Positions 1 through 64,000 of a DNA stretch of 64,000 nucleotides are shown one piece after another; positions within the stretch are counted from its first letter, which is position 1, and every line of letters begins with the position of its first letter. Origin of the DNA: Williamsia limnetica (GTDB lineage: Bacteria > Actinomycetota > Actinomycetes > Mycobacteriales > Mycobacteriaceae); the NCBI RefSeq assembly GCF_003217475.1, contig NZ_QJSP01000018.1, positions 1-64,000 on the forward strand, written 5' to 3'. A model generated the notes under the pieces. It saw only the letters and a list, made by a program, of their open reading frames with translations, had not been told where the DNA came from and searched no databases. The translations under genes and the position numbers were made by a program.

Positions 1-415
1 GTGGATGGGTCCGATCACCGAGGCGACCGCTGCCATGCTCGCCTGCGACTCGACCATCAGCTTCATAACCCTGGACGGCCAGCAAGTGCCAATCGACATG
101 AGTCCGCCGAAGCGGCTGTTCAGCGGATTGGTACGCAAGGCCATCATCGTGCGCGATGAGTGCTGTATCAAGTGCGGCGCACCCGCCGGTTGGTCGGACT
201 GCCACCACATCGTCTACTGGTCGAACGGCGGCACCACCACAGTCGGGAATGGTTGCCTGCTGTGCCGAACATGCCATCGCGCAGTCCATTACACCGAGTG
301 GGAGATCGAGATGGGTAGCGACGGGCATCCGTGGTTGATCCCGCCGGCTGACGTCGACCCGCGGCGAAGACCCCTGCCCGCGTACAACCGCCGGACGATG
401 ACACTCGCAGCCTGA
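1..415 (+). CDS. DUF222/HNH endonuclease domain protein (13E12-type), 5' truncated by window edge
   Basis: The reading frame is already open at the window edge, so the start lies upstream and only the C-terminal ~137 residues are visible. They hold an HNH nuclease fold: a CIKCG zinc knuckle, the DCHHI core with its paired histidines, the WSNGG turn, and a second CRTCH knuckle followed by H. This is the usual C-terminal HNH half of actinobacterial DUF222 proteins, which occur in many copies per genome and are often called 13E12 repeat proteins; their biological role is unsettled. The Met at position 5 is internal to the family fold and is unlikely to be the real start. A 13-bp hairpin lies ~115 nt downstream. 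Confidence 0.85.
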   Translation, partial: WMGPITEATAAMLACDSTISFITLDGQQVPIDMSPPKRLFSGLVRKAIIVRDECCIKCGAPAGWSDCHHIVYWSNGGTTTVGNGCLLCRTCHRAVHYTEWEIEMGSDGHPWLIPPADVDPRRRPLPAYNRRTMTLAA

Positions 416-530
416 TCCCGACGCCTCGATCCTCGAACCCATAGCTCTGATTGCTTCGATTCCTGCCGCACCCGACCGACATCGGGACCGCGCACGTTAC
501 TTTGAAAACTCCATAGTGTGAAACCGCATG

Positions 531-563
531 GTGCTGCCGCCCAGATGGGCTGGGCGGCAGCAC
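531..563. terminator. 13-bp perfect hairpin downstream of the HNH gene
   Basis: Arms GTGCTGCCGCCCA (531-543) and TGGGCGGCAGCAC (551-563) pair perfectly around a 7-nt loop. No T-tract follows on the plus strand, which is common for actinobacterial intrinsic terminators. It lies in the 342-nt gene-free stretch 416-757, where I see only this hairpin and the one at 700-735. Confidence 0.5.
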
Positions 564-699
564 CACGAGGCGACGTCATCCCGTCGTCCGCCACGCGGGC
601 ACGGTCGGTGTCTGGAAGGGCACGCTCAACGGAATCACAACGGTCTCGCGGTCAGGGTCGCGACGACCCCGCGACCGGGCGAGCAAATTCAACACAGCA

Positions 700-735
700 A
701 AGGCCCGTACCGCGAGGGGGGACGGTACGGGCCTT
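700..735 (-). terminator. 12-bp hairpin at the 3' end of the alcohol dehydrogenase gene
   Basis: AAGGCCCGTACC (700-711) pairs with GGTACGGGCCTT (724-735) around a 12-nt loop. It sits 22 nt beyond the stop of the minus-strand alcohol dehydrogenase gene. The arms end in a short A/T run, as in an intrinsic terminator; it could also stop plus-strand read-through. Confidence 0.6.
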
Positions 736-757
736 GCCTTATCGGGGCGGCGGAAAA

Positions 758-1870
758 CTAGACCGCGTGATGGATCACTCCCCGAATGTTCTTGCCGTCG
801 CGCAGATCCTGGTAACCCTGGTTGACGTCTTCGAGACTGTACGTCTGGGTGATCAGCTCATCGAGCTTCAACTGCCCGGCGTCGTAGAGGCGAAGAAGTC
901 TGACGATGTCGTATTGGGGGTTCATCGAACCGAACAGACTGCCCTTGATCGTCTTCTGATTGAGTGTCAGATCAGTGCCGGAGACCTGCACCGTCAGTTT
1001 GGTCGGGTCGGCCAGGCCTGTGATCACGACCGTACCGCCCTTGCCGATCACGGCCGTCGCAGCGGAGACCACATCCTGATCGACCGTTCCGACCAGGATC
1101 AGGGCGGCATCTGCGCCCTGACCCCAGGTCAGCTCGTTGACCTTCTCGGCAGCGCTGGCTGCGTCCGCAAAGGCGTGGGTGGCACCGAATTTCAGCGCCG
1201 TCTCCCGCTTGCGTGCGACCGGGTCGACGACCACCACATGCTTGCATCCTGCGCTGACCGCACCCTGGACGGCGTTGATACCGAGGCCGCCGATGCCGTA
1301 GATGACCGCGGTGTCGCCGGCACGGAGATTGCCGGCGTTCACGGCAGTGCCCCAACCGGACGGGACGCCGCACCCTACGAGGACGGCAGTTTCCAGCGGT
1401 AGCCAATCATCGACCTTCACCACCGAGTGCTGCGAGATGGTGGCCCGCTCGGCAAAAGTGCCGAGCATGCACATCGCTCCGAAATCCTTTCCGTTGCCGT
1501 GGAATCGGAAGGACCCGTCGGGCATCGAGCCCTCGAGGATGGTGGCGCCCATGTCGCAGAGATTCTGCCGACCGGTCGAACAGTAGCGACAGGTTCCGCA
1601 GTTCGGGATGAAGCTGCACACCACGTGGTCGCCGGGTTTGACCTTGGTGACACCAGGGCCGACTTCCTCGATGATGCCTGAACCCTCATGTCCACCGACG
1701 ATGGGGTAGCGGGGTGGCAGGTCGCCGTCCGTCAGGTGCAGGTCCGAATGGCACAATCCTGCGGCGGTGTACTTGATCAACACCTCACCGGCGCCGGGGC
1801 CGTCGAGCTCGAGTTCCATGATCTCGAAGGGCTTACCGGCTTCGAGAAGTACTGCTGCTTTGGTTTTCAT
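758..1870 (-). CDS. NDMA-dependent (mycofactocin-type) zinc alcohol dehydrogenase
   Basis: Medium-chain zinc alcohol dehydrogenase of 370 aa. Catalytic zinc ligands are C40, H61/E62 and C167. The structural zinc lobe is C91, C94, C97 and C105 in CGTCRYCSTGRQNLC. The Rossmann glycine motif is GIGGLG near residue 192. The STGRQNLCDMGA and FRFHGNGKDFG segments resemble the Rxyl_3153/NDMA-dependent family, whose NAD(H) is non-exchangeable and whose electron acceptor in vivo is mycofactocin. A full mft locus at 34-44.7 kb in this window fits that. Two adjacent ATGs exist; the second (1870) is chosen because it is better spaced from GAGGGAG. It lies 27 nt after the aldehyde dehydrogenase gene, so the likely role is oxidation of an alcohol to an aldehyde for that enzyme. 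The natural substrate is unknown. Confidence 0.88.
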   Translation of the reverse strand: MKTKAAVLLEAGKPFEIMELELDGPGAGEVLIKYTAAGLCHSDLHLTDGDLPPRYPIVGGHEGSGIIEEVGPGVTKVKPGDHVVCSFIPNCGTCRYCSTGRQNLCDMGATILEGSMPDGSFRFHGNGKDFGAMCMLGTFAERATISQHSVVKVDDWLPLETAVLVGCGVPSGWGTAVNAGNLRAGDTAVIYGIGGLGINAVQGAVSAGCKHVVVVDPVARKRETALKFGATHAFADAASAAEKVNELTWGQGADAALILVGTVDQDVVSAATAVIGKGGTVVITGLADPTKLTVQVSGTDLTLNQKTIKGSLFGSMNPQYDIVRLLRLYDAGQLKLDELITQTYSLEDVNQGYQDLRDGKNIRGVIHHAV

Positions 1871-1897
1871 CATTCTCCCTCTCGTGGATCTCTCTTG

Positions 1898-3394
<1,497 letters not shown>

Positions 3395-3469
3395 TCACAT
3401 CTCCTCGTTGAGCATGCACAGTCTTGAATGTGACTGCCGTCATACTGCCAACGAAGAGTGATCCCTAAC

Positions 3470-3498
3470 TGTCCGGAATCTGTACACCGTGCCGGACA
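3470..3498 (-). promoter_or_regulatory. Inverted repeat upstream of the aldehyde dehydrogenase gene, candidate operator
   Basis: TGTCCGG (3470-3476) and CCGGACA (3492-3498) form a 7-15-7 inverted repeat, 76 nt upstream of the aldehyde dehydrogenase start and downstream of the regulator stop. It is a plausible binding site for the adjacent GAF-Fis regulator, which would act as a dimer. This is inference from position and symmetry. Confidence 0.4.
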
Positions 3499-3574
3499 CC
3501 CGGAAGTGGTGGCCTTGGGCGACCGCCACCTGCGGAAATGATCGCCCGAACCCACCACGATCGGGGGCGGGAGG

Positions 3575-5221
3575 TCAGTGGTCGATGCCCAGGGCGCGCA
3601 GTCGGGTGTACAGCGTGCTGCGGCTGATGCCGAGGGTCTTGGCGGCATGCACCTTGTTGCCCGATGCCGCGGCCATCGCCTCGACGATGGCCGCTCGCTC
3701 TGCGCGATCGCGACCGGAGAGCCGATGTGCCTTGGTCGACGTCTGATACTGCGCGGGAAGGTCGGAGACAGCGATGACCCGTTCACCACGATCGCCGGAC
3801 CGGTCGGCGGCCGTCTGCAATGCCATCGTCAGCTCGCTCAGGTTGCCGGGCCAATCGCAGGCCAGCAGTGCCTCGCCCGCCGCGGCGCCGAGGGTGACGC
3901 GCGGCGCGACCCGCGCGAGGATCTGACTTGCCAGCGCGGGCAACTCGGTCGTTCGTCTGCGCAGTGGGGCAAGATCGATCCTGTTCGGGCACAGCGAGAT
4001 CAGTGCCGCCACCGGCCCTGGTGATTCGGCCAGTGGGGGAGCGGTGAGTACCAGTGGACCCTTGCCGGCCAGGATCGCCCCGCGGAGCGAGTTCAGATTG
4101 ACTGCGTCGAGCAGGTGGACGTTCTCGATGAGCAGCGGTGTGCTGTCCAGATCCGCGATGAGCGGTTCGAGGCCGCTCATGACATGCCCGCCGAGCAGAG
4201 TTGCCGCGTCGACCGACCGAACCTCTTGGTCGCCGAGTAGCTCCATCGCCGCACTGGTACGGCCCGTACCCGGCTCTCCGGTGATCGCCGCCTGCCTCCA
4301 TCCGGTGCGCGCGACCGGGGGCTCCGGGGTCAACCGAGGTGCCCGCGCCTTGCGGGGCACCGCGACCCGGCCCAGATCGGTGGGTTGGATCCGGAACAGC
4401 GCACCGCCGGCGCTGCCGGTGACCTGCTGGCCTGTCACCTGGACCGTGTTGCCTGACGACAGCGTGAGCGGTGTAGTGCGGGGGCCGGAGCCGAGGTCGG
4501 CGGCCACCGCCCGTAGTGTCCCGAAGTCCGCGGACGCGAGGATCTCGGCGGCCAGTGCATTGGTCAGCAGCAGATCGTCGCCGATGGCCACCACCGCCAC
4601 ATCACGCCGGGGAGCGACCCGCTGGAATGCCTCGACCACGGCCAGCTGCCGGGCCCGTGAATTGTCGAGCAACCGCTGCTCGATGTCGCCGGCGATCCGG
4701 TCGACGAACGGCGCGAACAGGGGATTGACGGTCTGCTCGAGGTTGCTCATGCAGATGATGCCCTCGAGCCGGCGCGACACCGGGTGCAGGATCGGCCGGC
4801 CGTAGCAGCTGATGGCCTTGAACTGGTCGAGAAAGTGCTCCGCGGCATTGATGGTGATGCCGCCCCGGATCTCCAAGGGCGTGCCCAGAGCCGTCGTGCC
4901 CATCGCGTCTTCGGCGAATCCGACGCCGCTGACGGCGCCCACCGACTCCATCACCTGTTCGACGCGCACGCCGCCGAACGTCCGGGAGATCAACCGGGCG
5001 TCGGCGTCCACGAGCAGCAGTGCGGTGTCGGAGTCGGCGAGCTGGTGCGCGATCTCGTCGAGTACCGGGGACGCCGCACGAAGCAGCGGATGGTCCCGGG
5101 CCGATATCGACACCGGTTCGACGTCCGGGGAGTCCTCCGGGTGGAGCCCGCTGAGCTGCGACCGTCGCCATGACTGCGCGATGACGGGACGGTCGAGCGG
5201 AGAACCAGGGCTGGTGTTCAT
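3575..5221 (-). CDS. GAF-domain/Fis-HTH transcriptional regulator (AcoR-like, degenerate AAA+ domain)
   Basis: 548-aa protein with the order N-terminal helical region, GAF sensor (about 60-190), linker, an AAA+-like region (about 310-480), and a C-terminal Fis helix-turn-helix ending KTLGISRSTLYTRLRALGI. This is the AcoR/MimR architecture. The P-loop reads GEPGTGRTS with Arg in place of the usual Lys, Walker B is weak, and there is no GAFTGA loop for contacting sigma-54. It therefore probably works without sigma-54, as expected in actinobacteria. It is encoded upstream of, and codirectional with, the aldehyde and alcohol dehydrogenase genes and is the likely activator of that unit, sensing a small molecule through GAF. 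The effector is unknown. Confidence 0.8.
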   Translation of the reverse strand: MNTSPGSPLDRPVIAQSWRRSQLSGLHPEDSPDVEPVSISARDHPLLRAASPVLDEIAHQLADSDTALLLVDADARLISRTFGGVRVEQVMESVGAVSGVGFAEDAMGTTALGTPLEIRGGITINAAEHFLDQFKAISCYGRPILHPVSRRLEGIICMSNLEQTVNPLFAPFVDRIAGDIEQRLLDNSRARQLAVVEAFQRVAPRRDVAVVAIGDDLLLTNALAAEILASADFGTLRAVAADLGSGPRTTPLTLSSGNTVQVTGQQVTGSAGGALFRIQPTDLGRVAVPRKARAPRLTPEPPVARTGWRQAAITGEPGTGRTSAAMELLGDQEVRSVDAATLLGGHVMSGLEPLIADLDSTPLLIENVHLLDAVNLNSLRGAILAGKGPLVLTAPPLAESPGPVAALISLCPNRIDLAPLRRRTTELPALASQILARVAPRVTLGAAAGEALLACDWPGNLSELTMALQTAADRSGDRGERVIAVSDLPAQYQTSTKAHRLSGRDRAERAAIVEAMAAASGNKVHAAKTLGISRSTLYTRLRALGIDH

Positions 5222-5318
5222 CAGCTCTGACGCTACGCCCGCTCGATGGCCGGTTGTAGCGTTTCATGATCGGCCATCTCAGGCATCCGCGCCGACCCCC
5301 GTCGAGGGGCCGGCCGCC

Positions 5319-6748
5319 TTAGGCCGCCGAACCCCACGACGAACTGGACGAGCCTGACGAGCAGTTGTTCGCCAGTTGGTCCAGCGCAATGGTGTCCGCC
5401 AGTTTCTGGTAACCGGCGGCGTTGAAGTGCAGGTGGTCGCCGCTGTCGTAGGCGGGCAGGATCTGTTTCGGTGATGCGGGGTCTGCGACGGCCTTGTCGA
5501 AGTCGATGACCCCATCGGCTGGGCTGTCGGTCCGGATCCAGGCGTTGATCTGGTTACGCAGATCGTTGGTCGCGTCCGTGCCGTAGTTGCCGGGTCCGGT
5601 GTTGCCACCGGCCGGCGTGATCGTGCCCTGCAGAACCCGGATACCGCGCTGGTGCAGCGTGGTGATGATGCTCGTGTAGTTCTGCGTGATCTGCTCCAAG
5701 GTCACACCGGGTGCCTGTCCGAGGTCATTGATGCCTTCGAAGAACACCACCGTGCGGACGTTCGGGACCGACAGCACGTCCCTGCCGAGGCGGTTGAGTG
5801 CCGAAGGTCCGTCCGCGGGACGTTGGCCGCCGACCGAGGGGTCGAAGCTGACACGGTTGCCACTGATGCCGGCATTGACGACGGTCATGGGCAAGCCTCG
5901 ATCGTTGACCCGGCGGGCCAGGTAGTCGGGCCACCGCACGTTCTCGTCGAGCCCTTGCGCGGATTCGCCGCCGGGCTTCGTCGGGTCGAGACCCGGCTGA
6001 TAGCCGTCGGTGAGTGAGTCGCCGAGCGCGACGATCGCCCCGGTGTCAGGTGCCAGCACGTCCATTCCGGTCACGAACAACCTCGACGTGATGCTCTGGC
6101 CCGATTTGTCGCCTGTGAACATCTCCCCGCTGTGTCGGAGACCTGATTCCCGCTGCCGGCGGCGGTCAGGTACGAGGTCTGCCGTGCGACCCAGTGGCGG
6201 GTAGGAGACGTCACGGTGTCAGGCAAGAAGGTGGAGACCGCCAGGGCCTCGAATGCTTGGAACGGCATGGGTGCGGGATCGCTGACGACCTCGCCGCCCT
6301 CGGGCACCGTCACCGACGGGCTCCCCCCGAACGCCAGGGGTACAGGAAGGTCGATGCCGGCTCCCTGCGATCGCTTCGCCACGCTCGCTGCGCCGACGAC
6401 CAGTGGACCATCGCCGAACGCGTTCGACAGGTGCACGCGGACCACCTGTCCCGCCCGGGTGGGAACGATCATCGATCGCACGGTGGAATTGTCGACCGCC
6501 CCGATCAGGTCGTAGCTCGGATCGACCGGCGGGTTCTGGGTGTTGTCAGAGGCCGGCGCGCTCCAGGCGCCGACCCAGGCACCTGCCGTCGGACAGCCGG
6601 TCGGACCGGGTGCCGCAGCGGCCGGGCCGACCGGTACGACGGTCAAGGTGGCGCCCAGGGTGAGGGCCACGATTGCCGACCCCGAGAAGCGTTTCGCGCT
6701 CTGGCGCAACGATCTCGCCGGCCGCTGGTCCGGCTTGTTCAGTGACAT
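5319..6748 (-). pseudogene. Secreted SGNH/GDSL-family hydrolase, frameshifted
   Basis: Two overlapping frames encode consecutive halves of one protein. The upstream half (start 6748) has a signal peptide ending VGPAAAAPG and an N-terminal beta domain. The downstream half carries the GDSL block (IVALGDSLTDG), the block III Asn in EGINDLG and the C-terminal DGDHLHFNAAG-like catalytic D/H. The switch point is near 6120-6130, at a GGGG run: one extra G would join TAG to MFTGDKSG and restore ~476 aa. The chosen start has a -10 hexamer 7 nt upstream and no Shine-Dalgarno site. The intact protein would be an extracellular esterase or lipase. The lesion is either a real inactivating deletion or a homopolymer sequence error; the rest of both halves looks well conserved. 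Confidence 0.8.
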
Positions 6749-6755
6749 GAGCTGA

Positions 6756-6761
6756 ACATTA
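6756..6761 (-). promoter_or_regulatory. -10 hexamer (TAATGT) for leaderless start of the SGNH hydrolase gene
   Basis: On the minus strand TAATGT is followed by 7 nt and the ATG at 6748, with no Shine-Dalgarno sequence. This fits a leaderless mRNA and supports that start over the upstream in-frame Met codons. Confidence 0.45.
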
Positions 6762-7198
6762 AGGTTCGCCGAGTGATCCGGTGCGGTTCCGGGGGAATGG
6801 AACCGCTCCGACAGCGGTTGCATACGCGGTACCCCGGCGCCTGCCAGGTCATCGTCGGTGAATCGCCCACATCGCGACGACACCCTCGCCGAACTGCGAG
6901 ATTCGTGCGTCCTGCTGTGGTATCGAGCGATTTTGACCTGGGCATGGCTGGTCGGTACAGTTGACCGCTGGTGCTCGGCCTCCGCTTTCGTCTAGATACG
7001 GCCGGGTTCCATCTGCGTGCCTTCAACTACCGCGCTGGGCGATTTCGACACGCCCGACTGTGGGGTAGGGAAGGCCACACCTGACCAGGGCTTTCAACTG
7101 GTGGGGCGTACTGCGGAGGTTCCGATCTGATCGGAGACTTGCCCGGAGCAGAAACCGCAGCAGAGTACGAAAAACGCCAAACAAAGGAAGAACTCTCA
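6762..7198 (+). other. Intergenic region and rpsL leader
   Basis: The 437 nt between the divergent SGNH hydrolase gene and rpsL contain no convincing gene. An 8-8-8 inverted repeat, GCGGTTCC (6783-6790) and GGAACCGC (6799-6806), lies near the hydrolase promoter. The rest should hold the ribosomal-operon promoter and an untranslated leader of unknown length. I cannot place the -35 and -10 elements with confidence. Confidence 0.5.
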
Positions 7199-7573
7199 GT
7201 GCCAACTATCAACCAGCTGGTCCGCAAGGGCCGTCACGACAAGCCTGCCAAGCAGAAAACGGCAGCGCTGAAGGGCAGCCCGCAGCGACGCGGTGTATGC
7301 ACCCGCGTCTACACCACCACTCCGAAGAAGCCGAACTCGGCGCTCCGGAAGGTGGCCCGTGTTCGTCTCACCAGCTCGGTCGAGGTGACCGCTTACATCC
7401 CCGGTGAAGGCCACAACCTGCAGGAGCACTCGATGGTGCTCGTTCGCGGTGGTCGTGTGAAGGACCTCCCGGGTGTGCGTTACAAGGTCATCCGCGGCTC
7501 GCTCGACACCCAGGGTGTCAAGGCCCGCAAGCAAGGCCGCAGCAAGTACGGCGCGAAGAAGGAGAAGGGCTGA
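7199..7573 (+). CDS. rpsL: 30S ribosomal protein S12
   Basis: 124-aa S12, beginning [11 protein letters not shown] and ending KYGAKKEKG. It sits at the decoding centre of the small subunit. Both lysines where streptomycin-resistance mutations fall are wild type, in TTPKKPNS and GRVKDLPG. The GTG start at 7199 is chosen over an upstream in-frame ATG because it matches the universal N terminus and has AAAGGAAG about 9 nt upstream. The stop overlaps the rpsG start (TGATG), so the two are translationally coupled. Confidence 0.98.
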
Positions 7574-8043
7574 TGCCACGTAAAGGACCCGCGCCGAAGC
7601 GCCCACTGATCAACGACCCCGTCTACGGCAGCCCGCTGGTCACCCAGCTGGTGAACAAGATCCTGCTGGACGGCAAGAAGTCGACCGCCGAGCGCATCGT
7701 CTACAAGGCGCTCGAGCAGGCTCGCGAGAAGACCGGCACCGACCCGGTCGTCACCCTCAAGCGCGCGCTGGACAACGTCCGCCCCGCACTCGAGGTCAAG
7801 AGCCGCCGCGTCGGTGGTGCCACCTACCAGGTGCCCATCGAGGTCAAGCCGGGCCGCGCCAACACGCTGGCACTGCGCTGGCTGGTCACCTTCTCGCGGC
7901 AGCGTCGTGAGAAGACCATGGTCGAGCGTCTCGCCAATGAGCTCCTCGACGCCAGCAACGGTTTGGGCGCAGCAGTCAAGCGTCGCGAGGACACCCACAA
8001 GATGGCCGAGGCCAACCGGGCATTCGCGCACTACCGCTGGTGA
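7573..8043 (+). CDS. rpsG: 30S ribosomal protein S7
   Basis: 156-aa S7, beginning [10 protein letters not shown] and ending [10 protein letters not shown], full length for the family. It nucleates assembly of the 30S head on 16S rRNA. The start overlaps the rpsL stop by one base. The order rpsL-rpsG-fusA-tuf is the conserved str operon. Confidence 0.98.
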
Positions 8044-8047
8044 CCTC

Positions 8048-8063
8048 CCGAAGCTTGCTTCGG
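8048..8063 (+). other. Hairpin in the rpsG-fusA intergenic region
   Basis: CCGAAGC-TT-GCTTCGG lies 4 nt after the rpsG stop and 66 nt before fusA. It has no T-run, so it is more likely an RNA processing or stability element than a full terminator within the str operon. Confidence 0.45.
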
Positions 8064-8129
8064 TGGGCGCACTAGTCGCGCTCGCAGTCAAGACAGTCTT
8101 CAGTCAGAAAACTTCCCGAAGGGAATCAA

Positions 8130-10235
8130 GTGGCACAGGAAGTGCTCAGCGACCTGAACAAGGTTCGCAACATCGGCATCATGGCCCACATCGATGCCGG
8201 CAAGACCACCACCACCGAGCGAATCCTCTTCTACACCGGCGTCAACTACAAGATCGGTGAGACGCACGACGGCGCGTCGACCACCGACTGGATGGAGCAG
8301 GAGAAGGAGCGGGGTATCACCATCACCTCCGCTGCGGTGACCTGTTTCTGGAACAAGAACCAGATCAACATCATCGACACCCCCGGGCACGTCGACTTCA
8401 CCGTCGAGGTGGAGCGAAGCCTGCGTGTGCTCGACGGTGCTGTCGCGGTGTTCGACGGCAAAGAGGGTGTGGAGCCGCAGTCCGAGCAGGTCTGGCGGCA
8501 GGCCGAGAAGTACGAAGTCCCGCGTATCTGCTTTGTCAACAAGATGGACAAGCTGGGCGCTGACTTCTACTTCACGGTGCGCACCATCGAAGAGCGTCTC
8601 GGTGCCAAGCCGCTGGTTCTCCAGCTGCCGATCGGTGCCGAGGATGACTTCGACGGTGTCGTCGACCTCATCGAGATGAAGGCCATCACCTGGCGCGGCG
8701 TCGTGCCGACCGGTGCCGAGCCGACCATCGAGGAGATCCCGGCCGATCTGCTGGAGAAGGCCAAGGAGTACCGCGAGAAGATGATGGAGACGGTCGTCGA
8801 GACCGACGAAGCGCTCCTCGAGAAGTACTTCGGTGGCGAAGAGGTCACCATCCCCGAGGTCAAGGCAGCCATCAGGAAGCTGACGGTCACCCGTCAGCTG
8901 TACCCGGTGCTGTGTGGCTCGGCGTTCAAGAACAAGGGCGTCCAGCCCATGCTCGACGCGGTCATCGACTACCTGCCCAGCCCGCTCGACGTTCCCTCCG
9001 TGGAAGGTCATGCGGTCGGCAACGAAGAAGAGATCCTGTCGCGCAAGCCGTCGTCCGACGAGCCGTTCGCCGCGCTGGCATTCAAGATCGCCTCGCACCC
9101 GTTCTTCGGCAAGCTGACGTTCGTGCGTGTCTACTCGGGACACATCACGGCCGGCACCGGCGTTCTCAATGCCACCAAGGGCAAGAAAGAGCGCATCGGC
9201 AAGCTGTTCCAGATGCACGCCAACAAGGAAATGCCGGTCGAGGATGCCACGGCAGGCCACATCTACGCGATGATCGGCCTCAAGGACACCACCACCGGTG
9301 ACACCCTGTGCGACTCGAATGCACCGATCGTCCTGGAATCGATGAGCTTCCCGGACCCGGTCATCAACGTCTCGATCGAGCCGAAGACCAAGTCGGACCA
9401 GGAGAAGCTGGGTGTCGCCATCCAGAAACTGGCCGAAGAGGACCCCACGTTCTCGGTCAAGCTGGACGACGAGACCGGCCAGACCGTCATCGGCGGTATG
9501 GGCGAGCTCCACCTCGACATCCTGGTCGACCGCATGAAGCGGGAGTTCAAGGTCGAGGCCAACGTCGGTAAGCCGCAGGTTGCCTACCGAGAGACCATCC
9601 GCAAGACGGTTGAGAAGCACGACTACGTCCACAAGAAGCAAACGGGCGGAAGCGGGCAGTTCGCCAAGGTCATCGTCAAGCTCGAACCGCTGGTCGACGC
9701 CGAAGACGGCGCCACCTACGAGTTCGTGAACGCCGTGACCGGTGGCCGCGTTCCTCGCGAGTACATCCCATCAGTGGATGCCGGCGCGCAGGACGCAATG
9801 CAGTACGGCGTGCTCGCCGGGTACCCACTCGTCAACTTGAAGTTCACTCTGCTGGACGGCGCCTACCATGACGTCGACTCCTCGGAGATGGCGTTCAAGA
9901 TCGCCGGATCGGCCGCCATGAAAGAGGCGGCCCGGATGGCGGGCCCAGTAATCCTTGAACCGTTGATGGCCGTCGAGGTCACCACGCCAGAGGATTACAT
10001 GGGTGACGTGATCGGTGACCTCAACTCACGCCGTGGTCAAATCCAGGCCATGGAAGAGCGCAGTGGCGCACGTGTCGTCAAGGCATTGGTTCCTCTGTCG
10101 GAGATGTTCGGCTACATCGGTGACCTGCGGTCACGGACCCAGGGCCGGGCGAACTACTCCATGGTGTTCGACTCGTACGCTGAAGTTCCGGCGAACGTGT
10201 CGAAGGAGATCATTGCCAAAGCAACGGGTGAGTGA
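8130..10235 (+). CDS. fusA: Elongation factor G
   Basis: 701-aa translational GTPase. The G1 P-loop is [10 protein letters not shown]3 is DTPGHVDF and G4 is NKMD; the domain IV and V sequence after about residue 480 is intact. It catalyses ribosome translocation and, with RRF, recycling. The GTG start is preceded by GAAGGGA. It belongs to the str operon, with 86 nt after rpsG and 152 nt before tuf. Confidence 0.98.
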
Positions 10236-10337
10236 ATACTCTTCCCCTCGCCTCGGCGATAGCGCCGCCACCGGCGCAAAGCAGATAAGAAACCTGCTGC
10301 GCACGAACTGAATATTCAATGCAGTGGGATTACACCC

Positions 10338-10362
10338 AGTGACCAGGACAACCCCGGTCACT
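10338..10362 (+). other. Hairpin in the tuf leader
   Basis: AGTGACC (10338-10344) and GGTCACT (10356-10362) form a 7-11-7 inverted repeat, 25 nt upstream of the tuf start and just ahead of its AGGAGGA ribosome-binding site. It could influence translation or mark a processing site. Confidence 0.4.
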
Positions 10363-10387
10363 ACAACAAGTCCAGGAGGACAATCAA

Positions 10388-11578
10388 GTGGCGAAGGCGA
10401 AGTTCGAGCGGACCAAGCCGCACGTGAACATCGGCACCATCGGTCACGTCGACCACGGCAAGACCACGCTGACGGCGGCCATCACCAAGGTGTTGCACGA
10501 CAAGTTCCCGGATCTCAACGCGAGCTTTGCGTTCGATCAGATCGACAAGGCTCCGGAAGAGAAGGCTCGTGGTATCACGATCAACATCTCGCATGTTGAG
10601 TACCAGACGGAGAAGCGTCACTACGCCCACGTCGATGCTCCTGGTCACGCGGACTACATCAAGAACATGATCACCGGTGCAGCCCAGATGGACGGCGCGA
10701 TCCTCGTGGTTGCCGCCACCGACGGTCCGATGCCCCAGACGCGTGAGCACGTGCTGCTCGCTCGCCAGGTCGGCGTGCCGTACATCCTGGTCGCGCTGAA
10801 CAAGGCCGACATGGTCGACGATGACGAGATCATCGAGCTCGTCGAGATGGAGGTGCGTGAACTTCTCGCAGCTCAGGAATTCGACGAGGACGCCCCGGTC
10901 ATCAAGGTCTCGGCCCTGAAGGCTCTCGAAGGCGATCCCGAGTGGGTCAAGACCGTCGAAGAGCTCATGGACGCTGTCGACGAGAGCATCCCGGAGCCGG
11001 TTCGCGAGACCGAGAAGCCGTTCCTCATGCCTGTGGAGGACGTGTTCACGATCACCGGTCGTGGCACCGTTGTCACCGGTCGTGTGGAGCGTGGCGAGGT
11101 CAAGGTGAACGAGGAAGTCGACATCGTCGGCATCCGCGAGAAGAGCACCAAGACCACCGTCACCGGTATCGAGATGTTCCACAAGCTCCTCGACTCGGCA
11201 CAGGCAGGCGACAACGCCGGTCTGCTGCTGCGTGGTCTGAAGCGCGAAGACGTCGAGCGTGGACAGGTTGTCATCAAGCCGGGCACCACCACCCCGCACA
11301 CCGAGTTCGAAGGACAGGCCTACATCCTGTCCAAGGACGAAGGCGGACGGCACACCCCGTTCTTCAACAACTACCGTCCCCAGTTCTACTTCCGTACAAC
11401 TGACGTGACGGGCGTTGTGACCCTTCCCGAGGGCACCGAGATGGTCATGCCCGGTGACAACACCGAGATGTCCGTCAAGCTGATCCAGCCGGTCGCCATG
11501 GACGAGGGCCTGCGCTTCGCGATCCGTGAAGGTGGCCGCACCGTCGGTGCCGGTCGCGTCACGAAGATCAACAAGTAA
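10388..11578 (+). CDS. tuf: Elongation factor Tu
   Basis: 396-aa EF-Tu, full length, delivering aminoacyl-tRNA to the ribosome as a GTP complex. G1 is [10 protein letters not shown]3 is DAPGHADYI and G4 is NKADMVDD; domains 2 and 3 are complete to VTKINK. The GTG start has a strong CAGGAGGA site. A strong terminator follows, so this is the last gene of the str operon here. Confidence 0.98.
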
Positions 11579-11604
11579 GAACAGCGGCACCCGAGCAAGA
11601 ACCC

Positions 11605-11640
11605 GAAAACGCCCGATCCCGTAAGGGGTCGGGCGTTTTC
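11605..11640 (+). terminator. Intrinsic terminator of the str operon
   Basis: GAAAACGCCCGATCCC (11605-11620) pairs with GGGGTCGGGCGTTTTC (11625-11640) around a 4-nt loop. This gives a GC-rich stem with A/T ends, 26 nt after the tuf stop. Confidence 0.9.
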
Positions 11641-11660
11641 TGCTGTATCGGTATCGAATG

Positions 11661-11740
11661 CGGCCCGAGATCGTCCCCCTGACGGGGTGCGAAGGGCATA
11701 TTGCCCTTGGTGACCCTTCAGGGGGACGATCTCGGGGCCG
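11661..11740. repeat. 80-bp nested imperfect palindrome downstream of tuf
   Basis: The outer arms are 11661-11682 and 11718-11740, containing GAGATCGTCCCCCTGA and its complement and differing by one inserted base. Nested inside are GGGT/ACCC and a perfect AAGGGCA-TAT-TGCCCTT hairpin (11692-11708). It is not needed for tuf termination, since a classical terminator sits just upstream. It may be a second terminator, a cruciform-forming element or a small non-autonomous repeat. Together with 11579-11848 it fills the gap before the next gene. Confidence 0.65.
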
Positions 11741-11848
11741 GTCTGCGCTAAGGAGTAGTACAGGAGCGCCGAGTCTCGTGTCTGCCCCTTCTGTCACACC
11801 GCGGTGCGCGATACTGAGCTGCAGACTTCGAGAACTGGGGGCGAGGCA

Positions 11849-12709
11849 ATGGGCCTTTTCGGGCACGGCAGCAGCGACAGAGAGCCGAGTTTTGTGCGGA
11901 CTTTCGTGCCGATCCTGGCCTTCTCGCTGCTCTGCGGGATCGTCGGCCCGATCTTTCTGGCAGCGTATTTCGTCATCGACGACCCGATGGTCGGCTGGAT
12001 GTTCTACACCGGGCTCGCCGTCACCGTCTTGGATGTCGTCATCGCGTTCTTCATCGCGCGTTTCACCTACCGCGGTCGGCGTCGGCGGTACGAACTCGAA
12101 CAGACCGGGCGGCTCGGTGTGGCCGACGTGCTGTCGGTGGAGCAGACGAACGTCCAGGTCAACAATCAGCCGATGATGAAACTCAAGCTGCGGATCCATG
12201 GCGACGGCATCGCGCCGTTCGAGGCCGACAAGCGGCTGGTCGTTCCGCTGATGCATCTGGCAGCACTCAACGCGCGACGGCTGGCAGTGCTGGTCGACCC
12301 CTACTCGGGTGAGTTCGAGATCGATTGGAACCGTACGTCGTTGCTGGCCGGGTCCGCGCCTGCGCGGTTCACCGACACCGATACCGGCCGTGAATATGAT
12401 CTGTCGGGGCAGTCCGCAGCCTTGATGGAGATCATGAATGTGTTCAAGAACAACAACATTCCCTTCGGTGGCACCGTCGATCTTCGCTCCAATCCCGTTG
12501 CCCGTCAGCAGGTCATGGACATCGTGCGCCGCGTCGGAGGACAACCCGCTGGTGGCCCGGACCTGCGAAAGGTCGACTATGCCGCACCTCCTGCGCCCCC
12601 GCAAAGCCCGAGTCAGCGGCTGGCCGAACTCGAGGCGATGCGGGGTGCCGGCAACATCAGCGACGCGGAGTACCAGGCGGTTCGGACGCGGATTCTCGGC
12701 CAGCTCTAG
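11849..12709 (+). CDS. Membrane protein with C-terminal SHOCT domain
   Basis: 286 aa. Two hydrophobic helices near the N terminus (about 17-40 and 45-68) are followed by a basic stop (RGRRRRYEL), a soluble middle region of mostly beta character, a Pro-rich linker (APPAPPQSP) and a final ~30-residue SHOCT module, AELEAMRGAGNISDAEYQ. SHOCT is a short oligomerisation motif often found at protein ends. The ATG at 11849 follows GGGGGCGAGG and is preferred to the upstream in-frame start at 11804. Function is not recognisable. The gene is separated from its neighbours by large palindromes, so it is probably transcribed alone. Confidence 0.7.
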   Translation: MGLFGHGSSDREPSFVRTFVPILAFSLLCGIVGPIFLAAYFVIDDPMVGWMFYTGLAVTVLDVVIAFFIARFTYRGRRRRYELEQTGRLGVADVLSVEQTNVQVNNQPMMKLKLRIHGDGIAPFEADKRLVVPLMHLAALNARRLAVLVDPYSGEFEIDWNRTSLLAGSAPARFTDTDTGREYDLSGQSAALMEIMNVFKNNNIPFGGTVDLRSNPVARQQVMDIVRRVGGQPAGGPDLRKVDYAAPPAPPQSPSQRLAELEAMRGAGNISDAEYQAVRTRILGQL

Positions 12710-12716
12710 ACCCCGA

Positions 12717-12784
12717 AATTCGCGCCAGATACCTGCGTACGCGCCGGTTGCAACCGGCGCGTACGCAGGCAAGCGGCGCGAATT
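12717..12784. repeat. 68-bp palindrome with a perfect 38-bp core
   Basis: CCTGCGTACGCGCCGGTTG (12732-12750) is immediately followed by its exact reverse complement to 12769. Outer arms AATTCGCGCC (12717-12726) and GGCGCGAATT (12775-12784) extend the symmetry. It starts 8 nt after the SHOCT gene stop and lies upstream of clpP. It would make a very stable hairpin or cruciform and may act as a terminator, but its perfect symmetry without a loop is unusual. Confidence 0.75.
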
Positions 12785-12861
12785 CTGGCTGCAGCTGAGG
12801 GCAGAGCTGCCCACGGCAGCAACGGCTTTCGCGATCACCTGCTGGCGCGCAGGCTTGGTCC

Positions 12862-13476
12862 ATGACAGATGACAAGACACCCGGCCCCATCGACGACGAA
12901 TTGGTCACCCGACTGTTTCACCAACGCGTGATCGTTCTCGGTGACCAACTGGACCAGCAACTCGGCAATCGCCTCTGCAGCCAGCTACTGCTGCTCTCGG
13001 CCGAGGACTCCCACAAGGACATCAGCTTCTGGATCAACTCGCCGGGAGGTTCGGTCCCGGCGATGCTGGCGATCATGGATGTCATGCGCGCCATTCCCAA
13101 CGACGTGAGCACCCTGGCCCTCGGGATCGCGGCGAGCGCCGGCCAGTTCCTGCTCTCGGCCGGCACGCCGGGCAAGCGGTACGCGCTGACGCACTCGCGA
13201 ATCCTGATGCATCAGGGCTCGTCGGGTATCGGGGGCACCGCCGTCGACATCGAACTGCAGGCCGACGACCTGCGCCACACCCGGGACACCGTGCTGGCCC
13301 TGATCTCGGCGAACACGGGTCGCCCGGCCGAGCAGATCTGGAACGACTCGCTCCGCGACCGCTGGTACACCGCGCAGCAGGCAGCCGACTACGGATTCAT
13401 CGACCGGGTCATCGACACCGTCGAGGACATCTACCCGGCGTACTCCCGCCCGGCGGCGCTGGGAGGTCGGCGATGA
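12862..13476 (+). CDS. clpP: ATP-dependent Clp protease proteolytic subunit (ClpP1-like, active)
   Basis: 204-aa ClpP. The catalytic triad is present: S92 in GIAASAGQF, His in ILMHQG and the Asp in LRDRWYT. It forms heptameric rings and degrades substrates delivered by ClpX or ClpC. The next gene overlaps by 4 nt and encodes a partner ClpP, as in the two-subunit ClpP1P2 of mycobacteria. No trigger factor or clpX gene follows, and the operon ends convergently on a ClgR/PopR-like regulator. This suggests an accessory, stress-inducible pair rather than the essential housekeeping pair; that point is inference. Confidence 0.92.
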   Translation: MTDDKTPGPIDDELVTRLFHQRVIVLGDQLDQQLGNRLCSQLLLLSAEDSHKDISFWINSPGGSVPAMLAIMDVMRAIPNDVSTLALGIAASAGQFLLSAGTPGKRYALTHSRILMHQGSSGIGGTAVDIELQADDLRHTRDTVLALISANTGRPAEQIWNDSLRDRWYTAQQAADYGFIDRVIDTVEDIYPAYSRPAALGGRR

Positions 13477-14066
13477 GCGGCTACACGATTCCGTACGTGG
13501 TCGAGAAGTCCGCAGGCGGCGAACGGTCGATGGACGTCTACAGCCGACTGCTGTCGGAGCGGATCGTGTACCTCGGCACCGCGATCGACGACGGGGTCGC
13601 AAACGTCCTGATCGCCCAGATGCTGCATCTGGAGTCCGACAGCGCTGACCTGCCGATCAACCTCTACATCAATTCCTCTGGCGGATCGCCCGAGGCGATG
13701 CTGGCCGTGTACGACACGATGCAGTACATCCGATCCGAGGTTGCCACGACCTGCGTGGGGCAGGCGGGTGGCCCCGCAGCGGTACTCCTGTCGGGCGGTG
13801 CTCCCGGGCAGCGCGGCATTCTGGGCCACGGGCGGGTTGTGCTGCATCAGCCGTCCATCCAGGGGCAGGGTTCGATTCCCGACCTCATCATCCACGCGGA
13901 CGAGGTGGTGCGGGTACGCGGCGAACTGGAGCAACTGCTGGCCCGGCACACTGGGAAGGACCTGCAGACGTTGCGCCACGACACCGACCGCGACCTGATT
14001 CTGCCGGCCGCGGCGGCGGTCGACTACGGGCTGGCCGACGAGGTGCTCTCCACGAGACCCAGGTGA
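13473..14066 (+). CDS. ClpP-family subunit lacking the catalytic serine
   Basis: 197-aa ClpP fold. The nucleophile-elbow motif reads CVGQAGGPAAVLL where active ClpP has GQAAS; G100 aligns with the catalytic serine, and the codons (GGT GGC CCC) are unambiguous. The His (VLHQP) and the Asp (TDRDL) are still present. The protein is therefore probably proteolytically dead and would act as a structural or gating ring with the upstream ClpP. It overlaps that gene by ATGA and is surely cotranslated. It ends 11 nt from the convergent regulator gene. Inactive ClpP paralogs that assemble with active ones (for example ClpR in cyanobacteria and plastids) are the closest known precedent. Confidence 0.88.
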   Translation: MSGYTIPYVVEKSAGGERSMDVYSRLLSERIVYLGTAIDDGVANVLIAQMLHLESDSADLPINLYINSSGGSPEAMLAVYDTMQYIRSEVATTCVGQAGGPAAVLLSGGAPGQRGILGHGRVVLHQPSIQGQGSIPDLIIHADEVVRVRGELEQLLARHTGKDLQTLRHDTDRDLILPAAAAVDYGLADEVLSTRPR

Positions 14067-14077
14067 TGGAGGGGCGG

Positions 14078-14464
14078 TCAGGACACCATGCGCAGTTGCG
14101 CTCGCCCGCGCGCCGGGTCCACTGCGGACGGGCGGGCGCCGCGGCGGTGAGTGCCGCCGACGGCGACGACGGGGCGCGCGGCTCGCTCGAGCAGCAGCGC
14201 GACGCCTTTGGTCACGTCGAGCAACGTGATCCCGAGAGCGCCGCTCACCGCGGAAAGGATCTCTGACGAGGGCTCTTTGCGCCCGCGCTCGATCTCTGAG
14301 AGGTACTGCGGAGAGACCCCGGCCTCCGTCGCGATGTCGGTGAGGATTCGCCCCTGCGCCGTTCGCTCCGCCCGGAGGTACGTCCCGAGCACACTCCGCC
14401 ACAGGGCGTCTGGACGCGAAGGCTCGGGGGTGCGGCCGGGGAGGGTCATCGAGGTGTCGCCCAT
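14078..14464 (-). CDS. XRE-family regulator, ClgR/PopR-like
   Basis: 128 aa with an N-terminal helix-turn-helix of about 60 residues: LGTYLRAERTAQGRILTDI, then GVSPQYLSEIERGRKEPSSE. This strongly resembles ClgR and PopR, the activators of clp protease genes in Corynebacterium, Mycobacterium and Streptomyces. Its position convergent to a clpP pair supports that role. The C-terminal tail is Arg/Ala-rich and ends QLRMVS. The ATG is the last in-frame start and lies 6 nt after a TAGGTT hexamer, so the mRNA is probably leaderless. Overlapping GTTCG/CGAAC palindromes suggest autoregulation. Known ClgR and PopR are themselves Clp substrates; whether this one is cannot be seen. Confidence 0.82.
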   Translation of the reverse strand: MGDTSMTLPGRTPEPSRPDALWRSVLGTYLRAERTAQGRILTDIATEAGVSPQYLSEIERGRKEPSSEILSAVSGALGITLLDVTKGVALLLERAARPVVAVGGTHRRGARPSAVDPARGRAQLRMVS

Positions 14465-14487
14465 GGTTCGAACCTAGTTCGACGAAC
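14465..14487 (-). promoter_or_regulatory. Palindromic operators overlapping the leaderless promoter of the XRE gene
   Basis: GGTTCGAACC (14465-14474) directly abuts the ATG and GTTCGACGAAC (14477-14487) lies just upstream. Both are palindromes of the same GTTCG half-site. The -10 hexamer TAGGTT (minus strand, 14476-14471) sits between them. They are well placed for repression or autoregulation by the encoded protein. Confidence 0.5.
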
Positions 14488-14587
14488 CGCGTCGTGGTGT
14501 GGATATCCGCTCTGGGCAGAATTGCTGCAACTCTTTGCGAGTGGTCACTCTCTATGTTATGTTGCACGTGAGTGATGGAGGTCACAT

Positions 14588-16438
14588 ATGAGTCTGCAGC
14601 TGGAAACATCAGGACCGGTGGACGGCGGCGACGGTGGTCGGTTCGACATGGTCGTCCGCGGAGGCACCTGGTTCGACGGCACGGGCGCCCCCGGTCTACG
14701 CCGCGATCTCGGGATCCGCGACGGCAAGGTGGTCGAGATCTCCAACGGCCCGCTTCCGGTCGGACCTGCGACGAAGGTCATCGAAGCCGGTGGCCAGTGG
14801 GTCATGCCTGGGTTCATCGACGTACACACCCATTACGACGCCGAGGTTCTCGTCGCTCCCGGACTCGGTGAATCGATCCGGCACGGCGTCACCACCGCGA
14901 TCATCGGCAACTGCTCGCTGTCGACGGTGTACACGACCCCGGTCGACGCTGCCGACCTCTTCAGCCGGGTGGAGGCATTGCCCCGCGACCACGTGATCAA
15001 GGCGCTCGACCAGGGAAAGAACTGGACGGACCCGGCGTCGTACATCGAGTCGCTGGAGGCGCTGGCGCTCGGCCCGAACATCGCGGCGTTCCTCGGGCAT
15101 TCCGACATCCGCGCGTCGGTGATGGGGCTCGGACGCGCCACCGATCGCGCCCACAAACCGAGCCGCTCGGAGATGGCTGCGATCAGCTCGGCCATCGAGG
15201 ACGCACTCGACGCCGGGTTCCTCGGGGTCTCGTCGATGACCAATCCCTGGGACAAACTCGACGGAGACCGATATCGCTCCCGCTGCCTGCCGTCGGTGTA
15301 CGCGCGCTGGAGCGAACGCCGGAAGATCAACCGGATCCTGCGGCGGCGTGACCGGGTGCTGCAGACGATTCCGAACCTGAACACCAAGTACGACATCCTC
15401 TTCTTCCTGGCAGGCAGCACCGGTCTGGGCCGGAAGCCGTTGCGCACCTCGGTGCTGGCGGCGGCAGATGCGAAGTCCGACCGTTGGGTACGCCGGATCT
15501 TCGGTCCCATCGCCACGCTGGCGAACGACCTGGGCCGGGGTGCGTTGCGCTGGCAGCATCTACCCGTGCCGTTCGAGGTGTACAGCGATGGCATCGACCT
15601 CGTGGTGTTCGAGGAGTTCGGCTCCGGTCGTGCGGCTTTGCATCTGCGCGAGGAGATGGGTCGCAATGACCTACTCAAGGATCCGGAATACCGCCGGTGG
15701 TTCCGCGAGGACTTCGAGAAGAAATTCAGTTCGCGGGTCTGGCACCGCGACTTCGATGACGCCGAGATCACCGAATGCCCGGACGAGGCCTTGGTCGGCA
15801 AGACGATCGAGCAGGTTGCTCGGGAACGCGGTATCCACAGCACGGACATGTTCCTCGACCTCGTGGTCGAGCACGGCACCGACTTCCGCTGGCGCACGGT
15901 GATCACCAACGACCGTCCCGACATCGCCGACTGGCTGATCAAACAGAACGGTGTCACCATCGGCTTCTCCGATGCCGGTGCACACCTGCGCAACATGGCG
16001 TTCTACAACTATGGGATCAAGTTGCTGCAGCGGGTCAAAGAAGCCGAACACGGGGCCCGGACGCCGTTCCTGACGATCGAAGAGGCGATCCACAAGCTCA
16101 CCGGTGAGCTGGGTGAGTTCTACGGTCTGGACGCGGGCTTCCTTCGAATCGGTGACCGTGCCGACTTCGTCGTCGTCGACCCGGCCGGTCTCACCGACCA
16201 GACGAAGGAATACGCTGAGGAAGCGATGCCCGAATTCGGAGGAATCATGCGGATGGTGAACCGCAACGACGACGCGGTGACGGCAACAGTTGTCGCCGGT
16301 GAATATCTTTACGGCCGTGGAGATTTCGCTCCGGGCTTCGGGACCACACTGCGCAGTGGGCAGTTCCTGCGTGCGGATCAGCCGCGAGGCACGGTGAAGA
16401 ATCAGTCCGATCGACCCAGGCAGACGGTGGTTGGATGA
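14588..16438 (+). CDS. Amidohydrolase (N-acyl-D-amino-acid deacylase/D-aminoacylase-like)
   Basis: 616-aa metal-dependent hydrolase. The N-terminal beta sandwich (GGTWFDGTGAPG) leads to the metal site PGFIDVHTHYDAE near residue 78; the C-terminal SDAGAHLRNM carries the conserved Asp, and the chain returns to the sandwich (RADFVVVDPAGL). This is the D-aminoacylase-like branch of the amidohydrolase superfamily, long form. GGAGG lies 6 nt before the ATG. The stop overlaps the TetR gene (ATGA), which in turn overlaps menC, so the three form one transcript. The real substrate is unknown; many actinobacterial members are annotated only by similarity to D-aminoacylase. Confidence 0.85.
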   Translation: MSLQLETSGPVDGGDGGRFDMVVRGGTWFDGTGAPGLRRDLGIRDGKVVEISNGPLPVGPATKVIEAGGQWVMPGFIDVHTHYDAEVLVAPGLGESIRHGVTTAIIGNCSLSTVYTTPVDAADLFSRVEALPRDHVIKALDQGKNWTDPASYIESLEALALGPNIAAFLGHSDIRASVMGLGRATDRAHKPSRSEMAAISSAIEDALDAGFLGVSSMTNPWDKLDGDRYRSRCLPSVYARWSERRKINRILRRRDRVLQTIPNLNTKYDILFFLAGSTGLGRKPLRTSVLAAADAKSDRWVRRIFGPIATLANDLGRGALRWQHLPVPFEVYSDGIDLVVFEEFGSGRAALHLREEMGRNDLLKDPEYRRWFREDFEKKFSSRVWHRDFDDAEITECPDEALVGKTIEQVARERGIHSTDMFLDLVVEHGTDFRWRTVITNDRPDIADWLIKQNGVTIGFSDAGAHLRNMAFYNYGIKLLQRVKEAEHGARTPFLTIEEAIHKLTGELGEFYGLDAGFLRIGDRADFVVVDPAGLTDQTKEYAEEAMPEFGGIMRMVNRNDDAVTATVVAGEYLYGRGDFAPGFGTTLRSGQFLRADQPRGTVKNQSDRPRQTVVG

Positions 16439-17049
16439 CCCCTGCCACGGACACCACCGGGGATGGCCGGCGGACCCAGCAGCAGCGCCGGGACGCGACC
16501 AAGGCCCGGCTGGTCGACGCGTGCGTGGAGTCGCTGTGCGAGATCGGTTACCAGCGCAGCACGATCAGCGAGATCTGTGGTCGCAGTGGGGTATCGCAAG
16601 GCGGTCTGTTCCGGCACTTCCCGACTCGGCTCGACCTGGTGATCGCTGCCGCGGACGAGGTGCGGCGCAGACAGTTCGAGGCGTTCTCCCAGAGTTTGTC
16701 CATGCTCGGGGTCGGTACGCTGTCCGACTGTTTGCTGTTGGTCCGGGCCGCCTGCCGAGCTCCGGTCAACGGCGCCTGGTACGAGTTGCTGGTGGCGGCG
16801 AGGACCGACGCGGACTTACGTGAACGCCTCGCTCCCATGCTGGCCGAATATCACAGCCAGATCGCCGACTTCGCCAGGACGATACCCGCGGTACAGGGGC
16901 TGCCCCCGGGGCAGATAGAGGTGGTCGCCTTGACGGTCGTCCACCTGTTCGACGGTGAATCTGTTGCGGCAGCGGTCAATCCGCAGCCTGCGCTCGACGA
17001 TGCCCGCCTCGAGCTGGTCCTCGGTTGGCTTGCCGGGCTCGCGGGATGA
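16435..17049 (+). CDS. TetR-family transcriptional regulator
   Basis: 204 aa. The N-terminal HTH (about 22-68) has ARLVDACVESLCEIGYQRST and SGVSQGGLFRHFPTR, typical of TetR recognition helices; the C-terminal ligand/dimer domain is unassigned. It overlaps the amidohydrolase stop by 4 nt and its own stop overlaps menC by 3 nt. A regulator embedded within an operon usually controls that operon, so the amidohydrolase promoter is its most likely target. The effector is unknown. Confidence 0.9.
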   Translation: MTPATDTTGDGRRTQQQRRDATKARLVDACVESLCEIGYQRSTISEICGRSGVSQGGLFRHFPTRLDLVIAAADEVRRRQFEAFSQSLSMLGVGTLSDCLLLVRAACRAPVNGAWYELLVAARTDADLRERLAPMLAEYHSQIADFARTIPAVQGLPPGQIEVVALTVVHLFDGESVAAAVNPQPALDDARLELVLGWLAGLAG

Positions 17050-18011
17050 GTTGGGGCATGGCCAAAGGTCCGTCGTATTCCGATCTGGCCGAGTCGGCTG
17101 CTGTCGTTGCGTTGCCGATGCGGATGCGCTTTCGCGGGATCACTGTCCGTGAGGTGATGATCTTCCGCGGACCCGCGGGGTGGGGTGAGTTCGGTGCTTT
17201 CCCCGAATACGACGACGTCGAGGCGTCGGCGTGGCTGGCGGCGGGTATCGAAGCGGCCTACGAGGGCCCGCCGTCGCCCGTGCGCGCGGCGGTACCGGTC
17301 AACGCCACCATCCCTGCGATCCCCGCAGACCAGGTTGCGGAGGTGATCGCTCGGTTCCCCGGCGCGCACACCGCGAAGGTCAAGGTGGCACAGGAGGGGC
17401 AGACCCTCGCAGACGACGTGGCGCGGGTCGAGGCGGTACGCGAGCACATCGCGAATGTCCGGGTGGATGCCAATGGTAAATGGACTGTGGCCCAAGCCAT
17501 CACGGCGTTGCGCGCGATAGGTGAGCTGGAGTACGCCGAGCAGCCCTGTGCCACGATCGACGAACTCGCGCAGGTGCGCAGGGCCACGGCGACGCCGATC
17601 GCCGCCGACGAGAGCATCCGCCGGGTGGCGGATCCGCTGCGGGTGATCGCGGCGGGTGCTGCGGACATCGCCGTCCTCAAGGTCGCCCCGCTCGGGGGGA
17701 TGCGGCGGGTTCTCGAGCTCGCGGCCGAGATACCGATACCGGTGGTGATCTCGAGCGCACTCGATTCGGCGGTCGGGATCTCGGCGGGGGTGGCCGCCGC
17801 AGCTGCGTTGCCCGATCTGGGTTTGGCGTGCGGGCTCGGCACGGGAGGGCTGTTCACCACCGATGTCGCCGCGCCTTTTGTTCCCGATGGGGGCCTGCTG
17901 ATGCCGCGAACGGTCGACGTCGACGTGGCGGCCCTCCCGCGTGCCGATGCGGCGCGTACCCGCTGGTGGATGGAGCGCCTCGAGCGCTGCCACGCACTCC
18001 TGCCGGGGTGA
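17046..18011 (+). CDS. menC: o-Succinylbenzoate synthase
   Basis: 321-aa enolase-superfamily enzyme of menaquinone synthesis, dehydrating SHCHC to o-succinylbenzoate. The KxK catalytic lysine motif (TAKVKVA), metal ligands in VDANGKW, YAEQPC and IAADES, and the second catalytic lysine in AVLKVAPLGG are all visible. The ATG at 17046 overlaps the TetR stop (ATGA); an upstream in-frame ATG exists but lies inside the TetR gene. The actinobacterial MenC is of this short type. No other men gene is in the window, so the placement with an amidohydrolase and TetR is unexpected. Confidence 0.87.
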   Translation: MSWGMAKGPSYSDLAESAAVVALPMRMRFRGITVREVMIFRGPAGWGEFGAFPEYDDVEASAWLAAGIEAAYEGPPSPVRAAVPVNATIPAIPADQVAEVIARFPGAHTAKVKVAQEGQTLADDVARVEAVREHIANVRVDANGKWTVAQAITALRAIGELEYAEQPCATIDELAQVRRATATPIAADESIRRVADPLRVIAAGAADIAVLKVAPLGGMRRVLELAAEIPIPVVISSALDSAVGISAGVAAAAALPDLGLACGLGTGGLFTTDVAAPFVPDGGLLMPRTVDVDVAALPRADAARTRWWMERLERCHALLPG

Positions 18012-18063
18012 GCCCGAACTGGCGGGTGGTCTTCGTCACCGACAGAAGATACAATTTCCGCAA

Positions 18064-18084
18064 AACGTTCCAATAGCGAACGTT
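18064..18084 (+). promoter_or_regulatory. Inverted-repeat operator upstream of the P450 gene
   Basis: AACGTTC (18064-18070) and GAACGTT (18078-18084) are perfect arms separated by 7 nt, a 21-bp site typical of TetR dimers. It lies 23 nt upstream of the P450 ATG. The TetR encoded immediately downstream of the P450 is the obvious candidate ligand. Confidence 0.6.
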
Positions 18085-18107
18085 CAGCCACAGCGGAGGT
18101 TCGGAAT

Positions 18108-19445
18108 ATGTCGGTCATCCTGGCGCAGGCCCCAGCGGACAGCGGCTTGAAACCGGTGCGCGGGTCGAAGACCAACGGCGCCATCCAGATCCTGAAGATG
18201 CGCCGCGATCCCTTCGCCTTCGCCGATGCCCAGCAGGCCGAGTTCGGACGAGTGTCGTTCATCAACGCCTTCGGGCAGAAGCTGGTGACCTGTCGAGGCC
18301 CACAGGCGGCCGACCAGATTCTGATGAACAAGGACAAGGCCTTTGCCAACGGCCCTGCCTGGAGTTTCTTCATCGGCCCGTTCTTCAACCGCGGCGTGAT
18401 GCTCCTCGACTTCGAGGAGCATCGGCACCACCGACTGATCCTGCAGCAGGCATTCACCCAGCCCGTTCTCAAGGGCTACATGCAAGAGATGCAGCCGATG
18501 ATCACCGAACGCATCAAGCAGTTCCCGGTCGGCGAGGTGAAACTGTTCAGTGAGTTCAAGGCGCTCACCCTCGATGTCGCCCTCGAGGTCTTCATGGGTC
18601 TGGAACTGCCGCAGGCCGAGGCGGATCGGATCAACAAGGCCTTCATCGACACCGTGCGGGCCGGGGTTGCGCTGGTGCGGCGTCCGGTGCCGGGCGGTCG
18701 CTGGTGGAAGGGTCTGCGCTCACGCAAGGTCCTCGAAGATTTCTTCATGAGCCACATCGCTCAGAAGCGGGCGGGCGAGTCGCCAGATCTGTTCTCGGTG
18801 CTGTGCCATGCCGAGAGCGAAGAAGGGCACCGGTTCACCGACGAAGACGTCGTCAACCACATGATCTTCGTGTTGATGGCCGCCCATGACACCTCGACGA
18901 TGACGATGACCCAGATGGCCTATCGCATGGCCAAGTCGCCCGAATGGCAGGAGCGAGCTCGTGCCCAGTCACTCGAGCTCGGACCCGAGCTCGCCTACGA
19001 GGATCTTGCCAAGCTGACCGACCTCGACATCATCATGAAGGAGTCGTTGCGGATGTGTGCGCCGGTGCCGGGGCAGCCGCGCATGACGATCAAGGACACC
19101 GAGGTGCTCGGGCATTTCGTTCCCAAGGGATCCATCGTCACGGTGCCGAGCCTGACCAACCACTACGACGCCGAGTACTGGTCGAATCCTTACGTTTTCG
19201 ACCCCGAACGTTTCACCGCCGAGCGCAGGGAGGACAAGTCGCATCGGATGGCGTGGTCGCCGTTCGGTGGTGGGGTACACAAGTGCATCGGGCTGTATTT
19301 TGGCCAAATGGAGATTCGGACGATCATGCACCAGTTGCTGCGCGGATTCGAGTGGTCGGTGCCTGCGGACTACACGATGCCGATGGATTTCAGCGCGCTG
19401 CCGGTGCCCAAGGACAATTTCCCAGTGACCGTGCGGCGCGTCTGA
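18108..19445 (+). CDS. Cytochrome P450 monooxygenase
   Basis: 445-aa bacterial P450. The I-helix motif is AAHDTS, the K-helix ExxR is ESLR, and the haem ligand is C393 in FGGGVHKCIG. It is soluble, with no membrane anchor, so electrons should come from a ferredoxin and a ferredoxin reductase; none is adjacent, although a ferredoxin reductase gene lies at 31 kb. GGAGG is 8 nt before the ATG. It overlaps the TetR gene by one base, which overlaps the acyl-CoA synthetase gene, so the three are cotranscribed. The substrate may be a lipid or steroid that is then CoA-activated; that is inference. Confidence 0.93.
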   Translation: MSVILAQAPADSGLKPVRGSKTNGAIQILKMRRDPFAFADAQQAEFGRVSFINAFGQKLVTCRGPQAADQILMNKDKAFANGPAWSFFIGPFFNRGVMLLDFEEHRHHRLILQQAFTQPVLKGYMQEMQPMITERIKQFPVGEVKLFSEFKALTLDVALEVFMGLELPQAEADRINKAFIDTVRAGVALVRRPVPGGRWWKGLRSRKVLEDFFMSHIAQKRAGESPDLFSVLCHAESEEGHRFTDEDVVNHMIFVLMAAHDTSTMTMTQMAYRMAKSPEWQERARAQSLELGPELAYEDLAKLTDLDIIMKESLRMCAPVPGQPRMTIKDTEVLGHFVPKGSIVTVPSLTNHYDAEYWSNPYVFDPERFTAERREDKSHRMAWSPFGGGVHKCIGLYFGQMEIRTIMHQLLRGFEWSVPADYTMPMDFSALPVPKDNFPVTVRRV

Positions 19446-20053
19446 TGCCGCCGACATCGGCACGACCCGCCCGCAAAGTCCGCAACACCGCCTCGCCGCG
19501 TGAGCAAGAAGGCGCGATCCTGCAAGCGGCGCGACAAGAGTTCGAAGAGAACGGTATCCGGCGGACCGGCGTCGACGACGTCGCCAAGCGGGCAGGTGTG
19601 AGCAGGAGCACGCTGTACCGGCGGTTTCCGAACAAGGAAGCGCTGCTGCTCGGCGTGGCCGAGCGGATCTACCTCGACGGCATGGTCGTCCTCGAGGAGG
19701 CCACCGTCGGGCACGGGCCACAGGAAGCCGTGGTCGAGGCCTTCCTCGCAGGAGCGGAACTGGTCAACGAAGACCCCCTGATCCGGCGGATGATGGTCGA
19801 TGAACGGGATGCGCTCAAGGGGATCACGAACTCGGTCACCGGCCTGTTCATCGAGATCGTCACCGGGCGGATCATGCAGACCCTGCGCGGCGCCGGAGCC
19901 CAGATGCCCGACGAGGATCTGCACGCCGTCACAGAAATTCTTGTACGACTGGTCATCTCGTTCCTCGACACCCCGTCGATCGACGAGTCGCGTTCGGAGC
20001 CGGAGTCCGTGCGCGACTTCGCCCAGCGGTACCTCGCACCGATGGTCTGGTGA
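19445..20053 (+). CDS. TetR-family transcriptional regulator
   Basis: 202 aa. The N-terminal HTH includes AILQAARQEFEENGIRRTGV, then KRAGVSRSTLYRRFPNKEAL. The ATG at 19445 overlaps the P450 stop (TGATG); the longer open frame upstream is antiphase to the P450 and is not coding. The stop overlaps the start of the acyl-CoA synthetase gene. It most likely controls this three-gene unit through the inverted repeat at 18064-18084. Confidence 0.9.
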   Translation: MPPTSARPARKVRNTASPREQEGAILQAARQEFEENGIRRTGVDDVAKRAGVSRSTLYRRFPNKEALLLGVAERIYLDGMVVLEEATVGHGPQEAVVEAFLAGAELVNEDPLIRRMMVDERDALKGITNSVTGLFIEIVTGRIMQTLRGAGAQMPDEDLHAVTEILVRLVISFLDTPSIDESRSEPESVRDFAQRYLAPMVW

Positions 20054-21678
20054 GGGTGCCGGTGGCGAAGCTGGACCACCTGAAGACGGAGATGCTGGCG
20101 GTCCGAGAACTCCGGCGCGCGGGAGCGTTGCCCGGCGTGAAGCTGCTGCCCCAGGTCGCGAGACTGCGGCGCCGGGCCGGTGAGGCTTCCGGGCCTGCGG
20201 TGTACGCAGCGATGTACGGCGATCGGGTCGCGATCGTCGACCCCCACGGTGAAGTGACCTACAACGATCTCGCAGACCTGTGCCACGGTGTCATCAACGG
20301 GCTGCGTGCTGTGCTGGTGGCCCCAGGTCGGCCGACGGTCGGTGTGATGTGCCGCAACAGCCGGTATGCCGTGATCGGACTGTTGTCGGCGATCGGTCTC
20401 GGCGCCCGGGTAGTGCTGTTGAACACTGATCTCGGGGCCAAACAGATGGCCGAGGTGGTTTCCCGCGAACGGGTGGACGTGATCCTCCACGATTCCGAGT
20501 TCACCGGGGTGCTCGCGCTCGTCGAACCTGATGTGCGCCGATATGTGGCGTGGACGGACGACGCGACAGATTCGGCGACGGTGGACGGGCTGGTCGCCGG
20601 GAACTCCACGGCACTTCCGCCGGCGCCGGCGTCGAAGTCTTCGCTGGTGATTCTCACCAGCGGCAGTACGGGTGCACCGAAGGGCGCACCCCGCGACGGC
20701 GGTCCGGCCATGTCACTACCGGCCGGGTTCGTGTCGAAGATCCCGATCCGCGGTTCGGACACGGTGCTCATGTGTGCTCCCGCTTTTCACGGCTGGGGCC
20801 TGCTCGCCACCATGGTGTGTCTGCTCACGGGCGCCACCGTGGTCATGGACCGACGATTCAAAGCGCAGGAATCGCTGGAGCTTGTGGTCGAGCATCGCTG
20901 CACCGCGGTGATGATGGTCCCGACGATGTTGCGGCGTCTGATGGACCTCGATGACAGCGACCTCGACCGGATCGACCGGAGCCGTTTGCGCATGATCGCC
21001 TCGGGAGGGGCGAAACTCGACGAGTCACTGGTGCGCGCAGTACAGGCCCGGTTCGGTGCGGTCCTGCACAATCTCTATGGCGCCACCGAGGCGTCGTACA
21101 TCACGATCGCGACCCCGCAGGATCTGGCGGCGGCACCGACGACGGCCGGTCGTCCACCCCTCGGCGTCGCGGTGGCGATCATCGGTGACGGCGCGCCGGT
21201 GCCCGCCGGTGAAACCGGTCGGATCTTCGTCCGTTCGGGTAGCCAGATCAGCAAGTACACCAATGGCACCAGCAAAGAGATGCTGGCCGGGATGCTGGCG
21301 ACCGGTGACACCGGTCGATTCGACTCCGCAGGCCGCCTCTTCGTCGAGGGGCGCAGTGACGGCATGATCGTCTCGGGCGGAGAGAACGTCTTTCCAGAAG
21401 AGGTCGAACTGGCCCTGGGCCGGCATCCGGACATCGTCGACGCCGCCGTCGTGGCGGTCGCCGACGCCGATTTCGGACAGCGGTTGCGTGCCTTCGTGGT
21501 CGCCCGGGACGGCATCGAGGTGACGGAGGCGGATGTGAAGAAGTACGTCGGCGCCGAACTGTCCCGCTCCCGCGTCCCACGAGAGGTGATCGTGGTGGCA
21601 GAGTTGCCGCGGGGTGCTCAGGGAAAGGTCACCAAGCTGACGCTCGACGCCCTGGCCGCAGAACACGGGCAGGGCTGA
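20050..21678 (+). CDS. Fatty acyl-CoA synthetase (AMP-binding, FadD-like)
   Basis: 542-aa ANL-superfamily adenylating enzyme. The P-loop-like A3 motif is ILTSGSTGAPKGAPR, A5 is NLYGATEAS, A7 is ATGDTGRFD and A8 is VSGGENVFPEEVE; the C-terminal catalytic lysine is in RGAQGKVTK. It should activate a fatty or other carboxylic acid to its CoA thioester. The GTG start at 20050 overlaps the TetR stop; a second in-frame GTG lies 4 codons later. The motif after PKG lacks the usual histidine of fatty-acid-active enzymes (GAPRDGG), so chain length cannot be judged. It ends convergently on a LuxR-type gene. Confidence 0.88.
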   Translation: MRVPVAKLDHLKTEMLAVRELRRAGALPGVKLLPQVARLRRRAGEASGPAVYAAMYGDRVAIVDPHGEVTYNDLADLCHGVINGLRAVLVAPGRPTVGVMCRNSRYAVIGLLSAIGLGARVVLLNTDLGAKQMAEVVSRERVDVILHDSEFTGVLALVEPDVRRYVAWTDDATDSATVDGLVAGNSTALPPAPASKSSLVILTSGSTGAPKGAPRDGGPAMSLPAGFVSKIPIRGSDTVLMCAPAFHGWGLLATMVCLLTGATVVMDRRFKAQESLELVVEHRCTAVMMVPTMLRRLMDLDDSDLDRIDRSRLRMIASGGAKLDESLVRAVQARFGAVLHNLYGATEASYITIATPQDLAAAPTTAGRPPLGVAVAIIGDGAPVPAGETGRIFVRSGSQISKYTNGTSKEMLAGMLATGDTGRFDSAGRLFVEGRSDGMIVSGGENVFPEEVELALGRHPDIVDAAVVAVADADFGQRLRAFVVARDGIEVTEADVKKYVGAELSRSRVPREVIVVAELPRGAQGKVTKLTLDALAAEHGQG

Positions 21679-21693
21679 CCGAGGGTGTGTTGC

Positions 21694-22008
21694 TCACCAG
21701 TCTTCGAGGCGGGTGTGACCATCTTGGACGGCTCTGGCAAACAGGCTCGATTTCGTTTTCGCGGGCCTTCCGCAAGCGGCATATTTGGCACGGATTCTCG
21801 TCACGTGAGTGCTCACCGTTGCGGCGGAGATGTAAAGACGTGCTGCTGCGGCCTCTTTCGAATCGGCGTCGAACCACGCCAACAACACCTCTATTTCACG
21901 AGATGACAACTGCGGCTTATCATTCGTTTCGCAAACAAGTCTGAGCGGTGCGGGTCGCGAATCTATTTCATCTGAATAGACGATTGAATCGCTTGCCTCT
22001 GTGTGCAT
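21694..22008 (-). CDS. Small LuxR/GerE-type HTH regulator
   Basis: 104 aa, with the HTH from about residue 34: LSSREIEVLLAWFDADSKE, then ISAATVSTHVTRIRAKYAA. There is no receiver or autoinducer domain, only a ~30-residue acidic N terminus. The start has GGGGAG upstream. Base composition here is visibly more A/T-rich than in the flanking genes. It is divergent from the large STAND-NTPase gene, separated by ~180 nt, and could regulate it. A free-standing GerE domain is common in actinobacteria. The target is unknown. Confidence 0.75.
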   Translation of the reverse strand: MHTEASDSIVYSDEIDSRPAPLRLVCETNDKPQLSSREIEVLLAWFDADSKEAAAARLYISAATVSTHVTRIRAKYAACGRPAKTKSSLFARAVQDGHTRLEDW

Positions 22009-22188
22009 TTCGAAGCTCCCCTTCGCCCATCGACATAGGCGTGTAAGTGTCCGAAGCGGACCTGTCTATCATTTCGGAGATCAGGAAACGATTGCCACCT
22101 GAAGGGGCGTATCGGGGCAAGTCGATACGGAATCCGTACAGCGAAGTGGCTGTTCGTCGAGGAAGATCGCCAGACGGGTTGGTATCGC
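22009..22188. other. A/T-richer divergent intergenic region
   Basis: 180 nt between the LuxR-type gene (minus) and the STAND-NTPase gene (plus). It should hold both promoters. It is less GC-rich than the surroundings, but no clear repeat or operator is seen. Confidence 0.4.
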
Positions 22189-25100
22189 ATGTATCCGGAA
22201 ACAGTTCAGACACGGGACGATCTGGGCAAGGCGCTCACCGAACTTCGGGAGAATGCCGGTCTCACCGTGCGAGAACTGGTCGAGCAATCGGACGCCCTGC
22301 TCGGAACGGTGAGTGGATGGCTGGCCGGCAATCACGCGCCGACCGCCGCGAGCAAAGAAATGTTTTTCGCCGTGCTCAATACGTGCGGAGTCACCGGTTC
22401 CGACACCGATATCTGGTGGGCTGCCGTACGGCGGGCCCGGCGAAAGGTCTCGACCCGTTCGAAGATAGCCCCGACGCCCTATCGAGGATTCGAGTCATTT
22501 CAGACCGACGACAAAGAGTGGTTCTTCGGTCGAGAAGATGTGACCGATCGACTCGTCGAGGCGGTCTCATCGGCAGCATCGAGCAAGGATCCTCGGCGGC
22601 GGATGGTGATGGTGGTCGGGCCGTCGGGCGCCGGTAAGTCATCGGTGGTCCGCGCCGGTTTGCTTCCCTCTGTAGGAGGTGGATTGCTCACCGGCTGGCG
22701 TTCGACCCTGATGGTTCCGGGGGCCGATCCCGTGGCGGCGCTGGCGACGGCCCGCGTAGAAGCCGTGCCCGGTGAACCGGGGACCCGTGGAGCGCAAGAC
22801 ACCGGGAACGGCCCGCTGGTCGTGGTCGTCGACCAGCTCGAAGAACTCTGGACCGTGGCGCCCGCGGTGGCCAGGCAGGACTTCCTGGCGGCCGTCACCG
22901 ATTTGGTCGAGGACCGTGGTGGTCCCGGGACAGTGGTGGTGGGGGTGCTGCGGGCCGATTACTACGCGCGGGTCTCGGCGGTCCCGTTCCTCGTCGACGT
23001 CCTGCAGCATTCGCAGGTGGTGGTCGCGACGATGGGCGTCGACCAGCTCCGTGACGTGATCACGGGGCCTGCTCGCCGCGCGGGGCTGGACATCGACGAC
23101 GATCTGGTCGACTTGTTGCTCGCCGACGTCGCCCCCGCTGCCGGATACTCCGGTGCCACCGCGCTGCCCATGCTCTCGCACGCATTGCTGGCGACCTGGT
23201 CGCACTCGGACCGGCAGCGGCTCACGGTTGCCGACTACCTGGCCACAGGCCGGATCAGCGGGGCCGTCGAGCGCACGGCCGAAGCGGTCTACGCAGACCT
23301 CGACGACACCGAGCGAGATCTCGCCAGGCGCCAGCTGCTCGCCATGGTCAATGTCGATGACGACGTGGTGAGCCGGCGAAAGGCGCCGCTCGAAGCCCTG
23401 CGTATCGCGACCGCCGACTCTGTGGTCGCCGGCGATGCCCCGGCGGCACTGAGTCCGGAGGCCGCCCGCGCCGTCGAGGTACTCGAACGGTTCGCCGCGG
23501 CCCGCCTGGTGAGCGTCGATGCCGACTACGCCGAGGTGACCCACGAGGCGTTGCTCACCGCCTGGCCCAGGCTCCAGCAATGGATTGACGGGGATCGTGC
23601 CAGGCTGCTGATGCACAAACGCTTTCGGCAAGCGTGGACCCTGTGGGAATCGGGCGATCGCGCCGACGAACTACTGATCCGCGGCGCCTGGCTCGGTATG
23701 GTCAACGACTTCATCCCCGGCGAGCGCGGTGAGCCGCAGCTCACGGCCGCCGAGTCCGACTTCCTGCGCGCCAGCAATGAGCAGCAGCACAGGCTCGAGG
23801 CGGGCGAGCGTCGCCGGGTGCGGCAACTGCGGCGTATCGCTGTCGGTGTCGCCGTGGTGGCAATGGTGGCCGCGCTCGCCGCGACCTTCGCGGTGATCGC
23901 ACGCGGCGACGCCGTCGACGAGCGAAATCGTGCAGAGCAACTCCAGAGACAGGCCATGAGCCGGCAACTCGCTGTGCAATCAGGCGAACTAACCGAGCGC
24001 GATCCGGCCCTCGCCCGGCAGTTGGCCATGATCGCCTATCGAACATCACCGACCTTGGAGGCGCGGTCCAACCTGATCGACAACAGCGCGATCGCCACGC
24101 CCGCCAGGTTTCTTGGTCCAGTCGGTCCGATCAAGGTCGCCTACAGCGCTGATCGCGGGCTGTTGGCGATGGCCGATGCCGGAAATCGTGTCACCCTCTA
24201 CACCACCGCGCCCGGGGCCACCGGTCCTGTCGTATTGGGCGGACTGGCCCACCGTCTCGGCGATTTCGGTGGACACGAGTCGAACGGTGCTCTGCGTGCA
24301 CTGTCCTTCAGCGCGGACTCGGCGACCCTCGTCCTCGGGGGGCGCGCCGCGGTCGAGGTGTGGGACGTCCGCGACCCGCTGACCCCTACCAGGACAGCGG
24401 TGCTGCGGACCAGCCAGCCGGTGAACGGTCTCGCGCTCAGTCCCGACGGTAGGACTCTCGTGGCCGCCGTGGAGCAGGTCGGGGTGCTGGGGTGGCAGCG
24501 CGTGGGTGAGCAGTGGGTGGCCATGGCTCTGCCGACCGAAGTTGCCGGAACCGGTCAGGCGGTCGCCTTCTCGCGTGACGGCTCGACCCTTGCCACGAGC
24601 AGCGCGACGCGGCGGGTCGATCTGTGGACGGTGGCAGGGGCGGGACTCAACCCGCTGCCACCGATCGAGTTGACCGACTGGGCGGACAACCAGCAGGCCC
24701 TGAGTCTGGTGTTCGCTCCGAATGGAGAACTCGTGATGGGGCTGAAAAGTCACCAGGTGCAGTTCTACGCGCTGTCGGCCGGGGGCGGCCCCACGCTCGT
24801 GCGGGTCATCGAGGGATTCGGCAACTACGTCAACGGCATCAGTATCAGCGACGATGGCAACCGACTCGCTGCCGCGGGGTCGGACAACACCGTGCGCGAA
24901 TTCGATCTGCGCGCACCTGATCTCGATGAGCCCCGGATCTGGCACGGGCCGTCGACGTTCACCTCCGTGGCCTACGTCGGCGGGGAGGTCGTCGCCACCG
25001 CAGATGACGGGGTGGTCACTGCGTGGCAGAGCACGCATCCCGTGATGCGGTTGGGATCGGAGACCATCTTCCAGATCCCGGCCGGTTCGCGTAGCCCCGA

Positions 25101-26085
25101 CATTCTTGCGGGCAGCGGACCGTCCGGGGAGATCACGCGGCTGCGGGTTTCGGACGGTCCGAACCTGGTCAGGGTGGGACCCGAGCTCGCGCCGCCGCCC
25201 GACGCCTCGTTCTCCGGAGCGATCGGGATCTCGGCGTCTGGCCGTCTGGCCGTCCTGGGCTCTGCTGACGGCACGGTCTTCTTCGGTGACTACTCCGACA
25301 CGAGACGGCCGAAACTCGTCGGGCCGGGGGTGCGTGCCCTGCAGACGCTGAACGAGACCGTCGACATCAACGAAGCTCGGTCCATCGCCGTGACCGGCGG
25401 GTTGGAGTCGCCGCGGCTGCCGGTGATCGACGTGTCCGATCTGTCGGCGCCCGAGGTGGTGTCCACCATCGACGTCGGCGAAGGAGTGACCTGGGCGTCG
25501 CTGAGTCCGGACGGGACGTCGGTCGCCTTCGCCACTCCGGGCGGGGCGGTACTGCTCTACGATCTGACCGACCCGGCACGCCCGGCGCAGCTGATGACGA
25601 TCAAAGCGTTCGACACCGCCGCCCTCGCGGTTCGCTTCCGGCCCGACGGCCACGCACTCTTGGCCACCTCGTCGACCAAGGAGCTCGTCACCATCGACAT
25701 CACCCGGCGCAGCACTCCCGAGATCACCGCCCGGCTCTCGGGGCCGGTCGGCCAGATCTACAGTGGCGCCTATTCATCGGACGGGGACATGATCGTCGTC
25801 GGTGGTGGTGCCGGGGAGATCTGGACGTGGGACGTCACCGATGAACGCCGTCCCGACCTGCGGGTGGTGCTCAGGGCTTTCGGTGGGAAGGTGTTCGACG
25901 TCCGGTTCGCCGATGACGACCGCACCGTCCTGGCAGCAGGCGATGGCGGCGCGGTGATGTCGTGGACAGTGGACGCCGATCTCATGCTGGACAGGGCCTG
26001 CCGGAGTGCGGGGGCGCAGATCACCGAAGCCGAATGGCGACAGTACCTTCCGGGCAGCCCCTACGACCCACCCTGTGAAGACTGA
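22189..26085 (+). CDS. HTH - STAND NTPase (nSTAND1-like) - TM - WD40 repeat protein
   Basis: 1298 aa. Domain order: XRE-like HTH (about 8-60); an FxGRE entry motif (FFGRED); a STAND NTPase with Walker A GPSGAGKSS (144-152) and Walker B LVVVVDQLEELW (D215); a winged-helix region ending EVTHEALLTAWPRLQ; one hydrophobic helix (about 551-573); then a ~700-residue beta-propeller region with WD-like repeats (SPDG, VWDV, IWTWDV). Known STAND proteins switch on ATP-driven oligomerisation after ligand sensing, and related ones act in signalling or phage defence. The helix would place the propeller outside if the N terminus is cytoplasmic. It overlaps the convergent permease gene by 25 bp. Function is unassigned. 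Confidence 0.85.
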   Translation: MYPETVQTRDDLGKALTELRENAGLTVRELVEQSDALLGTVSGWLAGNHAPTAASKEMFFAVLNTCGVTGSDTDIWWAAVRRARRKVSTRSKIAPTPYRGFESFQTDDKEWFFGREDVTDRLVEAVSSAASSKDPRRRMVMVVGPSGAGKSSVVRAGLLPSVGGGLLTGWRSTLMVPGADPVAALATARVEAVPGEPGTRGAQDTGNGPLVVVVDQLEELWTVAPAVARQDFLAAVTDLVEDRGGPGTVVVGVLRADYYARVSAVPFLVDVLQHSQVVVATMGVDQLRDVITGPARRAGLDIDDDLVDLLLADVAPAAGYSGATALPMLSHALLATWSHSDRQRLTVADYLATGRISGAVERTAEAVYADLDDTERDLARRQLLAMVNVDDDVVSRRKAPLEALRIATADSVVAGDAPAALSPEAARAVEVLERFAAARLVSVDADYAEVTHEALLTAWPRLQQWIDGDRARLLMHKRFRQAWTLWESGDRADELLIRGAWLGMVNDFIPGERGEPQLTAAESDFLRASNEQQHRLEAGERRRVRQLRRIAVGVAVVAMVAALAATFAVIARGDAVDERNRAEQLQRQAMSRQLAVQSGELTERDPALARQLAMIAYRTSPTLEARSNLIDNSAIATPARFLGPVGPIKVAYSADRGLLAMADAGNRVTLYTTAPGATGPVVLGGLAHRLGDFGGHESNGALRALSFSADSATLVLGGRAAVEVWDVRDPLTPTRTAVLRTSQPVNGLALSPDGRTLVAAVEQVGVLGWQRVGEQWVAMALPTEVAGTGQAVAFSRDGSTLATSSATRRVDLWTVAGAGLNPLPPIELTDWADNQQALSLVFAPNGELVMGLKSHQVQFYALSAGGGPTLVRVIEGFGNYVNGISISDDGNRLAAAGSDNTVREFDLRAPDLDEPRIWHGPSTFTSVAYVGGEVVATADDGVVTAWQSTHPVMRLGSETIFQIPAGSRSPDILAGSGPSGEITRLRVSDGPNLVRVGPELAPPPDASFSGAIGISASGRLAVLGSADGTVFFGDYSDTRRPKLVGPGVRALQTLNETVDINEARSIAVTGGLESPRLPVIDVSDLSAPEVVSTIDVGEGVTWASLSPDGTSVAFATPGGAVLLYDLTDPARPAQLMTIKAFDTAALAVRFRPDGHALLATSSTKELVTIDITRRSTPEITARLSGPVGQIYSGAYSSDGDMIVVGGGAGEIWTWDVTDERRPDLRVVLRAFGGKVFDVRFADDDRTVLAAGDGGAVMSWTVDADLMLDRACRSAGAQITEAEWRQYLPGSPYDPPCED

Positions 26086-27590
26086 TCCGGGGGCGACTGA
26101 CCCGGTGCAGTGCCGGCGCCCGGTTTGGTCGCGGCGCCGCCCAGGGGATCCGAGGTGATGTTCAGCAGCGAGTGCTTACGTCCGTAGACGAGGTAGTACA
26201 CGAGCACGACGCCGACCCACAGCAGGAAGAACAGGTATGTGTACCAGTGCAATCCGTAGAGGATGTAGATGCACGCGGCGATCGCCAGGATAGGTGTGAC
26301 CGGATAGAACGGCACCTTGAACGGCCGGTACAGGTCGGGCTCGCGACGGCGCAGCAGGATGACCCCCAGGCTGACGACACTGAAGGCGGTCAGGGTGCCG
26401 ATGGAAACCATGTCGATCAGGTAGTCCAGCGGGACGAATCCCGCCAGCAGGGCGACGACGATCGCGACCACGACGGTGTTGTTCACCGGCGTCAGGGTCC
26501 GGGGATTGACCCGTGTGAAGAACTTGGGCAGCATGCCGTCGCGCCCCATCGCGAACAGGATCCGCGTCTGTCCGTACAGGGTCACCAGGGTGACCGAAAA
26601 AATCGAGATGACTGCGCCGAGGGACAGCACCAGCGACGGCCACGTCTCGCCGGTCACCTTTTCCAGGATGGCGGCGAGGCCCGCTTCTTGACCCTCGAAC
26701 TCGGAGGCCTGTTGTGCTCCGACGGCGGCCAGCGCCACCAGCACGTAGACCAGCACGACGGTGACCAGTGCGGCGATGAGGGCGCGGGGCATCGTTCGCT
26801 GGGGATCCTTGACCTCCTCGCCGGCTGTCGACACCGCGTCGAGGCCGATGAACGAGAAGAAGATGACGCCGGCAGCGGCTGTGACACCGTTCGCGCCGTC
26901 GAGGAAGAACGGGCTGAGATTGTCGGCATTGAAGCCTGCAAAGGCGATTGCGATGAACATGGCGAGGACGGCGAGCTTGATCGCGACCATCACCATGTTC
27001 GCCTTCGCCGACTCACTTGCCCCGCGGATCAACAGCAGGGCGCACAGGCCGACCAGGATGATCGCGGGCAGGTTGACCACCCCGGGGTCGGCGTCCCAGG
27101 GCGCGGCGGACAGCGCGTGCGGGATCTGCGGAATGTGCAGGTAGCCGAGCAGGGCGTTGAGGTACTCGCTCCAGCCGACCGCGACCGCTGCGGTGGACAC
27201 CCCGTACTCCAGCAGCAGGCATGCGGCCACCGCCATCGCCACGATCTCGCCGAGGGTGGCGTACGCGTACGAGTATGTCGAACCCGACACCGGTACTGAC
27301 GACGCCATCTCGGCGTAGCAGATGGCTGCCAATCCGGCGGCTATGCCCGCGACGATGAACGCCACGACGACCGACGGGCCCGCGTCCGGAACGGCCACGC
27401 TCATCACGAAGAAGATGCCGGTGCCGATGGTGGCACCGATTCCGAAACAGGCCAGCTGCGTGGTGGTGATCGTCCGTTCGAGGCCGGTATCGGCCTCGGC
27501 TTCATCGCCTGTCGGGATCGGCTTTCGTCGGAACAGGGTTCGGGTGTTCAGTGCGCCGGGCTGCTGCGCCGGGTCTTTGTTCAAATCCAT
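26061..27590 (-). CDS. Amino-acid permease (APC superfamily, cationic amino-acid transporter-like)
   Basis: 509 aa with about 12-14 hydrophobic segments and short termini. The first helix carries GIGATIGTGIFF, the substrate-binding glycine motif of APC transporters; SSVPVSGSTYSYAYATLGE and FFSFIGLDAVSTAGEE follow, as in the CAT/YfnA group. It should import amino acids in symport with protons at the cytoplasmic membrane. It begins 9 nt after the universal stress protein gene on the same strand, so the two are cotranscribed. Its 3' end overlaps the convergent STAND gene. Specificity for cationic residues is by family resemblance only. Confidence 0.88.
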   Translation of the reverse strand: MDLNKDPAQQPGALNTRTLFRRKPIPTGDEAEADTGLERTITTTQLACFGIGATIGTGIFFVMSVAVPDAGPSVVVAFIVAGIAAGLAAICYAEMASSVPVSGSTYSYAYATLGEIVAMAVAACLLLEYGVSTAAVAVGWSEYLNALLGYLHIPQIPHALSAAPWDADPGVVNLPAIILVGLCALLLIRGASESAKANMVMVAIKLAVLAMFIAIAFAGFNADNLSPFFLDGANGVTAAAGVIFFSFIGLDAVSTAGEEVKDPQRTMPRALIAALVTVVLVYVLVALAAVGAQQASEFEGQEAGLAAILEKVTGETWPSLVLSLGAVISIFSVTLVTLYGQTRILFAMGRDGMLPKFFTRVNPRTLTPVNNTVVVAIVVALLAGFVPLDYLIDMVSIGTLTAFSVVSLGVILLRRREPDLYRPFKVPFYPVTPILAIAACIYILYGLHWYTYLFFLLWVGVVLVYYLVYGRKHSLLNITSDPLGGAATKPGAGTAPGQSPPDQSSQGGS

Positions 27591-27599
27591 GTGGACACC

Positions 27600-28472
27600 T
27601 CAGCCTGGGAAGATGATTGCCGGAACAGTTGCGGAGGCAACGATCTTCGCTGCCCTGGAACCCAGGAACACCCGCTTGATCGCGTCCCGTGGGGTGGTGC
27701 CGATCGCGAGGACCTCACCGTCGGACCACTCGATGGCGTCGAATGCGGCGTCCCAGTCGTTGCCGGTACTGATCGTCGTCGGGACGGTCTCGTCGATTAT
27801 CTTGTCCGTCACCAGCTTCTGCATGGACGCCGCCATCTGCTCCTTCCACGCCTGGAGCACGCTGCGTTCGACGTCGAAGCCGACCTCGGGTGGGAACATG
27901 TCCGCTGGGGTGACGCCGAAGGTGGCGACCCGCAGCGGGACGGTCATCTGCGCGGCGAGGGCCTTCGCTGACATGACGACGTCTTCACTGTGGTCATCTC
28001 CGGAATAGGCGCAGGTGACCCCGGTGATCCGCGCGCACTTGTACCCCTTGGGGGCCAGCGCCAGCGGGATGGAACTCGAATGCATCAGTCGACTGGTCGT
28101 CACGCCCAACGACATCCGGCCGTCATCGGATCCGTGGGTGGTGCCCAGGACGAGTACTTCGCCGTCGTGCTCGGTGAGTACCTTCTGGATCGACTTGGAC
28201 ACCGACCGCTCACTGACCCGGAGGTATGTCACCGCGGTGTCCGGCGCGCGTAGCGCCAGATGCGCGCGGGCCGCGGCTTCGGCGTCGTCGCCGTACCGCC
28301 GCGCGTAGGCACTGAACTCGGCGTCCACCCGAGCCAGAGATGGGGTCGTCCACGGTTTGGGGGTCGCGATGACCATGACCAGGTTGGTCGACAGTGCGCC
28401 GGCCAGGCTCGCGCCGAGTTCGACCGCTTCGTCACCACCCCGCCCGGGCTGGTATCCGACGATGACGCTCAT
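27600..28472 (-). CDS. Universal stress protein (UspA-like, tandem domain)
   Basis: 290 aa forming two Usp-like halves. The first begins MSVIVGYQPGRGGDEAVELG and includes LVLGTTHGSDDGRMSLGVTT with a small-residue nucleotide loop; the second ends VLAIGTTPRDAIKRVFLGSRA. The second glycine loop is only partly conserved, so ATP binding by that half is uncertain. It is the first gene of a pair with the permease; Usp-transporter pairs are common and suggest regulation of transport. The 261 nt upstream (28473-28733) is a divergent promoter region with nothing else recognisable. Confidence 0.85.
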   Translation of the reverse strand: MSVIVGYQPGRGGDEAVELGASLAGALSTNLVMVIATPKPWTTPSLARVDAEFSAYARRYGDDAEAAARAHLALRAPDTAVTYLRVSERSVSKSIQKVLTEHDGEVLVLGTTHGSDDGRMSLGVTTSRLMHSSSIPLALAPKGYKCARITGVTCAYSGDDHSEDVVMSAKALAAQMTVPLRVATFGVTPADMFPPEVGFDVERSVLQAWKEQMAASMQKLVTDKIIDETVPTTISTGNDWDAAFDAIEWSDGEVLAIGTTPRDAIKRVFLGSRAAKIVASATVPAIIFPG

Positions 28473-28721
28473 GGGCGTGCGTCAGCTGTCGGTGGCGACA
28501 ACGGATTCGCAGGCGGCGAATCTGCCGGTGTCGGCTGTGTGGCCATCGACGACCTCCGAATCTGTGTGGTGCAAAACATGTAACCACCGCAGGCACGATC
28601 CGGCGCGGTTAGCGACAAATCGTTTCCTCGGGCACAGATGTTCGTGCGGCCCGCGGCGGGTGCGCAGTAGAGAAGCCCGACGACCGTGGTCACCTTCGGG
28701 TGGGCGCTGAACGTGTTCTAT

Positions 28722-28727
28722 TAGGCT
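28722..28727 (+). promoter_or_regulatory. -10 hexamer (TAGGCT) for leaderless start of the first Mce-associated-like gene
   Basis: TAGGCT is followed by 6 nt and the GTG at 28734. No Shine-Dalgarno site is present. The same TTAGGCTGGTC stretch precedes the gene at 45550. Confidence 0.45.
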
Positions 28728-28733
28728 GGTCCG

Positions 28734-29366
28734 GTGTTGAACGTCCGTGTACTGCGCCCTGCCGTATCCGCGCAGGATCGCGCTCTGGTCGCCTCGGACA
28801 AGGCTGCGCGTGCACATCTGCGCACCACCGAGCGCGAACTGGCCGATTTGGAAGTCGAACTCGGTGAGCGCGAGCCTGACCGTAGGCCGCGGTGGCTCCT
28901 GGTCTTGGTGGCCGCAGTCGTGGTCGCAGCGGTCGCAGCAGCGATCGGCGGCTATCGCTATGTGCAGGCCGACCGGGGGTTCACCGACGCCCAGTACATG
29001 CAGGCCGCGACCGATCGGGTCGAGGTGTTGCTGACGCCCGAGGCCGGCGATGATGGCAAACGCGCCAGGGCGATCCTCGCGGGCGCGACCGGCTCGTTCG
29101 AAGACGAGTTCGCGCAATCCACCGACGCTTTCACGGCGTTCGTCCAAAAAATCGGCACGGTGTCGACGGGGACGGTCGACGGTGTCGGGATCTCGTCGAG
29201 ATCTGGTGAGCGCGCGACGTTGCTCGTCACCGCAGCGATCGAGGTGCGGACCGGTCTCGACACGGATCAGTCGAGGGCTCCCGCAGTACAACGCTTCCGG
29301 ATACAGGTCGACATGGTGCCCGACGAGGGCACCCTGAAGATCTCTGCGTTGGAGTTCTACCCGTGA
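28734..29366 (+). CDS. Mce-associated-like single-TM protein 1
   Basis: 210 aa: an N-terminal cytoplasmic segment rich in charged helix (TTERELADLEVELGEREPD), one TM helix (about 61-82, LVLVAAVVVAAVAAAIGG), then an extracytoplasmic NTF2-like domain. This matches the Mas proteins encoded beside mce operons, which stabilise Mce lipid importers. It is the first of four genes with 4-nt overlaps or less, all of the same plan. No yrbE, mce or mceG gene is nearby, so the partner is unknown. The start is a GTG 6 nt after a -10 hexamer. Confidence 0.7.
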   Translation: MLNVRVLRPAVSAQDRALVASDKAARAHLRTTERELADLEVELGEREPDRRPRWLLVLVAAVVVAAVAAAIGGYRYVQADRGFTDAQYMQAATDRVEVLLTPEAGDDGKRARAILAGATGSFEDEFAQSTDAFTAFVQKIGTVSTGTVDGVGISSRSGERATLLVTAAIEVRTGLDTDQSRAPAVQRFRIQVDMVPDEGTLKISALEFYP

Positions 29367-29842
29367 CCGCGCGCCGTATGTGGTGCTGGTATCTGGCGAA
29401 CCTGGTGATTGTCGTCGTCTGCGTGATCGTTCTGACAGCGGCCTGGCAACTCCATCGAAGCGACGAGAAACTGGCCACCAACCGTTCTGAGGTACTCGAG
29501 CTGGCGGGACCGGCTGTGGCTACGTTGTTCTCAGTCGAGTCGGGCGACATCGACGCGCAGCGACAGCGTGCCCTGGCCGTGGTGACCGACGAGTTCGCAC
29601 GCGAATACGGGCAGTTCTTGAAGTCGACGACGGCACCTTCCGAGCCCCTGACCGTCACATGGGAGCCGGTGCACACAGGGATTTCCGCGGTCGCGTCGGA
29701 CCATGTCGACGCAGTGGTCTCGGCAGCGGTCACCGAGGCTCGGCCCGGTGCCGAATCCGTCGACTACACCAAGGTTCTGGACGTCAGGTTCGAACGATCC
29801 GGCGATGACTGGAAGATCGCCAGGGCGGACGAGGTGCTGTGA
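29363..29842 (+). CDS. Mce-associated-like single-TM protein 2
   Basis: 159 aa: a short cytoplasmic N terminus, a TM helix (about 9-28, YLANLVIVVVCVIVLTAAW) and an extracytoplasmic domain ending DVRFERSGDDWKIARADEV, the typical last strands of Mas/NTF2-like folds. GTG start overlaps the previous stop by 4 nt, and its stop overlaps the next start by 4 nt. It probably works as a subunit with its three neighbours in the cell envelope. Confidence 0.68.
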   Translation: MTARRMWCWYLANLVIVVVCVIVLTAAWQLHRSDEKLATNRSEVLELAGPAVATLFSVESGDIDAQRQRALAVVTDEFAREYGQFLKSTTAPSEPLTVTWEPVHTGISAVASDHVDAVVSAAVTEARPGAESVDYTKVLDVRFERSGDDWKIARADEVL

Positions 29843-30465
29843 GCACTCCAGAGAACGACCCGTCGGCAGGCTCGTCGCGGCGGCTCCAGGCGGCACGTCT
29901 ACGGGTGGCCGACGCGCGAGCGGAGGCCGAGCGGGCGCGCGCCGGCGCCGAGCAGGCCTGGGCGAACCTGGCGGTTCGGAGACGACGCGCGGTGACGGTG
30001 GTGAGCAGCGGCTGCGCGGCGCTGTGCGTGGTCATACTGGTAGCAGTTCTCGTGCTCGTCGTCGCGCACCGCGGGGCGGTATCGGACCGCGCCCGCGACG
30101 CGGATGTCCTGGCCGATACCCGGTCCGCGGTGACCACTCTGCTGACCATCGACCCGGCGCGGGCCCAGGAGTTCGTGGACAGCGCTCTTGCCGTCACCAC
30201 CGGCCCGCAACGTGAACGCCTCGAGAACTCGCGTTCGGAGCTGCTGGACGTCATCGGCGGGTTGCGGGTGCCGAGCACCGGGCAGGTCCTGTCCGCGGGC
30301 ATCGTCGGCGACGCCTCCGATGACTCCGCCGATGTCCTGGTGGTCGCCGAAGGCACCAACCCGACCGTGCTGGGGGCCGACCCGGCGCAGAGTCGGGTCG
30401 CTGTGCTGGTGACGATGAAGGAGACCGGCGGACGCTGGAAGATCGATCGGACGCAACTGCAATGA
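29839..30465 (+). CDS. Mce-associated-like single-TM protein 3
   Basis: 208 aa. The N terminus holds an Ala/Arg/Glu-rich coiled-coil-like helix (RLRVADARAEAERARAGAEQ), a TM helix (about 50-75, VVSSGCAALCVVILVAVLVLVV) and an extracytoplasmic NTF2-like domain ending GGRWKIDRTQLQ. It overlaps both neighbours by 4 nt. The N-terminal coiled coil suggests interaction with another component on the cytoplasmic side. Confidence 0.68.
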   Translation: MSTPENDPSAGSSRRLQAARLRVADARAEAERARAGAEQAWANLAVRRRRAVTVVSSGCAALCVVILVAVLVLVVAHRGAVSDRARDADVLADTRSAVTTLLTIDPARAQEFVDSALAVTTGPQRERLENSRSELLDVIGGLRVPSTGQVLSAGIVGDASDDSADVLVVAEGTNPTVLGADPAQSRVAVLVTMKETGGRWKIDRTQLQ

Positions 30466-30980
30466 GTGGACTGAGAGAAAATCTGACCAGATCTGCTGTG
30501 GCAGGGCCGATCCTGGCGGCTGTTCTGGTGGTCCTGATCGCCGTCGCGGTGGTGGGCTTTCTCGGGCCGTCCATCCCCGGCCGGGCGGATGAGGCCGCGC
30601 GTCGGCAGGTGCAGTTGGCCACCACCGACGCGGTCAGCTCGTTGATGACCTTCGGCCCCGATTCGCTGATTTCGCAACAGCGTACGGTCGGTCCGAAACT
30701 CACCGGGCGTCTGCTCCTCGAGTTTCGTAGTCAGGGCCCCGGGGTGGTGTTGCCGACCGCGGTGGAATCGAAGGTCGTGATGACGGGCCGGGTACTGGCC
30801 ACCGCGGTGAACCGGATGGCCGACGACACCGCCCGGGTGCTGGTTTTCGTGAATCAGAGCATCGTGTTGCCCGCGGCCGGTGCTGAGCCCGAGGTGGTGG
30901 CTGTCACACGCTGGGCCGACATGCGTAAGGTCAACGGAAATTGGCTGCTTGCCGGGTTGCAACAGGTCGGGCCCGGATAG
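30462..30980 (+). CDS. Mce-associated-like single-TM protein 4
   Basis: 172 aa: TM helix about 12-35 (AVAGPILAAVLVVLIAVAVV) after a short basic N terminus, then the extracytoplasmic domain ending MRKVNGNWLLAGLQQV, closely similar in type to its three predecessors. It is the last gene of the tight cluster; the next gene starts 29 nt later and encodes a soluble flavoprotein. Confidence 0.68.
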   Translation: MSGLRENLTRSAVAGPILAAVLVVLIAVAVVGFLGPSIPGRADEAARRQVQLATTDAVSSLMTFGPDSLISQQRTVGPKLTGRLLLEFRSQGPGVVLPTAVESKVVMTGRVLATAVNRMADDTARVLVFVNQSIVLPAAGAEPEVVAVTRWADMRKVNGNWLLAGLQQVGPG

Positions 30981-31009
30981 CACGAGAATCCGTGGGATGT
31001 GAGGTGGCA

Positions 31010-32212
31010 ATGAGTGCCGCAATGGTGATTGTCGGGGCCGGACTCGGTGGTGCGCGACTGGTGGCCGATCTTCGGAACGAGGGCTACGAGGGCGAGCTGA
31101 TCCTGATCGGCAAGGAGGCCCGTATCCCTTATGACCGGCCACCTCTGTCCAAGGCTGTGCTGACGGGAGACAAGGACGACGTCGACCTGCAGCCCCAGGA
31201 GTTCTACACCGAAAAGGACGTCGATCTCCGGACCGGAATGTGCGTCACCTCAATCGATCCGGACGCACACACGGTGACCGTCGAACCGGTCGAGGGTGGG
31301 GAAGCGGAAACCGTTGCCTACAGCACGTTGATACTCGCCACGGGTCTCGACCCCCGTAGCCTGCCGTTCGCCGCGGGCAAGTCGGGCGTACACACCCTGC
31401 GTACCTACGACGACGCGATGGCGCTGCGGTCGGAGATCGAGGGCGCGTCCACCGCGGTGGTGATCGGGGCCGGGTTCATCGGCTGCGAGGTCGCGGCGAG
31501 CCTGAGCACCAAGGGCCTCGAGGTCACCGTGGTCGAACCGGCGCTTGCTCCGCTGGCGATCGCGCTCGGAGAGCAGGTCGGCACCATGGTCGGCAGAATC
31601 CATGCCGACCGCGGCGTGCAGATCCGTACCGGCGTCGGGGTCACCGGTATCACCGGTGAGGACAAGGTGACCGGCGTGACGCTGGCGGACGGCACCGAGT
31701 TGCCCGCCGACATCGTGGTCCTGGGAATCGGCTCGACCCCCGTGGTCGACTACCTCGAGGGATCGGGCATCGCACTCGCCGACCGCGAATTCGGTGGCGG
31801 GATCGCCTGCGACGAGGTTGGCCGCACCAGTGCGCCGGATGTCTACGCCATCGGCGATGTCGCCAACTGGCGCGACGAGCACGGCGTTCCGTCCCGGGTC
31901 GAGCACTGGAACAACGTCGTCGAGCAGGCTGCGAAAGTTGCCTATGCGATCCTCGGTGTCGATGAGTCGAATGCCCGCCCGTTTGTTCCGTACTTCTGGA
32001 GCGACCAGTTCGAGGTGAAGGTGCAGGCCCTGGGACATCCCTCGGCGGGCGACGACGTCCACGTGATCTCTGATGACGGCACCAAGTTCGTCGTCTATTA
32101 CAGCCGCGACGGCGTGTTCACAGCCGTGGTCGGCGCAGGTAAGGCCGGCGCCGTGATGAAGATGCGGGCCAAGCTTCTCGAGAAGACGCCGATCTCGGAA
32201 CTGCTCGGCTGA
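31010..32212 (+). CDS. FAD-dependent ferredoxin/rubredoxin reductase
   Basis: 400 aa with two dinucleotide folds: FAD-binding VIVGAGLGGARLVADLR at the N terminus and NAD(P)-binding VVIGAGFIGCEVAASL near 155, plus the C-terminal FAD motif TSAPDVYAIGDVANW. This is the oxygenase-type ferredoxin reductase family, which passes electrons from NAD(P)H to a ferredoxin serving P450s or dioxygenases. The ATG at 31010 follows GTGAGGTGG. The longer frame upstream would overlap the Mas-like gene and is rejected. The P450 at 18.1 kb is one possible client. It overlaps the AlkD-like gene by 1 nt. Confidence 0.88.
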   Translation: MSAAMVIVGAGLGGARLVADLRNEGYEGELILIGKEARIPYDRPPLSKAVLTGDKDDVDLQPQEFYTEKDVDLRTGMCVTSIDPDAHTVTVEPVEGGEAETVAYSTLILATGLDPRSLPFAAGKSGVHTLRTYDDAMALRSEIEGASTAVVIGAGFIGCEVAASLSTKGLEVTVVEPALAPLAIALGEQVGTMVGRIHADRGVQIRTGVGVTGITGEDKVTGVTLADGTELPADIVVLGIGSTPVVDYLEGSGIALADREFGGGIACDEVGRTSAPDVYAIGDVANWRDEHGVPSRVEHWNNVVEQAAKVAYAILGVDESNARPFVPYFWSDQFEVKVQALGHPSAGDDVHVISDDGTKFVVYYSRDGVFTAVVGAGKAGAVMKMRAKLLEKTPISELLG

Positions 32213-32946
32213 TGCCCGTCGCCGGGCCGGTGCCGACGGCGGCGGCGGTCACGGCGGCCCTGGCGGAGCTGGCAGATCCGGCCCGTGCGGAGAGCTCGGC
32301 GTGGTTCTTCAAGACCGGACCCGGCGAGTACGGCGAAGGCGATCGGTTCATCGGCGTGAGTGTGCCCGCGCAACGCAAGGTGGCCAAGGCTTTTCGCGGT
32401 CTCGACCGGGCAGGTGTCGAAATGTTGCTCGCGAGCGACATCCATGAGCACCGGTTGACCGGGCTGCTGCTGCTGCGATCGAGTTTCGAGAAGGCGCACT
32501 CAGAGTCCGACCGCGACGCCTGGGTCCGATGCTATGTCGACGCGGTGTTCGCAGGGCGGGTCAACAACTGGGATCTCGTCGATTCGTCGGCACCCTATGT
32601 TCTCGGCGAATCACTGGTCGGAAAGGATCATTCGCCTCTGTTTGCGCTGGTCGCCGACCGTGATCTATGGCGGCGCCGGGTCGCGATTCTCGCGACGCAT
32701 GCCTTCATCAAACGCGGTGACGGCACAACGCTGCTCGAGTTGGCACCGCTGGCCCTCGATGATCGTCGTGATCTGATCCAGAAGGCGGTGGGCTGGATGC
32801 TGCGAGAGACCGGTAAGCGGGTGGACAACACCGTGCTGCTCGACTTCCTCGAGCAGCATGCAGCCGTCATGGGTCGCACGGCCCTGAGCTATGCCACCGA
32901 GCACCTCACGGCCCCGCAGCGCGCTCACTTTCGACAGTTGCGCTGA
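32212..32946 (+). CDS. DNA alkylation repair protein (AlkD-like, HEAT-repeat glycosylase)
   Basis: 244-aa all-helical protein. Family hallmarks are GVSVPAQRKVAK, VNNWDLVDSSAP with the catalytic-site Trp-Asp, RRRVAILATHAFIKRG and KAVGWMLRETGKR. AlkD removes 3-methyladenine and 7-methylguanine without base flipping. The ATG overlaps the upstream stop (TGATG), so it is translationally coupled to the reductase, although no functional link is evident. It ends 10 nt from the convergent kshB gene. Confidence 0.9.
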   Translation: MPVAGPVPTAAAVTAALAELADPARAESSAWFFKTGPGEYGEGDRFIGVSVPAQRKVAKAFRGLDRAGVEMLLASDIHEHRLTGLLLLRSSFEKAHSESDRDAWVRCYVDAVFAGRVNNWDLVDSSAPYVLGESLVGKDHSPLFALVADRDLWRRRVAILATHAFIKRGDGTTLLELAPLALDDRRDLIQKAVGWMLRETGKRVDNTVLLDFLEQHAAVMGRTALSYATEHLTAPQRAHFRQLR

Positions 32947-32955
32947 ACTACTGCT

Positions 32956-34005
32956 TCAGAATTCGATCTTCAAAGTGTTCGACGTCGGTCGGGCCTGGCA
33001 CCCGAGGATGTATCCGTCGGCGATGTCGTCCTCGTCGAGCGCGCCGATGTTCTCCATCTCCACCGTGCCCTCCGTGACGGTGCATGCGCACGATCCACAC
33101 TCGCCCTCGCGACATGAGTACGGGACGTCGAGGCCGGCCGACAGCATGATGTCGACGAGGGTCTGGCTTCGCGGCCAAGCCATCTCGTGCACCTCGCCAT
33201 CGAGTTCGACCTCCACCGAGGCGGCGTCCGCGATCTCTTCCTCGGTGAGTTCGGCGGGCGCGGTGTCCTCGAACGGGTCGCCGGACAGCGAGCTGAAGAC
33301 CTCGGCGTGCACCTGGTGATGCGACATCCCTATCGCGGCGAGGGCTTTGTGTACTGCGTCCATGAACGGGCCCGGCCCACACATGTACGCGTTGTAGGCC
33401 TTGAACGGACGCAGGAGCGTGGCGAGCGATTCGACCGACGGCATGCCCTGCACCGACTGCAGCCAGTGGATCACGGTGAGACGGTCGTGGAACCTCTCCT
33501 GCAACCCGCGCAACTCGGCAGCGAAGATCACATCGCTCTCGCTGCGATTGGCGTAGACCAACAGCACTCGGCCGCTCCCTTGCGACAGTGCCGACTTGAG
33601 GATCGACATCACCGGGGTGATACCGCTGCCTGCGCCGAGTAGCAAGATCGGCGCGTCCAGATCGGCGGGCGTGAAGACACCCGACGGTGGCAGGACCTCG
33701 ATCTGGTCGCCGGCTGCGACGTTGTCGCAGAGCCAGTTCGAGCCGTACCCGTCTGCGGTCCGCTTGACGGTCACCTTGGGCTTCTCATCGCCGAAGGGCG
33801 ATGAGGCCAGCGAATAGCACCGGGCCACCGACCCCGTCCGGTCACTGGGGATGCGCAGCGTCAGGAATTGGCCGGGCTTGTAGTGGAATCGCTCGGTGCT
33901 GTCCTCCGGCACGTCGAAGACCAACGATTTGGCGTCGCCGGTCTCGTCGATCACGTCGGCCACGGTCAGCACAACGCTCCGGGTGCTGTGCGGGGACACG
34001 GTCAC
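32956..34005 (-). CDS. kshB: 3-Ketosteroid-9-alpha-hydroxylase reductase subunit (KshB-like)
   Basis: 349 aa. A ferredoxin-NADP reductase-type FAD domain (RCYSLASSP) and NAD domain (GAGSGITPVMSIL, YMCGPGPFMD) are followed by a C-terminal plant-type [2Fe-2S] domain with C298, C303, C306 and C336. This is the KshB/HmpF arrangement; KshB feeds electrons to KshA, which opens the steroid B ring in cholesterol degradation. A KstR-like operator lies 38 nt upstream, which supports the steroid assignment. The GTG start follows TAGGAGG. KshB-like reductases may serve several oxygenases, so the exact partner is inferred. Confidence 0.86.
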   Translation of the reverse strand: MTVSPHSTRSVVLTVADVIDETGDAKSLVFDVPEDSTERFHYKPGQFLTLRIPSDRTGSVARCYSLASSPFGDEKPKVTVKRTADGYGSNWLCDNVAAGDQIEVLPPSGVFTPADLDAPILLLGAGSGITPVMSILKSALSQGSGRVLLVYANRSESDVIFAAELRGLQERFHDRLTVIHWLQSVQGMPSVESLATLLRPFKAYNAYMCGPGPFMDAVHKALAAIGMSHHQVHAEVFSSLSGDPFEDTAPAELTEEEIADAASVEVELDGEVHEMAWPRSQTLVDIMLSAGLDVPYSCREGECGSCACTVTEGTVEMENIGALDEDDIADGYILGCQARPTSNTLKIEF

Positions 34006-34043
34006 CGGCGTACCTCCTAGTCGTGGAGAAGATGCCTCAAAAC

Positions 34044-34057
34044 AGGAACACGTTCTA
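34044..34057 (-). promoter_or_regulatory. KstR-like operator upstream of kshB
   Basis: AGGAACACGTTCTA matches the KstR consensus TNNAACNNGTTNNA at all but the first position. It sits 38 nt upstream of the kshB GTG and overlaps the mftR stop codon. KstR represses cholesterol-catabolism genes in Mycobacterium and Rhodococcus and is known to control kshB. Confidence 0.65.
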
Positions 34058-34777
34058 ATTTAGATTACCAGTGTCGGCGCTCGGTGCCGACCGTCCCTCG
34101 ATGCCAGGTGAGAGAACGTCCTGCAGTCCGAGGGTCAGTATCCGGCTGCCCTGGGTGAGGAGTTCATCGAGGTCGGACTCGGGGTCCTCGAGCCACTGCT
34201 CGTACGCGGCCAGTGCGGTGGCCAGCAGTGTCCACGCCACGGTCTGCGGTACGAGGGCCGACAGGTCACTGCCGGTGCGCGACGCGACGAACTCCGCGAC
34301 GACGTTGCGCCATCCGGTGTACATGAGCATCGAATGTGCTTGCAGGGCGGGCACCCCCAGCAGCAGGCGCATCCTGCGTCGGTGGTGTTCGCGATGCTCT
34401 GCGGGTACCTCGTTGAAGGCGAGCAGGGCGGTGTGCAGCGCTTCCGCCACAGGCATGTCCGGGGGTACCTCGGAAAGGAGGCGTCGCATGTCCTGGAGAT
34501 GTTCGTCGAAATCGCCCCACGCGATCGCGTTCTTCGAGGAGTAGTAGCGAAAGAGGGTCCGCCGTGCGATCCCGGCTGCCGCGGCGATGTCGTCCACACT
34601 CGTCTCGTCGAAGCCGGCCTCGGTGAACAGGTCGATGGCGGCCTCGGTGATCTTCGACTTGGTGGTGCTGGGTCGCCTGCCGATCTGAGCGGTCATGACA
34701 CCCGTAATCTGCTGGTCAACGGACAGTCCCTCCATGCCCCGGGCATCAGCTTGGGTCGCGGGTGCACCAGAGGTCAT
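34055..34777 (-). CDS. mftR: Mycofactocin system TetR-family regulator
   Basis: 240 aa. The HTH region contains ITEAAIDLFTEAGFDETSVD and GIARRTLFRYYSSKNAIAWG, then DFDEHLQDMRRLL, a segment characteristic of MftR. In mycobacteria MftR represses the mft genes and responds to long-chain acyl-CoAs. It is upstream of mftA on the opposite strand, with an alpha/beta hydrolase gene between. Alternative start at residue 28 (MTAQIGRRP) would still include the whole HTH. Its stop codon lies inside the KstR-like site of kshB. Confidence 0.9.
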   Translation of the reverse strand: MTSGAPATQADARGMEGLSVDQQITGVMTAQIGRRPSTTKSKITEAAIDLFTEAGFDETSVDDIAAAAGIARRTLFRYYSSKNAIAWGDFDEHLQDMRRLLSEVPPDMPVAEALHTALLAFNEVPAEHREHHRRRMRLLLGVPALQAHSMLMYTGWRNVVAEFVASRTGSDLSALVPQTVAWTLLATALAAYEQWLEDPESDLDELLTQGSRILTLGLQDVLSPGIEGRSAPSADTGNLN

Positions 34778-34786
34778 GGTAGTTGC

Positions 34787-35692
34787 TCACCGGTTGACGA
34801 AGTCGAGTACCGCAGCAGTGAACGCGTCGTTGTCGTCACCTGCTGCCGTGTGGCCCGCGCCGGTGAGTTCGACGACATCGACCGTCGGGACCAGCTTCAC
34901 GAAATCGCGGACCGCCTGTTCGCTGACGACGTCCGAGAGTCTGCCTCTGATCAGCTGGATCGGAATGGTCAGCGATTGCGCCTGCCGTTCCAGGAGATCG
35001 GTGCGAATCATGGACTCGTCGCTCGGAGGTGTGAGGAACGCCGGATCCCAATGCCAGTACCAACGGCCGTCGTCGCGCTTTCGAAGGTTCCGTTTGAGAC
35101 CTTCCGAGGGGCCGGTGGCCCGGCGGTGCGGTAGATACTCGGCGATCGCGGCGGCGGCCTGGTCGAGATCGTCGAAACCATCCACATTGCCGGCCATGAA
35201 GTCCCGGATTCGCTGACTGCCGGCCTTCTCGAACCGTGGAACCACATCGACCAGTACCAATTTGTCGACCGCACCGGTGGGAGCCAGTGCGGATATGCCG
35301 ATGCCGGCCATCCCACCCATGCTGGCGCCGACGATCGTCACCGGATCGTGTCGTCCGGTCAGCGTCGGGATCTGCTCGAGTACCGCCAGCCCGTCCCTGT
35401 TCTGAGCCTGCAGGCTGTAGTCGGCCGCCGGGTCCCAGTCACTGTCGCCGTGGCCACGGCTGTCGAGTGCGATCACATCCGAACCACGCTGGGCGAGCAC
35501 CCGGCCGGTGTTCTTCCAGGAATGGCGCGTCTGGCCGCCGCCGTGCAGGAGCAAGATCGTGCTCGCGGGGGAGTCGCCATTGCGGACCGCCGTCCAGTGA
35601 TCGGCCGCCAGCGAGAGTCCGCCGGAGCCGCGCAATCGCACCCCCGTCGGTTGAAATGCCCCCGTCGGTTGTGGTGCATCGGCTTCATCCAC
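34787..35692 (-). CDS. Alpha/beta-hydrolase
   Basis: 301-aa hydrolase fold. The oxyanion region is LLHGGGQTRHSW, the nucleophile serine lies in GASMGG, and the catalytic histidine in TGAGHTAAGDD; RGHGDSDW is typical of epoxide/ester hydrolase-like members. The GTG at 35692 is chosen because it has GAGAGGAG at proper spacing; a longer frame starting 39 codons upstream has no such site. It precedes mftR on the same strand by 9 nt and diverges from mftA. Its role in or beside the mycofactocin system is unknown. Confidence 0.82.
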   Translation of the reverse strand: MDEADAPQPTGAFQPTGVRLRGSGGLSLAADHWTAVRNGDSPASTILLLHGGGQTRHSWKNTGRVLAQRGSDVIALDSRGHGDSDWDPAADYSLQAQNRDGLAVLEQIPTLTGRHDPVTIVGASMGGMAGIGISALAPTGAVDKLVLVDVVPRFEKAGSQRIRDFMAGNVDGFDDLDQAAAAIAEYLPHRRATGPSEGLKRNLRKRDDGRWYWHWDPAFLTPPSDESMIRTDLLERQAQSLTIPIQLIRGRLSDVVSEQAVRDFVKLVPTVDVVELTGAGHTAAGDDNDAFTAAVLDFVNR

Positions 35693-35795
35693 GTCGCGCT
35701 CCTCTCGGTTTCCCGTCTTCGACCATCTCACTGAGGTCGGGCACCTGTCCTTTCGGGTGGTTTTTGACGACTTCCGAATAGATTCTCCGCAACGC

Positions 35796-35818
35796 TGGCA
35801 TTTGTGCACTGAGTGCCA
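35796..35818 (+). promoter_or_regulatory. Inverted repeat in the mftA promoter region, candidate MftR operator
   Basis: TGGCA (35796-35800) and TGCCA (35814-35818) flank a 13-nt centre containing the palindrome GTGCAC. It lies 44 nt upstream of the mftA ATG within the 170-nt divergent promoter region. Short arms make this a weak call. Confidence 0.35.
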
Positions 35819-35862
35819 TTATGGTGATGGTCACAGTCCCGACTACATCTGGAGGCAATCAC

Positions 35863-35979
35863 ATGAGCGCTCAGAATCCGGCTTCACAGTCCGACAGCAT
35901 CACCTCGACGGAATCCGAGCTGGTCTCGGAATCGTTGGTCGAAGAGGTGTCGATCGACGGCATGTGCGGCGTCTACTGA
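35863..35979 (+). CDS. mftA: Mycofactocin precursor peptide
   Basis: 38-aa peptide, too short for routine ORF calling. It has a Ser/Glu-rich leader and the invariant C terminus IDGMCGVY. The last Val-Tyr pair becomes the redox cofactor core after oxidative decarboxylation and crosslinking by MftC; the rest is leader bound by MftB. GGAGG at 35851-35855 is 7 nt before the ATG. mftB starts 1 nt after the stop. The divergent region upstream should contain the promoter controlled by MftR. Confidence 0.97.
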   Translation: MSAQNPASQSDSITSTESELVSESLVEEVSIDGMCGVY

Positions 35980-35980
35980 C

Positions 35981-36271
35981 ATGAGTGTTGCCACGACTGA
36001 TCTTGTCTTCGACGCTGATCGGGCGTGGGTGCTGAACTCTTCGGTCGCATTGCGGCCCGAACCGTTTGGTGCGCTGCTGTACCACTTCGGCACTCGTAAG
36101 CTGTCGTTTCTCAAGAATCTGACAGTGGTCGAAGTGGTGCAGTCGCTGCCCCAACACGCGAGTGCCACCGACGCCCTGGCCGCAGCCGGCATTGCCGACA
36201 GCGACCGCCCGCTCTACCTGAATGCGCTTGCCGCACTGGCTGCTTCGGGCATGATCGTCCAACCCTCTTGA
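35981..36271 (+). CDS. mftB: Mycofactocin peptide chaperone (RRE domain)
   Basis: 96 aa, the usual size for MftB, a winged-helix RRE domain that holds the MftA leader and presents it to MftC. Typical features are WVLNSSVALRPEPFGALLYH near the N terminus and the conserved FLKN segment. It follows mftA by a single nucleotide and precedes mftC by 42 nt, so the three form one transcript. Confidence 0.96.
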   Translation: MSVATTDLVFDADRAWVLNSSVALRPEPFGALLYHFGTRKLSFLKNLTVVEVVQSLPQHASATDALAAAGIADSDRPLYLNALAALAASGMIVQPS

Positions 36272-36313
36272 GTTTCGGCACTGCCGTTGCTCCAGCCCCT
36301 TGAGGACTCTGCC

Positions 36314-37543
36314 ATGACTTCAATTCTCGAGCGCCCCGCTGCGCCGCAACAGCCCGTCGGCCGCCTGGTCGACCAATTCGAAAAGGGCCTCGACGCCCCG
36401 ATCTGTCTGACCTGGGAGCTGACGTACGCCTGCAACCTGTCGTGCGTGCACTGCCTGTCGTCGTCGGGTAAGCGTGACCCGCGTGAACTCGACACCGCAC
36501 AGTGCAAGGCCATCATCGATGAGCTCCAGCGCATGCAGGTGTTCTACGTCAACATCGGCGGCGGTGAGCCGACCGTGCGCCCGGACTTCTGGGAACTCGT
36601 CGACTACGCGACCGATCATCAGGTGGGCGTGAAGTTCTCGACCAACGGGCTGAAGATCGACAAGAAGGTCGCCCAGCGTCTGGCCGCCTCCGACTACGTC
36701 GATGTGCAGATCTCTCTCGACGGTGCGACCGCCGAGGTCAACGACGCGGTGCGCGGTCCCGGCTCTTTCGACATGGCCATCAAGGCGCTCGAGAACCTGC
36801 ACGAGGCCGGCTTCGCCGATGCAAAGATCAGCGTCGTCGTGACCCGCCAGAACGTCACGCAACTCGACGAGTTCAAGGCGCTCGCAGACCGTTTCGGTGC
36901 GACCCTGCGGATCACCCGGCTGCGTCCGTCCGGTCGTGGGGCAGACGTCTGGGACGATCTGCATCCGTTGCCCGAGCAGCAGCGCGGTCTGTACAACTGG
37001 CTGGTCGAACACGGAGAGGGAGTCCTGACCGGTGACTCGTTCTTCCATCTCTCTGCCTTTGCCGAGCCCGGTCAGGGTGCCCTGCCCGGCCTGAATCTCT
37101 GCGGCGCCGGACGGGTGGTCTGCCTGATCGACCCGATCGGTGACGTCTACGCGTGCCCGTTCGCGATCCATGAGAACTTCCTGGCCGGAAACATCCTGTC
37201 CGACGGTGGTTTCAAGACGATCTGGCAGGAATCGGATCTGTTCTTGGAACTGCGTGAGCCGCAGAACGCCGGGGCCTGCACCAAGTGCGCGCACTTCGAT
37301 GCCTGCCGCGGTGGCTGCATGGCGGCCAAGTTCTTCACCGGTCTGCCGCTCGCCGGCCCGGACCCCGAGTGCGTCCAGGGCTACGGAGAAACCCTGCTCG
37401 AGCAGGACCGGCGCGTTCCCTCGGCGAACAAGGACCACTCCCGCGGCGTGCCGCTGACCCTGATGACCCGGCCACCGTCGCGTGACTGTGACGAAAACCC
37501 CCTCGCCGGATTCACACCGGCGGGTCTGACCCCTTCCAAGTAA
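36314..37543 (+). CDS. mftC: Mycofactocin maturase, radical SAM/SPASM enzyme
   Basis: 409 aa. The radical SAM cluster motif is C40-x3-C44-x2-C47 in TYACNLSCVHC; GGGEP is the SAM-binding segment. The C-terminal SPASM region carries further cysteines in CGAG, YACPF, CTKCAHFDACRGGCM. MftC oxidatively decarboxylates the C-terminal tyrosine of MftA and forms a Val-Tyr carbon-carbon bond. The ATG at 36314, after TTGAGGA, is preferred to an upstream TTG because the family starts MTS.LERP. Confidence 0.97.
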   Translation: MTSILERPAAPQQPVGRLVDQFEKGLDAPICLTWELTYACNLSCVHCLSSSGKRDPRELDTAQCKAIIDELQRMQVFYVNIGGGEPTVRPDFWELVDYATDHQVGVKFSTNGLKIDKKVAQRLAASDYVDVQISLDGATAEVNDAVRGPGSFDMAIKALENLHEAGFADAKISVVVTRQNVTQLDEFKALADRFGATLRITRLRPSGRGADVWDDLHPLPEQQRGLYNWLVEHGEGVLTGDSFFHLSAFAEPGQGALPGLNLCGAGRVVCLIDPIGDVYACPFAIHENFLAGNILSDGGFKTIWQESDLFLELREPQNAGACTKCAHFDACRGGCMAAKFFTGLPLAGPDPECVQGYGETLLEQDRRVPSANKDHSRGVPLTLMTRPPSRDCDENPLAGFTPAGLTPSK

Positions 37544-37588
37544 TGAAGAACCCCGGCAGTGTTGCCGGGTGAGCAAAGGAATATTGCG

Positions 37589-38776
37589 ATGGCGAACCCC
37601 TGGTTCGAGACTGTTCTAGAAGCGCAGCGGCGGGCGAAAAAGCGCCTCCCCAAGTCTGTGTACTCCTCATTGGTCGCGGGCAGTGAAAAAGGCATCACGC
37701 TCAGCGACAACGTCGAGGCATTCTCCGAACTGGGGTTCGCTCCGCACGTGGTCGGCGCACAAGCTGACCGCGAGTTGTCGACAACGGTGATGGGACAAGA
37801 GATCTCACTGCCGGTGATGATCTCGCCGACCGGCGTTCAGGCCGTGGACAAAGATGGTGAGGTCGCGGTCGCCCGCGCCGCAGCCGCGCGGGGTACGGCA
37901 ATGGGACTGTCGAGCTTCGCCAGCAAGCCCATCGAAGAGGTCACCGCGGTCAACGACAAGATCTTCTTCCAGGCCTACTGGCTCAACTCACGCGAGGACA
38001 TCCTCAAGCGGGCCGAACGGGCCCGCGAAGCCGGCGCCAAAGGCCTGATCGTCACCACCGACTGGTCGTTCTCCATGGGTCGCGACTGGGGCAGTCCGGA
38101 GATCCCCGAAAAGGTGGACTTCAAGGCACTGCTGAAGCTGGCTCCCGAACTCGCCGCCCGCCCGCGCTATGCGTGGGACTGGTTCAACAAGGGCAACTTC
38201 ACCATCCCCGACCTCACCGCACCCAACGTGGTCGACAAGGGCGAGACCGGACCGACGTTCTTCGGTGCCTACGGGCAGTGGATGCAGACCGCACCGCCGT
38301 CCTGGGAAGATTTGGCCTGGCTGCGTGAGCAGTGGGGCGGACCCTTCATGGTCAAAGGCATCACCCGCCTCGACGACGCGAAGCGCGCCGTCGACATCGG
38401 CGCCAGTGCGATCTCGGTGTCCAATCACGGAGGCAACAACCTCGACGGAACCCCCGCCACCATCCGCATGCTCGGACCGATCGCCGACGCTGTCGGCAAG
38501 GACATCGAGGTGCTGCTCGACGGCGGCATCCGCCGCGGCAGCGACGTCGTCAAGGCTCTCGCGCTCGGTGCCGACGCCGTCATGATCGGCCGCGCCTACC
38601 TCTGGGGCCTCGGTGCCAACGGACAGGCCGGCGTCGAGAACGTCCTCGACATCCTGCGCGGCGGCATCGACTCCGCGCTGATGGGCCTGGGTCGCAAGAG
38701 CATTCACGAACTCACCCGTGATGACATCATCATTCCCGAGGGCTTCGAAAAGCGTTTCGGCGAGACCACCGCGTAG
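37589..38776 (+). CDS. mftD: Pre-mycofactocin synthase, FMN-dependent
   Basis: 395-aa member of the FMN alpha-hydroxyacid dehydrogenase family. Active-site segments are visible: SNHGGNNLDG with the catalytic His, and LLDGGIRRGSD for FMN phosphate binding. MftD oxidatively deaminates the pyrrolidinone AHDP to pre-mycofactocin, the redox-active form. The ATG at 37589 has AAAGGA upstream; the in-frame start ten codons earlier has none. It follows mftC by 45 nt. A hairpin 15 nt after the stop ends the mftABCD transcript. Confidence 0.96.
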   Translation: MANPWFETVLEAQRRAKKRLPKSVYSSLVAGSEKGITLSDNVEAFSELGFAPHVVGAQADRELSTTVMGQEISLPVMISPTGVQAVDKDGEVAVARAAAARGTAMGLSSFASKPIEEVTAVNDKIFFQAYWLNSREDILKRAERAREAGAKGLIVTTDWSFSMGRDWGSPEIPEKVDFKALLKLAPELAARPRYAWDWFNKGNFTIPDLTAPNVVDKGETGPTFFGAYGQWMQTAPPSWEDLAWLREQWGGPFMVKGITRLDDAKRAVDIGASAISVSNHGGNNLDGTPATIRMLGPIADAVGKDIEVLLDGGIRRGSDVVKALALGADAVMIGRAYLWGLGANGQAGVENVLDILRGGIDSALMGLGRKSIHELTRDDIIIPEGFEKRFGETTA

Positions 38777-38791
38777 GCCTCGCCGATAAGC

Positions 38792-38853
38792 ACCACCCGT
38801 TTCGGTCACATCCATTGGTTCTGGAGATCCAGGGTGTGACCGGAGCGGGTGGT
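38792..38853 (+). terminator. Interrupted hairpin ending mftABCD
   Basis: ACCACCCG (38792-38799) and CGGTCACA (38803-38810) pair in order with TGTGACCG (38835-38842) and CGGGTGGT (38846-38853), with 3-nt internal bulges and a 24-nt loop. It lies 15 nt after the mftD stop. Confidence 0.6.
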
Positions 38854-38886
38854 TCTGCGTCTGGAGAAACAGTGGCCGAACGGCAC

Positions 38887-38902
38887 TAGAACACGTTACA
38901 GT
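38887..38902 (+). promoter_or_regulatory. KstR-like operator overlapping the -10 of the SDR gene
   Basis: TAGAACACGTTACA (38887-38900) matches the KstR consensus TNNAACNNGTTNNA exactly. It overlaps TACAGT (38897-38902), a -10 hexamer 6 nt before the ATG at 38909, so binding would block a leaderless promoter. Confidence 0.68.
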
Positions 38903-38908
38903 TCTGGT

Positions 38909-39712
38909 ATGGGAGATTTCGACGGCAAGGTCGTCTACATCACGGGTATCGCCCGCGGGCAGGGTCGCAGTCACGCGATCAAGTTCGCCGAAGAGGGCGC
39001 CTCGGTCATCGGTCTCGATGTCTGCCGTGAGGTGACGGCGATCGGATATCCGGCGGCCACACCTGAGGATCTCGAAGAGACGATCCGGCTGGTGAAAGCA
39101 GCCGGCGGCAACATCCTTGCCATCCAAGCTGATACCCGCGACCTCGCCGCGCAACAGCAGCTGGTTGCCGACGGGGTGGCGCAGTTCGGCCGCCTCGACT
39201 ACGTGATCGCGAACGCCGGTGTGCTCACCTGGGGCGCGGTGCACGAACTGACCGAAAGCCAGTTCATGGATGTCATCGACGTCAATGTGAACGGCACCTG
39301 GAAGACCCTCAAGGCAACCATTCCCGCGATGATCGACGCGGACAACGGGGGGTCGATCGTCATCATCTCGTCGGTGGCCGGCATCAAGTCGATGCCCATG
39401 CAGGCCGCGTACTCGGCGTCAAAGCACGCACTTGTCGGCCTGTCGCACACCACGGCAAAAGAACTGGGAAAGCATCGCATCCGGGTCAACACCGTGCACC
39501 CGTACGGAGTCGACACCCCCATGTGCATCGAGGACACCGATGCATTCGCGGTCTTCGAGATGCCCGAGTTTCAACCGCATTTCCTGCCCATCCTGCCGGG
39601 GATGGCCAAGTCCGCGGACATCAGCGACGCAGTGATGTACCTGTGCTCGAAGAAGGCCCGGTTCATCACCGCGTCGTCGATCGAGGTCGACATGGGCGCC
39701 ACGAAAATCTAG
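38909..39712 (+). CDS. Mycofactocin-coupled SDR-family oxidoreductase
   Basis: 267-aa short-chain dehydrogenase. The N-terminal glycine motif is TGIARGQGRSHA, NAG is IANAG, and the active site is Ser in IISSVAGIK with YSASK (Y-x3-K). The RGQGR motif and the insertion after the second strand (LDVCREVTAIGYPAATPEDL) are marks of the mycofactocin-associated SDR family, which holds NAD(H) tightly and uses mycofactocin as acceptor. It lies directly after mftABCD but has its own promoter with a perfect KstR-like site, so it probably acts on a steroid or terpenoid alcohol. The ATG at 38909 appears leaderless. Confidence 0.88.
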   Translation: MGDFDGKVVYITGIARGQGRSHAIKFAEEGASVIGLDVCREVTAIGYPAATPEDLEETIRLVKAAGGNILAIQADTRDLAAQQQLVADGVAQFGRLDYVIANAGVLTWGAVHELTESQFMDVIDVNVNGTWKTLKATIPAMIDADNGGSIVIISSVAGIKSMPMQAAYSASKHALVGLSHTTAKELGKHRIRVNTVHPYGVDTPMCIEDTDAFAVFEMPEFQPHFLPILPGMAKSADISDAVMYLCSKKARFITASSIEVDMGATKI

Positions 39713-39724
39713 GTCGCACAAAAA

Positions 39725-39780
39725 CACACCGTCCGGTCACAAGCACACGCTGCAACGTGTGCCTATGACCGGACGGTGTG
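39725..39780. terminator. Bidirectional terminator between the SDR and CoA-transferase genes
   Basis: CACACCGTCCGGTCA (39725-39739) pairs with TGACCGGACGGTGTG (39766-39780), and nested inside is GCACACG-CTGCAA-CGTGTGC (39743-39762). The convergent genes end on either side, at 39712 and 39793. Confidence 0.8.
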
Positions 39781-39792
39781 CATCTGTTCCGA

Positions 39793-40884
39793 TCAGTCGA
39801 GCCAGAGGGTGGCCGGGTCTGTCGCAGCCCGTGCCGGGGCCGCGGGAACATCGGGCACCGTGCGCGAAAAACGCGGCGCCACAGAGGCTTGCATGACACC
39901 GTCGATCTCGACCAGCGACCCACGGCTGGCGAGATGTTTGTTCTGAGGTGCTTCCTCCCAGTTGAGCACCGGCGACGCACAGGCGTCGGTGCCCTCGAAG
40001 ATCGCGGTCCATTCGTCGCGGGTCTTGGACTTGAAGACCTCCGCGAACCGGACCTTCATCGCAGGCCACTGCGACTGGTCGAGTTGATGTGGAAGTGTCT
40101 CGTCATCTGCCAGCCCCATGCCGTCGAGCAGCAACGCGTAGAACTGCGGCTCGATCGCCCCGACGGCGAAATACTTGCCGTCCGACGTCTCGTACACGTC
40201 ATAGAAAGGCGCGCCGGTGTCCAGGAGGTTGGAACCGCGTTCGTTGCCCCACAGGCCGGTTCCGCGGAACGCCCACATCATCTGGCCGAGCACTGAGGCA
40301 CCGTCAACCATTGCGGCATCGACGGTTTGACCCTTACCGGACTTCTCGCGTTCGAGCAGGGCGGCCAGGATGCCCTGCACCAGGAACATCGATCCACCGC
40401 CGAAGTCGCCGAACAGATTCAGCGGAGGGGTCGGGACCTCGTCCTTGCGGCCGACTGCGTGCAGCAGGCCCGTGAGAGAGATGTAGTTGATGTCGTGGCC
40501 CGCTACCTGCGAGAGCGGTCCGTCTTGGCCCCAGCCGGTCATGCGGCCGTACACGATGCGCGGGTTGACGGCGGCCACGTCCTCCGGGCCGAAACCGAGT
40601 CGCTCGGTGACGCCGGGCCGGAATCCCTCGATCACGACGTCGGCCTTGGCGATCAGGTTCATGATCGCCTCCTTGTCGACGGGATCCTTGAGGTTCGCCT
40701 CCACGATCGTGCGGTTACGCAGCAGCTGGTCGGCCACCTGACCGTCCTGCGGCAGCTTGCCGGGGCGCTCCACCCGCACCACCTCGGCACCCAGATCGCC
40801 CAGCATCATCGCCGCGTGCGGCCCGGGCCCGATGCCCGCGAACTCGATTACCCTTGTCCCGCTCAGCGGTCCGCTCTTTGTCAT
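39793..40884 (-). CDS. CaiB/BaiF CoA transferase, alpha-methylacyl-CoA racemase-like
   Basis: 363 aa, the normal length. Family hallmarks are [19 protein letters not shown] at the N terminus, [35 protein letters not shown] and [11 protein letters not shown]; the catalytic Asp is in the later [16 protein letters not shown] region. Close to Mycobacterium Mcr/AMACR, which epimerises 2-methyl-branched acyl-CoAs such as the cholesterol side chain so that beta-oxidation can proceed. The start at 40884 has GAGGGGCGAGG before it; a longer frame reaching 41193 runs through the mftE promoter and is rejected. It sits opposite-strand in the middle of the mft locus. Confidence 0.87.
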
Positions 40885-40991
40885 GCCCTCGCCCCTCATC
40901 GTCGAGTGGTGGATCACCATTGCTGCGCACGCGCGCTGTGATGCCAACCCGGTACAGTCGGTCCCCAGTAAACCAGGTACCGAGCGATTGA

Positions 40992-41077
40992 TCGGGTCGA
41001 GCTCCGCTCCGCTCCGTCTCGGTGCTCGGGTCGAGCTCCGCTCCGCTTCGTCTCCGTGATCGGGTCGAGCTTCGCAC
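40992..41077. repeat. 34-bp tandem repeat, 2.5 copies
   Basis: Units at 40992-41025 and 41026-41059 differ at only a few positions, and an 18-nt third partial unit runs to 41077. Each begins TCGGGTCGAGCTCCGCTCCG. The repeat lies in the divergent gap between the CoA transferase gene and mftE. Confidence 0.75.
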
Positions 41078-41118
41078 TCTGCACCGGCGAACCCCTTCAG
41101 ACCGCGACCCAGACGGGC

Positions 41119-41124
41119 TAGCAT
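41119..41124 (+). promoter_or_regulatory. -10 hexamer (TAGCAT) for leaderless mftE
   Basis: TAGCAT is followed by 7 nt and the mftE ATG at 41132; no Shine-Dalgarno site is present. It implies mftEFG has its own promoter, separate from mftABCD. Confidence 0.45.
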
Positions 41125-41131
41125 TGTCCGA

Positions 41132-41857
41132 ATGACATCGTCTGGCGGACTCGGTTTCGAGAGCTGGACCGAATTGGACGGTCGCCGCGTCACCCTGCTC
41201 GTCCCCCTGGGCTCGATTGAGCAGCACGGCCCTCATCTGCCACTCGACACCGACGTGCGGATCGCCACGGCAGTGTCCGAAGCCGTAGCCGAGGTCGATG
41301 CCGGCTCGGACCGGCCAGGAGGAGAGCTACTCGTCGCCCCGGCGCTGAACTATGGCGCGGCGGGAGAGCACGAAGGCTTCCCCGGCACCATCTCGATCGG
41401 CCGGGACGTGTTGCAAACAGTATTGGTGGAGTACGGTCGCAGTGCGTGCCGTTGGGCCGAGCGCGTGGTGTTCGTGAACGGACATGGCGGCAACGGATCG
41501 GTGCTGTCGGCCGCAGTGAAACAACTGCGGTACGAAGGCCGAGACGTCGCCTGGTACGGCTGTGGCGCGCCTGGTGGAGATGCGCACGCGGGTTTCACCG
41601 AAACATCCTTGCTGCTGCACCTTTCACCTGAGGTGGTGCGGCAGGAAGCCATGGTACGAGGCAACGTGGCGCCGGTGTCAGAGCTGATGACAGCGATGCG
41701 TTCAGGGGGTGTGGCAGCAGTGAGTGGCAACGGTGTCCTCGGTGATCCGACGCAGGCGTCGGCTCCCGACGGTAGGCGAATGCTGAACGAGATGGTCGCG
41801 CGACTGTCCGAGGTTCTCGAAGGTTGGCGACCAGACGCGTTGGGGATGTTGCGGTGA
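41132..41857 (+). CDS. mftE: Mycofactocin peptidase (creatininase family)
   Basis: 241 aa. Metal ligands of the creatininase fold are visible: E[11 protein letters not shown], and D/H in the NGHGGNGS loop, with a later Glu in GFTETS. MftE cleaves the modified MftA to release the C-terminal cyclised Val-Tyr piece (AHDP). It begins a second mft operon; its stop overlaps the mftF GTG by 4 nt. Confidence 0.95.
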
Positions 41858-43353
41858 TCTCTGATCAAGGCAATCGCAGCGACGCCACAGCGGCGACCGA
41901 GCAGGCGGTATCCGCAGGCCCAGGGGCGGCGCTGCCCCCGACCGGCTTCCAGGTGCAGATCGATCCGCACTGCACGGTCTCGGACGATCGTCGCCATATC
42001 GTGGGCGGCTCCCCGCTGCGGCTGCTGAACCTCTCGGAGGTCGCCGGGGGACTGCTCGACGCAGACGGCAGGCTGATGGTCAGCAATCGACTCACCTCAC
42101 AGCTCGCCCGCAAATTGCTCGACGCCGGAGTGGGGCACCCGCGGCCGATGTTCGGTCCGTCCGAAACCGACATCACCGTCGTGGTACCCGTGCGCAACAA
42201 TCAATCCGGGATCGACAGACTGCTCCCCAGGCTGACCGGGCACCGAGTCGTCATCGTCGACGATGGCTCCACTGCGCCCGTGCGGGCTCCCGGGGCGACG
42301 GTTCTGCGAACGGAGCGCAGCGAAGGCCCGGCCGCTGCTCGAAACCGCGGTGCGGCTCTGGCGGAGACCGAACTGCTGGCATTCCTTGATTCCGACGTCG
42401 TCCCCGAGCACGACTGGCTGACCAAGCTGGTGGGGCACTTCTCCGACCCAAAGGTCGCTCTCGTGGCGCCGCGCATCGTGGCTCTCGAACCGGGTGGTGG
42501 CGCCACCTCACGGTACGAGGCACTGTGTTCCTCCCTCGACATGGGTCGTCGCGAAGGCCCCATCGCCCCACGCTCGCGCATACCGTACGTACCCAGTGCC
42601 GCAATGGTGGTGCGCCGCAGTTGTTTCGAGGGTTTCGACGAGACCATGGAGGTCGCGGAGGACGTCGACCTGTGCTGGCGACTGCACGAGAACGGTTGGT
42701 CCCTGCGGTACGACCCGATCGCGACCGTGGCCCACGACCACCGCAGCCGGTTGTCGAAGAGCCTCGATCGCAAGCGTTACTACGGTACCGGTGCCGCATT
42801 GCTGTCCGGTCGGCATCCCGGTCTCGGAGCGCCGTTGGCCCTGACCGTCCCGATGGCAGCGGCCATGGCAGCCCTGGTGACCGGGACTGCGTGGGGTGTC
42901 TTGGCTGCGCTGGTGGTCTTCGGGGTGATCGGAGGGCGACTCCACAGACGTGTCTCGCCGATGCCGGATGCCGCACGCATGGCGGCGAAGCTGACGGCTC
43001 AGTCCGTGGGCTTCGGATTACTGCAATCGGCCTCGGCCCTGTGCCGGCACTATTGGCCGCTCTCGTTCCTGCTTGCCCTGGTGTCCAAGCGCTTTCGAAA
43101 CCTCCTGTTGGCGGTGGCCGTCGGCGAAGCGGCATATGAATGGGTCCGCCTGGAACTGCTGAACCCCGAACCGGGTGCCAGGGTCGGATGGTGGCGCTTC
43201 ATCGCGCTCAAGCGACTCGACGACCTGGCATACGGAACCGGGCTCTGGCAGGGGGCGCTTGCCGGGCGCAGTGCCGATGCCCTCTACCCCCGGATCAGCA
43301 ACAGTGTGACCACCGAGTCGCGGCCCTCCGCCACCCGCAGCGGAGTCGGGTGA
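41854..43353 (+). CDS. mftF: Mycofactocin glycosyltransferase
   Basis: 499-aa GT2 enzyme with a membrane-associated C-terminal half. The nucleotide-sugar site begins DITVVVPVRNN; the DxD-type motif is FLDSDVVPEHDW; the acceptor/base motif is VAEDVDLCWRLHENGW, near residue 270. Two or three hydrophobic segments follow (ALTVPMAAAMAALVTG and after). MftF adds a beta-1,4-glucose chain to premycofactocin in mycobacteria. The GTG at 41854 overlaps the mftE stop (GTGA), and the stop overlaps the mftG GTG likewise. Confidence 0.95.
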   Translation: MISDQGNRSDATAATEQAVSAGPGAALPPTGFQVQIDPHCTVSDDRRHIVGGSPLRLLNLSEVAGGLLDADGRLMVSNRLTSQLARKLLDAGVGHPRPMFGPSETDITVVVPVRNNQSGIDRLLPRLTGHRVVIVDDGSTAPVRAPGATVLRTERSEGPAAARNRGAALAETELLAFLDSDVVPEHDWLTKLVGHFSDPKVALVAPRIVALEPGGGATSRYEALCSSLDMGRREGPIAPRSRIPYVPSAAMVVRRSCFEGFDETMEVAEDVDLCWRLHENGWSLRYDPIATVAHDHRSRLSKSLDRKRYYGTGAALLSGRHPGLGAPLALTVPMAAAMAALVTGTAWGVLAALVVFGVIGGRLHRRVSPMPDAARMAAKLTAQSVGFGLLQSASALCRHYWPLSFLLALVSKRFRNLLLAVAVGEAAYEWVRLELLNPEPGARVGWWRFIALKRLDDLAYGTGLWQGALAGRSADALYPRISNSVTTESRPSATRSGVG

Positions 43354-44669
43354 CCGCTGCCGCAGACTCCCGGGCCGACGTCATCGTGGTCGGCGCCGGG
43401 AGTAGTGGATGTGTTGTTGCCGAGCGCCTCTCGCGCGACCCGGCACGTCAGGTGATCCTGCTCGAGGCCGGTGGCGATGCTCCTGCGTCCGCGTCGTTGC
43501 GACTCGATCACCTACCCATCGGGGCCGGTTCGGACCGGGTGGTGCACTACCCGACCCGGCAGGGATTCGATCTGCCCCGCGGGAAGGGGCTGGGTGGGTC
43601 GTCAGCCGTCAACGGCGGGTACTTCCTGCGCTGGCATCCGAACGATTTCGAAGGTTGGTCGCCCGACGTGTGGCCGATGGCGGCCATCGGATCGGCCTAC
43701 GACCACGTCGACGGTGGCGTCGGCGGCGGCGGGGTCATGAACGTTTCGGAGTTCGCTGATGATGAGCTGCACCCGTACGCATGCGCCTTCGAAAGGCACT
43801 GGAAGGATGAAGGTTTCGGTGTTGCCTCGCCACCGTGGCCCGCGGTGGGGGTGGTCAGGGTCCGGTCCAATCGCGACGGATGGCACCGGCATTCCACCGC
43901 AGTCCTGTTGCAGGAGGCACTGCGCAGGCCCAACCTGCGCCTGCTGAGCCACTCCCAGGTCGTTGGGCTCCGGCACTCGGGCGGCCGCGTGAGTGGCGTG
44001 GTGGTGGGAGAGCAGGTGCTTTCGGCCGACGAGGTGATCCTGTGCGCAGGGACTCTGGGGACCGCTGAGCTGCTGGCGCGATCAGGCGTGGTGGAGATCG
44101 AGGACGCCGCGGTCTGGGAACACCGCGAGCAATTGGTGAGGTTCACCCCGGCGGGCGGCCTACCCGGTCATGCGAGGGCGCTGCTCCAGGCCGTGCTGCA
44201 CACGCGCGATGGGTTGGAAATTCGTTGTTATAACGACGATTTCGCAGAGTTCATCGATGGGTTGCCGCACTCGTCGCCGGCGTTCGGGGTCGCGCTCATG
44301 CATCCGGAGCTCCCGGGGTCGGTGTCCTGGGGTCCGGTGGCGAGACTGCGTATCGACCTCGGCGAGGTGTCCGGCGGCGATTCCGAGAAGATTCGGCGAT
44401 GCGCCGAGCGGGTCGTTTCCATGCTCGGTGGAGCCGATTTCGAAGGACTCGTGCAGCCGGGGTCCCCGTGGGTCGAGCCGGTGATCCGGACTTCCCAGCA
44501 TGCCTGGGGGACCATGCCCATGGGCGAGCGCACCGATTGGCTCGGCGCCGTCGACGAGGTCCGGGGTCTACGGATCGTGGATGCCTCCATCTTGCCGACC
44601 GCCGGTTCGAGCGGGCCGCACGCGACGGTGATGATGATGGCGTGGCACATCGCGAACACGGTCGCATGA
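43350..44669 (+). CDS. mftG: Mycofactocin-associated GMC-family dehydrogenase
   Basis: 439-aa flavoprotein of the glucose-methanol-choline oxidoreductase family. The FAD motif is VIVVGAGSSGCVVAERLS, GMC signature GKGLGGSSAVNGG, and the C-terminal catalytic segment includes QHAWGTMPMG and SGPHATVMMMAWHIA. In mycobacteria MftG passes electrons from reduced mycofactocin to the respiratory chain. The GTG at 43350 overlaps the mftF stop; the longer frame starting at 43140 lies within mftF. It closes the mftEFG operon. Confidence 0.94.
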   Translation: MTAAADSRADVIVVGAGSSGCVVAERLSRDPARQVILLEAGGDAPASASLRLDHLPIGAGSDRVVHYPTRQGFDLPRGKGLGGSSAVNGGYFLRWHPNDFEGWSPDVWPMAAIGSAYDHVDGGVGGGGVMNVSEFADDELHPYACAFERHWKDEGFGVASPPWPAVGVVRVRSNRDGWHRHSTAVLLQEALRRPNLRLLSHSQVVGLRHSGGRVSGVVVGEQVLSADEVILCAGTLGTAELLARSGVVEIEDAAVWEHREQLVRFTPAGGLPGHARALLQAVLHTRDGLEIRCYNDDFAEFIDGLPHSSPAFGVALMHPELPGSVSWGPVARLRIDLGEVSGGDSEKIRRCAERVVSMLGGADFEGLVQPGSPWVEPVIRTSQHAWGTMPMGERTDWLGAVDEVRGLRIVDASILPTAGSSGPHATVMMMAWHIANTVA

Positions 44670-44696
44670 AAAGGTGCTTTTACCTGTCGGTGTCGT

Positions 44697-44702
44697 TAGT
44701 TT
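44697..44702 (+). promoter_or_regulatory. -10 hexamer (TAGTTT) for leaderless start of the GT2 pseudogene
   Basis: TAGTTT is followed by 6 nt and the GTG at 44709, without a Shine-Dalgarno site. The promoter seems intact although the gene is broken. Confidence 0.4.
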
Positions 44703-44708
44703 GAACAG

Positions 44709-45508
44709 GTGACCACTTGCCGACTTTCCGTCGTCGTTCCCGCTTACAACGAATCCGAAGCCCTCCGAGGTTGTCTGAACAGCCTTCTGACCCAGATCGC
44801 GATGATCGATGAGGTCGTCGTGGTCGACAACAATTCGACCGATGACACGGCGTCGGTGGTCGATGAGTTCACGCAGATCAGCGAAAAGTTCAGGCGTGTC
44901 GAGGCGAAACAGCAGGGGGTCATGTTTGCTCGCACCGTGGGTTTCGACAGCGCACGAGGGGAGCTGGTGGCCCGTATCGACGCGGACACCCGAGTGAACC
45001 CGACCTGGGCGCAGGCGATTCTCGACTTCTTCGAAGCTCATGGGGACATCTACGAAGCGGGCATGGGCATGTGTACCGCCTATGATTTGCCGTTTCAAGA
45101 GCGATTTCGCAGGTCACAGCGTGAATTGACCGAGCAGGCCACAGCAAAGTTGGCGAGTGGAGAAGGTGCGGACATGCAGCGCCTCTTCGGGTCGAACATG
45201 GTCATCACCAAAGCGGCGTGGGAGGCTGCGCGTCCGATGAGCTGTGACGCACGATTTCCGGCCGTCGATTCCTCACCGCCGTCGGGCCGTATTTCCGTTA
45301 CTGCCAGCGGGATCAGCGAACGTACAAAGTGCACGGGTTTCCCGATCGCCGCCGCAAGGCGATCATCCAGATGCTGGTGGTTGCCATGCCGTTCTATCTC
45401 CTGCACTGGATACCGTTTCGGGCATACGATCCGTCGACCGAGTCGTTCTCGCTGCGAATGTTGCGGCAGCCGGCGCAGAACCGGCCGACACCGCGCGCGC
45501 ATCGATGA
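44709..45508 (+). pseudogene. GT2 glycosyltransferase, broken by an 85-nt internal deletion
   Basis: The first ~175 codons match the intact paralog at 49386 closely: LSVVVPAYNESEALRGCLNS, VVVDNNSTDDT, RIDADTRVNPTW, LPFQERFRRSQREL. After AAWEAAR the frame is lost. The paralog-like sequence resumes in another frame at 45257 (SGRRF, then CQRDQRTYKVHGF) and ends HR at 45508. Compared with the paralog, 108 nt are reduced to 23 nt, an 85-nt loss. The deleted part includes the FEDLDIALCL acceptor/base motif, so the product cannot be active. The open frame that continues to 45734 is out of frame with the family. Confidence 0.85.
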
Positions 45509-45537
45509 AGGCGGTGGGCGTCTGCGTATCGCAGGGT

Positions 45538-45543
45538 TAGGCT
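45538..45543 (+). promoter_or_regulatory. -10 hexamer (TAGGCT) for leaderless start of the PPOX gene
   Basis: TAGGCT is followed by 6 nt and the ATG at 45550. The surrounding TTAGGCTGGTC is identical to that before the gene at 28734. Confidence 0.45.
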
Positions 45544-45549
45544 GGTCGT

Positions 45550-45975
45550 ATGACATCACTGACAGATCCATCAGTTCGGGAATTCCTCGAGACCGGTACG
45601 CGGACCGGACATCTCGGATACACGGCCTCCGACGGCCGGCCGCTGGTGGCCCCCGTCTGGTTTGTCGTCGACGGCGATCGTCTGGCCTTCAACACCGGTG
45701 CCGACACGGCCAAAGGCAAAGCAATCGCGCGTGACGGCAGACTTGTGTTGTGCGTCGACCTGCAAGAGCCGCCGTTCGCGTTCGTGCAGGTGCAGGGCAT
45801 CGCGGAGGTCAGTGATGACCTTGCGGAGGTGCACCGCATCGCGACTGCGTGCGGAGGCCGGTACATGGGTTCCGATCGCGCCGAGGAGTTCGGTGATCGG
45901 AACGGTGTGCCGGGGGAGCTGGTGATCTGGATCAAACCCACAAAAGTCATTGCATCCTTGGACGCGACGGCCTGA
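45550..45975 (+). CDS. PPOX-class flavin/F420-dependent oxidoreductase
   Basis: 141 aa with the split-barrel PNPOx-like fold: an N-terminal helix (VREFLETGTRTGHLGYT), strands with RPLVAPVWFVVDGDRLAF, then GKAIARDGRLVLCVD, where Lys/Arg usually contact the cofactor phosphate. Related actinobacterial proteins use F420 (biliverdin reductase type) or FMN. The substrate is unknown. It lies between the GT2 pseudogene and a convergent GT2 gene and may have no tie to either. Confidence 0.82.
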   Translation: MTSLTDPSVREFLETGTRTGHLGYTASDGRPLVAPVWFVVDGDRLAFNTGADTAKGKAIARDGRLVLCVDLQEPPFAFVQVQGIAEVSDDLAEVHRIATACGGRYMGSDRAEEFGDRNGVPGELVIWIKPTKVIASLDATA

Positions 45976-45999
45976 CGCGGGCGTCGCGCCCTAGCCTGG

Positions 46000-46896
46000 T
46001 CAGACGCACATGATTCGCCGAGCGATGCTCTCGCGCATCTTTCCTGCTTCGTGAGCGGTGTAGAAGATCCAGCGACCGGTGCTGAGCCGCGTGATCGACC
46101 GCGGTAGGAGCGGATTGCGCACTGCCAGGGTGAGAATCATGAAGGGCAGCAGCCATGGATGGTTGTAGCCACTGAGTCCGTGAGGTCGGTAGGTGGCGTA
46201 ATTCGTCACGGCGGCACGGCCATAGCTGTAGGTCTGCTTCCACAGATCGCGGTAGTTGTCTCGCAGACGATAGTCGACGACTGCAGCCGGACTGTGCACC
46301 AGTGAGTACCCGGCGATCTGGCATCGCCAGGCGTAGTCGTTGTCGTCGCCGCCGTGGGTGTACGTCTCGTCGAAACCGCCGATCGCATCATGAACGTCGC
46401 GCCACACGCCCATGCTCGTGCCGATCGCGGCGGGATACCAATCTCGGACCGCCCAGCCCGCGTCGGCCGCAGGCATCGGCCTCCACTCGACGACCTCGGG
46501 GTCGTTGATGACCGATACGTCGACTGTTCCGGTGACGAGATCGGCTGTCGTTGCCGTGTCGACGAGCTCCCGAAGCCAGTCGGTTCGAACCAGGTCATCG
46601 CTGTCTGTGAAGGCGAGAAAGTCTCCGCGTGCCGCCTGCACGCCGACATTCCGGGCGTAGGTGGCTCCGGCTTTTGCCGAGCTGTCGACGTGGTTGACGT
46701 CGAGACCGCCGGGCACTTCGGCGCTCCGAAGGTACTCCGCGAGGCCGTCGGAAGACCCGTTGTCGCTGACGATCACATCCCAGTCACCGGAGTAATCCTG
46801 CGCAGCCAGTGCTTTCAACTGCTCGCGGAGGTACGTCAATCCGTTGCGAACCGGAATGACGACGGTGACGTGTTCGGGCGGACGCCGGTCAGCCAT
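46000..46896 (-). CDS. GT2-family glycosyltransferase (family A, copy 1)
   Basis: 298 aa. The donor site begins VTVVIPVRNGLTYLREQL, the DxD-like motif is AFTDSDDLVRTDW, and the acceptor/base region is GGDDNDYAWRCQIAGY. A short C-terminal hydrophobic stretch (LLPFMILTLAVRNPLLP) may associate with the membrane. It overlaps the upstream WS/DGAT gene by 1 nt. A paralog with the same length and ending lies at 48408. Likely it adds sugar to a lipid or lipopeptide of this locus; donor and acceptor are unknown. Confidence 0.88.
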   Translation of the reverse strand: MADRRPPEHVTVVIPVRNGLTYLREQLKALAAQDYSGDWDVIVSDNGSSDGLAEYLRSAEVPGGLDVNHVDSSAKAGATYARNVGVQAARGDFLAFTDSDDLVRTDWLRELVDTATTADLVTGTVDVSVINDPEVVEWRPMPAADAGWAVRDWYPAAIGTSMGVWRDVHDAIGGFDETYTHGGDDNDYAWRCQIAGYSLVHSPAAVVDYRLRDNYRDLWKQTYSYGRAAVTNYATYRPHGLSGYNHPWLLPFMILTLAVRNPLLPRSITRLSTGRWIFYTAHEAGKMRESIARRIMCV

Positions 46897-48281
46897 CAGC
46901 CCGCAGATTCTTCAGACGTGTGAGCCAGATGCGTTGCCATGGACTCGAGGAGGTGGACACGGTATGGCGCCAGGTCCGGCATGACATCGGAATCGACCGT
47001 CACCGCGACGACGAGTTTGCCGCGATAGTCGGCAACGGTGTGAGCGAGCGTCGCACCCGCGCCGAGGGGCGCAAGAGCCCATGCCTGCCTGACGCTCATA
47101 CCCATGATGGTGCTCGCTGTCTCTTGCTCGGTGTGGACATTCGACACGACGATGTTGAACGGGACCTCCGGCTTGATCGCGCTCATGGACCGGTAGTTGA
47201 CGCGCATGATTCGCCGCAGCGCCGGGGCCGGCACAAGATTCATCAAATGTTTGGACTCGGATTTCGACCACTCCGCGACCCGCTCCTTCTCGGCCTTGCT
47301 CTCGGCCGAGATCTCGCCGAGTCGCGCGCCGAGATCGGGTTGGTCGATGTGCAGGTCCACCACGATGAGCGAGAACTGATTGGACGACGAGTCGTCGTAC
47401 ATCTTTCGAGTTGAGATGGGAGACAGTGCTGCGATGGATCCGTCCGGAATCTCTCCGGACTGCGCGAGGTGGCGCTTGAGGGCTTCGCCGATGACCGACA
47501 GAAGGACATCGTTGACGGTGAGTCCGGGGATCCGTGACTGCAACTCGGCCACATCGCTGCGCTCGAACTCGACGAAGTCGATGTTCCGCCGGCCGGCGAG
47601 CGGCCTGTTGAAGCGGGTGGCCGGGAAGACGCGGGCCGGAGGCTGTGGCTCGCGGCGCCGGTTCCGCCGGATTTCCTGGAGAAGCGCTCTGGAGACACGA
47701 AACCACTGCGCGGGCATCCGGCGAATCTCCCGCATCGTCAGCGAGGTTCGAGACGCGGTGTCGGAGCCCACGAACTCGATGGGCGCCACAGGATCGTCGG
47801 AGAACATCTTGCTCAGCAGTTTCACCAGGGTGAGCCCGTCGAACGCCACGTGATGAAATCGGAATCCCACAATGGTGACGACTCGGTCTTCGCCGGGCAG
47901 TCCAGTGACATTCGGGATCACATGCAGCGTCCACGGTGGTTTGGAAAGATCGAACGGCTGCTCGACGGCCGTGGTCATCACTTCTTTGGCGCCGGCCCAA
48001 TCGATGTCGCCGTCATGGATCACGATATGATCCGACACCGAGAAGTCGGGATCCGGCACCCAGTACGGCAGGCCCACGTTCAGCGGTAGCTGCACCATCT
48101 TGCTCCGGAACTGGTCCGATATCGCGACGCGTTGACGTGCCCATTCGACGACCTCGTCGTGGGCGAGATGCAGTGGCCCACCGTCGGCACCTGCGATCGT
48201 CGTGCAACTGAGCGCGGTCGAGAACGACTGATTGTCGCCGGCGTACAGGTACACGGCGTCGCGGGCTCTGACTTGTCTCAT
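46896..48281 (-). CDS. WS/DGAT-type acyltransferase (copy 1, intact)
   Basis: 461 aa. The active-site motif HHVAFDG of the wax ester synthase/diacylglycerol acyltransferase family is near residue 145; PFDLSKPPWTLHVIPN precedes it and VNDVLLSVIGEALKRHL and PFNIVVSNVHTE follow, all typical. The family transfers acyl groups from CoA to hydroxyl acceptors. Within a GT2-NRPS neighbourhood it may acylate a sugar or peptide hydroxyl rather than store lipid; this is inference. It overlaps the following GT2 gene by a base, so the pair is coupled. The 126 nt upstream (48282-48407) holds its promoter. Confidence 0.87.
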   Translation of the reverse strand: MRQVRARDAVYLYAGDNQSFSTALSCTTIAGADGGPLHLAHDEVVEWARQRVAISDQFRSKMVQLPLNVGLPYWVPDPDFSVSDHIVIHDGDIDWAGAKEVMTTAVEQPFDLSKPPWTLHVIPNVTGLPGEDRVVTIVGFRFHHVAFDGLTLVKLLSKMFSDDPVAPIEFVGSDTASRTSLTMREIRRMPAQWFRVSRALLQEIRRNRRREPQPPARVFPATRFNRPLAGRRNIDFVEFERSDVAELQSRIPGLTVNDVLLSVIGEALKRHLAQSGEIPDGSIAALSPISTRKMYDDSSSNQFSLIVVDLHIDQPDLGARLGEISAESKAEKERVAEWSKSESKHLMNLVPAPALRRIMRVNYRSMSAIKPEVPFNIVVSNVHTEQETASTIMGMSVRQAWALAPLGAGATLAHTVADYRGKLVVAVTVDSDVMPDLAPYRVHLLESMATHLAHTSEESAG

Positions 48282-48407
48282 TCGGCAATTCCTTGGTTCC
48301 GCGCCATTCTTTGCCCCGTGTGCGCCTAGGAGGAGATTCTAAGTACTACGGGATGCAAAAGAACGCAATTGAGCCGGGTATCGGGCGGCGATCGGATTTC
48401 GATCGCG

Positions 48408-49301
48408 TCAGATGCAGAGAGTTCGTTCGACAATGCTGCCGTGGACCTTTCCGACCTCGTGGGCGACGTGGAAGATCCAGCGGCCGGTGGTCATGCGGGT
48501 GATCGCGTAGGGCAACAGAGGATTGCGAACCGCAAGCGACGCCACGACCAGTGGAAAGACGAGCGGCTTGTTGTAGTACGAGAACCCGTCTCGACGAAAG
48601 CGCTTGTGGAGGAGCACGATCCCGCGGCCGTAGCGATACGCCTGATCCCAGAAGTCGCGGTAGTTGTCGCGAAGTCGGTAGTCGACGACAGCATCTGCGC
48701 TGTGGACCATCGTGAAGCCGGCCGATTGTGCTCGCCACACGTAGTCGACGTCCTCCGCCGCCAACGTCATCGACTCGTCGAATCCACCGATCGCGTCGTG
48801 TACGTCGCGCCACGCGCCGAAGTTCGCGCCCATCGCTGTGGGAAACCAGCCTGCTACCGGCCAGCCCGCGTCGGGTGAGGGAACCGGCCGCCACTGCGCA
48901 ACGCGCGGCGTGTTGATCACCGTGGTCACGATCGAACCGGACACGAGATCGCCGCGGACGGCGGCTGCGGCAATGGCGCTGAGCCACCCGGGCCGGGCGA
49001 CGTCATCACTGTCCAGATAGGCGATGAAATCACCGCGAGCCGTCGCGACACCGCGGTTACGCGCGCCCGCCACGCCCACGCCGTCCGATGAGTCGACGTA
49101 CGAGGTGTCGAGTCCTGCCGGGACCGTGGGTCCGTGCATGTAGTCGATCAGACCGTCTGTCGACCCATTGTCACTGACAACCACATCCCAGCTGCCCGGG
49201 TAGTCCTGCGAGGCCAGCGCGGTCAATTGCGCATGGAGATGACGACGGCCGTTCTTCACCGGAATGACGACCGAAACGTGAGTCGGTGGGTGGCGATGCA
49301 C
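48408..49301 (-). CDS. GT2-family glycosyltransferase (family A, copy 2)
   Basis: About 297 aa, paralogous to the gene at 46000 over the whole length: VSVVIPVKNGRRHLHAQLTA, AYLDSDDVARPGW, AAEDVDYVWRAQSAGF and a C-terminal RWIFHVAHEVGK. The GTG at 49301 gives a protein aligned to the paralog's N terminus; an ATG at 49361 would add 20 residues and approach the divergent gene to within 24 nt. The intact motifs suggest activity. It is convergent with nothing and divergent from the family B gene at 49386. Confidence 0.85.
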   Translation of the reverse strand: MHRHPPTHVSVVIPVKNGRRHLHAQLTALASQDYPGSWDVVVSDNGSTDGLIDYMHGPTVPAGLDTSYVDSSDGVGVAGARNRGVATARGDFIAYLDSDDVARPGWLSAIAAAAVRGDLVSGSIVTTVINTPRVAQWRPVPSPDAGWPVAGWFPTAMGANFGAWRDVHDAIGGFDESMTLAAEDVDYVWRAQSAGFTMVHSADAVVDYRLRDNYRDFWDQAYRYGRGIVLLHKRFRRDGFSYYNKPLVFPLVVASLAVRNPLLPYAITRMTTGRWIFHVAHEVGKVHGSIVERTLCI

Positions 49302-49372
49302 CCAGCAATCTTCCCGTACCGAGGCGGCTGTGTCCCACGACCGTATTCTGTTGTGCGTCATGTGGGGTGCGG

Positions 49373-49378
49373 TAATCT
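49373..49378 (+). promoter_or_regulatory. -10 hexamer (TAATCT) for leaderless start of the family B GT2 gene
   Basis: TAATCT is followed by 7 nt and the ATG at 49386; there is no Shine-Dalgarno site. Confidence 0.45.
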
Positions 49379-49385
49379 TCGCCGC

Positions 49386-50258
49386 ATGCCCACCGCCAAG
49401 CTGTCGGTCGTTGTTCCCGCTTACAACGAGGCCGAGGTCATTCGGAGCTGTCTGCTGAGGTTGACGGATGAGATCGAGGCGATTCACGAGGTCATCGTCG
49501 TCGACAACAACTCCACGGATGACACGCGGTCGATCGTGGACGAGTTCGTGGCGGACAATTCCAAGATCTCGGTGATCGTCGAGAAGGAACAGGGTCTGTT
49601 TCCGGCGCGCGACACCGGATTCGACAGCGCCACCGGTGACATCCTCGCCCGCATCGATGCCGACACGCGAGTCGGCGACGGTTGGGCGGCAGCCGTGGTC
49701 GCCTTCTTCGCCGCGCACGGGGACGATTTCGACGGTGGCACGGGGCTGTGTTCGTTCTACGACGCCCCGTTCCAAGAGCGGTTTCGGCGCAGCCACGACG
49801 AAGTGACAGCCGCCATGCAGGCCGAGCCCGAGTCCCCGAGGGAACACAATCGGCTGTTCGGATCCAACATGGCCATCACGGCGACGGCCTGGCGTGCGAT
49901 CAGGACCCGCACCTCACGGCGCCACGACGTTTTCGAAGATCTCGACATCGCCCTGTGTCTGAAGTCGACCGGCGCCCGGCTGGGGCTGATACCCGGAGCT
50001 GACGCGACCATCTCCGGACGACGCTTCCGTACGGGGCCGATCTCGCAGATCCGATACTGCCTGTGTGACCAGCGGACGTACGAGATCCACGGCCTCAGTC
50101 GTGAGCGCCGTGGTGCGATACTCACGATGCTTCTGGTCTCGTTGCCGTTGTACGCGGCCATGTATCTGCCGTTCCGGCTCTACGACCCGGCCACCGCGTC
50201 GTTCTCGGTGTCGGCGCTGTGGCGAAAAAATCGGCTGGGCGTGCGGGCGCACGCCTGA
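49386..50258 (+). CDS. GT2-family glycosyltransferase (family B, intact)
   Basis: 290 aa. LSVVVPAYNEAEVIRSCL starts the donor fold, ARIDADTRVGDGW holds the DxD, FLPFQERF-like QERFRRSHDEV follows, and VFEDLDIALCLKSTG is the acceptor/base motif. A C-terminal hydrophobic segment (ILTMLLVSLPLYAAMYLP) suggests membrane association. The ATG at 49386 follows a -10 hexamer and gives the N terminus of the paralogous pseudogene at 44709; the longer frame upstream is antisense to the divergent GT2. It ends 7 nt from the convergent, frameshifted WS/DGAT gene. Confidence 0.88.
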   Translation: MPTAKLSVVVPAYNEAEVIRSCLLRLTDEIEAIHEVIVVDNNSTDDTRSIVDEFVADNSKISVIVEKEQGLFPARDTGFDSATGDILARIDADTRVGDGWAAAVVAFFAAHGDDFDGGTGLCSFYDAPFQERFRRSHDEVTAAMQAEPESPREHNRLFGSNMAITATAWRAIRTRTSRRHDVFEDLDIALCLKSTGARLGLIPGADATISGRRFRTGPISQIRYCLCDQRTYEIHGLSRERRGAILTMLLVSLPLYAAMYLPFRLYDPATASFSVSALWRKNRLGVRAHA

Positions 50259-50265
50259 CAATTAC

Positions 50266-51683
50266 TCAGAGGTCGACCGCTGCTGGAAGGTCGACGTCAT
50301 CGAGCGCTGCTCCATGTGCACGAAAAGAGGCCCGGAGACATTCGCAGTATTCACCGATGTCGGGCATCACGGACCCGTCGACGGTGACCGAGATGTTGAT
50401 CTTGTCGAGGCGGTTCACCACGGCGTGGGCGAGGGTCGTTCCGGTTGCGATCGGTTGGATCCCGAAGCTGCGGGCGACAGGTATGCCGAAGATCTTCCGC
50501 TCGACATCGGGTGTCCGGACATTCGAGACGACCACGTTGAACGGTGGATTGGTGGGCGTCGTCATCTTCGTCTTGGACCGTTGGTTGAGGTAGCCGAGAT
50601 ATCGGAGGATCGGGCCGGGCGTGACCGCGACCATCCCTACGGGGGCGTCCTCGAACTGCGCGGCTACGCGTGCCTTTGCTGCGGTCGTCTCCTGGGAGAT
50701 GTTCAGCAGTCGAGTGCGAAGATCGGGTTCTCGGGTATGCAGATCGATGACCATGAACGTGAACTGGTTGAGGGTGTCGCCTGCGCGTATCGATCTGGTC
50801 GAGACGGGCGCGAGGGAGGACAACGACGAGTGTGGCGTTTCGCCATGCGCGCGTAGGTACTGATGAACGGCCTCCCCGACACCGACAACATCAGATCGTT
50901 GACCGTCACCCCTGCGATGCGACTCTTGAGGTCTACGACGCGATCTCGCGGGAACGACACGAGGTCTGCCGTGCGCGGGCCGCGAAAAGTGCCGTTGAAT
51001 CTGGTGACCGGCCAGGTACTGTTCGCGGGTTCGGCCACCGCCGGTGTGGCTTTCCGGGATCGTCGATAGTTCTGGACGCCTGCGCCGATGAACCGACCGG
51101 CCGTGGCCGGCACCCGAACCGCTTCGCGGGCCATCAGTGAAGCCGTCGATCGGGAGCCCTCGCCGACAAACGTGCCGGGATCGGTGATCGGGGCGTCGCT
51201 GAACATGGTCGCGGACATCGTTCCCAAGGTGATCCCGTCGAAGGCGACGTGGTGGAAGTGGAATGCGATGATCGAGGTGAGCCCCTCGTGTTCGGGGACG
51301 TTCTCCACATCGGGGATGACGTGCATCATCCACGGCGGCCGGGTCAGGTCGAGTGAGGCGTCGGCGAGCTCGGCCAACGTGGCCCGCACCGCGGCCCAGT
51401 CGCGGTCGCCGGCGCGATGGATCTCCACATGGTCGGTGATCGAGAAGTCGGGGTCGTGCATCCAGTAGGGCAGGCCGAAATCGCCGGGCAGGCGGACGAG
51501 CTTGCTCTTGAACAGATCGTTCACTTCGATCCGAGCGAGGGCCCACTCGGCCATGTCGTCGGGGGAGAGTCCGAGTGGGAGGCCACCGGGGTTTTCCACG
51601 AAATTGCACGACAACACCGTCGACGCCGCGCCGCCTTTGCCGATGTACAGGAACACCGCGTCGCGGCCGGCGACTTGCTTCAT
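50266..51683 (-). pseudogene. WS/DGAT-type acyltransferase (copy 2), frameshifted
   Basis: One frame encodes the first ~265 residues: KQVAGRDAVFLYIGKGG, the HHVAFDG active site and TVNDLMLSV. A second frame carries the rest: GEAVHQYLRAHGETP through PFNVVVSNVRTPD to DLPAAVDL. They join near 50878-50886, where one extra base (GGTGGTC in place of GGTGTC) would give LSVVGEAV, as in the paralog at 46896. The lesion falls after the catalytic motif but removes the whole C-terminal half, so the product is likely inactive unless the missing base is a sequence error. The rest of both halves is well conserved. Confidence 0.83.
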
Positions 51684-51842
51684 TGCTGCTACCCCTAGGC
51701 GAGGCAACGTGTGTGCCGCGACATTCCGAGTCTGCGAACATTGATTCGCGATCTCAGATTCTGCGCTGATCGTAGCCGGGTCATCGGGAGTCGGCGTACA
51801 AATGCCCAAGAGGGACGGCCCCTCGCGCCGCACGAATTGCGG

Positions 51843-53141
51843 TCAGGTTCGCGACGCGGCGGCCCGCCGATAACCCCGCATGGCGGGCCAGATGAAGATC
51901 AGCATGATCGCCACTGCCCAAGCGATGGTCTTCGTGAGGTTCTCCGCGATCGGCCCGCCGGTCGCCAATGCGCGCATCGTCTCGATCGCGCAGGTCATCG
52001 GTTGGTTGCGTACCAAGGGCTGGAGGATCTCCGGGTAGGCCTCGATGGGAGAGAAACCCGAATTGAAGAACATCAGCAGACTGGTGCACAGGGACATGAT
52101 CGGCACGAGCGGTGCGTTGGATGCGGAAACCGCCATCGTGAGGACGATGGTGGAATAGGCGGCACCGTAGAGGAGTGCGACGGCGAATATGCCTATCGCG
52201 GGCAGCACTCCCTGGTTGAAACGCCACCCGATGAGCATGCCCGCCGTGGTCAGGACCAGCGTGCTGGCAAGGATCCGGAACATCTCGATGTTGATCCGAG
52301 AGGTGAGATCGGCTGCACGATGAACCGGCAGGACGTACAGGCGGGTGAGAAGCCCGGTGCGGCGCTCGCTGATCAACCTCGTGCCCACGGCGAGAGAGCC
52401 GAACATCGCGCCGACCAGGACCACCAGCGGAACGGTACCGAAAGCGCTGTTCTGGCCGGTTGCCTGACCGACCGCGTCGCCGAGCACCACCTTGAACATG
52501 ACCATGCTCAGCAACGGGAAGAGCATGCTCTGCATCAAGGTGAGGCGATCGCGGGTGACAACGCGAAGCTGTCGTCCCGTCAGGATCTTGGTGTGACCGA
52601 GGTAGGCGCGCAGACCACGTTCGTCGGTGTCGGGGGCAGCCGGCAGGTGTGTGGCAAGACCGGAAGCGCTCTTCTCGGCAGCGTCCGCGGCAGCGCTCCT
52701 GGCCGCGATCTGCCCCAGGTCGAGGCGCTCGGTCTCAGCTGCCTGCAACTCGGGTGACAACTCGAAGTCGAGTGATTCGCGATCGGTGATCGAGGTGATC
52801 TGACGATCGCGCCGGGGCCCGCCCCGGGTGGTGCTCTCGGCCTGCCGTTCCGCGATCTGTTCTGCGGTCCAGTCAGAGGTCGCGGCACCGGGGGAGAGCA
52901 TCGTCCAGGGCCCGACCATGGTGCGGCGTGACCCGATGCCGCGAATCTCCCGCCTGGAGTCCGCAGAATCGAAGCGGGTCGTCGGTTCGTCATCGGGTGC
53001 CGCACGGCGGCGGGTTCGCGGCACAGAGTCGTTTGTTCGCCACCAGTGGTCGATCGGCGCGGCGTCGTCGCCACGGTGACGTGGTAGTCGGGGCTCTGGC
53101 CTCGAATGCCCGCCTGGCGTCCCGAGATCCGATTCGCTCAT
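51843..53141 (-). CDS. ABC-2 type export permease with long N-terminal extension (DrrB/C-like)
   Basis: 432 aa. About 175 N-terminal residues are hydrophilic, rich in Arg, Asp and Ser and probably disordered. A helix (GHTKILTGRQLRVVTRDRL) then leads to six hydrophobic segments from about 204 on (MLFPLLSMVMFKVVLG, VPLVVLVGAMFGSLAVG, MSLCTSLLMFFNSGFSP). The C-terminal part is a usual DrrB-size permease. The ATG overlaps the stop of the preceding permease gene. With that permease and the ATPase it should form a DrrABC-like exporter, probably of the lipopeptide made here. Confidence 0.85.
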   Translation of the reverse strand: MSESDLGTPGGHSRPEPRLPRHRGDDAAPIDHWWRTNDSVPRTRRRAAPDDEPTTRFDSADSRREIRGIGSRRTMVGPWTMLSPGAATSDWTAEQIAERQAESTTRGGPRRDRQITSITDRESLDFELSPELQAAETERLDLGQIAARSAAADAAEKSASGLATHLPAAPDTDERGLRAYLGHTKILTGRQLRVVTRDRLTLMQSMLFPLLSMVMFKVVLGDAVGQATGQNSAFGTVPLVVLVGAMFGSLAVGTRLISERRTGLLTRLYVLPVHRAADLTSRINIEMFRILASTLVLTTAGMLIGWRFNQGVLPAIGIFAVALLYGAAYSTIVLTMAVSASNAPLVPIMSLCTSLLMFFNSGFSPIEAYPEILQPLVRNQPMTCAIETMRALATGGPIAENLTKTIAWAVAIMLIFIWPAMRGYRRAAASRT

Positions 53142-53953
53142 CGCTTGCTGCTCCGGATGGTCACCCACGTGCCGCCGATGATGCCCGCTGCGGCGATTCC
53201 CGCGGCCCAACAGACTGACGGCAATGCCATGTCCCATGTCACGTTGCCGCCGTCGAAACCTCGCATCAGCTCGGTGAACTGCGAGATCGGCTGATTGCGG
53301 GCGAACGGTCTGATCCATTCCGGGAATCGCTCTTCGGGAACGAAACCAGTGGACAGCATGCCGAGGATCAGCTGCGGAAGCGCAAGCGCCTGGCTCGTCG
53401 CCTGTGGGTTTCTGGTGATCGCGCCGATCGTGTCCGCCCCGAACGCGAGGATGACGCCGACAACCATCGACACCGCGAAGAACCCGAGAAAGTTCAGCAG
53501 GCCGGACTCCGGACGCCACCCGATCACGAGGCCGGAGATCATCGCCCAGGTGAGCGAGATGACGAGGAGGACCACGTTGGCACACAATCGGGCCATCAAC
53601 GGAACGATGATGCTGACCGGCATACTGCGAAGTCGGTTGGTCAAACCCAGACTGCCGTCGGTCGCCGCGCGCATCGCGGCAGACGTCGCGACGAACCCAA
53701 CCGACTGCAGGCAGATCACCGGCATGAGGAATTGGGCGTAGTCCATGCCCGGGTAGCCGTCCATGATCGTGCGCAGCGGGATGTAGAAGCAGACTGTGAG
53801 CAAGACCGGGGCCGTGATGCAGAGGAAGAACTCGCCGCGCCGTTTCATCCCGATCAACGATCGGGTCGTCAGCGCCAGCCACTGCCGCACAGGGCGGACC
53901 GTCGGATGGTTGTCGCCAGAGGACACGACCCTCGCGGGGGTCAGAGTCGTCAT
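53138..53953 (-). CDS. ABC-2 type export permease (DrrB-like)
   Basis: 271 aa, six predicted TM segments with a short cytoplasmic N terminus (RQWLALTTRSLIGMKRR). Typical ABC-2 features: MPVICLQSVGFVATSAAMR and the LGMLSTGFVPEERFPEW loop with QPISQFTELMR, as in daunorubicin-type exporters and mycobacterial DrrB/C. It overlaps both neighbours by 4 nt, so the three genes are translationally coupled. Confidence 0.9.
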   Translation of the reverse strand: MTTLTPARVVSSGDNHPTVRPVRQWLALTTRSLIGMKRRGEFFLCITAPVLLTVCFYIPLRTIMDGYPGMDYAQFLMPVICLQSVGFVATSAAMRAATDGSLGLTNRLRSMPVSIIVPLMARLCANVVLLVISLTWAMISGLVIGWRPESGLLNFLGFFAVSMVVGVILAFGADTIGAITRNPQATSQALALPQLILGMLSTGFVPEERFPEWIRPFARNQPISQFTELMRGFDGGNVTWDMALPSVCWAAGIAAAGIIGGTWVTIRSSKR

Positions 53954-55020
53954 GGGCGCTCTTCCGCGGCCTGCGGGCCTTCGGTCAATTTGAGGAACAC
54001 GTCGTCCAGCGAAGGGCGCCGCAGTCCGACGTCGGTCAGCTCGATACCCGCCGCGTCGGTGCGTCGAACGATCTCGACCAGGGTCTGGGTGGCCCTGACT
54101 GCCGGCAGCGTCAGCGAGGTGCGGGCGAGGTCGATACGGATCTGATCGGCGGGGACCAGATCGGACAGCAGGGCCTTGATCTTCTTCAGATCATCCGGGT
54201 AGCTGGGGACCACCTCGCAGAAGGTGCCGCTGACCTGTTCCTTGAGTTCGCTGGCGGTGCCCTCGGCGATGACCTTGCCCTTGTCGATGACGACGATGTT
54301 GTCGCTGAGGAGGTCGGCCTCCTCCAGGTACTGCGTGGTGAGCAAGGTCGTGATGCCCTGCTCGCGCAGTGACGTCACGATGTTCCAGACGTCTTGGCGA
54401 CTTCGTGGATCCAGTCCTGTGGTCGGCTCGTCGAGGAACACCACCTCGGGGCGCACCACCAGACCGCAGGCGATGTCGATCCTGCGTCGCATACCGCCCG
54501 AGAACTTGCCGACGCGTCGCGATGCCGCCTCGACCAGATTGAAGGCCTCGAGCAATTCATCGGCGCGCACCAGCGCGTCGCTCTTCTTCAGGCCCATCAG
54601 CCGACCGAAGAGGATGAGGTTCTCGCGGCCGGTCAGCGACTCGTCCAGAGCCGCGAACTGGCCGGTCAACATGATCGACTTTCGCACCGACGCGCGGTCC
54701 TTCACCACGTCGTACCCGGCGATGTGGGCGCTTCCGCCGTCCGGGGTCAGCAGCGTGGCGAGCATGTTGACGGTGGTTGTCTTGCCGGCTCCGTTGGGCC
54801 CGAGGAGTCCGAGCACGGTCCCGGTCGGGACCTCGAAGCTGATGCCGTCGACCGCGGTGAAGTCACCGAACCGTTTGACCAGGCCGGAGGCGACGACGCT
54901 GTTCGCGGGACGGCCCCTGCCGTGTCGCTCGCTCATCCGGCCGGCGCTGGCGAAGTCTGTGGTCGCTGGCTCGTCGCGCGCACTGCTGGTTCCCGTAACT
55001 CGGCCCCGCCTGGCTTGCAT
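53950..55020 (-). CDS. ABC transporter ATP-binding protein (DrrA-like)
   Basis: 356 aa. Walker A GPNGAGKTTT, Q-loop LTGQFAALDE, signature FSGGMRRRID, Walker B VVFLDEPTTGLD and the switch region TTQYLEEAD are complete. The C-terminal ~90 residues form the DrrA-type extension ending RPSLDDVFLKLTEG. About 40 residues precede the nucleotide-binding domain; M29 is a possible alternative start. It powers the two downstream permeases. It is divergent from the MbtH-NRPS genes, with 55021-55285 as the shared promoter region. Confidence 0.92.
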   Translation of the reverse strand: MQARRGRVTGTSSARDEPATTDFASAGRMSERHGRGRPANSVVASGLVKRFGDFTAVDGISFEVPTGTVLGLLGPNGAGKTTTVNMLATLLTPDGGSAHIAGYDVVKDRASVRKSIMLTGQFAALDESLTGRENLILFGRLMGLKKSDALVRADELLEAFNLVEAASRRVGKFSGGMRRRIDIACGLVVRPEVVFLDEPTTGLDPRSRQDVWNIVTSLREQGITTLLTTQYLEEADLLSDNIVVIDKGKVIAEGTASELKEQVSGTFCEVVPSYPDDLKKIKALLSDLVPADQIRIDLARTSLTLPAVRATQTLVEIVRRTDAAGIELTDVGLRRPSLDDVFLKLTEGPQAAEERP

Positions 55021-55285
55021 GTCCGTCCCGTCATCGTCATGGTCGCATGGCGATGCGATCGCCCCTGTCGATTTACAGTGAACCTAGCGCAGAAATCACG
55101 GCGTAACACTACGCCGCGACACGGCGATATCGTCTCTGTGAATGGAATGTCGGCCAATTGGTATTCAACGGTCGAGCAATAGCTATAGTTTGGTGACCTG
55201 GCTTGGGGCAAATGCAGGTTACTCCAGCGACGAGAACGTGTTTCGTAGGTCGCATTCGGCGCACGAGGCAAGATGGGAGGGCGTT

Positions 55286-55654
55286 GTGGTACTGCAGCTC
55301 CGCCGTAATGGCAGGGGGCCGTCGGCCCAACCCGGCGAACGAGGATTTCGGGTTCGGGGTGACCGCACCTTGACGCAACTGGTGATCGCAGCGGCCGACG
55401 CCGGCCGTGACAAGCCTGCGGTGATCAACCGTGACAACAATTACGCAGTGAGCTTCGGCGAACTCAAGGCGCGCGCTCAGAGCGCCGCGATCGCGATGTC
55501 GAGCGAGTCGGGCATCGACGACTCCGCCCTGACTGTCGCTCTGATGACCGCGGTTCCCGGACTGGCGGTTTCAGGTCCGAAGGGTCTCGCGGATACGCTT
55601 ACTGCGATACGTATTCAAGCAATGATGGTTCTCGCAGAACCACAACAGGTCTGA
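55286..55654 (+). CDS. Small protein resembling the N-terminal part of an adenylation domain
   Basis: 122 aa from a GTG with GGGAGG 5 nt upstream; a longer frame from 55142 lacks a ribosome-binding site. The middle reads TLTQLVIAAADAGRDKPAVI, then NNYAVSFGELKARAQSAA, which parallels the start of ANL adenylation domains (xPAVxx...SYxEL). No A3-A10 motif follows, so it cannot adenylate. The remaining ~50 residues are helical and unrecognised. It precedes mbtH by 107 nt. It could be a decayed remnant or a small accessory protein of the NRPS. Confidence 0.55.
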   Translation: MVLQLRRNGRGPSAQPGERGFRVRGDRTLTQLVIAAADAGRDKPAVINRDNNYAVSFGELKARAQSAAIAMSSESGIDDSALTVALMTAVPGLAVSGPKGLADTLTAIRIQAMMVLAEPQQV

Positions 55655-55761
55655 CCTGCGGTTGCCTTGGCCCACACGCTGACTGGCGGGGGCCGGTAGC
55701 TGTCGGTTGGCAGGCCGTCGTGGCTGCTGCGTGAAGCGAAGACACGACAGGAGGGTCCGCC

Positions 55762-55983
55762 ATGAGCAACCCATTCGATGACGAAGACGGCCGGTTCTTT
55801 GTGTTGGTCAATGATGAGAATCAGCACTCCCTGTGGCCGACGTTCGCCGACATCCCTGCGGGCTGGAACAAAGTGTTCGGTGAAGCGTCCCGAGCCGAGT
55901 GCCTCGACTACGTGAATGAGCACTGGACGGACCTGCGTCCGCAAAGCCTCATCGACGCCATGGAAGCCGATTCGGCCCAGTAG
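55762..55983 (+). CDS. mbtH: MbtH-family NRPS accessory protein
   Basis: 73 aa, normal length. The family signature is complete: [24 protein letters not shown], then [10 protein letters not shown] and [14 protein letters not shown]. MbtH proteins bind NRPS adenylation domains and are often required for their folding and activity. AGGAGGG lies 7 nt before the ATG. The gene is 1.06 kb upstream of the NRPS on the same strand, with one small gene between. Confidence 0.96.
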
Positions 55984-56089
55984 GTTACAATTGATCGTCA
56001 AGATCACAACCGTCTGATCTCGAATCGGGGTCGGCGGAGGGTCTGTGCTGCCTTGTCAGCGCAGGTCACAAGCTCTTTCAAAGGCGGGT

Positions 56090-56105
56090 GTGTGATAGAT
56101 CACAC
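56090..56105. promoter_or_regulatory. 16-bp palindrome in the upstream region of the second small gene
   Basis: GTGTGAT-AG-ATCACAC is perfect. It resembles a CRP/GlxR half-site pair (TGTGA/TCACA), but the spacing is 4 rather than 6 nt, so a different regulator is more likely. It lies 111 nt upstream of the ATG at 56217. Confidence 0.45.
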
Positions 56106-56216
56106 TCCAATCATGTAACAGGTTAGCCATCCTCCCTTCCCTTCTCGTTCGAGTACTGTGAATATAGCCACGACGACCCAATTGGGGTCGAGGTCGATGC
56201 ACAGGTTGGTGAGCAC

Positions 56217-56645
56217 ATGGCGATTTCAACGGTTCGAGCTCAAGAGATCCCGGCGGATACGGCCGTCCCTCTGGCGGAACTGCCCGACGCGGTGGCACGC
56301 CTTACGCGCGTGACGCCTGATCGCGTTGTCGTGCGTTACCGGAGCCGTGGGTTGAACTACCGCGAACTGGCCGCCGCGATACAGCTGATGATGCCTGTGA
56401 CCCGCAGTCAGAACATGGATGACCGCTCGGCGGTCGTCGCTGCCATCTTTGCCGGCATCCCGAGTCTCGGATCAGAACCGGATTCCGCTGTCGTTGCGGC
56501 GGTGGTGGACGCAGCCTTGGCCAGAGTCGGTGCCGACCTCAGTGAACTCAACTCGGCCACGGCTCCGCCTCGGCAGCCCGTGCGTGCGAACCGGACCAGC
56601 GAGATGGATTTGCGGGTCATCGCCAGCAGGCTCTCCAGCGCGTAG
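56217..56645 (+). CDS. Second small protein with adenylation-N-terminus-like segment
   Basis: 142 aa. After an N-terminal segment, VARLTRVTPDRVVVRYRSRG followed by LNYRELAAAIQLM again resembles the opening of an adenylation domain (the xPxxxAxx...TYxELxxxA pattern). The remainder is helical (AVVAAVVDAALARVGADLSE) with no catalytic motif. It lies between mbtH and the NRPS, as the first small gene lies before mbtH. No known family is recognised. GGTGAG precedes the ATG. Confidence 0.5.
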   Translation: MAISTVRAQEIPADTAVPLAELPDAVARLTRVTPDRVVVRYRSRGLNYRELAAAIQLMMPVTRSQNMDDRSAVVAAIFAGIPSLGSEPDSAVVAAVVDAALARVGADLSELNSATAPPRQPVRANRTSEMDLRVIASRLSSA

Positions 56646-57045
56646 GCCTTTCCGAAGAGAACGCGGGATCGGCTGTTCGGTCGACATCGGTGTTGTCCGT
56701 TTTCGAGTCCCCTGTTTGTTCCGGCTGTCGAGCTGTCCTATGGTCTGTTATTTGCAGTAGTCATGGCTGCTGATCGACTGTTCCTGCAGTTCAGTCCCCT
56801 CCGAGGGTGCATAAAGCAGGTCTACTTTTGTGCTCCGGTAACGCGTGTGACAGCCTGGTCGATAGGTCACAAATAGACGCGTCTTAAAGCGTGTCAGTTA
56901 ACCGCGACCCGCTCGCGTGGTTACTGTTGCAATGAGAAGTTGCACGGCAGAATGTAACGATGAAACCTTGTGTCGGTACATTTGCTCGCGCATGCAAACG
57001 TGGTGATTCGAGGCGAGCGTTCGTTCGAGATTGGAGCGCGAGATT
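56646..57045 (+). other. NRPS upstream region without genes
   Basis: About 400 nt, A/T-richer than the surroundings. It holds widely spaced arms TGTGAC (56846-56851) and GTCACA (56866-56871). No convincing ORF is seen; a minus-strand frame over the NRPS start is a shadow. It probably contains the NRPS promoter. Confidence 0.45.
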
Positions 57046-60000
57046 TTGAGTGCTGGCCGCTTCGACGAACCAGCAGACGCGCCCGGCAACTCCTTCGAGC
57101 TGTCGGCAGCGCAACGCGGGATCTGGTTCGCCCAGCAGAGCCTGGGCCACGTCCCCATCAACATCGCCCTATATGTGGAGTTGGTCGGTGACGTGGATCT
57201 CGACACCCTCACCCGTGCGTCGCAGGCGGTCGGTCGCGAGATGGGGTCCGGGTACCTGACTCTGGTGGAGACGGACGGGCTGCCGCTCCAATACGTCGAC
57301 GCAGCGATCGACGACTCGATCGAGTTGGTGGACTTCGCGGACGAGCGTGAGCCGGTGCAGGCCGCGCAGGCCTGGATGCGCGAGGAGTACCGAAAGCCGA
57401 TCGACCTGCTCGCGGACCGTCTCACGGTCAGCACACTTCTGCGAATCGGAGTCGACCACTACTTCTGGTACCTCCGTACGCACCACATCGCCATGGACGG
57501 GTTCGGGGCGATGGCCACCGTCACCCGCATCGCAGAGGTGTACACGGCCCTGATCTCGGGCGTCGAGGTTCCGCCGGGCAAGGGGGCTGAGCTCTCGGAG
57601 GTGGTTGCCGAGGAACGCCGATATCGCGGCTCGGATCGGTTCTCGAAGGACCGCGACTATTGGGCGGAGCGAATCACCGATCTCCCTGCGCCGCTCTCGC
57701 TCACGCAACACAGGGCGGCGCCCGGTGAGTTCTCGCTGGTGGCGTCGGCGACCCTCGCCGACGACACGGCCGCACTCCTCGACGAGGCGGCCCGGGATGC
57801 GGCGGGAAGCACCGCACCTGCGGTGATAGCCGCGTTCGCCGCCTATGTGGCCCGTATGACCGACAGCGAAGACATCGTGTTGAGCCTGCCGGTCTCTGCT
57901 CGGAACACGGCGCGACTCCGTCGCGCCGGGGGGATGGTGTCGAACATCGTCCCACTGCGTTTGACGGTATCGCCGAAGACGACGATCAGCGATCTGATCA
58001 GGACCGTGCAAACCGAGCTGACCGGCGCGTTGCGTCGCCAGCTGTACCGGCACGAGGACATGCGGCGCGACATCGGCCAGGGCACCGGCCGAAGGGGCCT
58101 GTTCGGGCCATCGGTGAACCTCATGATGTTCAAGTCGCTCATCGACCTCGGCGACGTCGTCGGTCACCTGCACGTGCTGACGACGGGCCCTGTGGAAGAC
58201 CTGTCGATGAACATCTATCCCGGCGTCCAGGGTGCCAACCTGCGCGTCGATTTCGAGGCCAACCCGCAGACCTACACCGATGGTGACCTGCAACGGCATC
58301 ACCACCGGTTCACCGATTTCCTTGGCCAGATGCTGCGGGCCAACCCCGACGCCGTCGTCGGATCTCTGAATCTGGGTTCGCCGGCCGAGATCGCGGCGAC
58401 GATGGAACAGTGGAACGCCACCGAGCATCCCGTTGCGGCCACCGACCTGGTACAGATGTGGTCGCAGCAAGTTGCATCGACCCCGGACGCGACCGCGTTC
58501 GTCGACGGCGATCGTAGGGTGACGTTCGCCGAGTTCGACGCCTTGACGAACCAGATGGCCCGCCATCTCATCGACGTCGGTGTCGGGCCGGATATCCGCG
58601 TCGGCGTCGCGATGAGACGGTCGCTCGAACTGATGGTCGCCCTGTACGCGGTGCTCAAGGCGGGCGGCGCGTACGTGCCGATCGATCCAGATCACCCGAG
58701 CGGTCGAATCGCCGACGTCATCGCGACCGCGATGCCGGTGTGTGTGCTGGCGCGAGCCGTGGATCACCCGGTGTTCGCCGAGATCGACATCGCTGTTCTG
58801 GACCCCGAGGCGGTCGATCTCGCGGATCGATCGGACGCCCCGATCAGGGCAGGGGAGCTCACGGCTGCACTGAACCCCGAGTCGCTGGCATACGTGTTGT
58901 TCACGTCGGGCTCGACCGGGAAACCCAAGGGTGTGGCGGTCCCGCATCGCGCTGTGGTCAATCAGTTGGCTTGGGTGGCAGGTCATTACGGGATCGGCCC
59001 GGATGACGTGGTCCTGCAGAAGACCCCGACGACATTCGATGTGTCGGTGTGGGAACTGTTCTCGCCGGTCGTCGGTGCGCGGATGGTGGTCGTCGAACCG
59101 GATGGGCATCTCGATCCCGAATACCTGGTTCGCCTGATCGAATCCGAGGCGGTGACGGCGACGTCCTTCGTGCCCGCCATGCTGCAGCTCTTCCTCGGAG
59201 AAGTGACGCCCGGAAGCATGGCCTCTCTTCGGCTGCTGCTGGTGGCGGGTGAGGCGTTCCCGGCGAAGCTCGCCGGCCAGGCGCTGCGCGCACTACCGCG
59301 AACTGCTGTCGAGAACCTGTATGGGCCAACCGAGTTCACGGTTCACGCTACGTACGCCTCCGTGGAGTCCGGCACGGCACAGACGATCCCGATCGGCCGT
59401 GCGGTGTGGAATTCCCGCGCCTGGGTCCTCGACCGGCAACTGCGTCCCTGCGTCGTGGGTGCCGTTGGTGAGTTGTATCTGTCCGGGGACCAGATCGCTC
59501 GTGGATACTTCGGGCGGCCGGACCTCACCGCGGAAAGGTTCGTGCCCAGCGTGTTCGGGCCGACCGGTGCCCTGATGTACCGAACCGGCGACCTCGTTCG
59601 CTGGTCGGCCGATGGTGCTCTGGAATATGTGGGCCGCAGCGATTTTCAGGTCAAGGTTCGAGGGCTGCGAATCGAGCTCGGAGAGATCGAGTCGGCGATC
59701 CTGGCCGACGAGTCCGTGCGTGAGACGGTGGTCGTCGTCCACCAGAGCCCACACGGTCAGCGTCTGGTCGCCTACGTGGTGGGTACGGACGATTCGGCCG
59801 TGCTCGACACCGCGAAGTTGATGAACACCGTGCGCGCCCGGGTTCCCGAGTACATGAACCCGGATGCCATCGTGTCGCTTCCGCAGATGCCCCTCGGACC
59901 CAGCGGTAAGGTCGACCGCAAACAGCTTCCTGAACCCGACTTCTCCGCGCAGGCCGTTGCCTTCAGGGCGCCGACGACCGATACCGAACGAGCGATCACC

Positions 60001-63000
60001 GCTCTGATCGGTGACCTTCTCGGACACCCCGAAGTCGGACTCGACGATTCTTTCTTCGGCCTCGGCGGCGACAGCATCATGTCGATCCAGCTCGTGTCGC
60101 GCGCGCGGGCAATGGGTCTGCACTTCTCCTCGCGAGAGGTGTTCGAATGCAAGACGATCGGCGAGCTCGCTGATGCGGCTCGAGACGAGAGCTCGGCGTC
60201 CGTGGTCGAGGAACTGGCCGGTGGCGGGGTCGGGGAAGTCCCCCTCACGCCGATCATGGCCTGGATGACCGCAGAGCCTGCCGCCGTCGGCCCGTACTCG
60301 CAATCAGTGGTCGTGATCGCGCCGGTGATCGACGATCTCGATGTCCTGCGTCGCACCGTGCAGGCGGTTGTCGATCGACACGACGTCCTGCGATCGACGC
60401 TGTCCGTGGACGAGTCGGGTTCTGTCCGACATCACGTTGCGCCGGTGGGTGATTCGCCGGATGTCGAGGTGACCGAATCCAGCATCGCCGCAACGCCCGG
60501 TACAGCGGCGTACGACGACGCGATGTCCGCGCTGGCCACCACCGCGACCGATTCCCTCGATCCGTACAGCGGGAAGATCATGTCGGTGACCGTGGTCGAC
60601 TCGGCGGCCTCGGACGTCGGACGACGCCTTCTGATCGTGCTGCACCACATTGCGGTTGACGGTGTCTCGTGGCGAATCCTGTTGCCAGATCTCGCGACGG
60701 CATGGTCGCAACTCGTCACGGGCGAGTCTGTGGCGCTACCGGCGACCGGTACGTCCATGCGTCGCTGGTCCCATGGGCTGGCCGAACTGGCCGCAGATCC
60801 GGCACTGCAGGACGAGCTGGCACATTGGCGCACGGTCGTGAGCGCGATCGACAACTCGACACTGGAACTGGACCGTGACCGTGATGTGGTCGGCACGCTG
60901 CGGCACCGGGAACTGACACTGTCGGCCAACCTCACCGACACCCTCATGACGCGCGTACCGCAGGCGTTCCACGGCGGTGTCAACGACGGACTGTTGGCCG
61001 CTTTCACGCTCGCGGTGACACACTGGCTGCGGGGCCGGGGGCTGTCGGGCGACTCGGTGGTCGTGTCCCTCGAAGCACATGGTCGCGAGGAGGAACTGCT
61101 GCCGGGCGCGGACCTCTCGCGCACCGTCGGATGGTTCACCACGATGTACCCGGTTGTCCTGAGCACGACGGGGACCGACGTCGACGACGCGTTGGCCGGT
61201 GGGCCCGCTGCGGGTGACCTCATCAAATCCGTCAAAGAACAGTTGGCGTCGGTTCCGCGCCGCGGGGTGGGCTACGGGCTGCTCCGCTATCTCGACGAGC
61301 GCGGAATCGCCGAACTGTCGCGGTATCCGGAGCCGGCGATCACCTTCAACTATCTCGGGCGTCTCTCGGGTACGGACATCTCCGGGCCCTGGGTTCCTGA
61401 CGGGCAGAGCGCATTGCGGGGGACTCGAGGTGCTTCGGTGCCAGTGCGGACGGCTCTCGACGTCAACGCCGTTGTCATCGAGACGCCGTCCGGTCCGGCG
61501 CTGTCGGCAGGTGTGGATTATCCGGCAGGCGTCATCGACGACGAACAGGTCGACCAACTCATCGACTTGTGGCAACGCGCGCTGGAATCGGTTGCGTTGC
61601 ATGCGGCGTCGCCGGGTGCCGGTGGCCTGACGCCGTCGGATCTGGAGCTCGTGGATCTCGGACAGGCCCAGATTCTCGAGCTCGAAGATCGCTTCGACGA
61701 CATCGCCGATGTCTGGCCGTTGACGCCACTGCAGAACGGGCTGCTGTTCCACGCGGAACTCGCCGCAGGAGATGTCGACGTCTACGCAGCGCAGATGGTC
61801 CTCGACCTCAGTGGAGTCGATCCTGACCGGATGAGGCGCAGCGCAGAGGCACTGATCGCACGACATCCCAATCTGCGCACAGCGTTCTTCACCGACTCCG
61901 AGGGCACCGCGGTGGCGGTCGTGAAGCCGCACGCCGCCGCGCCCTGGACCGATCATGACCTGTCCGACCTCGAGCCCGGTGACCGAGAAGTCAGGGTCGC
62001 CGAACTGACCCACGAGGAGCGCGTCAGTCCTTTCGCCATGGATCGCGCACCGCTGATGCGGTTCACCATGATCAGACGCAGCGACTCCTCGTTCCGGTTC
62101 GTCGTCACCAACCACCACATCCTGCTGGACGGGTGGTCCTTGCCGATCTTCATGAGCGATCTGCTCGCGATCTACCGCGAGGGGGGCGACGCGCAGGCCC
62201 TGGTGTCTCCACGTCCGTACCGGAATTATCTGGTGTGGCTGCACTCTCAATCGCAGCAGCAGCAACAGTCGATCGATGCCTGGGCCGAGGCGCTCGCCGG
62301 TGTCGATGAACCGACGCTGTTGTTCCCGTCGGCCGTCGCGCACGGCGAGGGGCAGGTACCGCTTCAGACCGAGGTGACCGTCGACCAGCACGTGATGGCC
62401 GGTCTCACCGACTATGTCCGCGAATCGGGCGTCACCCTGAACACCGTGCTGCAGGCTGCCTGGGCAATAGTGCTGTCACGGCTGACCGGTCGTGACGACG
62501 TGGTGTTCGGGACAACGGTATCCGGCCGCCCACCACAGGTTGCCGGTGTCGAATCCATGCTTGGGCTGTTCATCAACACCCTTCCGGTCCGGGTCCCGGT
62601 CGGGTCCGCAGGCGACGTCGGTGATCTGATCACCAGGATCGCCCGCCGGCAGACCGAGTTGCTCGACCATCACACGGTCGGCCTGGCAGACATCGTGGCG
62701 ACCACCGAAGCCGACTCGTTGTTCGACACGATGATGGTCTACGAGTCCTACCCGCTCGATCGTGATGCGCTCAGTGCCGCTGCGGATATCGATGGCATGC
62801 GCGTGGAGAGCGCCGACGTGCTCGACGCCACTCACTACCCGTTCACGCTGATCGCGGTGACCGACCCGGGATTGCGGCTGTCCGCGAAATATCTGCCCGG
62901 CATGGTCGAGCGGAACGAAGTGGAGTCGATCCTGGACCGGGTTGTCCGGGTTCTCGGACTGATTGCGGCCGATCCGTCCGCGCGGGTGGATGACCTCGAC

Positions 63001-64000
63001 GTTCTCACGCCGGCCGAGCGTATCGAGCTGCTCGAGCAGAGCGGCAACGGCGAGACGGCAACCGGAACCCTTCCGGAACTGCTCGCCGGCGCAGTGACGC
63101 GAGCCGGAGATCGTGACGCCGTGGTGTCTCCGGCCGGCTCGATCAGTTACCGTGCTCTCGACGAGCAATCGAACGCGCTTGCACGCCTGCTGATCTCACG
63201 TGGCATCGGTTCTGAGCACATCGTGGCGCTCGGAATGGGGCGCTCGATCGACTTCATGGTCGGTCTATGGGCTGTCGCCAAGACCGGAGCGGGTTATCTT
63301 CCGGTGGACATGCGGTATCCGGCCGAGCGCATCGAACACATGCTCCGCGACTCTGCTGCGGTGTTCGGACTCTCGACATCGCAGTGGCGCTCGGCTCGTC
63401 CGGACTCGATCGAATGGCTGGAGCTCGACGGCAGCGACGTGTCGGGCATGATCGCCGGGTACGCGACGGACCCGATCGCTGATGACCAGCGATTGCGGCC
63501 GATCCGTGTCGCCAACACGGCCTACATGATCTACACGTCCGGGACGACGGGGGTCCCCAAGGGTGTGACCGTGACCCACGGGGGGCTGCTGAACCTGCTG
63601 CGCGAGCAGTCCGATCGCTTCGTCCTCACAGAAACCTCGCGCACCCTGCATTTCGCGTCCCCGAGCTTCGACGCCTCGGTCCTGGAGGTCTTGCTGGCGC
63701 TGGCGAACGGCTCGACCATGGTCATCGCGCCGACAGAGGTGTACGGCGGCGACGAATTGCACGACTTCCTGGCGGAGTTCGGCGTCACGCACGGATTCAT
63801 CACGCCGGCAGCGCTCGCGTCGGTCGACCCGACAGGTCTCGACGCATTCGAGTCGGTGGTCGTCGGTGGCGAGGCGTGCCCGCCCGAACTCGTCGACCGT
63901 TGGGCTCCGGGCCGCCGGATGTTCAACGGTTACGGTCCAACCGAGACAACGTGTTTCGCCGATATCGCCGGTCCCATGCAGCCCGGGGGTGCCATCACCA
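57046..64000 (+). CDS. Non-ribosomal peptide synthetase (C-A-T-E-C-A..., 3' end outside the window)
   Basis: At least 2318 residues, open at the window edge. Domains: condensation (HHIAMDG at 146-152); adenylation 1 (A3 TSGSTGKPKG at 620, A5 YGPTE at 759); carrier (LGGDSIMS, S1010); epimerisation (HHIAVDGVSWRIL at 1200, no transfer module); condensation 2 (HHILLDG at 1690); adenylation 2 (A3 TSGTTGVPKG at 2164, YGPTETT at 2296). Module 1 therefore yields a D-residue. An N-terminal condensation domain with no loading module suggests the product is N-acylated. The A1 specificity code read by hand is DVWSLALVH, nearest to Ser-like codes, with low certainty. The TTG start has GGAG 9 nt upstream; a stop at 57004 bars longer versions. 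MbtH and a DrrABC exporter adjoin. Confidence 0.95.
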   Translation, partial: MSAGRFDEPADAPGNSFELSAAQRGIWFAQQSLGHVPINIALYVELVGDVDLDTLTRASQAVGREMGSGYLTLVETDGLPLQYVDAAIDDSIELVDFADEREPVQAAQAWMREEYRKPIDLLADRLTVSTLLRIGVDHYFWYLRTHHIAMDGFGAMATVTRIAEVYTALISGVEVPPGKGAELSEVVAEERRYRGSDRFSKDRDYWAERITDLPAPLSLTQHRAAPGEFSLVASATLADDTAALLDEAARDAAGSTAPAVIAAFAAYVARMTDSEDIVLSLPVSARNTARLRRAGGMVSNIVPLRLTVSPKTTISDLIRTVQTELTGALRRQLYRHEDMRRDIGQGTGRRGLFGPSVNLMMFKSLIDLGDVVGHLHVLTTGPVEDLSMNIYPGVQGANLRVDFEANPQTYTDGDLQRHHHRFTDFLGQMLRANPDAVVGSLNLGSPAEIAATMEQWNATEHPVAATDLVQMWSQQVASTPDATAFVDGDRRVTFAEFDALTNQMARHLIDVGVGPDIRVGVAMRRSLELMVALYAVLKAGGAYVPIDPDHPSGRIADVIATAMPVCVLARAVDHPVFAEIDIAVLDPEAVDLADRSDAPIRAGELTAALNPESLAYVLFTSGSTGKPKGVAVPHRAVVNQLAWVAGHYGIGPDDVVLQKTPTTFDVSVWELFSPVVGARMVVVEPDGHLDPEYLVRLIESEAVTATSFVPAMLQLFLGEVTPGSMASLRLLLVAGEAFPAKLAGQALRALPRTAVENLYGPTEFTVHATYASVESGTAQTIPIGRAVWNSRAWVLDRQLRPCVVGAVGELYLSGDQIARGYFGRPDLTAERFVPSVFGPTGALMYRTGDLVRWSADGALEYVGRSDFQVKVRGLRIELGEIESAILADESVRETVVVVHQSPHGQRLVAYVVGTDDSAVLDTAKLMNTVRARVPEYMNPDAIVSLPQMPLGPSGKVDRKQLPEPDFSAQAVAFRAPTTDTERAITALIGDLLGHPEVGLDDSFFGLGGDSIMSIQLVSRARAMGLHFSSREVFECKTIGELADAARDESSASVVEELAGGGVGEVPLTPIMAWMTAEPAAVGPYSQSVVVIAPVIDDLDVLRRTVQAVVDRHDVLRSTLSVDESGSVRHHVAPVGDSPDVEVTESSIAATPGTAAYDDAMSALATTATDSLDPYSGKIMSVTVVDSAASDVGRRLLIVLHHIAVDGVSWRILLPDLATAWSQLVTGESVALPATGTSMRRWSHGLAELAADPALQDELAHWRTVVSAIDNSTLELDRDRDVVGTLRHRELTLSANLTDTLMTRVPQAFHGGVNDGLLAAFTLAVTHWLRGRGLSGDSVVVSLEAHGREEELLPGADLSRTVGWFTTMYPVVLSTTGTDVDDALAGGPAAGDLIKSVKEQLASVPRRGVGYGLLRYLDERGIAELSRYPEPAITFNYLGRLSGTDISGPWVPDGQSALRGTRGASVPVRTALDVNAVVIETPSGPALSAGVDYPAGVIDDEQVDQLIDLWQRALESVALHAASPGAGGLTPSDLELVDLGQAQILELEDRFDDIADVWPLTPLQNGLLFHAELAAGDVDVYAAQMVLDLSGVDPDRMRRSAEALIARHPNLRTAFFTDSEGTAVAVVKPHAAAPWTDHDLSDLEPGDREVRVAELTHEERVSPFAMDRAPLMRFTMIRRSDSSFRFVVTNHHILLDGWSLPIFMSDLLAIYREGGDAQALVSPRPYRNYLVWLHSQSQQQQQSIDAWAEALAGVDEPTLLFPSAVAHGEGQVPLQTEVTVDQHVMAGLTDYVRESGVTLNTVLQAAWAIVLSRLTGRDDVVFGTTVSGRPPQVAGVESMLGLFINTLPVRVPVGSAGDVGDLITRIARRQTELLDHHTVGLADIVATTEADSLFDTMMVYESYPLDRDALSAAADIDGMRVESADVLDATHYPFTLIAVTDPGLRLSAKYLPGMVERNEVESILDRVVRVLGLIAADPSARVDDLDVLTPAERIELLEQSGNGETATGTLPELLAGAVTRAGDRDAVVSPAGSISYRALDEQSNALARLLISRGIGSEHIVALGMGRSIDFMVGLWAVAKTGAGYLPVDMRYPAERIEHMLRDSAAVFGLSTSQWRSARPDSIEWLELDGSDVSGMIAGYATDPIADDQRLRPIRVANTAYMIYTSGTTGVPKGVTVTHGGLLNLLREQSDRFVLTETSRTLHFASPSFDASVLEVLLALANGSTMVIAPTEVYGGDELHDFLAEFGVTHGFITPAALASVDPTGLDAFESVVVGGEACPPELVDRWAPGRRMFNGYGPTETTCFADIAGPMQPGGAIT

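Follow-up and report, generated by a model that had tools for sequence, protein, structure and literature searches.

In the housekeeping ClpP1P2 protease of actinobacteria, one ring is catalytic, the other serves docking, and the serine of the docking subunit ClpP2 is dispensable. In Streptomyces, all three ATPases dock on ClpP2; a ClpP2 S131A mutant has full activity and a ClpP1 S113A mutant has none (PMC9765437). Similarly, ClpP2 of Mycobacterium tuberculosis is reported to scaffold the chaperones, its own catalysis being nonessential (PMC9067928), and a core with an active ClpP1 ring carries propeptide processing to completion even when its ClpP2 ring is inactive (PMC4416901). Streptomyces also carries clpP3clpP4, a two-gene clpP operon with a PopR-type activator and its box, separate from clpP1P2 (Viala 2000). 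The reported PopR binding site is TCTGCC-3N-GGCGAATCTGCC-3N-GGCAGA, and the two C-terminal alanines of PopR are the likely recognition site for its degradation by ClpP1P2 (reviewed in PMC9775585).

ClpP paralogues without an active site are not new. Among 121 Clp-like proteins, 21 catalytically defective homologues were reported (PMC2605481), and a 2022 paper describes clpP alleles lacking the triad in Streptomyces coelicolor and Nocardia (PMC9067928). The S. coelicolor and Nocardia asteroides alleles resemble the case presented here in that one ClpP paralogue lacks residues critical for catalysis, which limits the novelty of a dead clpP subunit. However, the passage that presents them draws no link to clpP3P4 or PopR, gives no count of independent losses and makes no docking comparison. 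The same paper calls the function of ClpR, the non-catalytic ClpP paralogue found in mixed cores of cyanobacteria and plastids, poorly understood (PMC9067928).

The DNA analysed here, referred to as the window, is a stretch of 64,000 nucleotides (G000:C18:1-64000) from the 6.35 Mb genome of Williamsia limnetica, assembled in 52 contigs. On its plus strand, a clpP3-type gene (12862-13476, 204 aa) and a clpP4-type gene (13473-14066, 197 aa) overlap by the four nucleotides ATGA (13473-13476), an offset that is also the commonest spacing among related loci (166 of 229 unique pairs). Both products match the peptidase S14 family PF00574 (ClpP3 201.4 bits, ClpP4 198.9 bits; cut-off 20.2). ClpP3 has the complete Ser-His-Asp triad, formed by Ser92 (codon 13135-13137), His117 and Asp166. 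ClpP4 reads Gly-His-Asp: His125 and Asp174 are retained, and the place of the nucleophile is taken by Gly100, encoded by GGC on the plus strand (13770-13772) within the motif QAGGPAA. All of this agrees with an earlier sequence-only reading of the locus, which had described an accessory actinobacterial clpP operon of two genes, one subunit being complete and the other lacking only the nucleophilic serine. That reading had also proposed looking for a second, housekeeping locus, and a clpP1P2 pair with both serines present was indeed found on another contig (G000:C14:97338-98562). A PopR-type helix-turn-helix regulator (14078-14464, minus strand, 128 aa) is convergent with the pair, and a PopR-type box with a degenerate left copy lies upstream of clpP3 (12789-12820, plus strand). 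With two adjacent clpP genes besides clpP1P2, an adjacent PopR-type regulator and this box, the window locus is a PopR-type clpP3P4 operon, accessory to clpP1P2.

We surveyed accessory operons by similarity to the window ClpP4, with cut-offs of E 1e-60 for the order (397 genomes) and E 1e-64 for the class (394 genomes). Matches at these thresholds occurred in 99 of the 397 genomes, some of them being housekeeping ClpP2, and in 111 of the 394; loci from named genomes were the best 80 of 581 confirmed stretches. Part of the matches yielded 270 adjacent pairs, 253 of them distinct. Best matches assigned 24 of these to the housekeeping type, and the tree placed one more (L257) there as well; without them, 228 accessory pairs remained. 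The triad of ClpP3 is intact in 227 of these; in the exception (L110), which lies close to the end of a contig, the alignment starts at residue 108 and leaves the Ser outside. The triad of ClpP4, in contrast, is altered in 174 and intact in 54, a prevalence biased by the choice of the window ClpP4 as query. Altered ClpP4 occurred in 60 of 84 genus labels, among which codes and names may overlap, and triad loss is not special to the Williamsia locus. Since 54 pairs keep the full ClpP4 triad, its loss is permitted and not required. Housekeeping pairs have Ser-His-Asp in both subunits (24/24).

The lesions in ClpP4 are of several kinds. Ser is lost in 150 of the 228 (replaced by Ala in 89, Gly in 52, Trp in 4, Glu in 4 and Phe in 1). 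His is lost with Ser kept in 17, and Asp alone is changed in 7. One genus label (g110), which we take to be Streptomyces, contributes 16 class-level loci; these lost His and kept Ser (15 SGD, 1 SGE) and differ in this from Williamsia, where Ser is lost. Not every Asp change need mean inactivation, since Listeria ClpP1, with Asn at the Asp position, has a working triad in its complex (PMC9765437); if Asp changes are disregarded and only lesions of Ser or His counted, 167 of 228 remain. Outside the triad, ClpP4 position 69, where the NSPGG motif has its Pro next to conserved glycines, is Glu in 94 of 228 sequences and Ser in the window (13677-13679).

The ATPase pocket residues tested in S. hawaiiensis are S94, Y96 and Y116 of ClpP2 and Y76, Y78 and Y98 of ClpP1 (PMC9765437). 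Aligned positions in the window are Asn63, Tyr65 and Tyr85 in ClpP4, and Ser55, Trp57 and Ala77 in ClpP3. The first position is variable (Asn in Williamsia ClpP4, Ser in S. hawaiiensis ClpP2). The second is Tyr in 228 of 229 unique ClpP4 sequences, and 226 of the 229 have Tyr, Phe or His at the third. Among 228 ClpP3, 47 have Tyr or Phe at the second position and 15 have an aromatic residue at the third, the latter with one change on the tree. We scored the ClpP2-type N-loop motif on in-frame extensions upstream of the core; a count on locally aligned cores was set aside, since trimming could create the pattern. The motif is present in 218/228 ClpP4 and 24/26 housekeeping ClpP2, and in 0/226 ClpP3 (2 more were not scorable) and 0/24 housekeeping ClpP1. 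Williamsia ClpP4 keeps the N-loop Pro7 and its ClpP3 has no ClpP2-type motif. Because no housekeeping ClpP1 has the motif, the N-loop split was inherited from ClpP1P2. The third aromatic is also missing from 7 of 24 housekeeping ClpP1, and neither absence is special to ClpP3.

We consider it likely that labour is split between the rings of a PopR-activated accessory Clp core, with the unfoldase bound by ClpP4 and cleavage left to ClpP3. ClpP3 would form the cutting ring and ClpP4 a non-catalytic ring with N-loops and hydrophobic pockets, on which ClpX or ClpC would dock and through which it would feed substrate. This reading is favoured because the ClpP3 partner retains its triad in 227 of 228 pairs, against 174 altered ClpP4, and the docking Tyr is kept in ClpP4. 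To the observed residues, conservation, purifying selection, operon and box of clpP3P4 it adds a two-ring arrangement, docking on ClpP4 only and expression upon ClpP1P2 failure, all of which are carried over from the homologous ClpP1P2 of Streptomyces and M. tuberculosis and may hold here. ClpP4 looks like the actinobacterial ClpP1P2 arrangement carried to its end, with the difference that ClpP2 keeps its full triad in all 24 housekeeping pairs. The structural role that had been proposed for one subunit, here a structural or docking role for ClpP4, appears to be the best reading. It predicts that covalent serine inhibitors would act only on the ClpP3 ring. ClpP3P4 is also reported to be insensitive to ADEP (PMC12607617). 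The missing pocket tyrosines of ClpP3 are consistent with that insensitivity and offer a sequence rationale for it.

ClpP4 could instead mix with ClpP3 inside the same heptamers and dilute their active sites, as in Synechococcus, where ClpP3/R rings contain three ClpP3 and four ClpR (PMC4673316). We regard this as unlikely: in the closest homologues, the actinobacterial ClpP1P2, each subunit has a homoheptamer of its own (PMC9765437), and the N-loop and docking residues are divided between ClpP3 and ClpP4. The comparison with ClpR made in the sequence-only reading survives in the sense that ClpP4 may work like ClpR, also a non-catalytic paralogue in a mixed core, but ClpR rings are themselves mixed in Synechococcus, and actinobacterial ClpP2 with its dispensable serine is the closer template. 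Our comparison with ClpR is by profile score alone: NF009204 (PRK12552), presumably the ClpR-type model, gave 153.4 bits against a cut-off of 263, and general ClpP models scored higher. We assume that ClpR of cyanobacteria and plastids is a lineage separate from ClpP4.

In a quick tree without bootstrap (145 representatives, triad columns masked), accessory ClpP4 formed one clade of 124 rows (SH-aLRT 99) apart from housekeeping ClpP2. The fewest changes between intact and altered triads were 13 on the full tree, 11 when branches below 80 or below 90 were collapsed, and 7 when those below 95 were collapsed; loss-only counts were 30, 20, 12 and 7 (uncollapsed, then collapsed below 80, 90 and 95). 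At least 7 to 13 changes between the intact and the altered state are needed. Independently of any tree, the Ser-first, His-first and Asp-first states cannot descend from a single lesion without re-gain. We further noticed two Ser-bearing ClpP4 (L100:4001-4585, QAISAGA; L170:2046-2633, QAVSVGA) nested among Ala-bearing relatives. These could be candidate active-site re-gains, since Ala to Ser is one base change.

A possible history of the ring-split core is that a docking aromatic of ClpP3 was lost early and that the active site of ClpP4 degenerated repeatedly afterwards. The ClpP3 partner lacks the aromatic at position 3 in 173 of the 174 pairs with altered ClpP4. Docking loss first and catalysis loss later would fit, an order that rests on one change at position 3 and carries no statistical test. 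For docking position 2, the independent-pairs test found no association between its state in ClpP3 and ClpP4 loss, and a link to loss at that position was rejected as unsupported. A fuller version of this history is conceivable, and we hold it tentatively, at rather less than an even chance. Loss of the ClpP3 aromatic would have made ClpP4 catalysis superfluous, and it would have been lost many times through Ser, His or Asp lesions. The result would be a one-sided protease that has its seven docking sites on one ring and its seven cutting sites on the other, with possible re-gains in L100 and L170, and a PopR degradation switch that slipped in Williamsia. The case for such reciprocal degeneration is weakened by housekeeping ClpP1, which likewise lacks the N-loop and, in part, the third aromatic.

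Closest among named genomes, within the best 80 of 581 stretches, is the ClpP4 of Williamsia soli (95% identical). Beyond Williamsia, the nearest in this set are two Gordonia (araii/effusa), then Leifsonia, Cellulomonas and Agromyces, which we take to belong to another order (Micrococcales); two other Gordonia in it have a Ser-bearing ClpP4 (62%). In the tree, ClpP4 of Williamsia and Gordonia araii/effusa (L063-L090) grouped with Leifsonia, Agromyces and Cellulomonas, not with the other Gordonia. The ClpP3 tree likewise joined Williamsia, the same Gordonia, Leifsonia and Agromyces (SH-aLRT 99). These groupings suggest that the clpP3P4 operon was transferred between lineages.

The two subunits might also work with housekeeping partners, ClpP3 with ClpP2 or ClpP4 with ClpP1, ClpP4 then being a modulator or dominant-negative of ClpP1P2. 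A precedent exists in S. hawaiiensis, where ClpP-ADEP has two effects: it disrupts ClpP1, and it joins ClpP2 in an active core (PMC12607617). Cross-pairing is nevertheless quite unlikely here, as the clpP3 and clpP4 trees are broadly congruent by eye, the two genes stay adjacent, and clpP1P2 or clpP3P4 alone is enough for the viability of S. lividans (PMC9765437).

Position 100 of ClpP4 is Gly in all nine Williamsia genomes examined. Conservation of Gly-Gly-Pro, which the sequence-only reading had singled out as a check, extends to eight of them (QAGGPAA), the ninth reading QAVGAAA. The codon varies synonymously between GGC, GGA and GGT, and in 4/9 genomes the catalytic Asp is also changed to Glu. 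Over Williamsia genome pairs with dS between 0.02 and 1.2, dN/dS was 0.094 for clpP4 (30/36 pairs), 0.073 for clpP3 (25/36), 0.275 for the PopR-type regulator gene (27/36), and 0.039 and 0.048 for housekeeping clpP2 and clpP1 (36/36 each). The clpP4 gene without its nucleophile is under purifying selection, weaker than that on the housekeeping clpP genes. In relatives with a Ser-bearing ClpP4, the codon is TCN in 77 of 78 (TCG or TCC in 75), and Gly is therefore two base changes away; Ala is one step from TCG or TCC, and Trp one step from TCG. AlphaFold2 predicted a ClpP fold for the ClpP4 monomer (mean pLDDT 88.4; 31 aligned rows), with a chain of M. tuberculosis ClpP1P2 (6iw7) as best PDB match (49% identity, TM 0.92). 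By sequence, 110 solved chains matched ClpP3 and 110 matched ClpP4; none of the 60 solved-chain matches listed was a ClpP3 or ClpP4 by molecule name.

Most Ser-lacking ClpP4 keep His and Asp and might still act as peptidases through another nucleophile. This is very improbable for the window protein, whose residues 97-103 (QAGGPAA) include no Ser, Thr or Cys; moreover, His or Asp was lost instead in other lineages. Although an active-site residue is absent, a sequence error, private mutation or decaying pseudogene is effectively ruled out, because Gly is found in nine of nine congeners with synonymous codons, dN/dS is about 0.09 and the predicted fold is confident: Williamsia ClpP4 is a conserved pseudo-subunit.

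The ClpP4 family bears on the question of why some ClpP cores retain active sites that others lose. Repeatedly dead ClpP4 (such as L107 of Cellulomonas), sisters that still carry Ser (L090 of Cellulomonas, L132 of Actinotalea) and a partner with a retained triad are ready comparisons on whether a docking ring needs catalysis. In the open-licence literature searched, we found no description of repeated, multi-route ClpP4 loss or of a split between docking and catalysis in clpP3P4. What is new is the breadth of ClpP4 triad loss, its several routes, and a Williamsia PopR without the AA degron.

The gene facing the operon had been read as ClgR/PopR-like. The convergent PopR-type reading stands, while a role as the genome's main ClgR was rejected: with the ClgR model, the window regulator scored 71.9 bits against 134.9 for the genome's main ClgR-type protein, both below the cut-off of 170. 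The best ClgR-type protein of W. limnetica is encoded elsewhere and ends in AAA. Of 229 loci, 219 had a PopR-type gene, convergent in every case; 14 of these genes lie more than 1 kb away and may be other regulators. The C-terminal AA is present in 187 of the 219. All nine Williamsia proteins end in VS or AS instead (RMVS in the window, 14078-14092), a second difference from the Streptomyces clpP3clpP4 system. The usual PopR degradation signal thus seems altered in Williamsia, and because AA is replaced by VS or AS, induction of clpP3P4 may depend less strictly on a failure of ClpP1P2.

The box at 12789-12820 contains the exact palindrome CTGCC-CAC-GGCAG (12807-12819), its sole exact copy within the 64-kb window. 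The consensus around 61 exact palindromes upstream of clpP3 is GcnCtGCCgnngGCnGaTCTGCCnngGGCAGA, in which selecting the sites predetermines the right copy but not the left; the window box matches 19 of 26 consensus letters and is itself among the consensus sequences. Exact palindromes occurred upstream of 56 of 228 clpP3 genes (a set with L257 in and L110 out), compared with a shuffle mean of 0.24, 0/228 gene interiors and 1/24 housekeeping pairs. At least 9 of 10 box letters were found upstream of 142 of 228 clpP3 genes of the final set, against 6.2 in shuffles; the box shuffles preserved base composition only. Genome-wide, the palindrome CTGCCNNNGGCAG is not enriched (18 places against 35 for its backwards control). 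We dropped it as standalone proof, its weight coming only from its place and its conservation upstream of clpP3.

Between the upstream gene and clpP3 there is also a long palindrome (12717-12784). The stretch 12705-12800 around it folds with -57.6 kcal/mol (z -6.4). The 20-nt core of the palindrome is found at four genomic sites, mismatched at one of them and in every case within a similar two-arm hairpin, which points to a small palindromic repeat family or a strong terminator.
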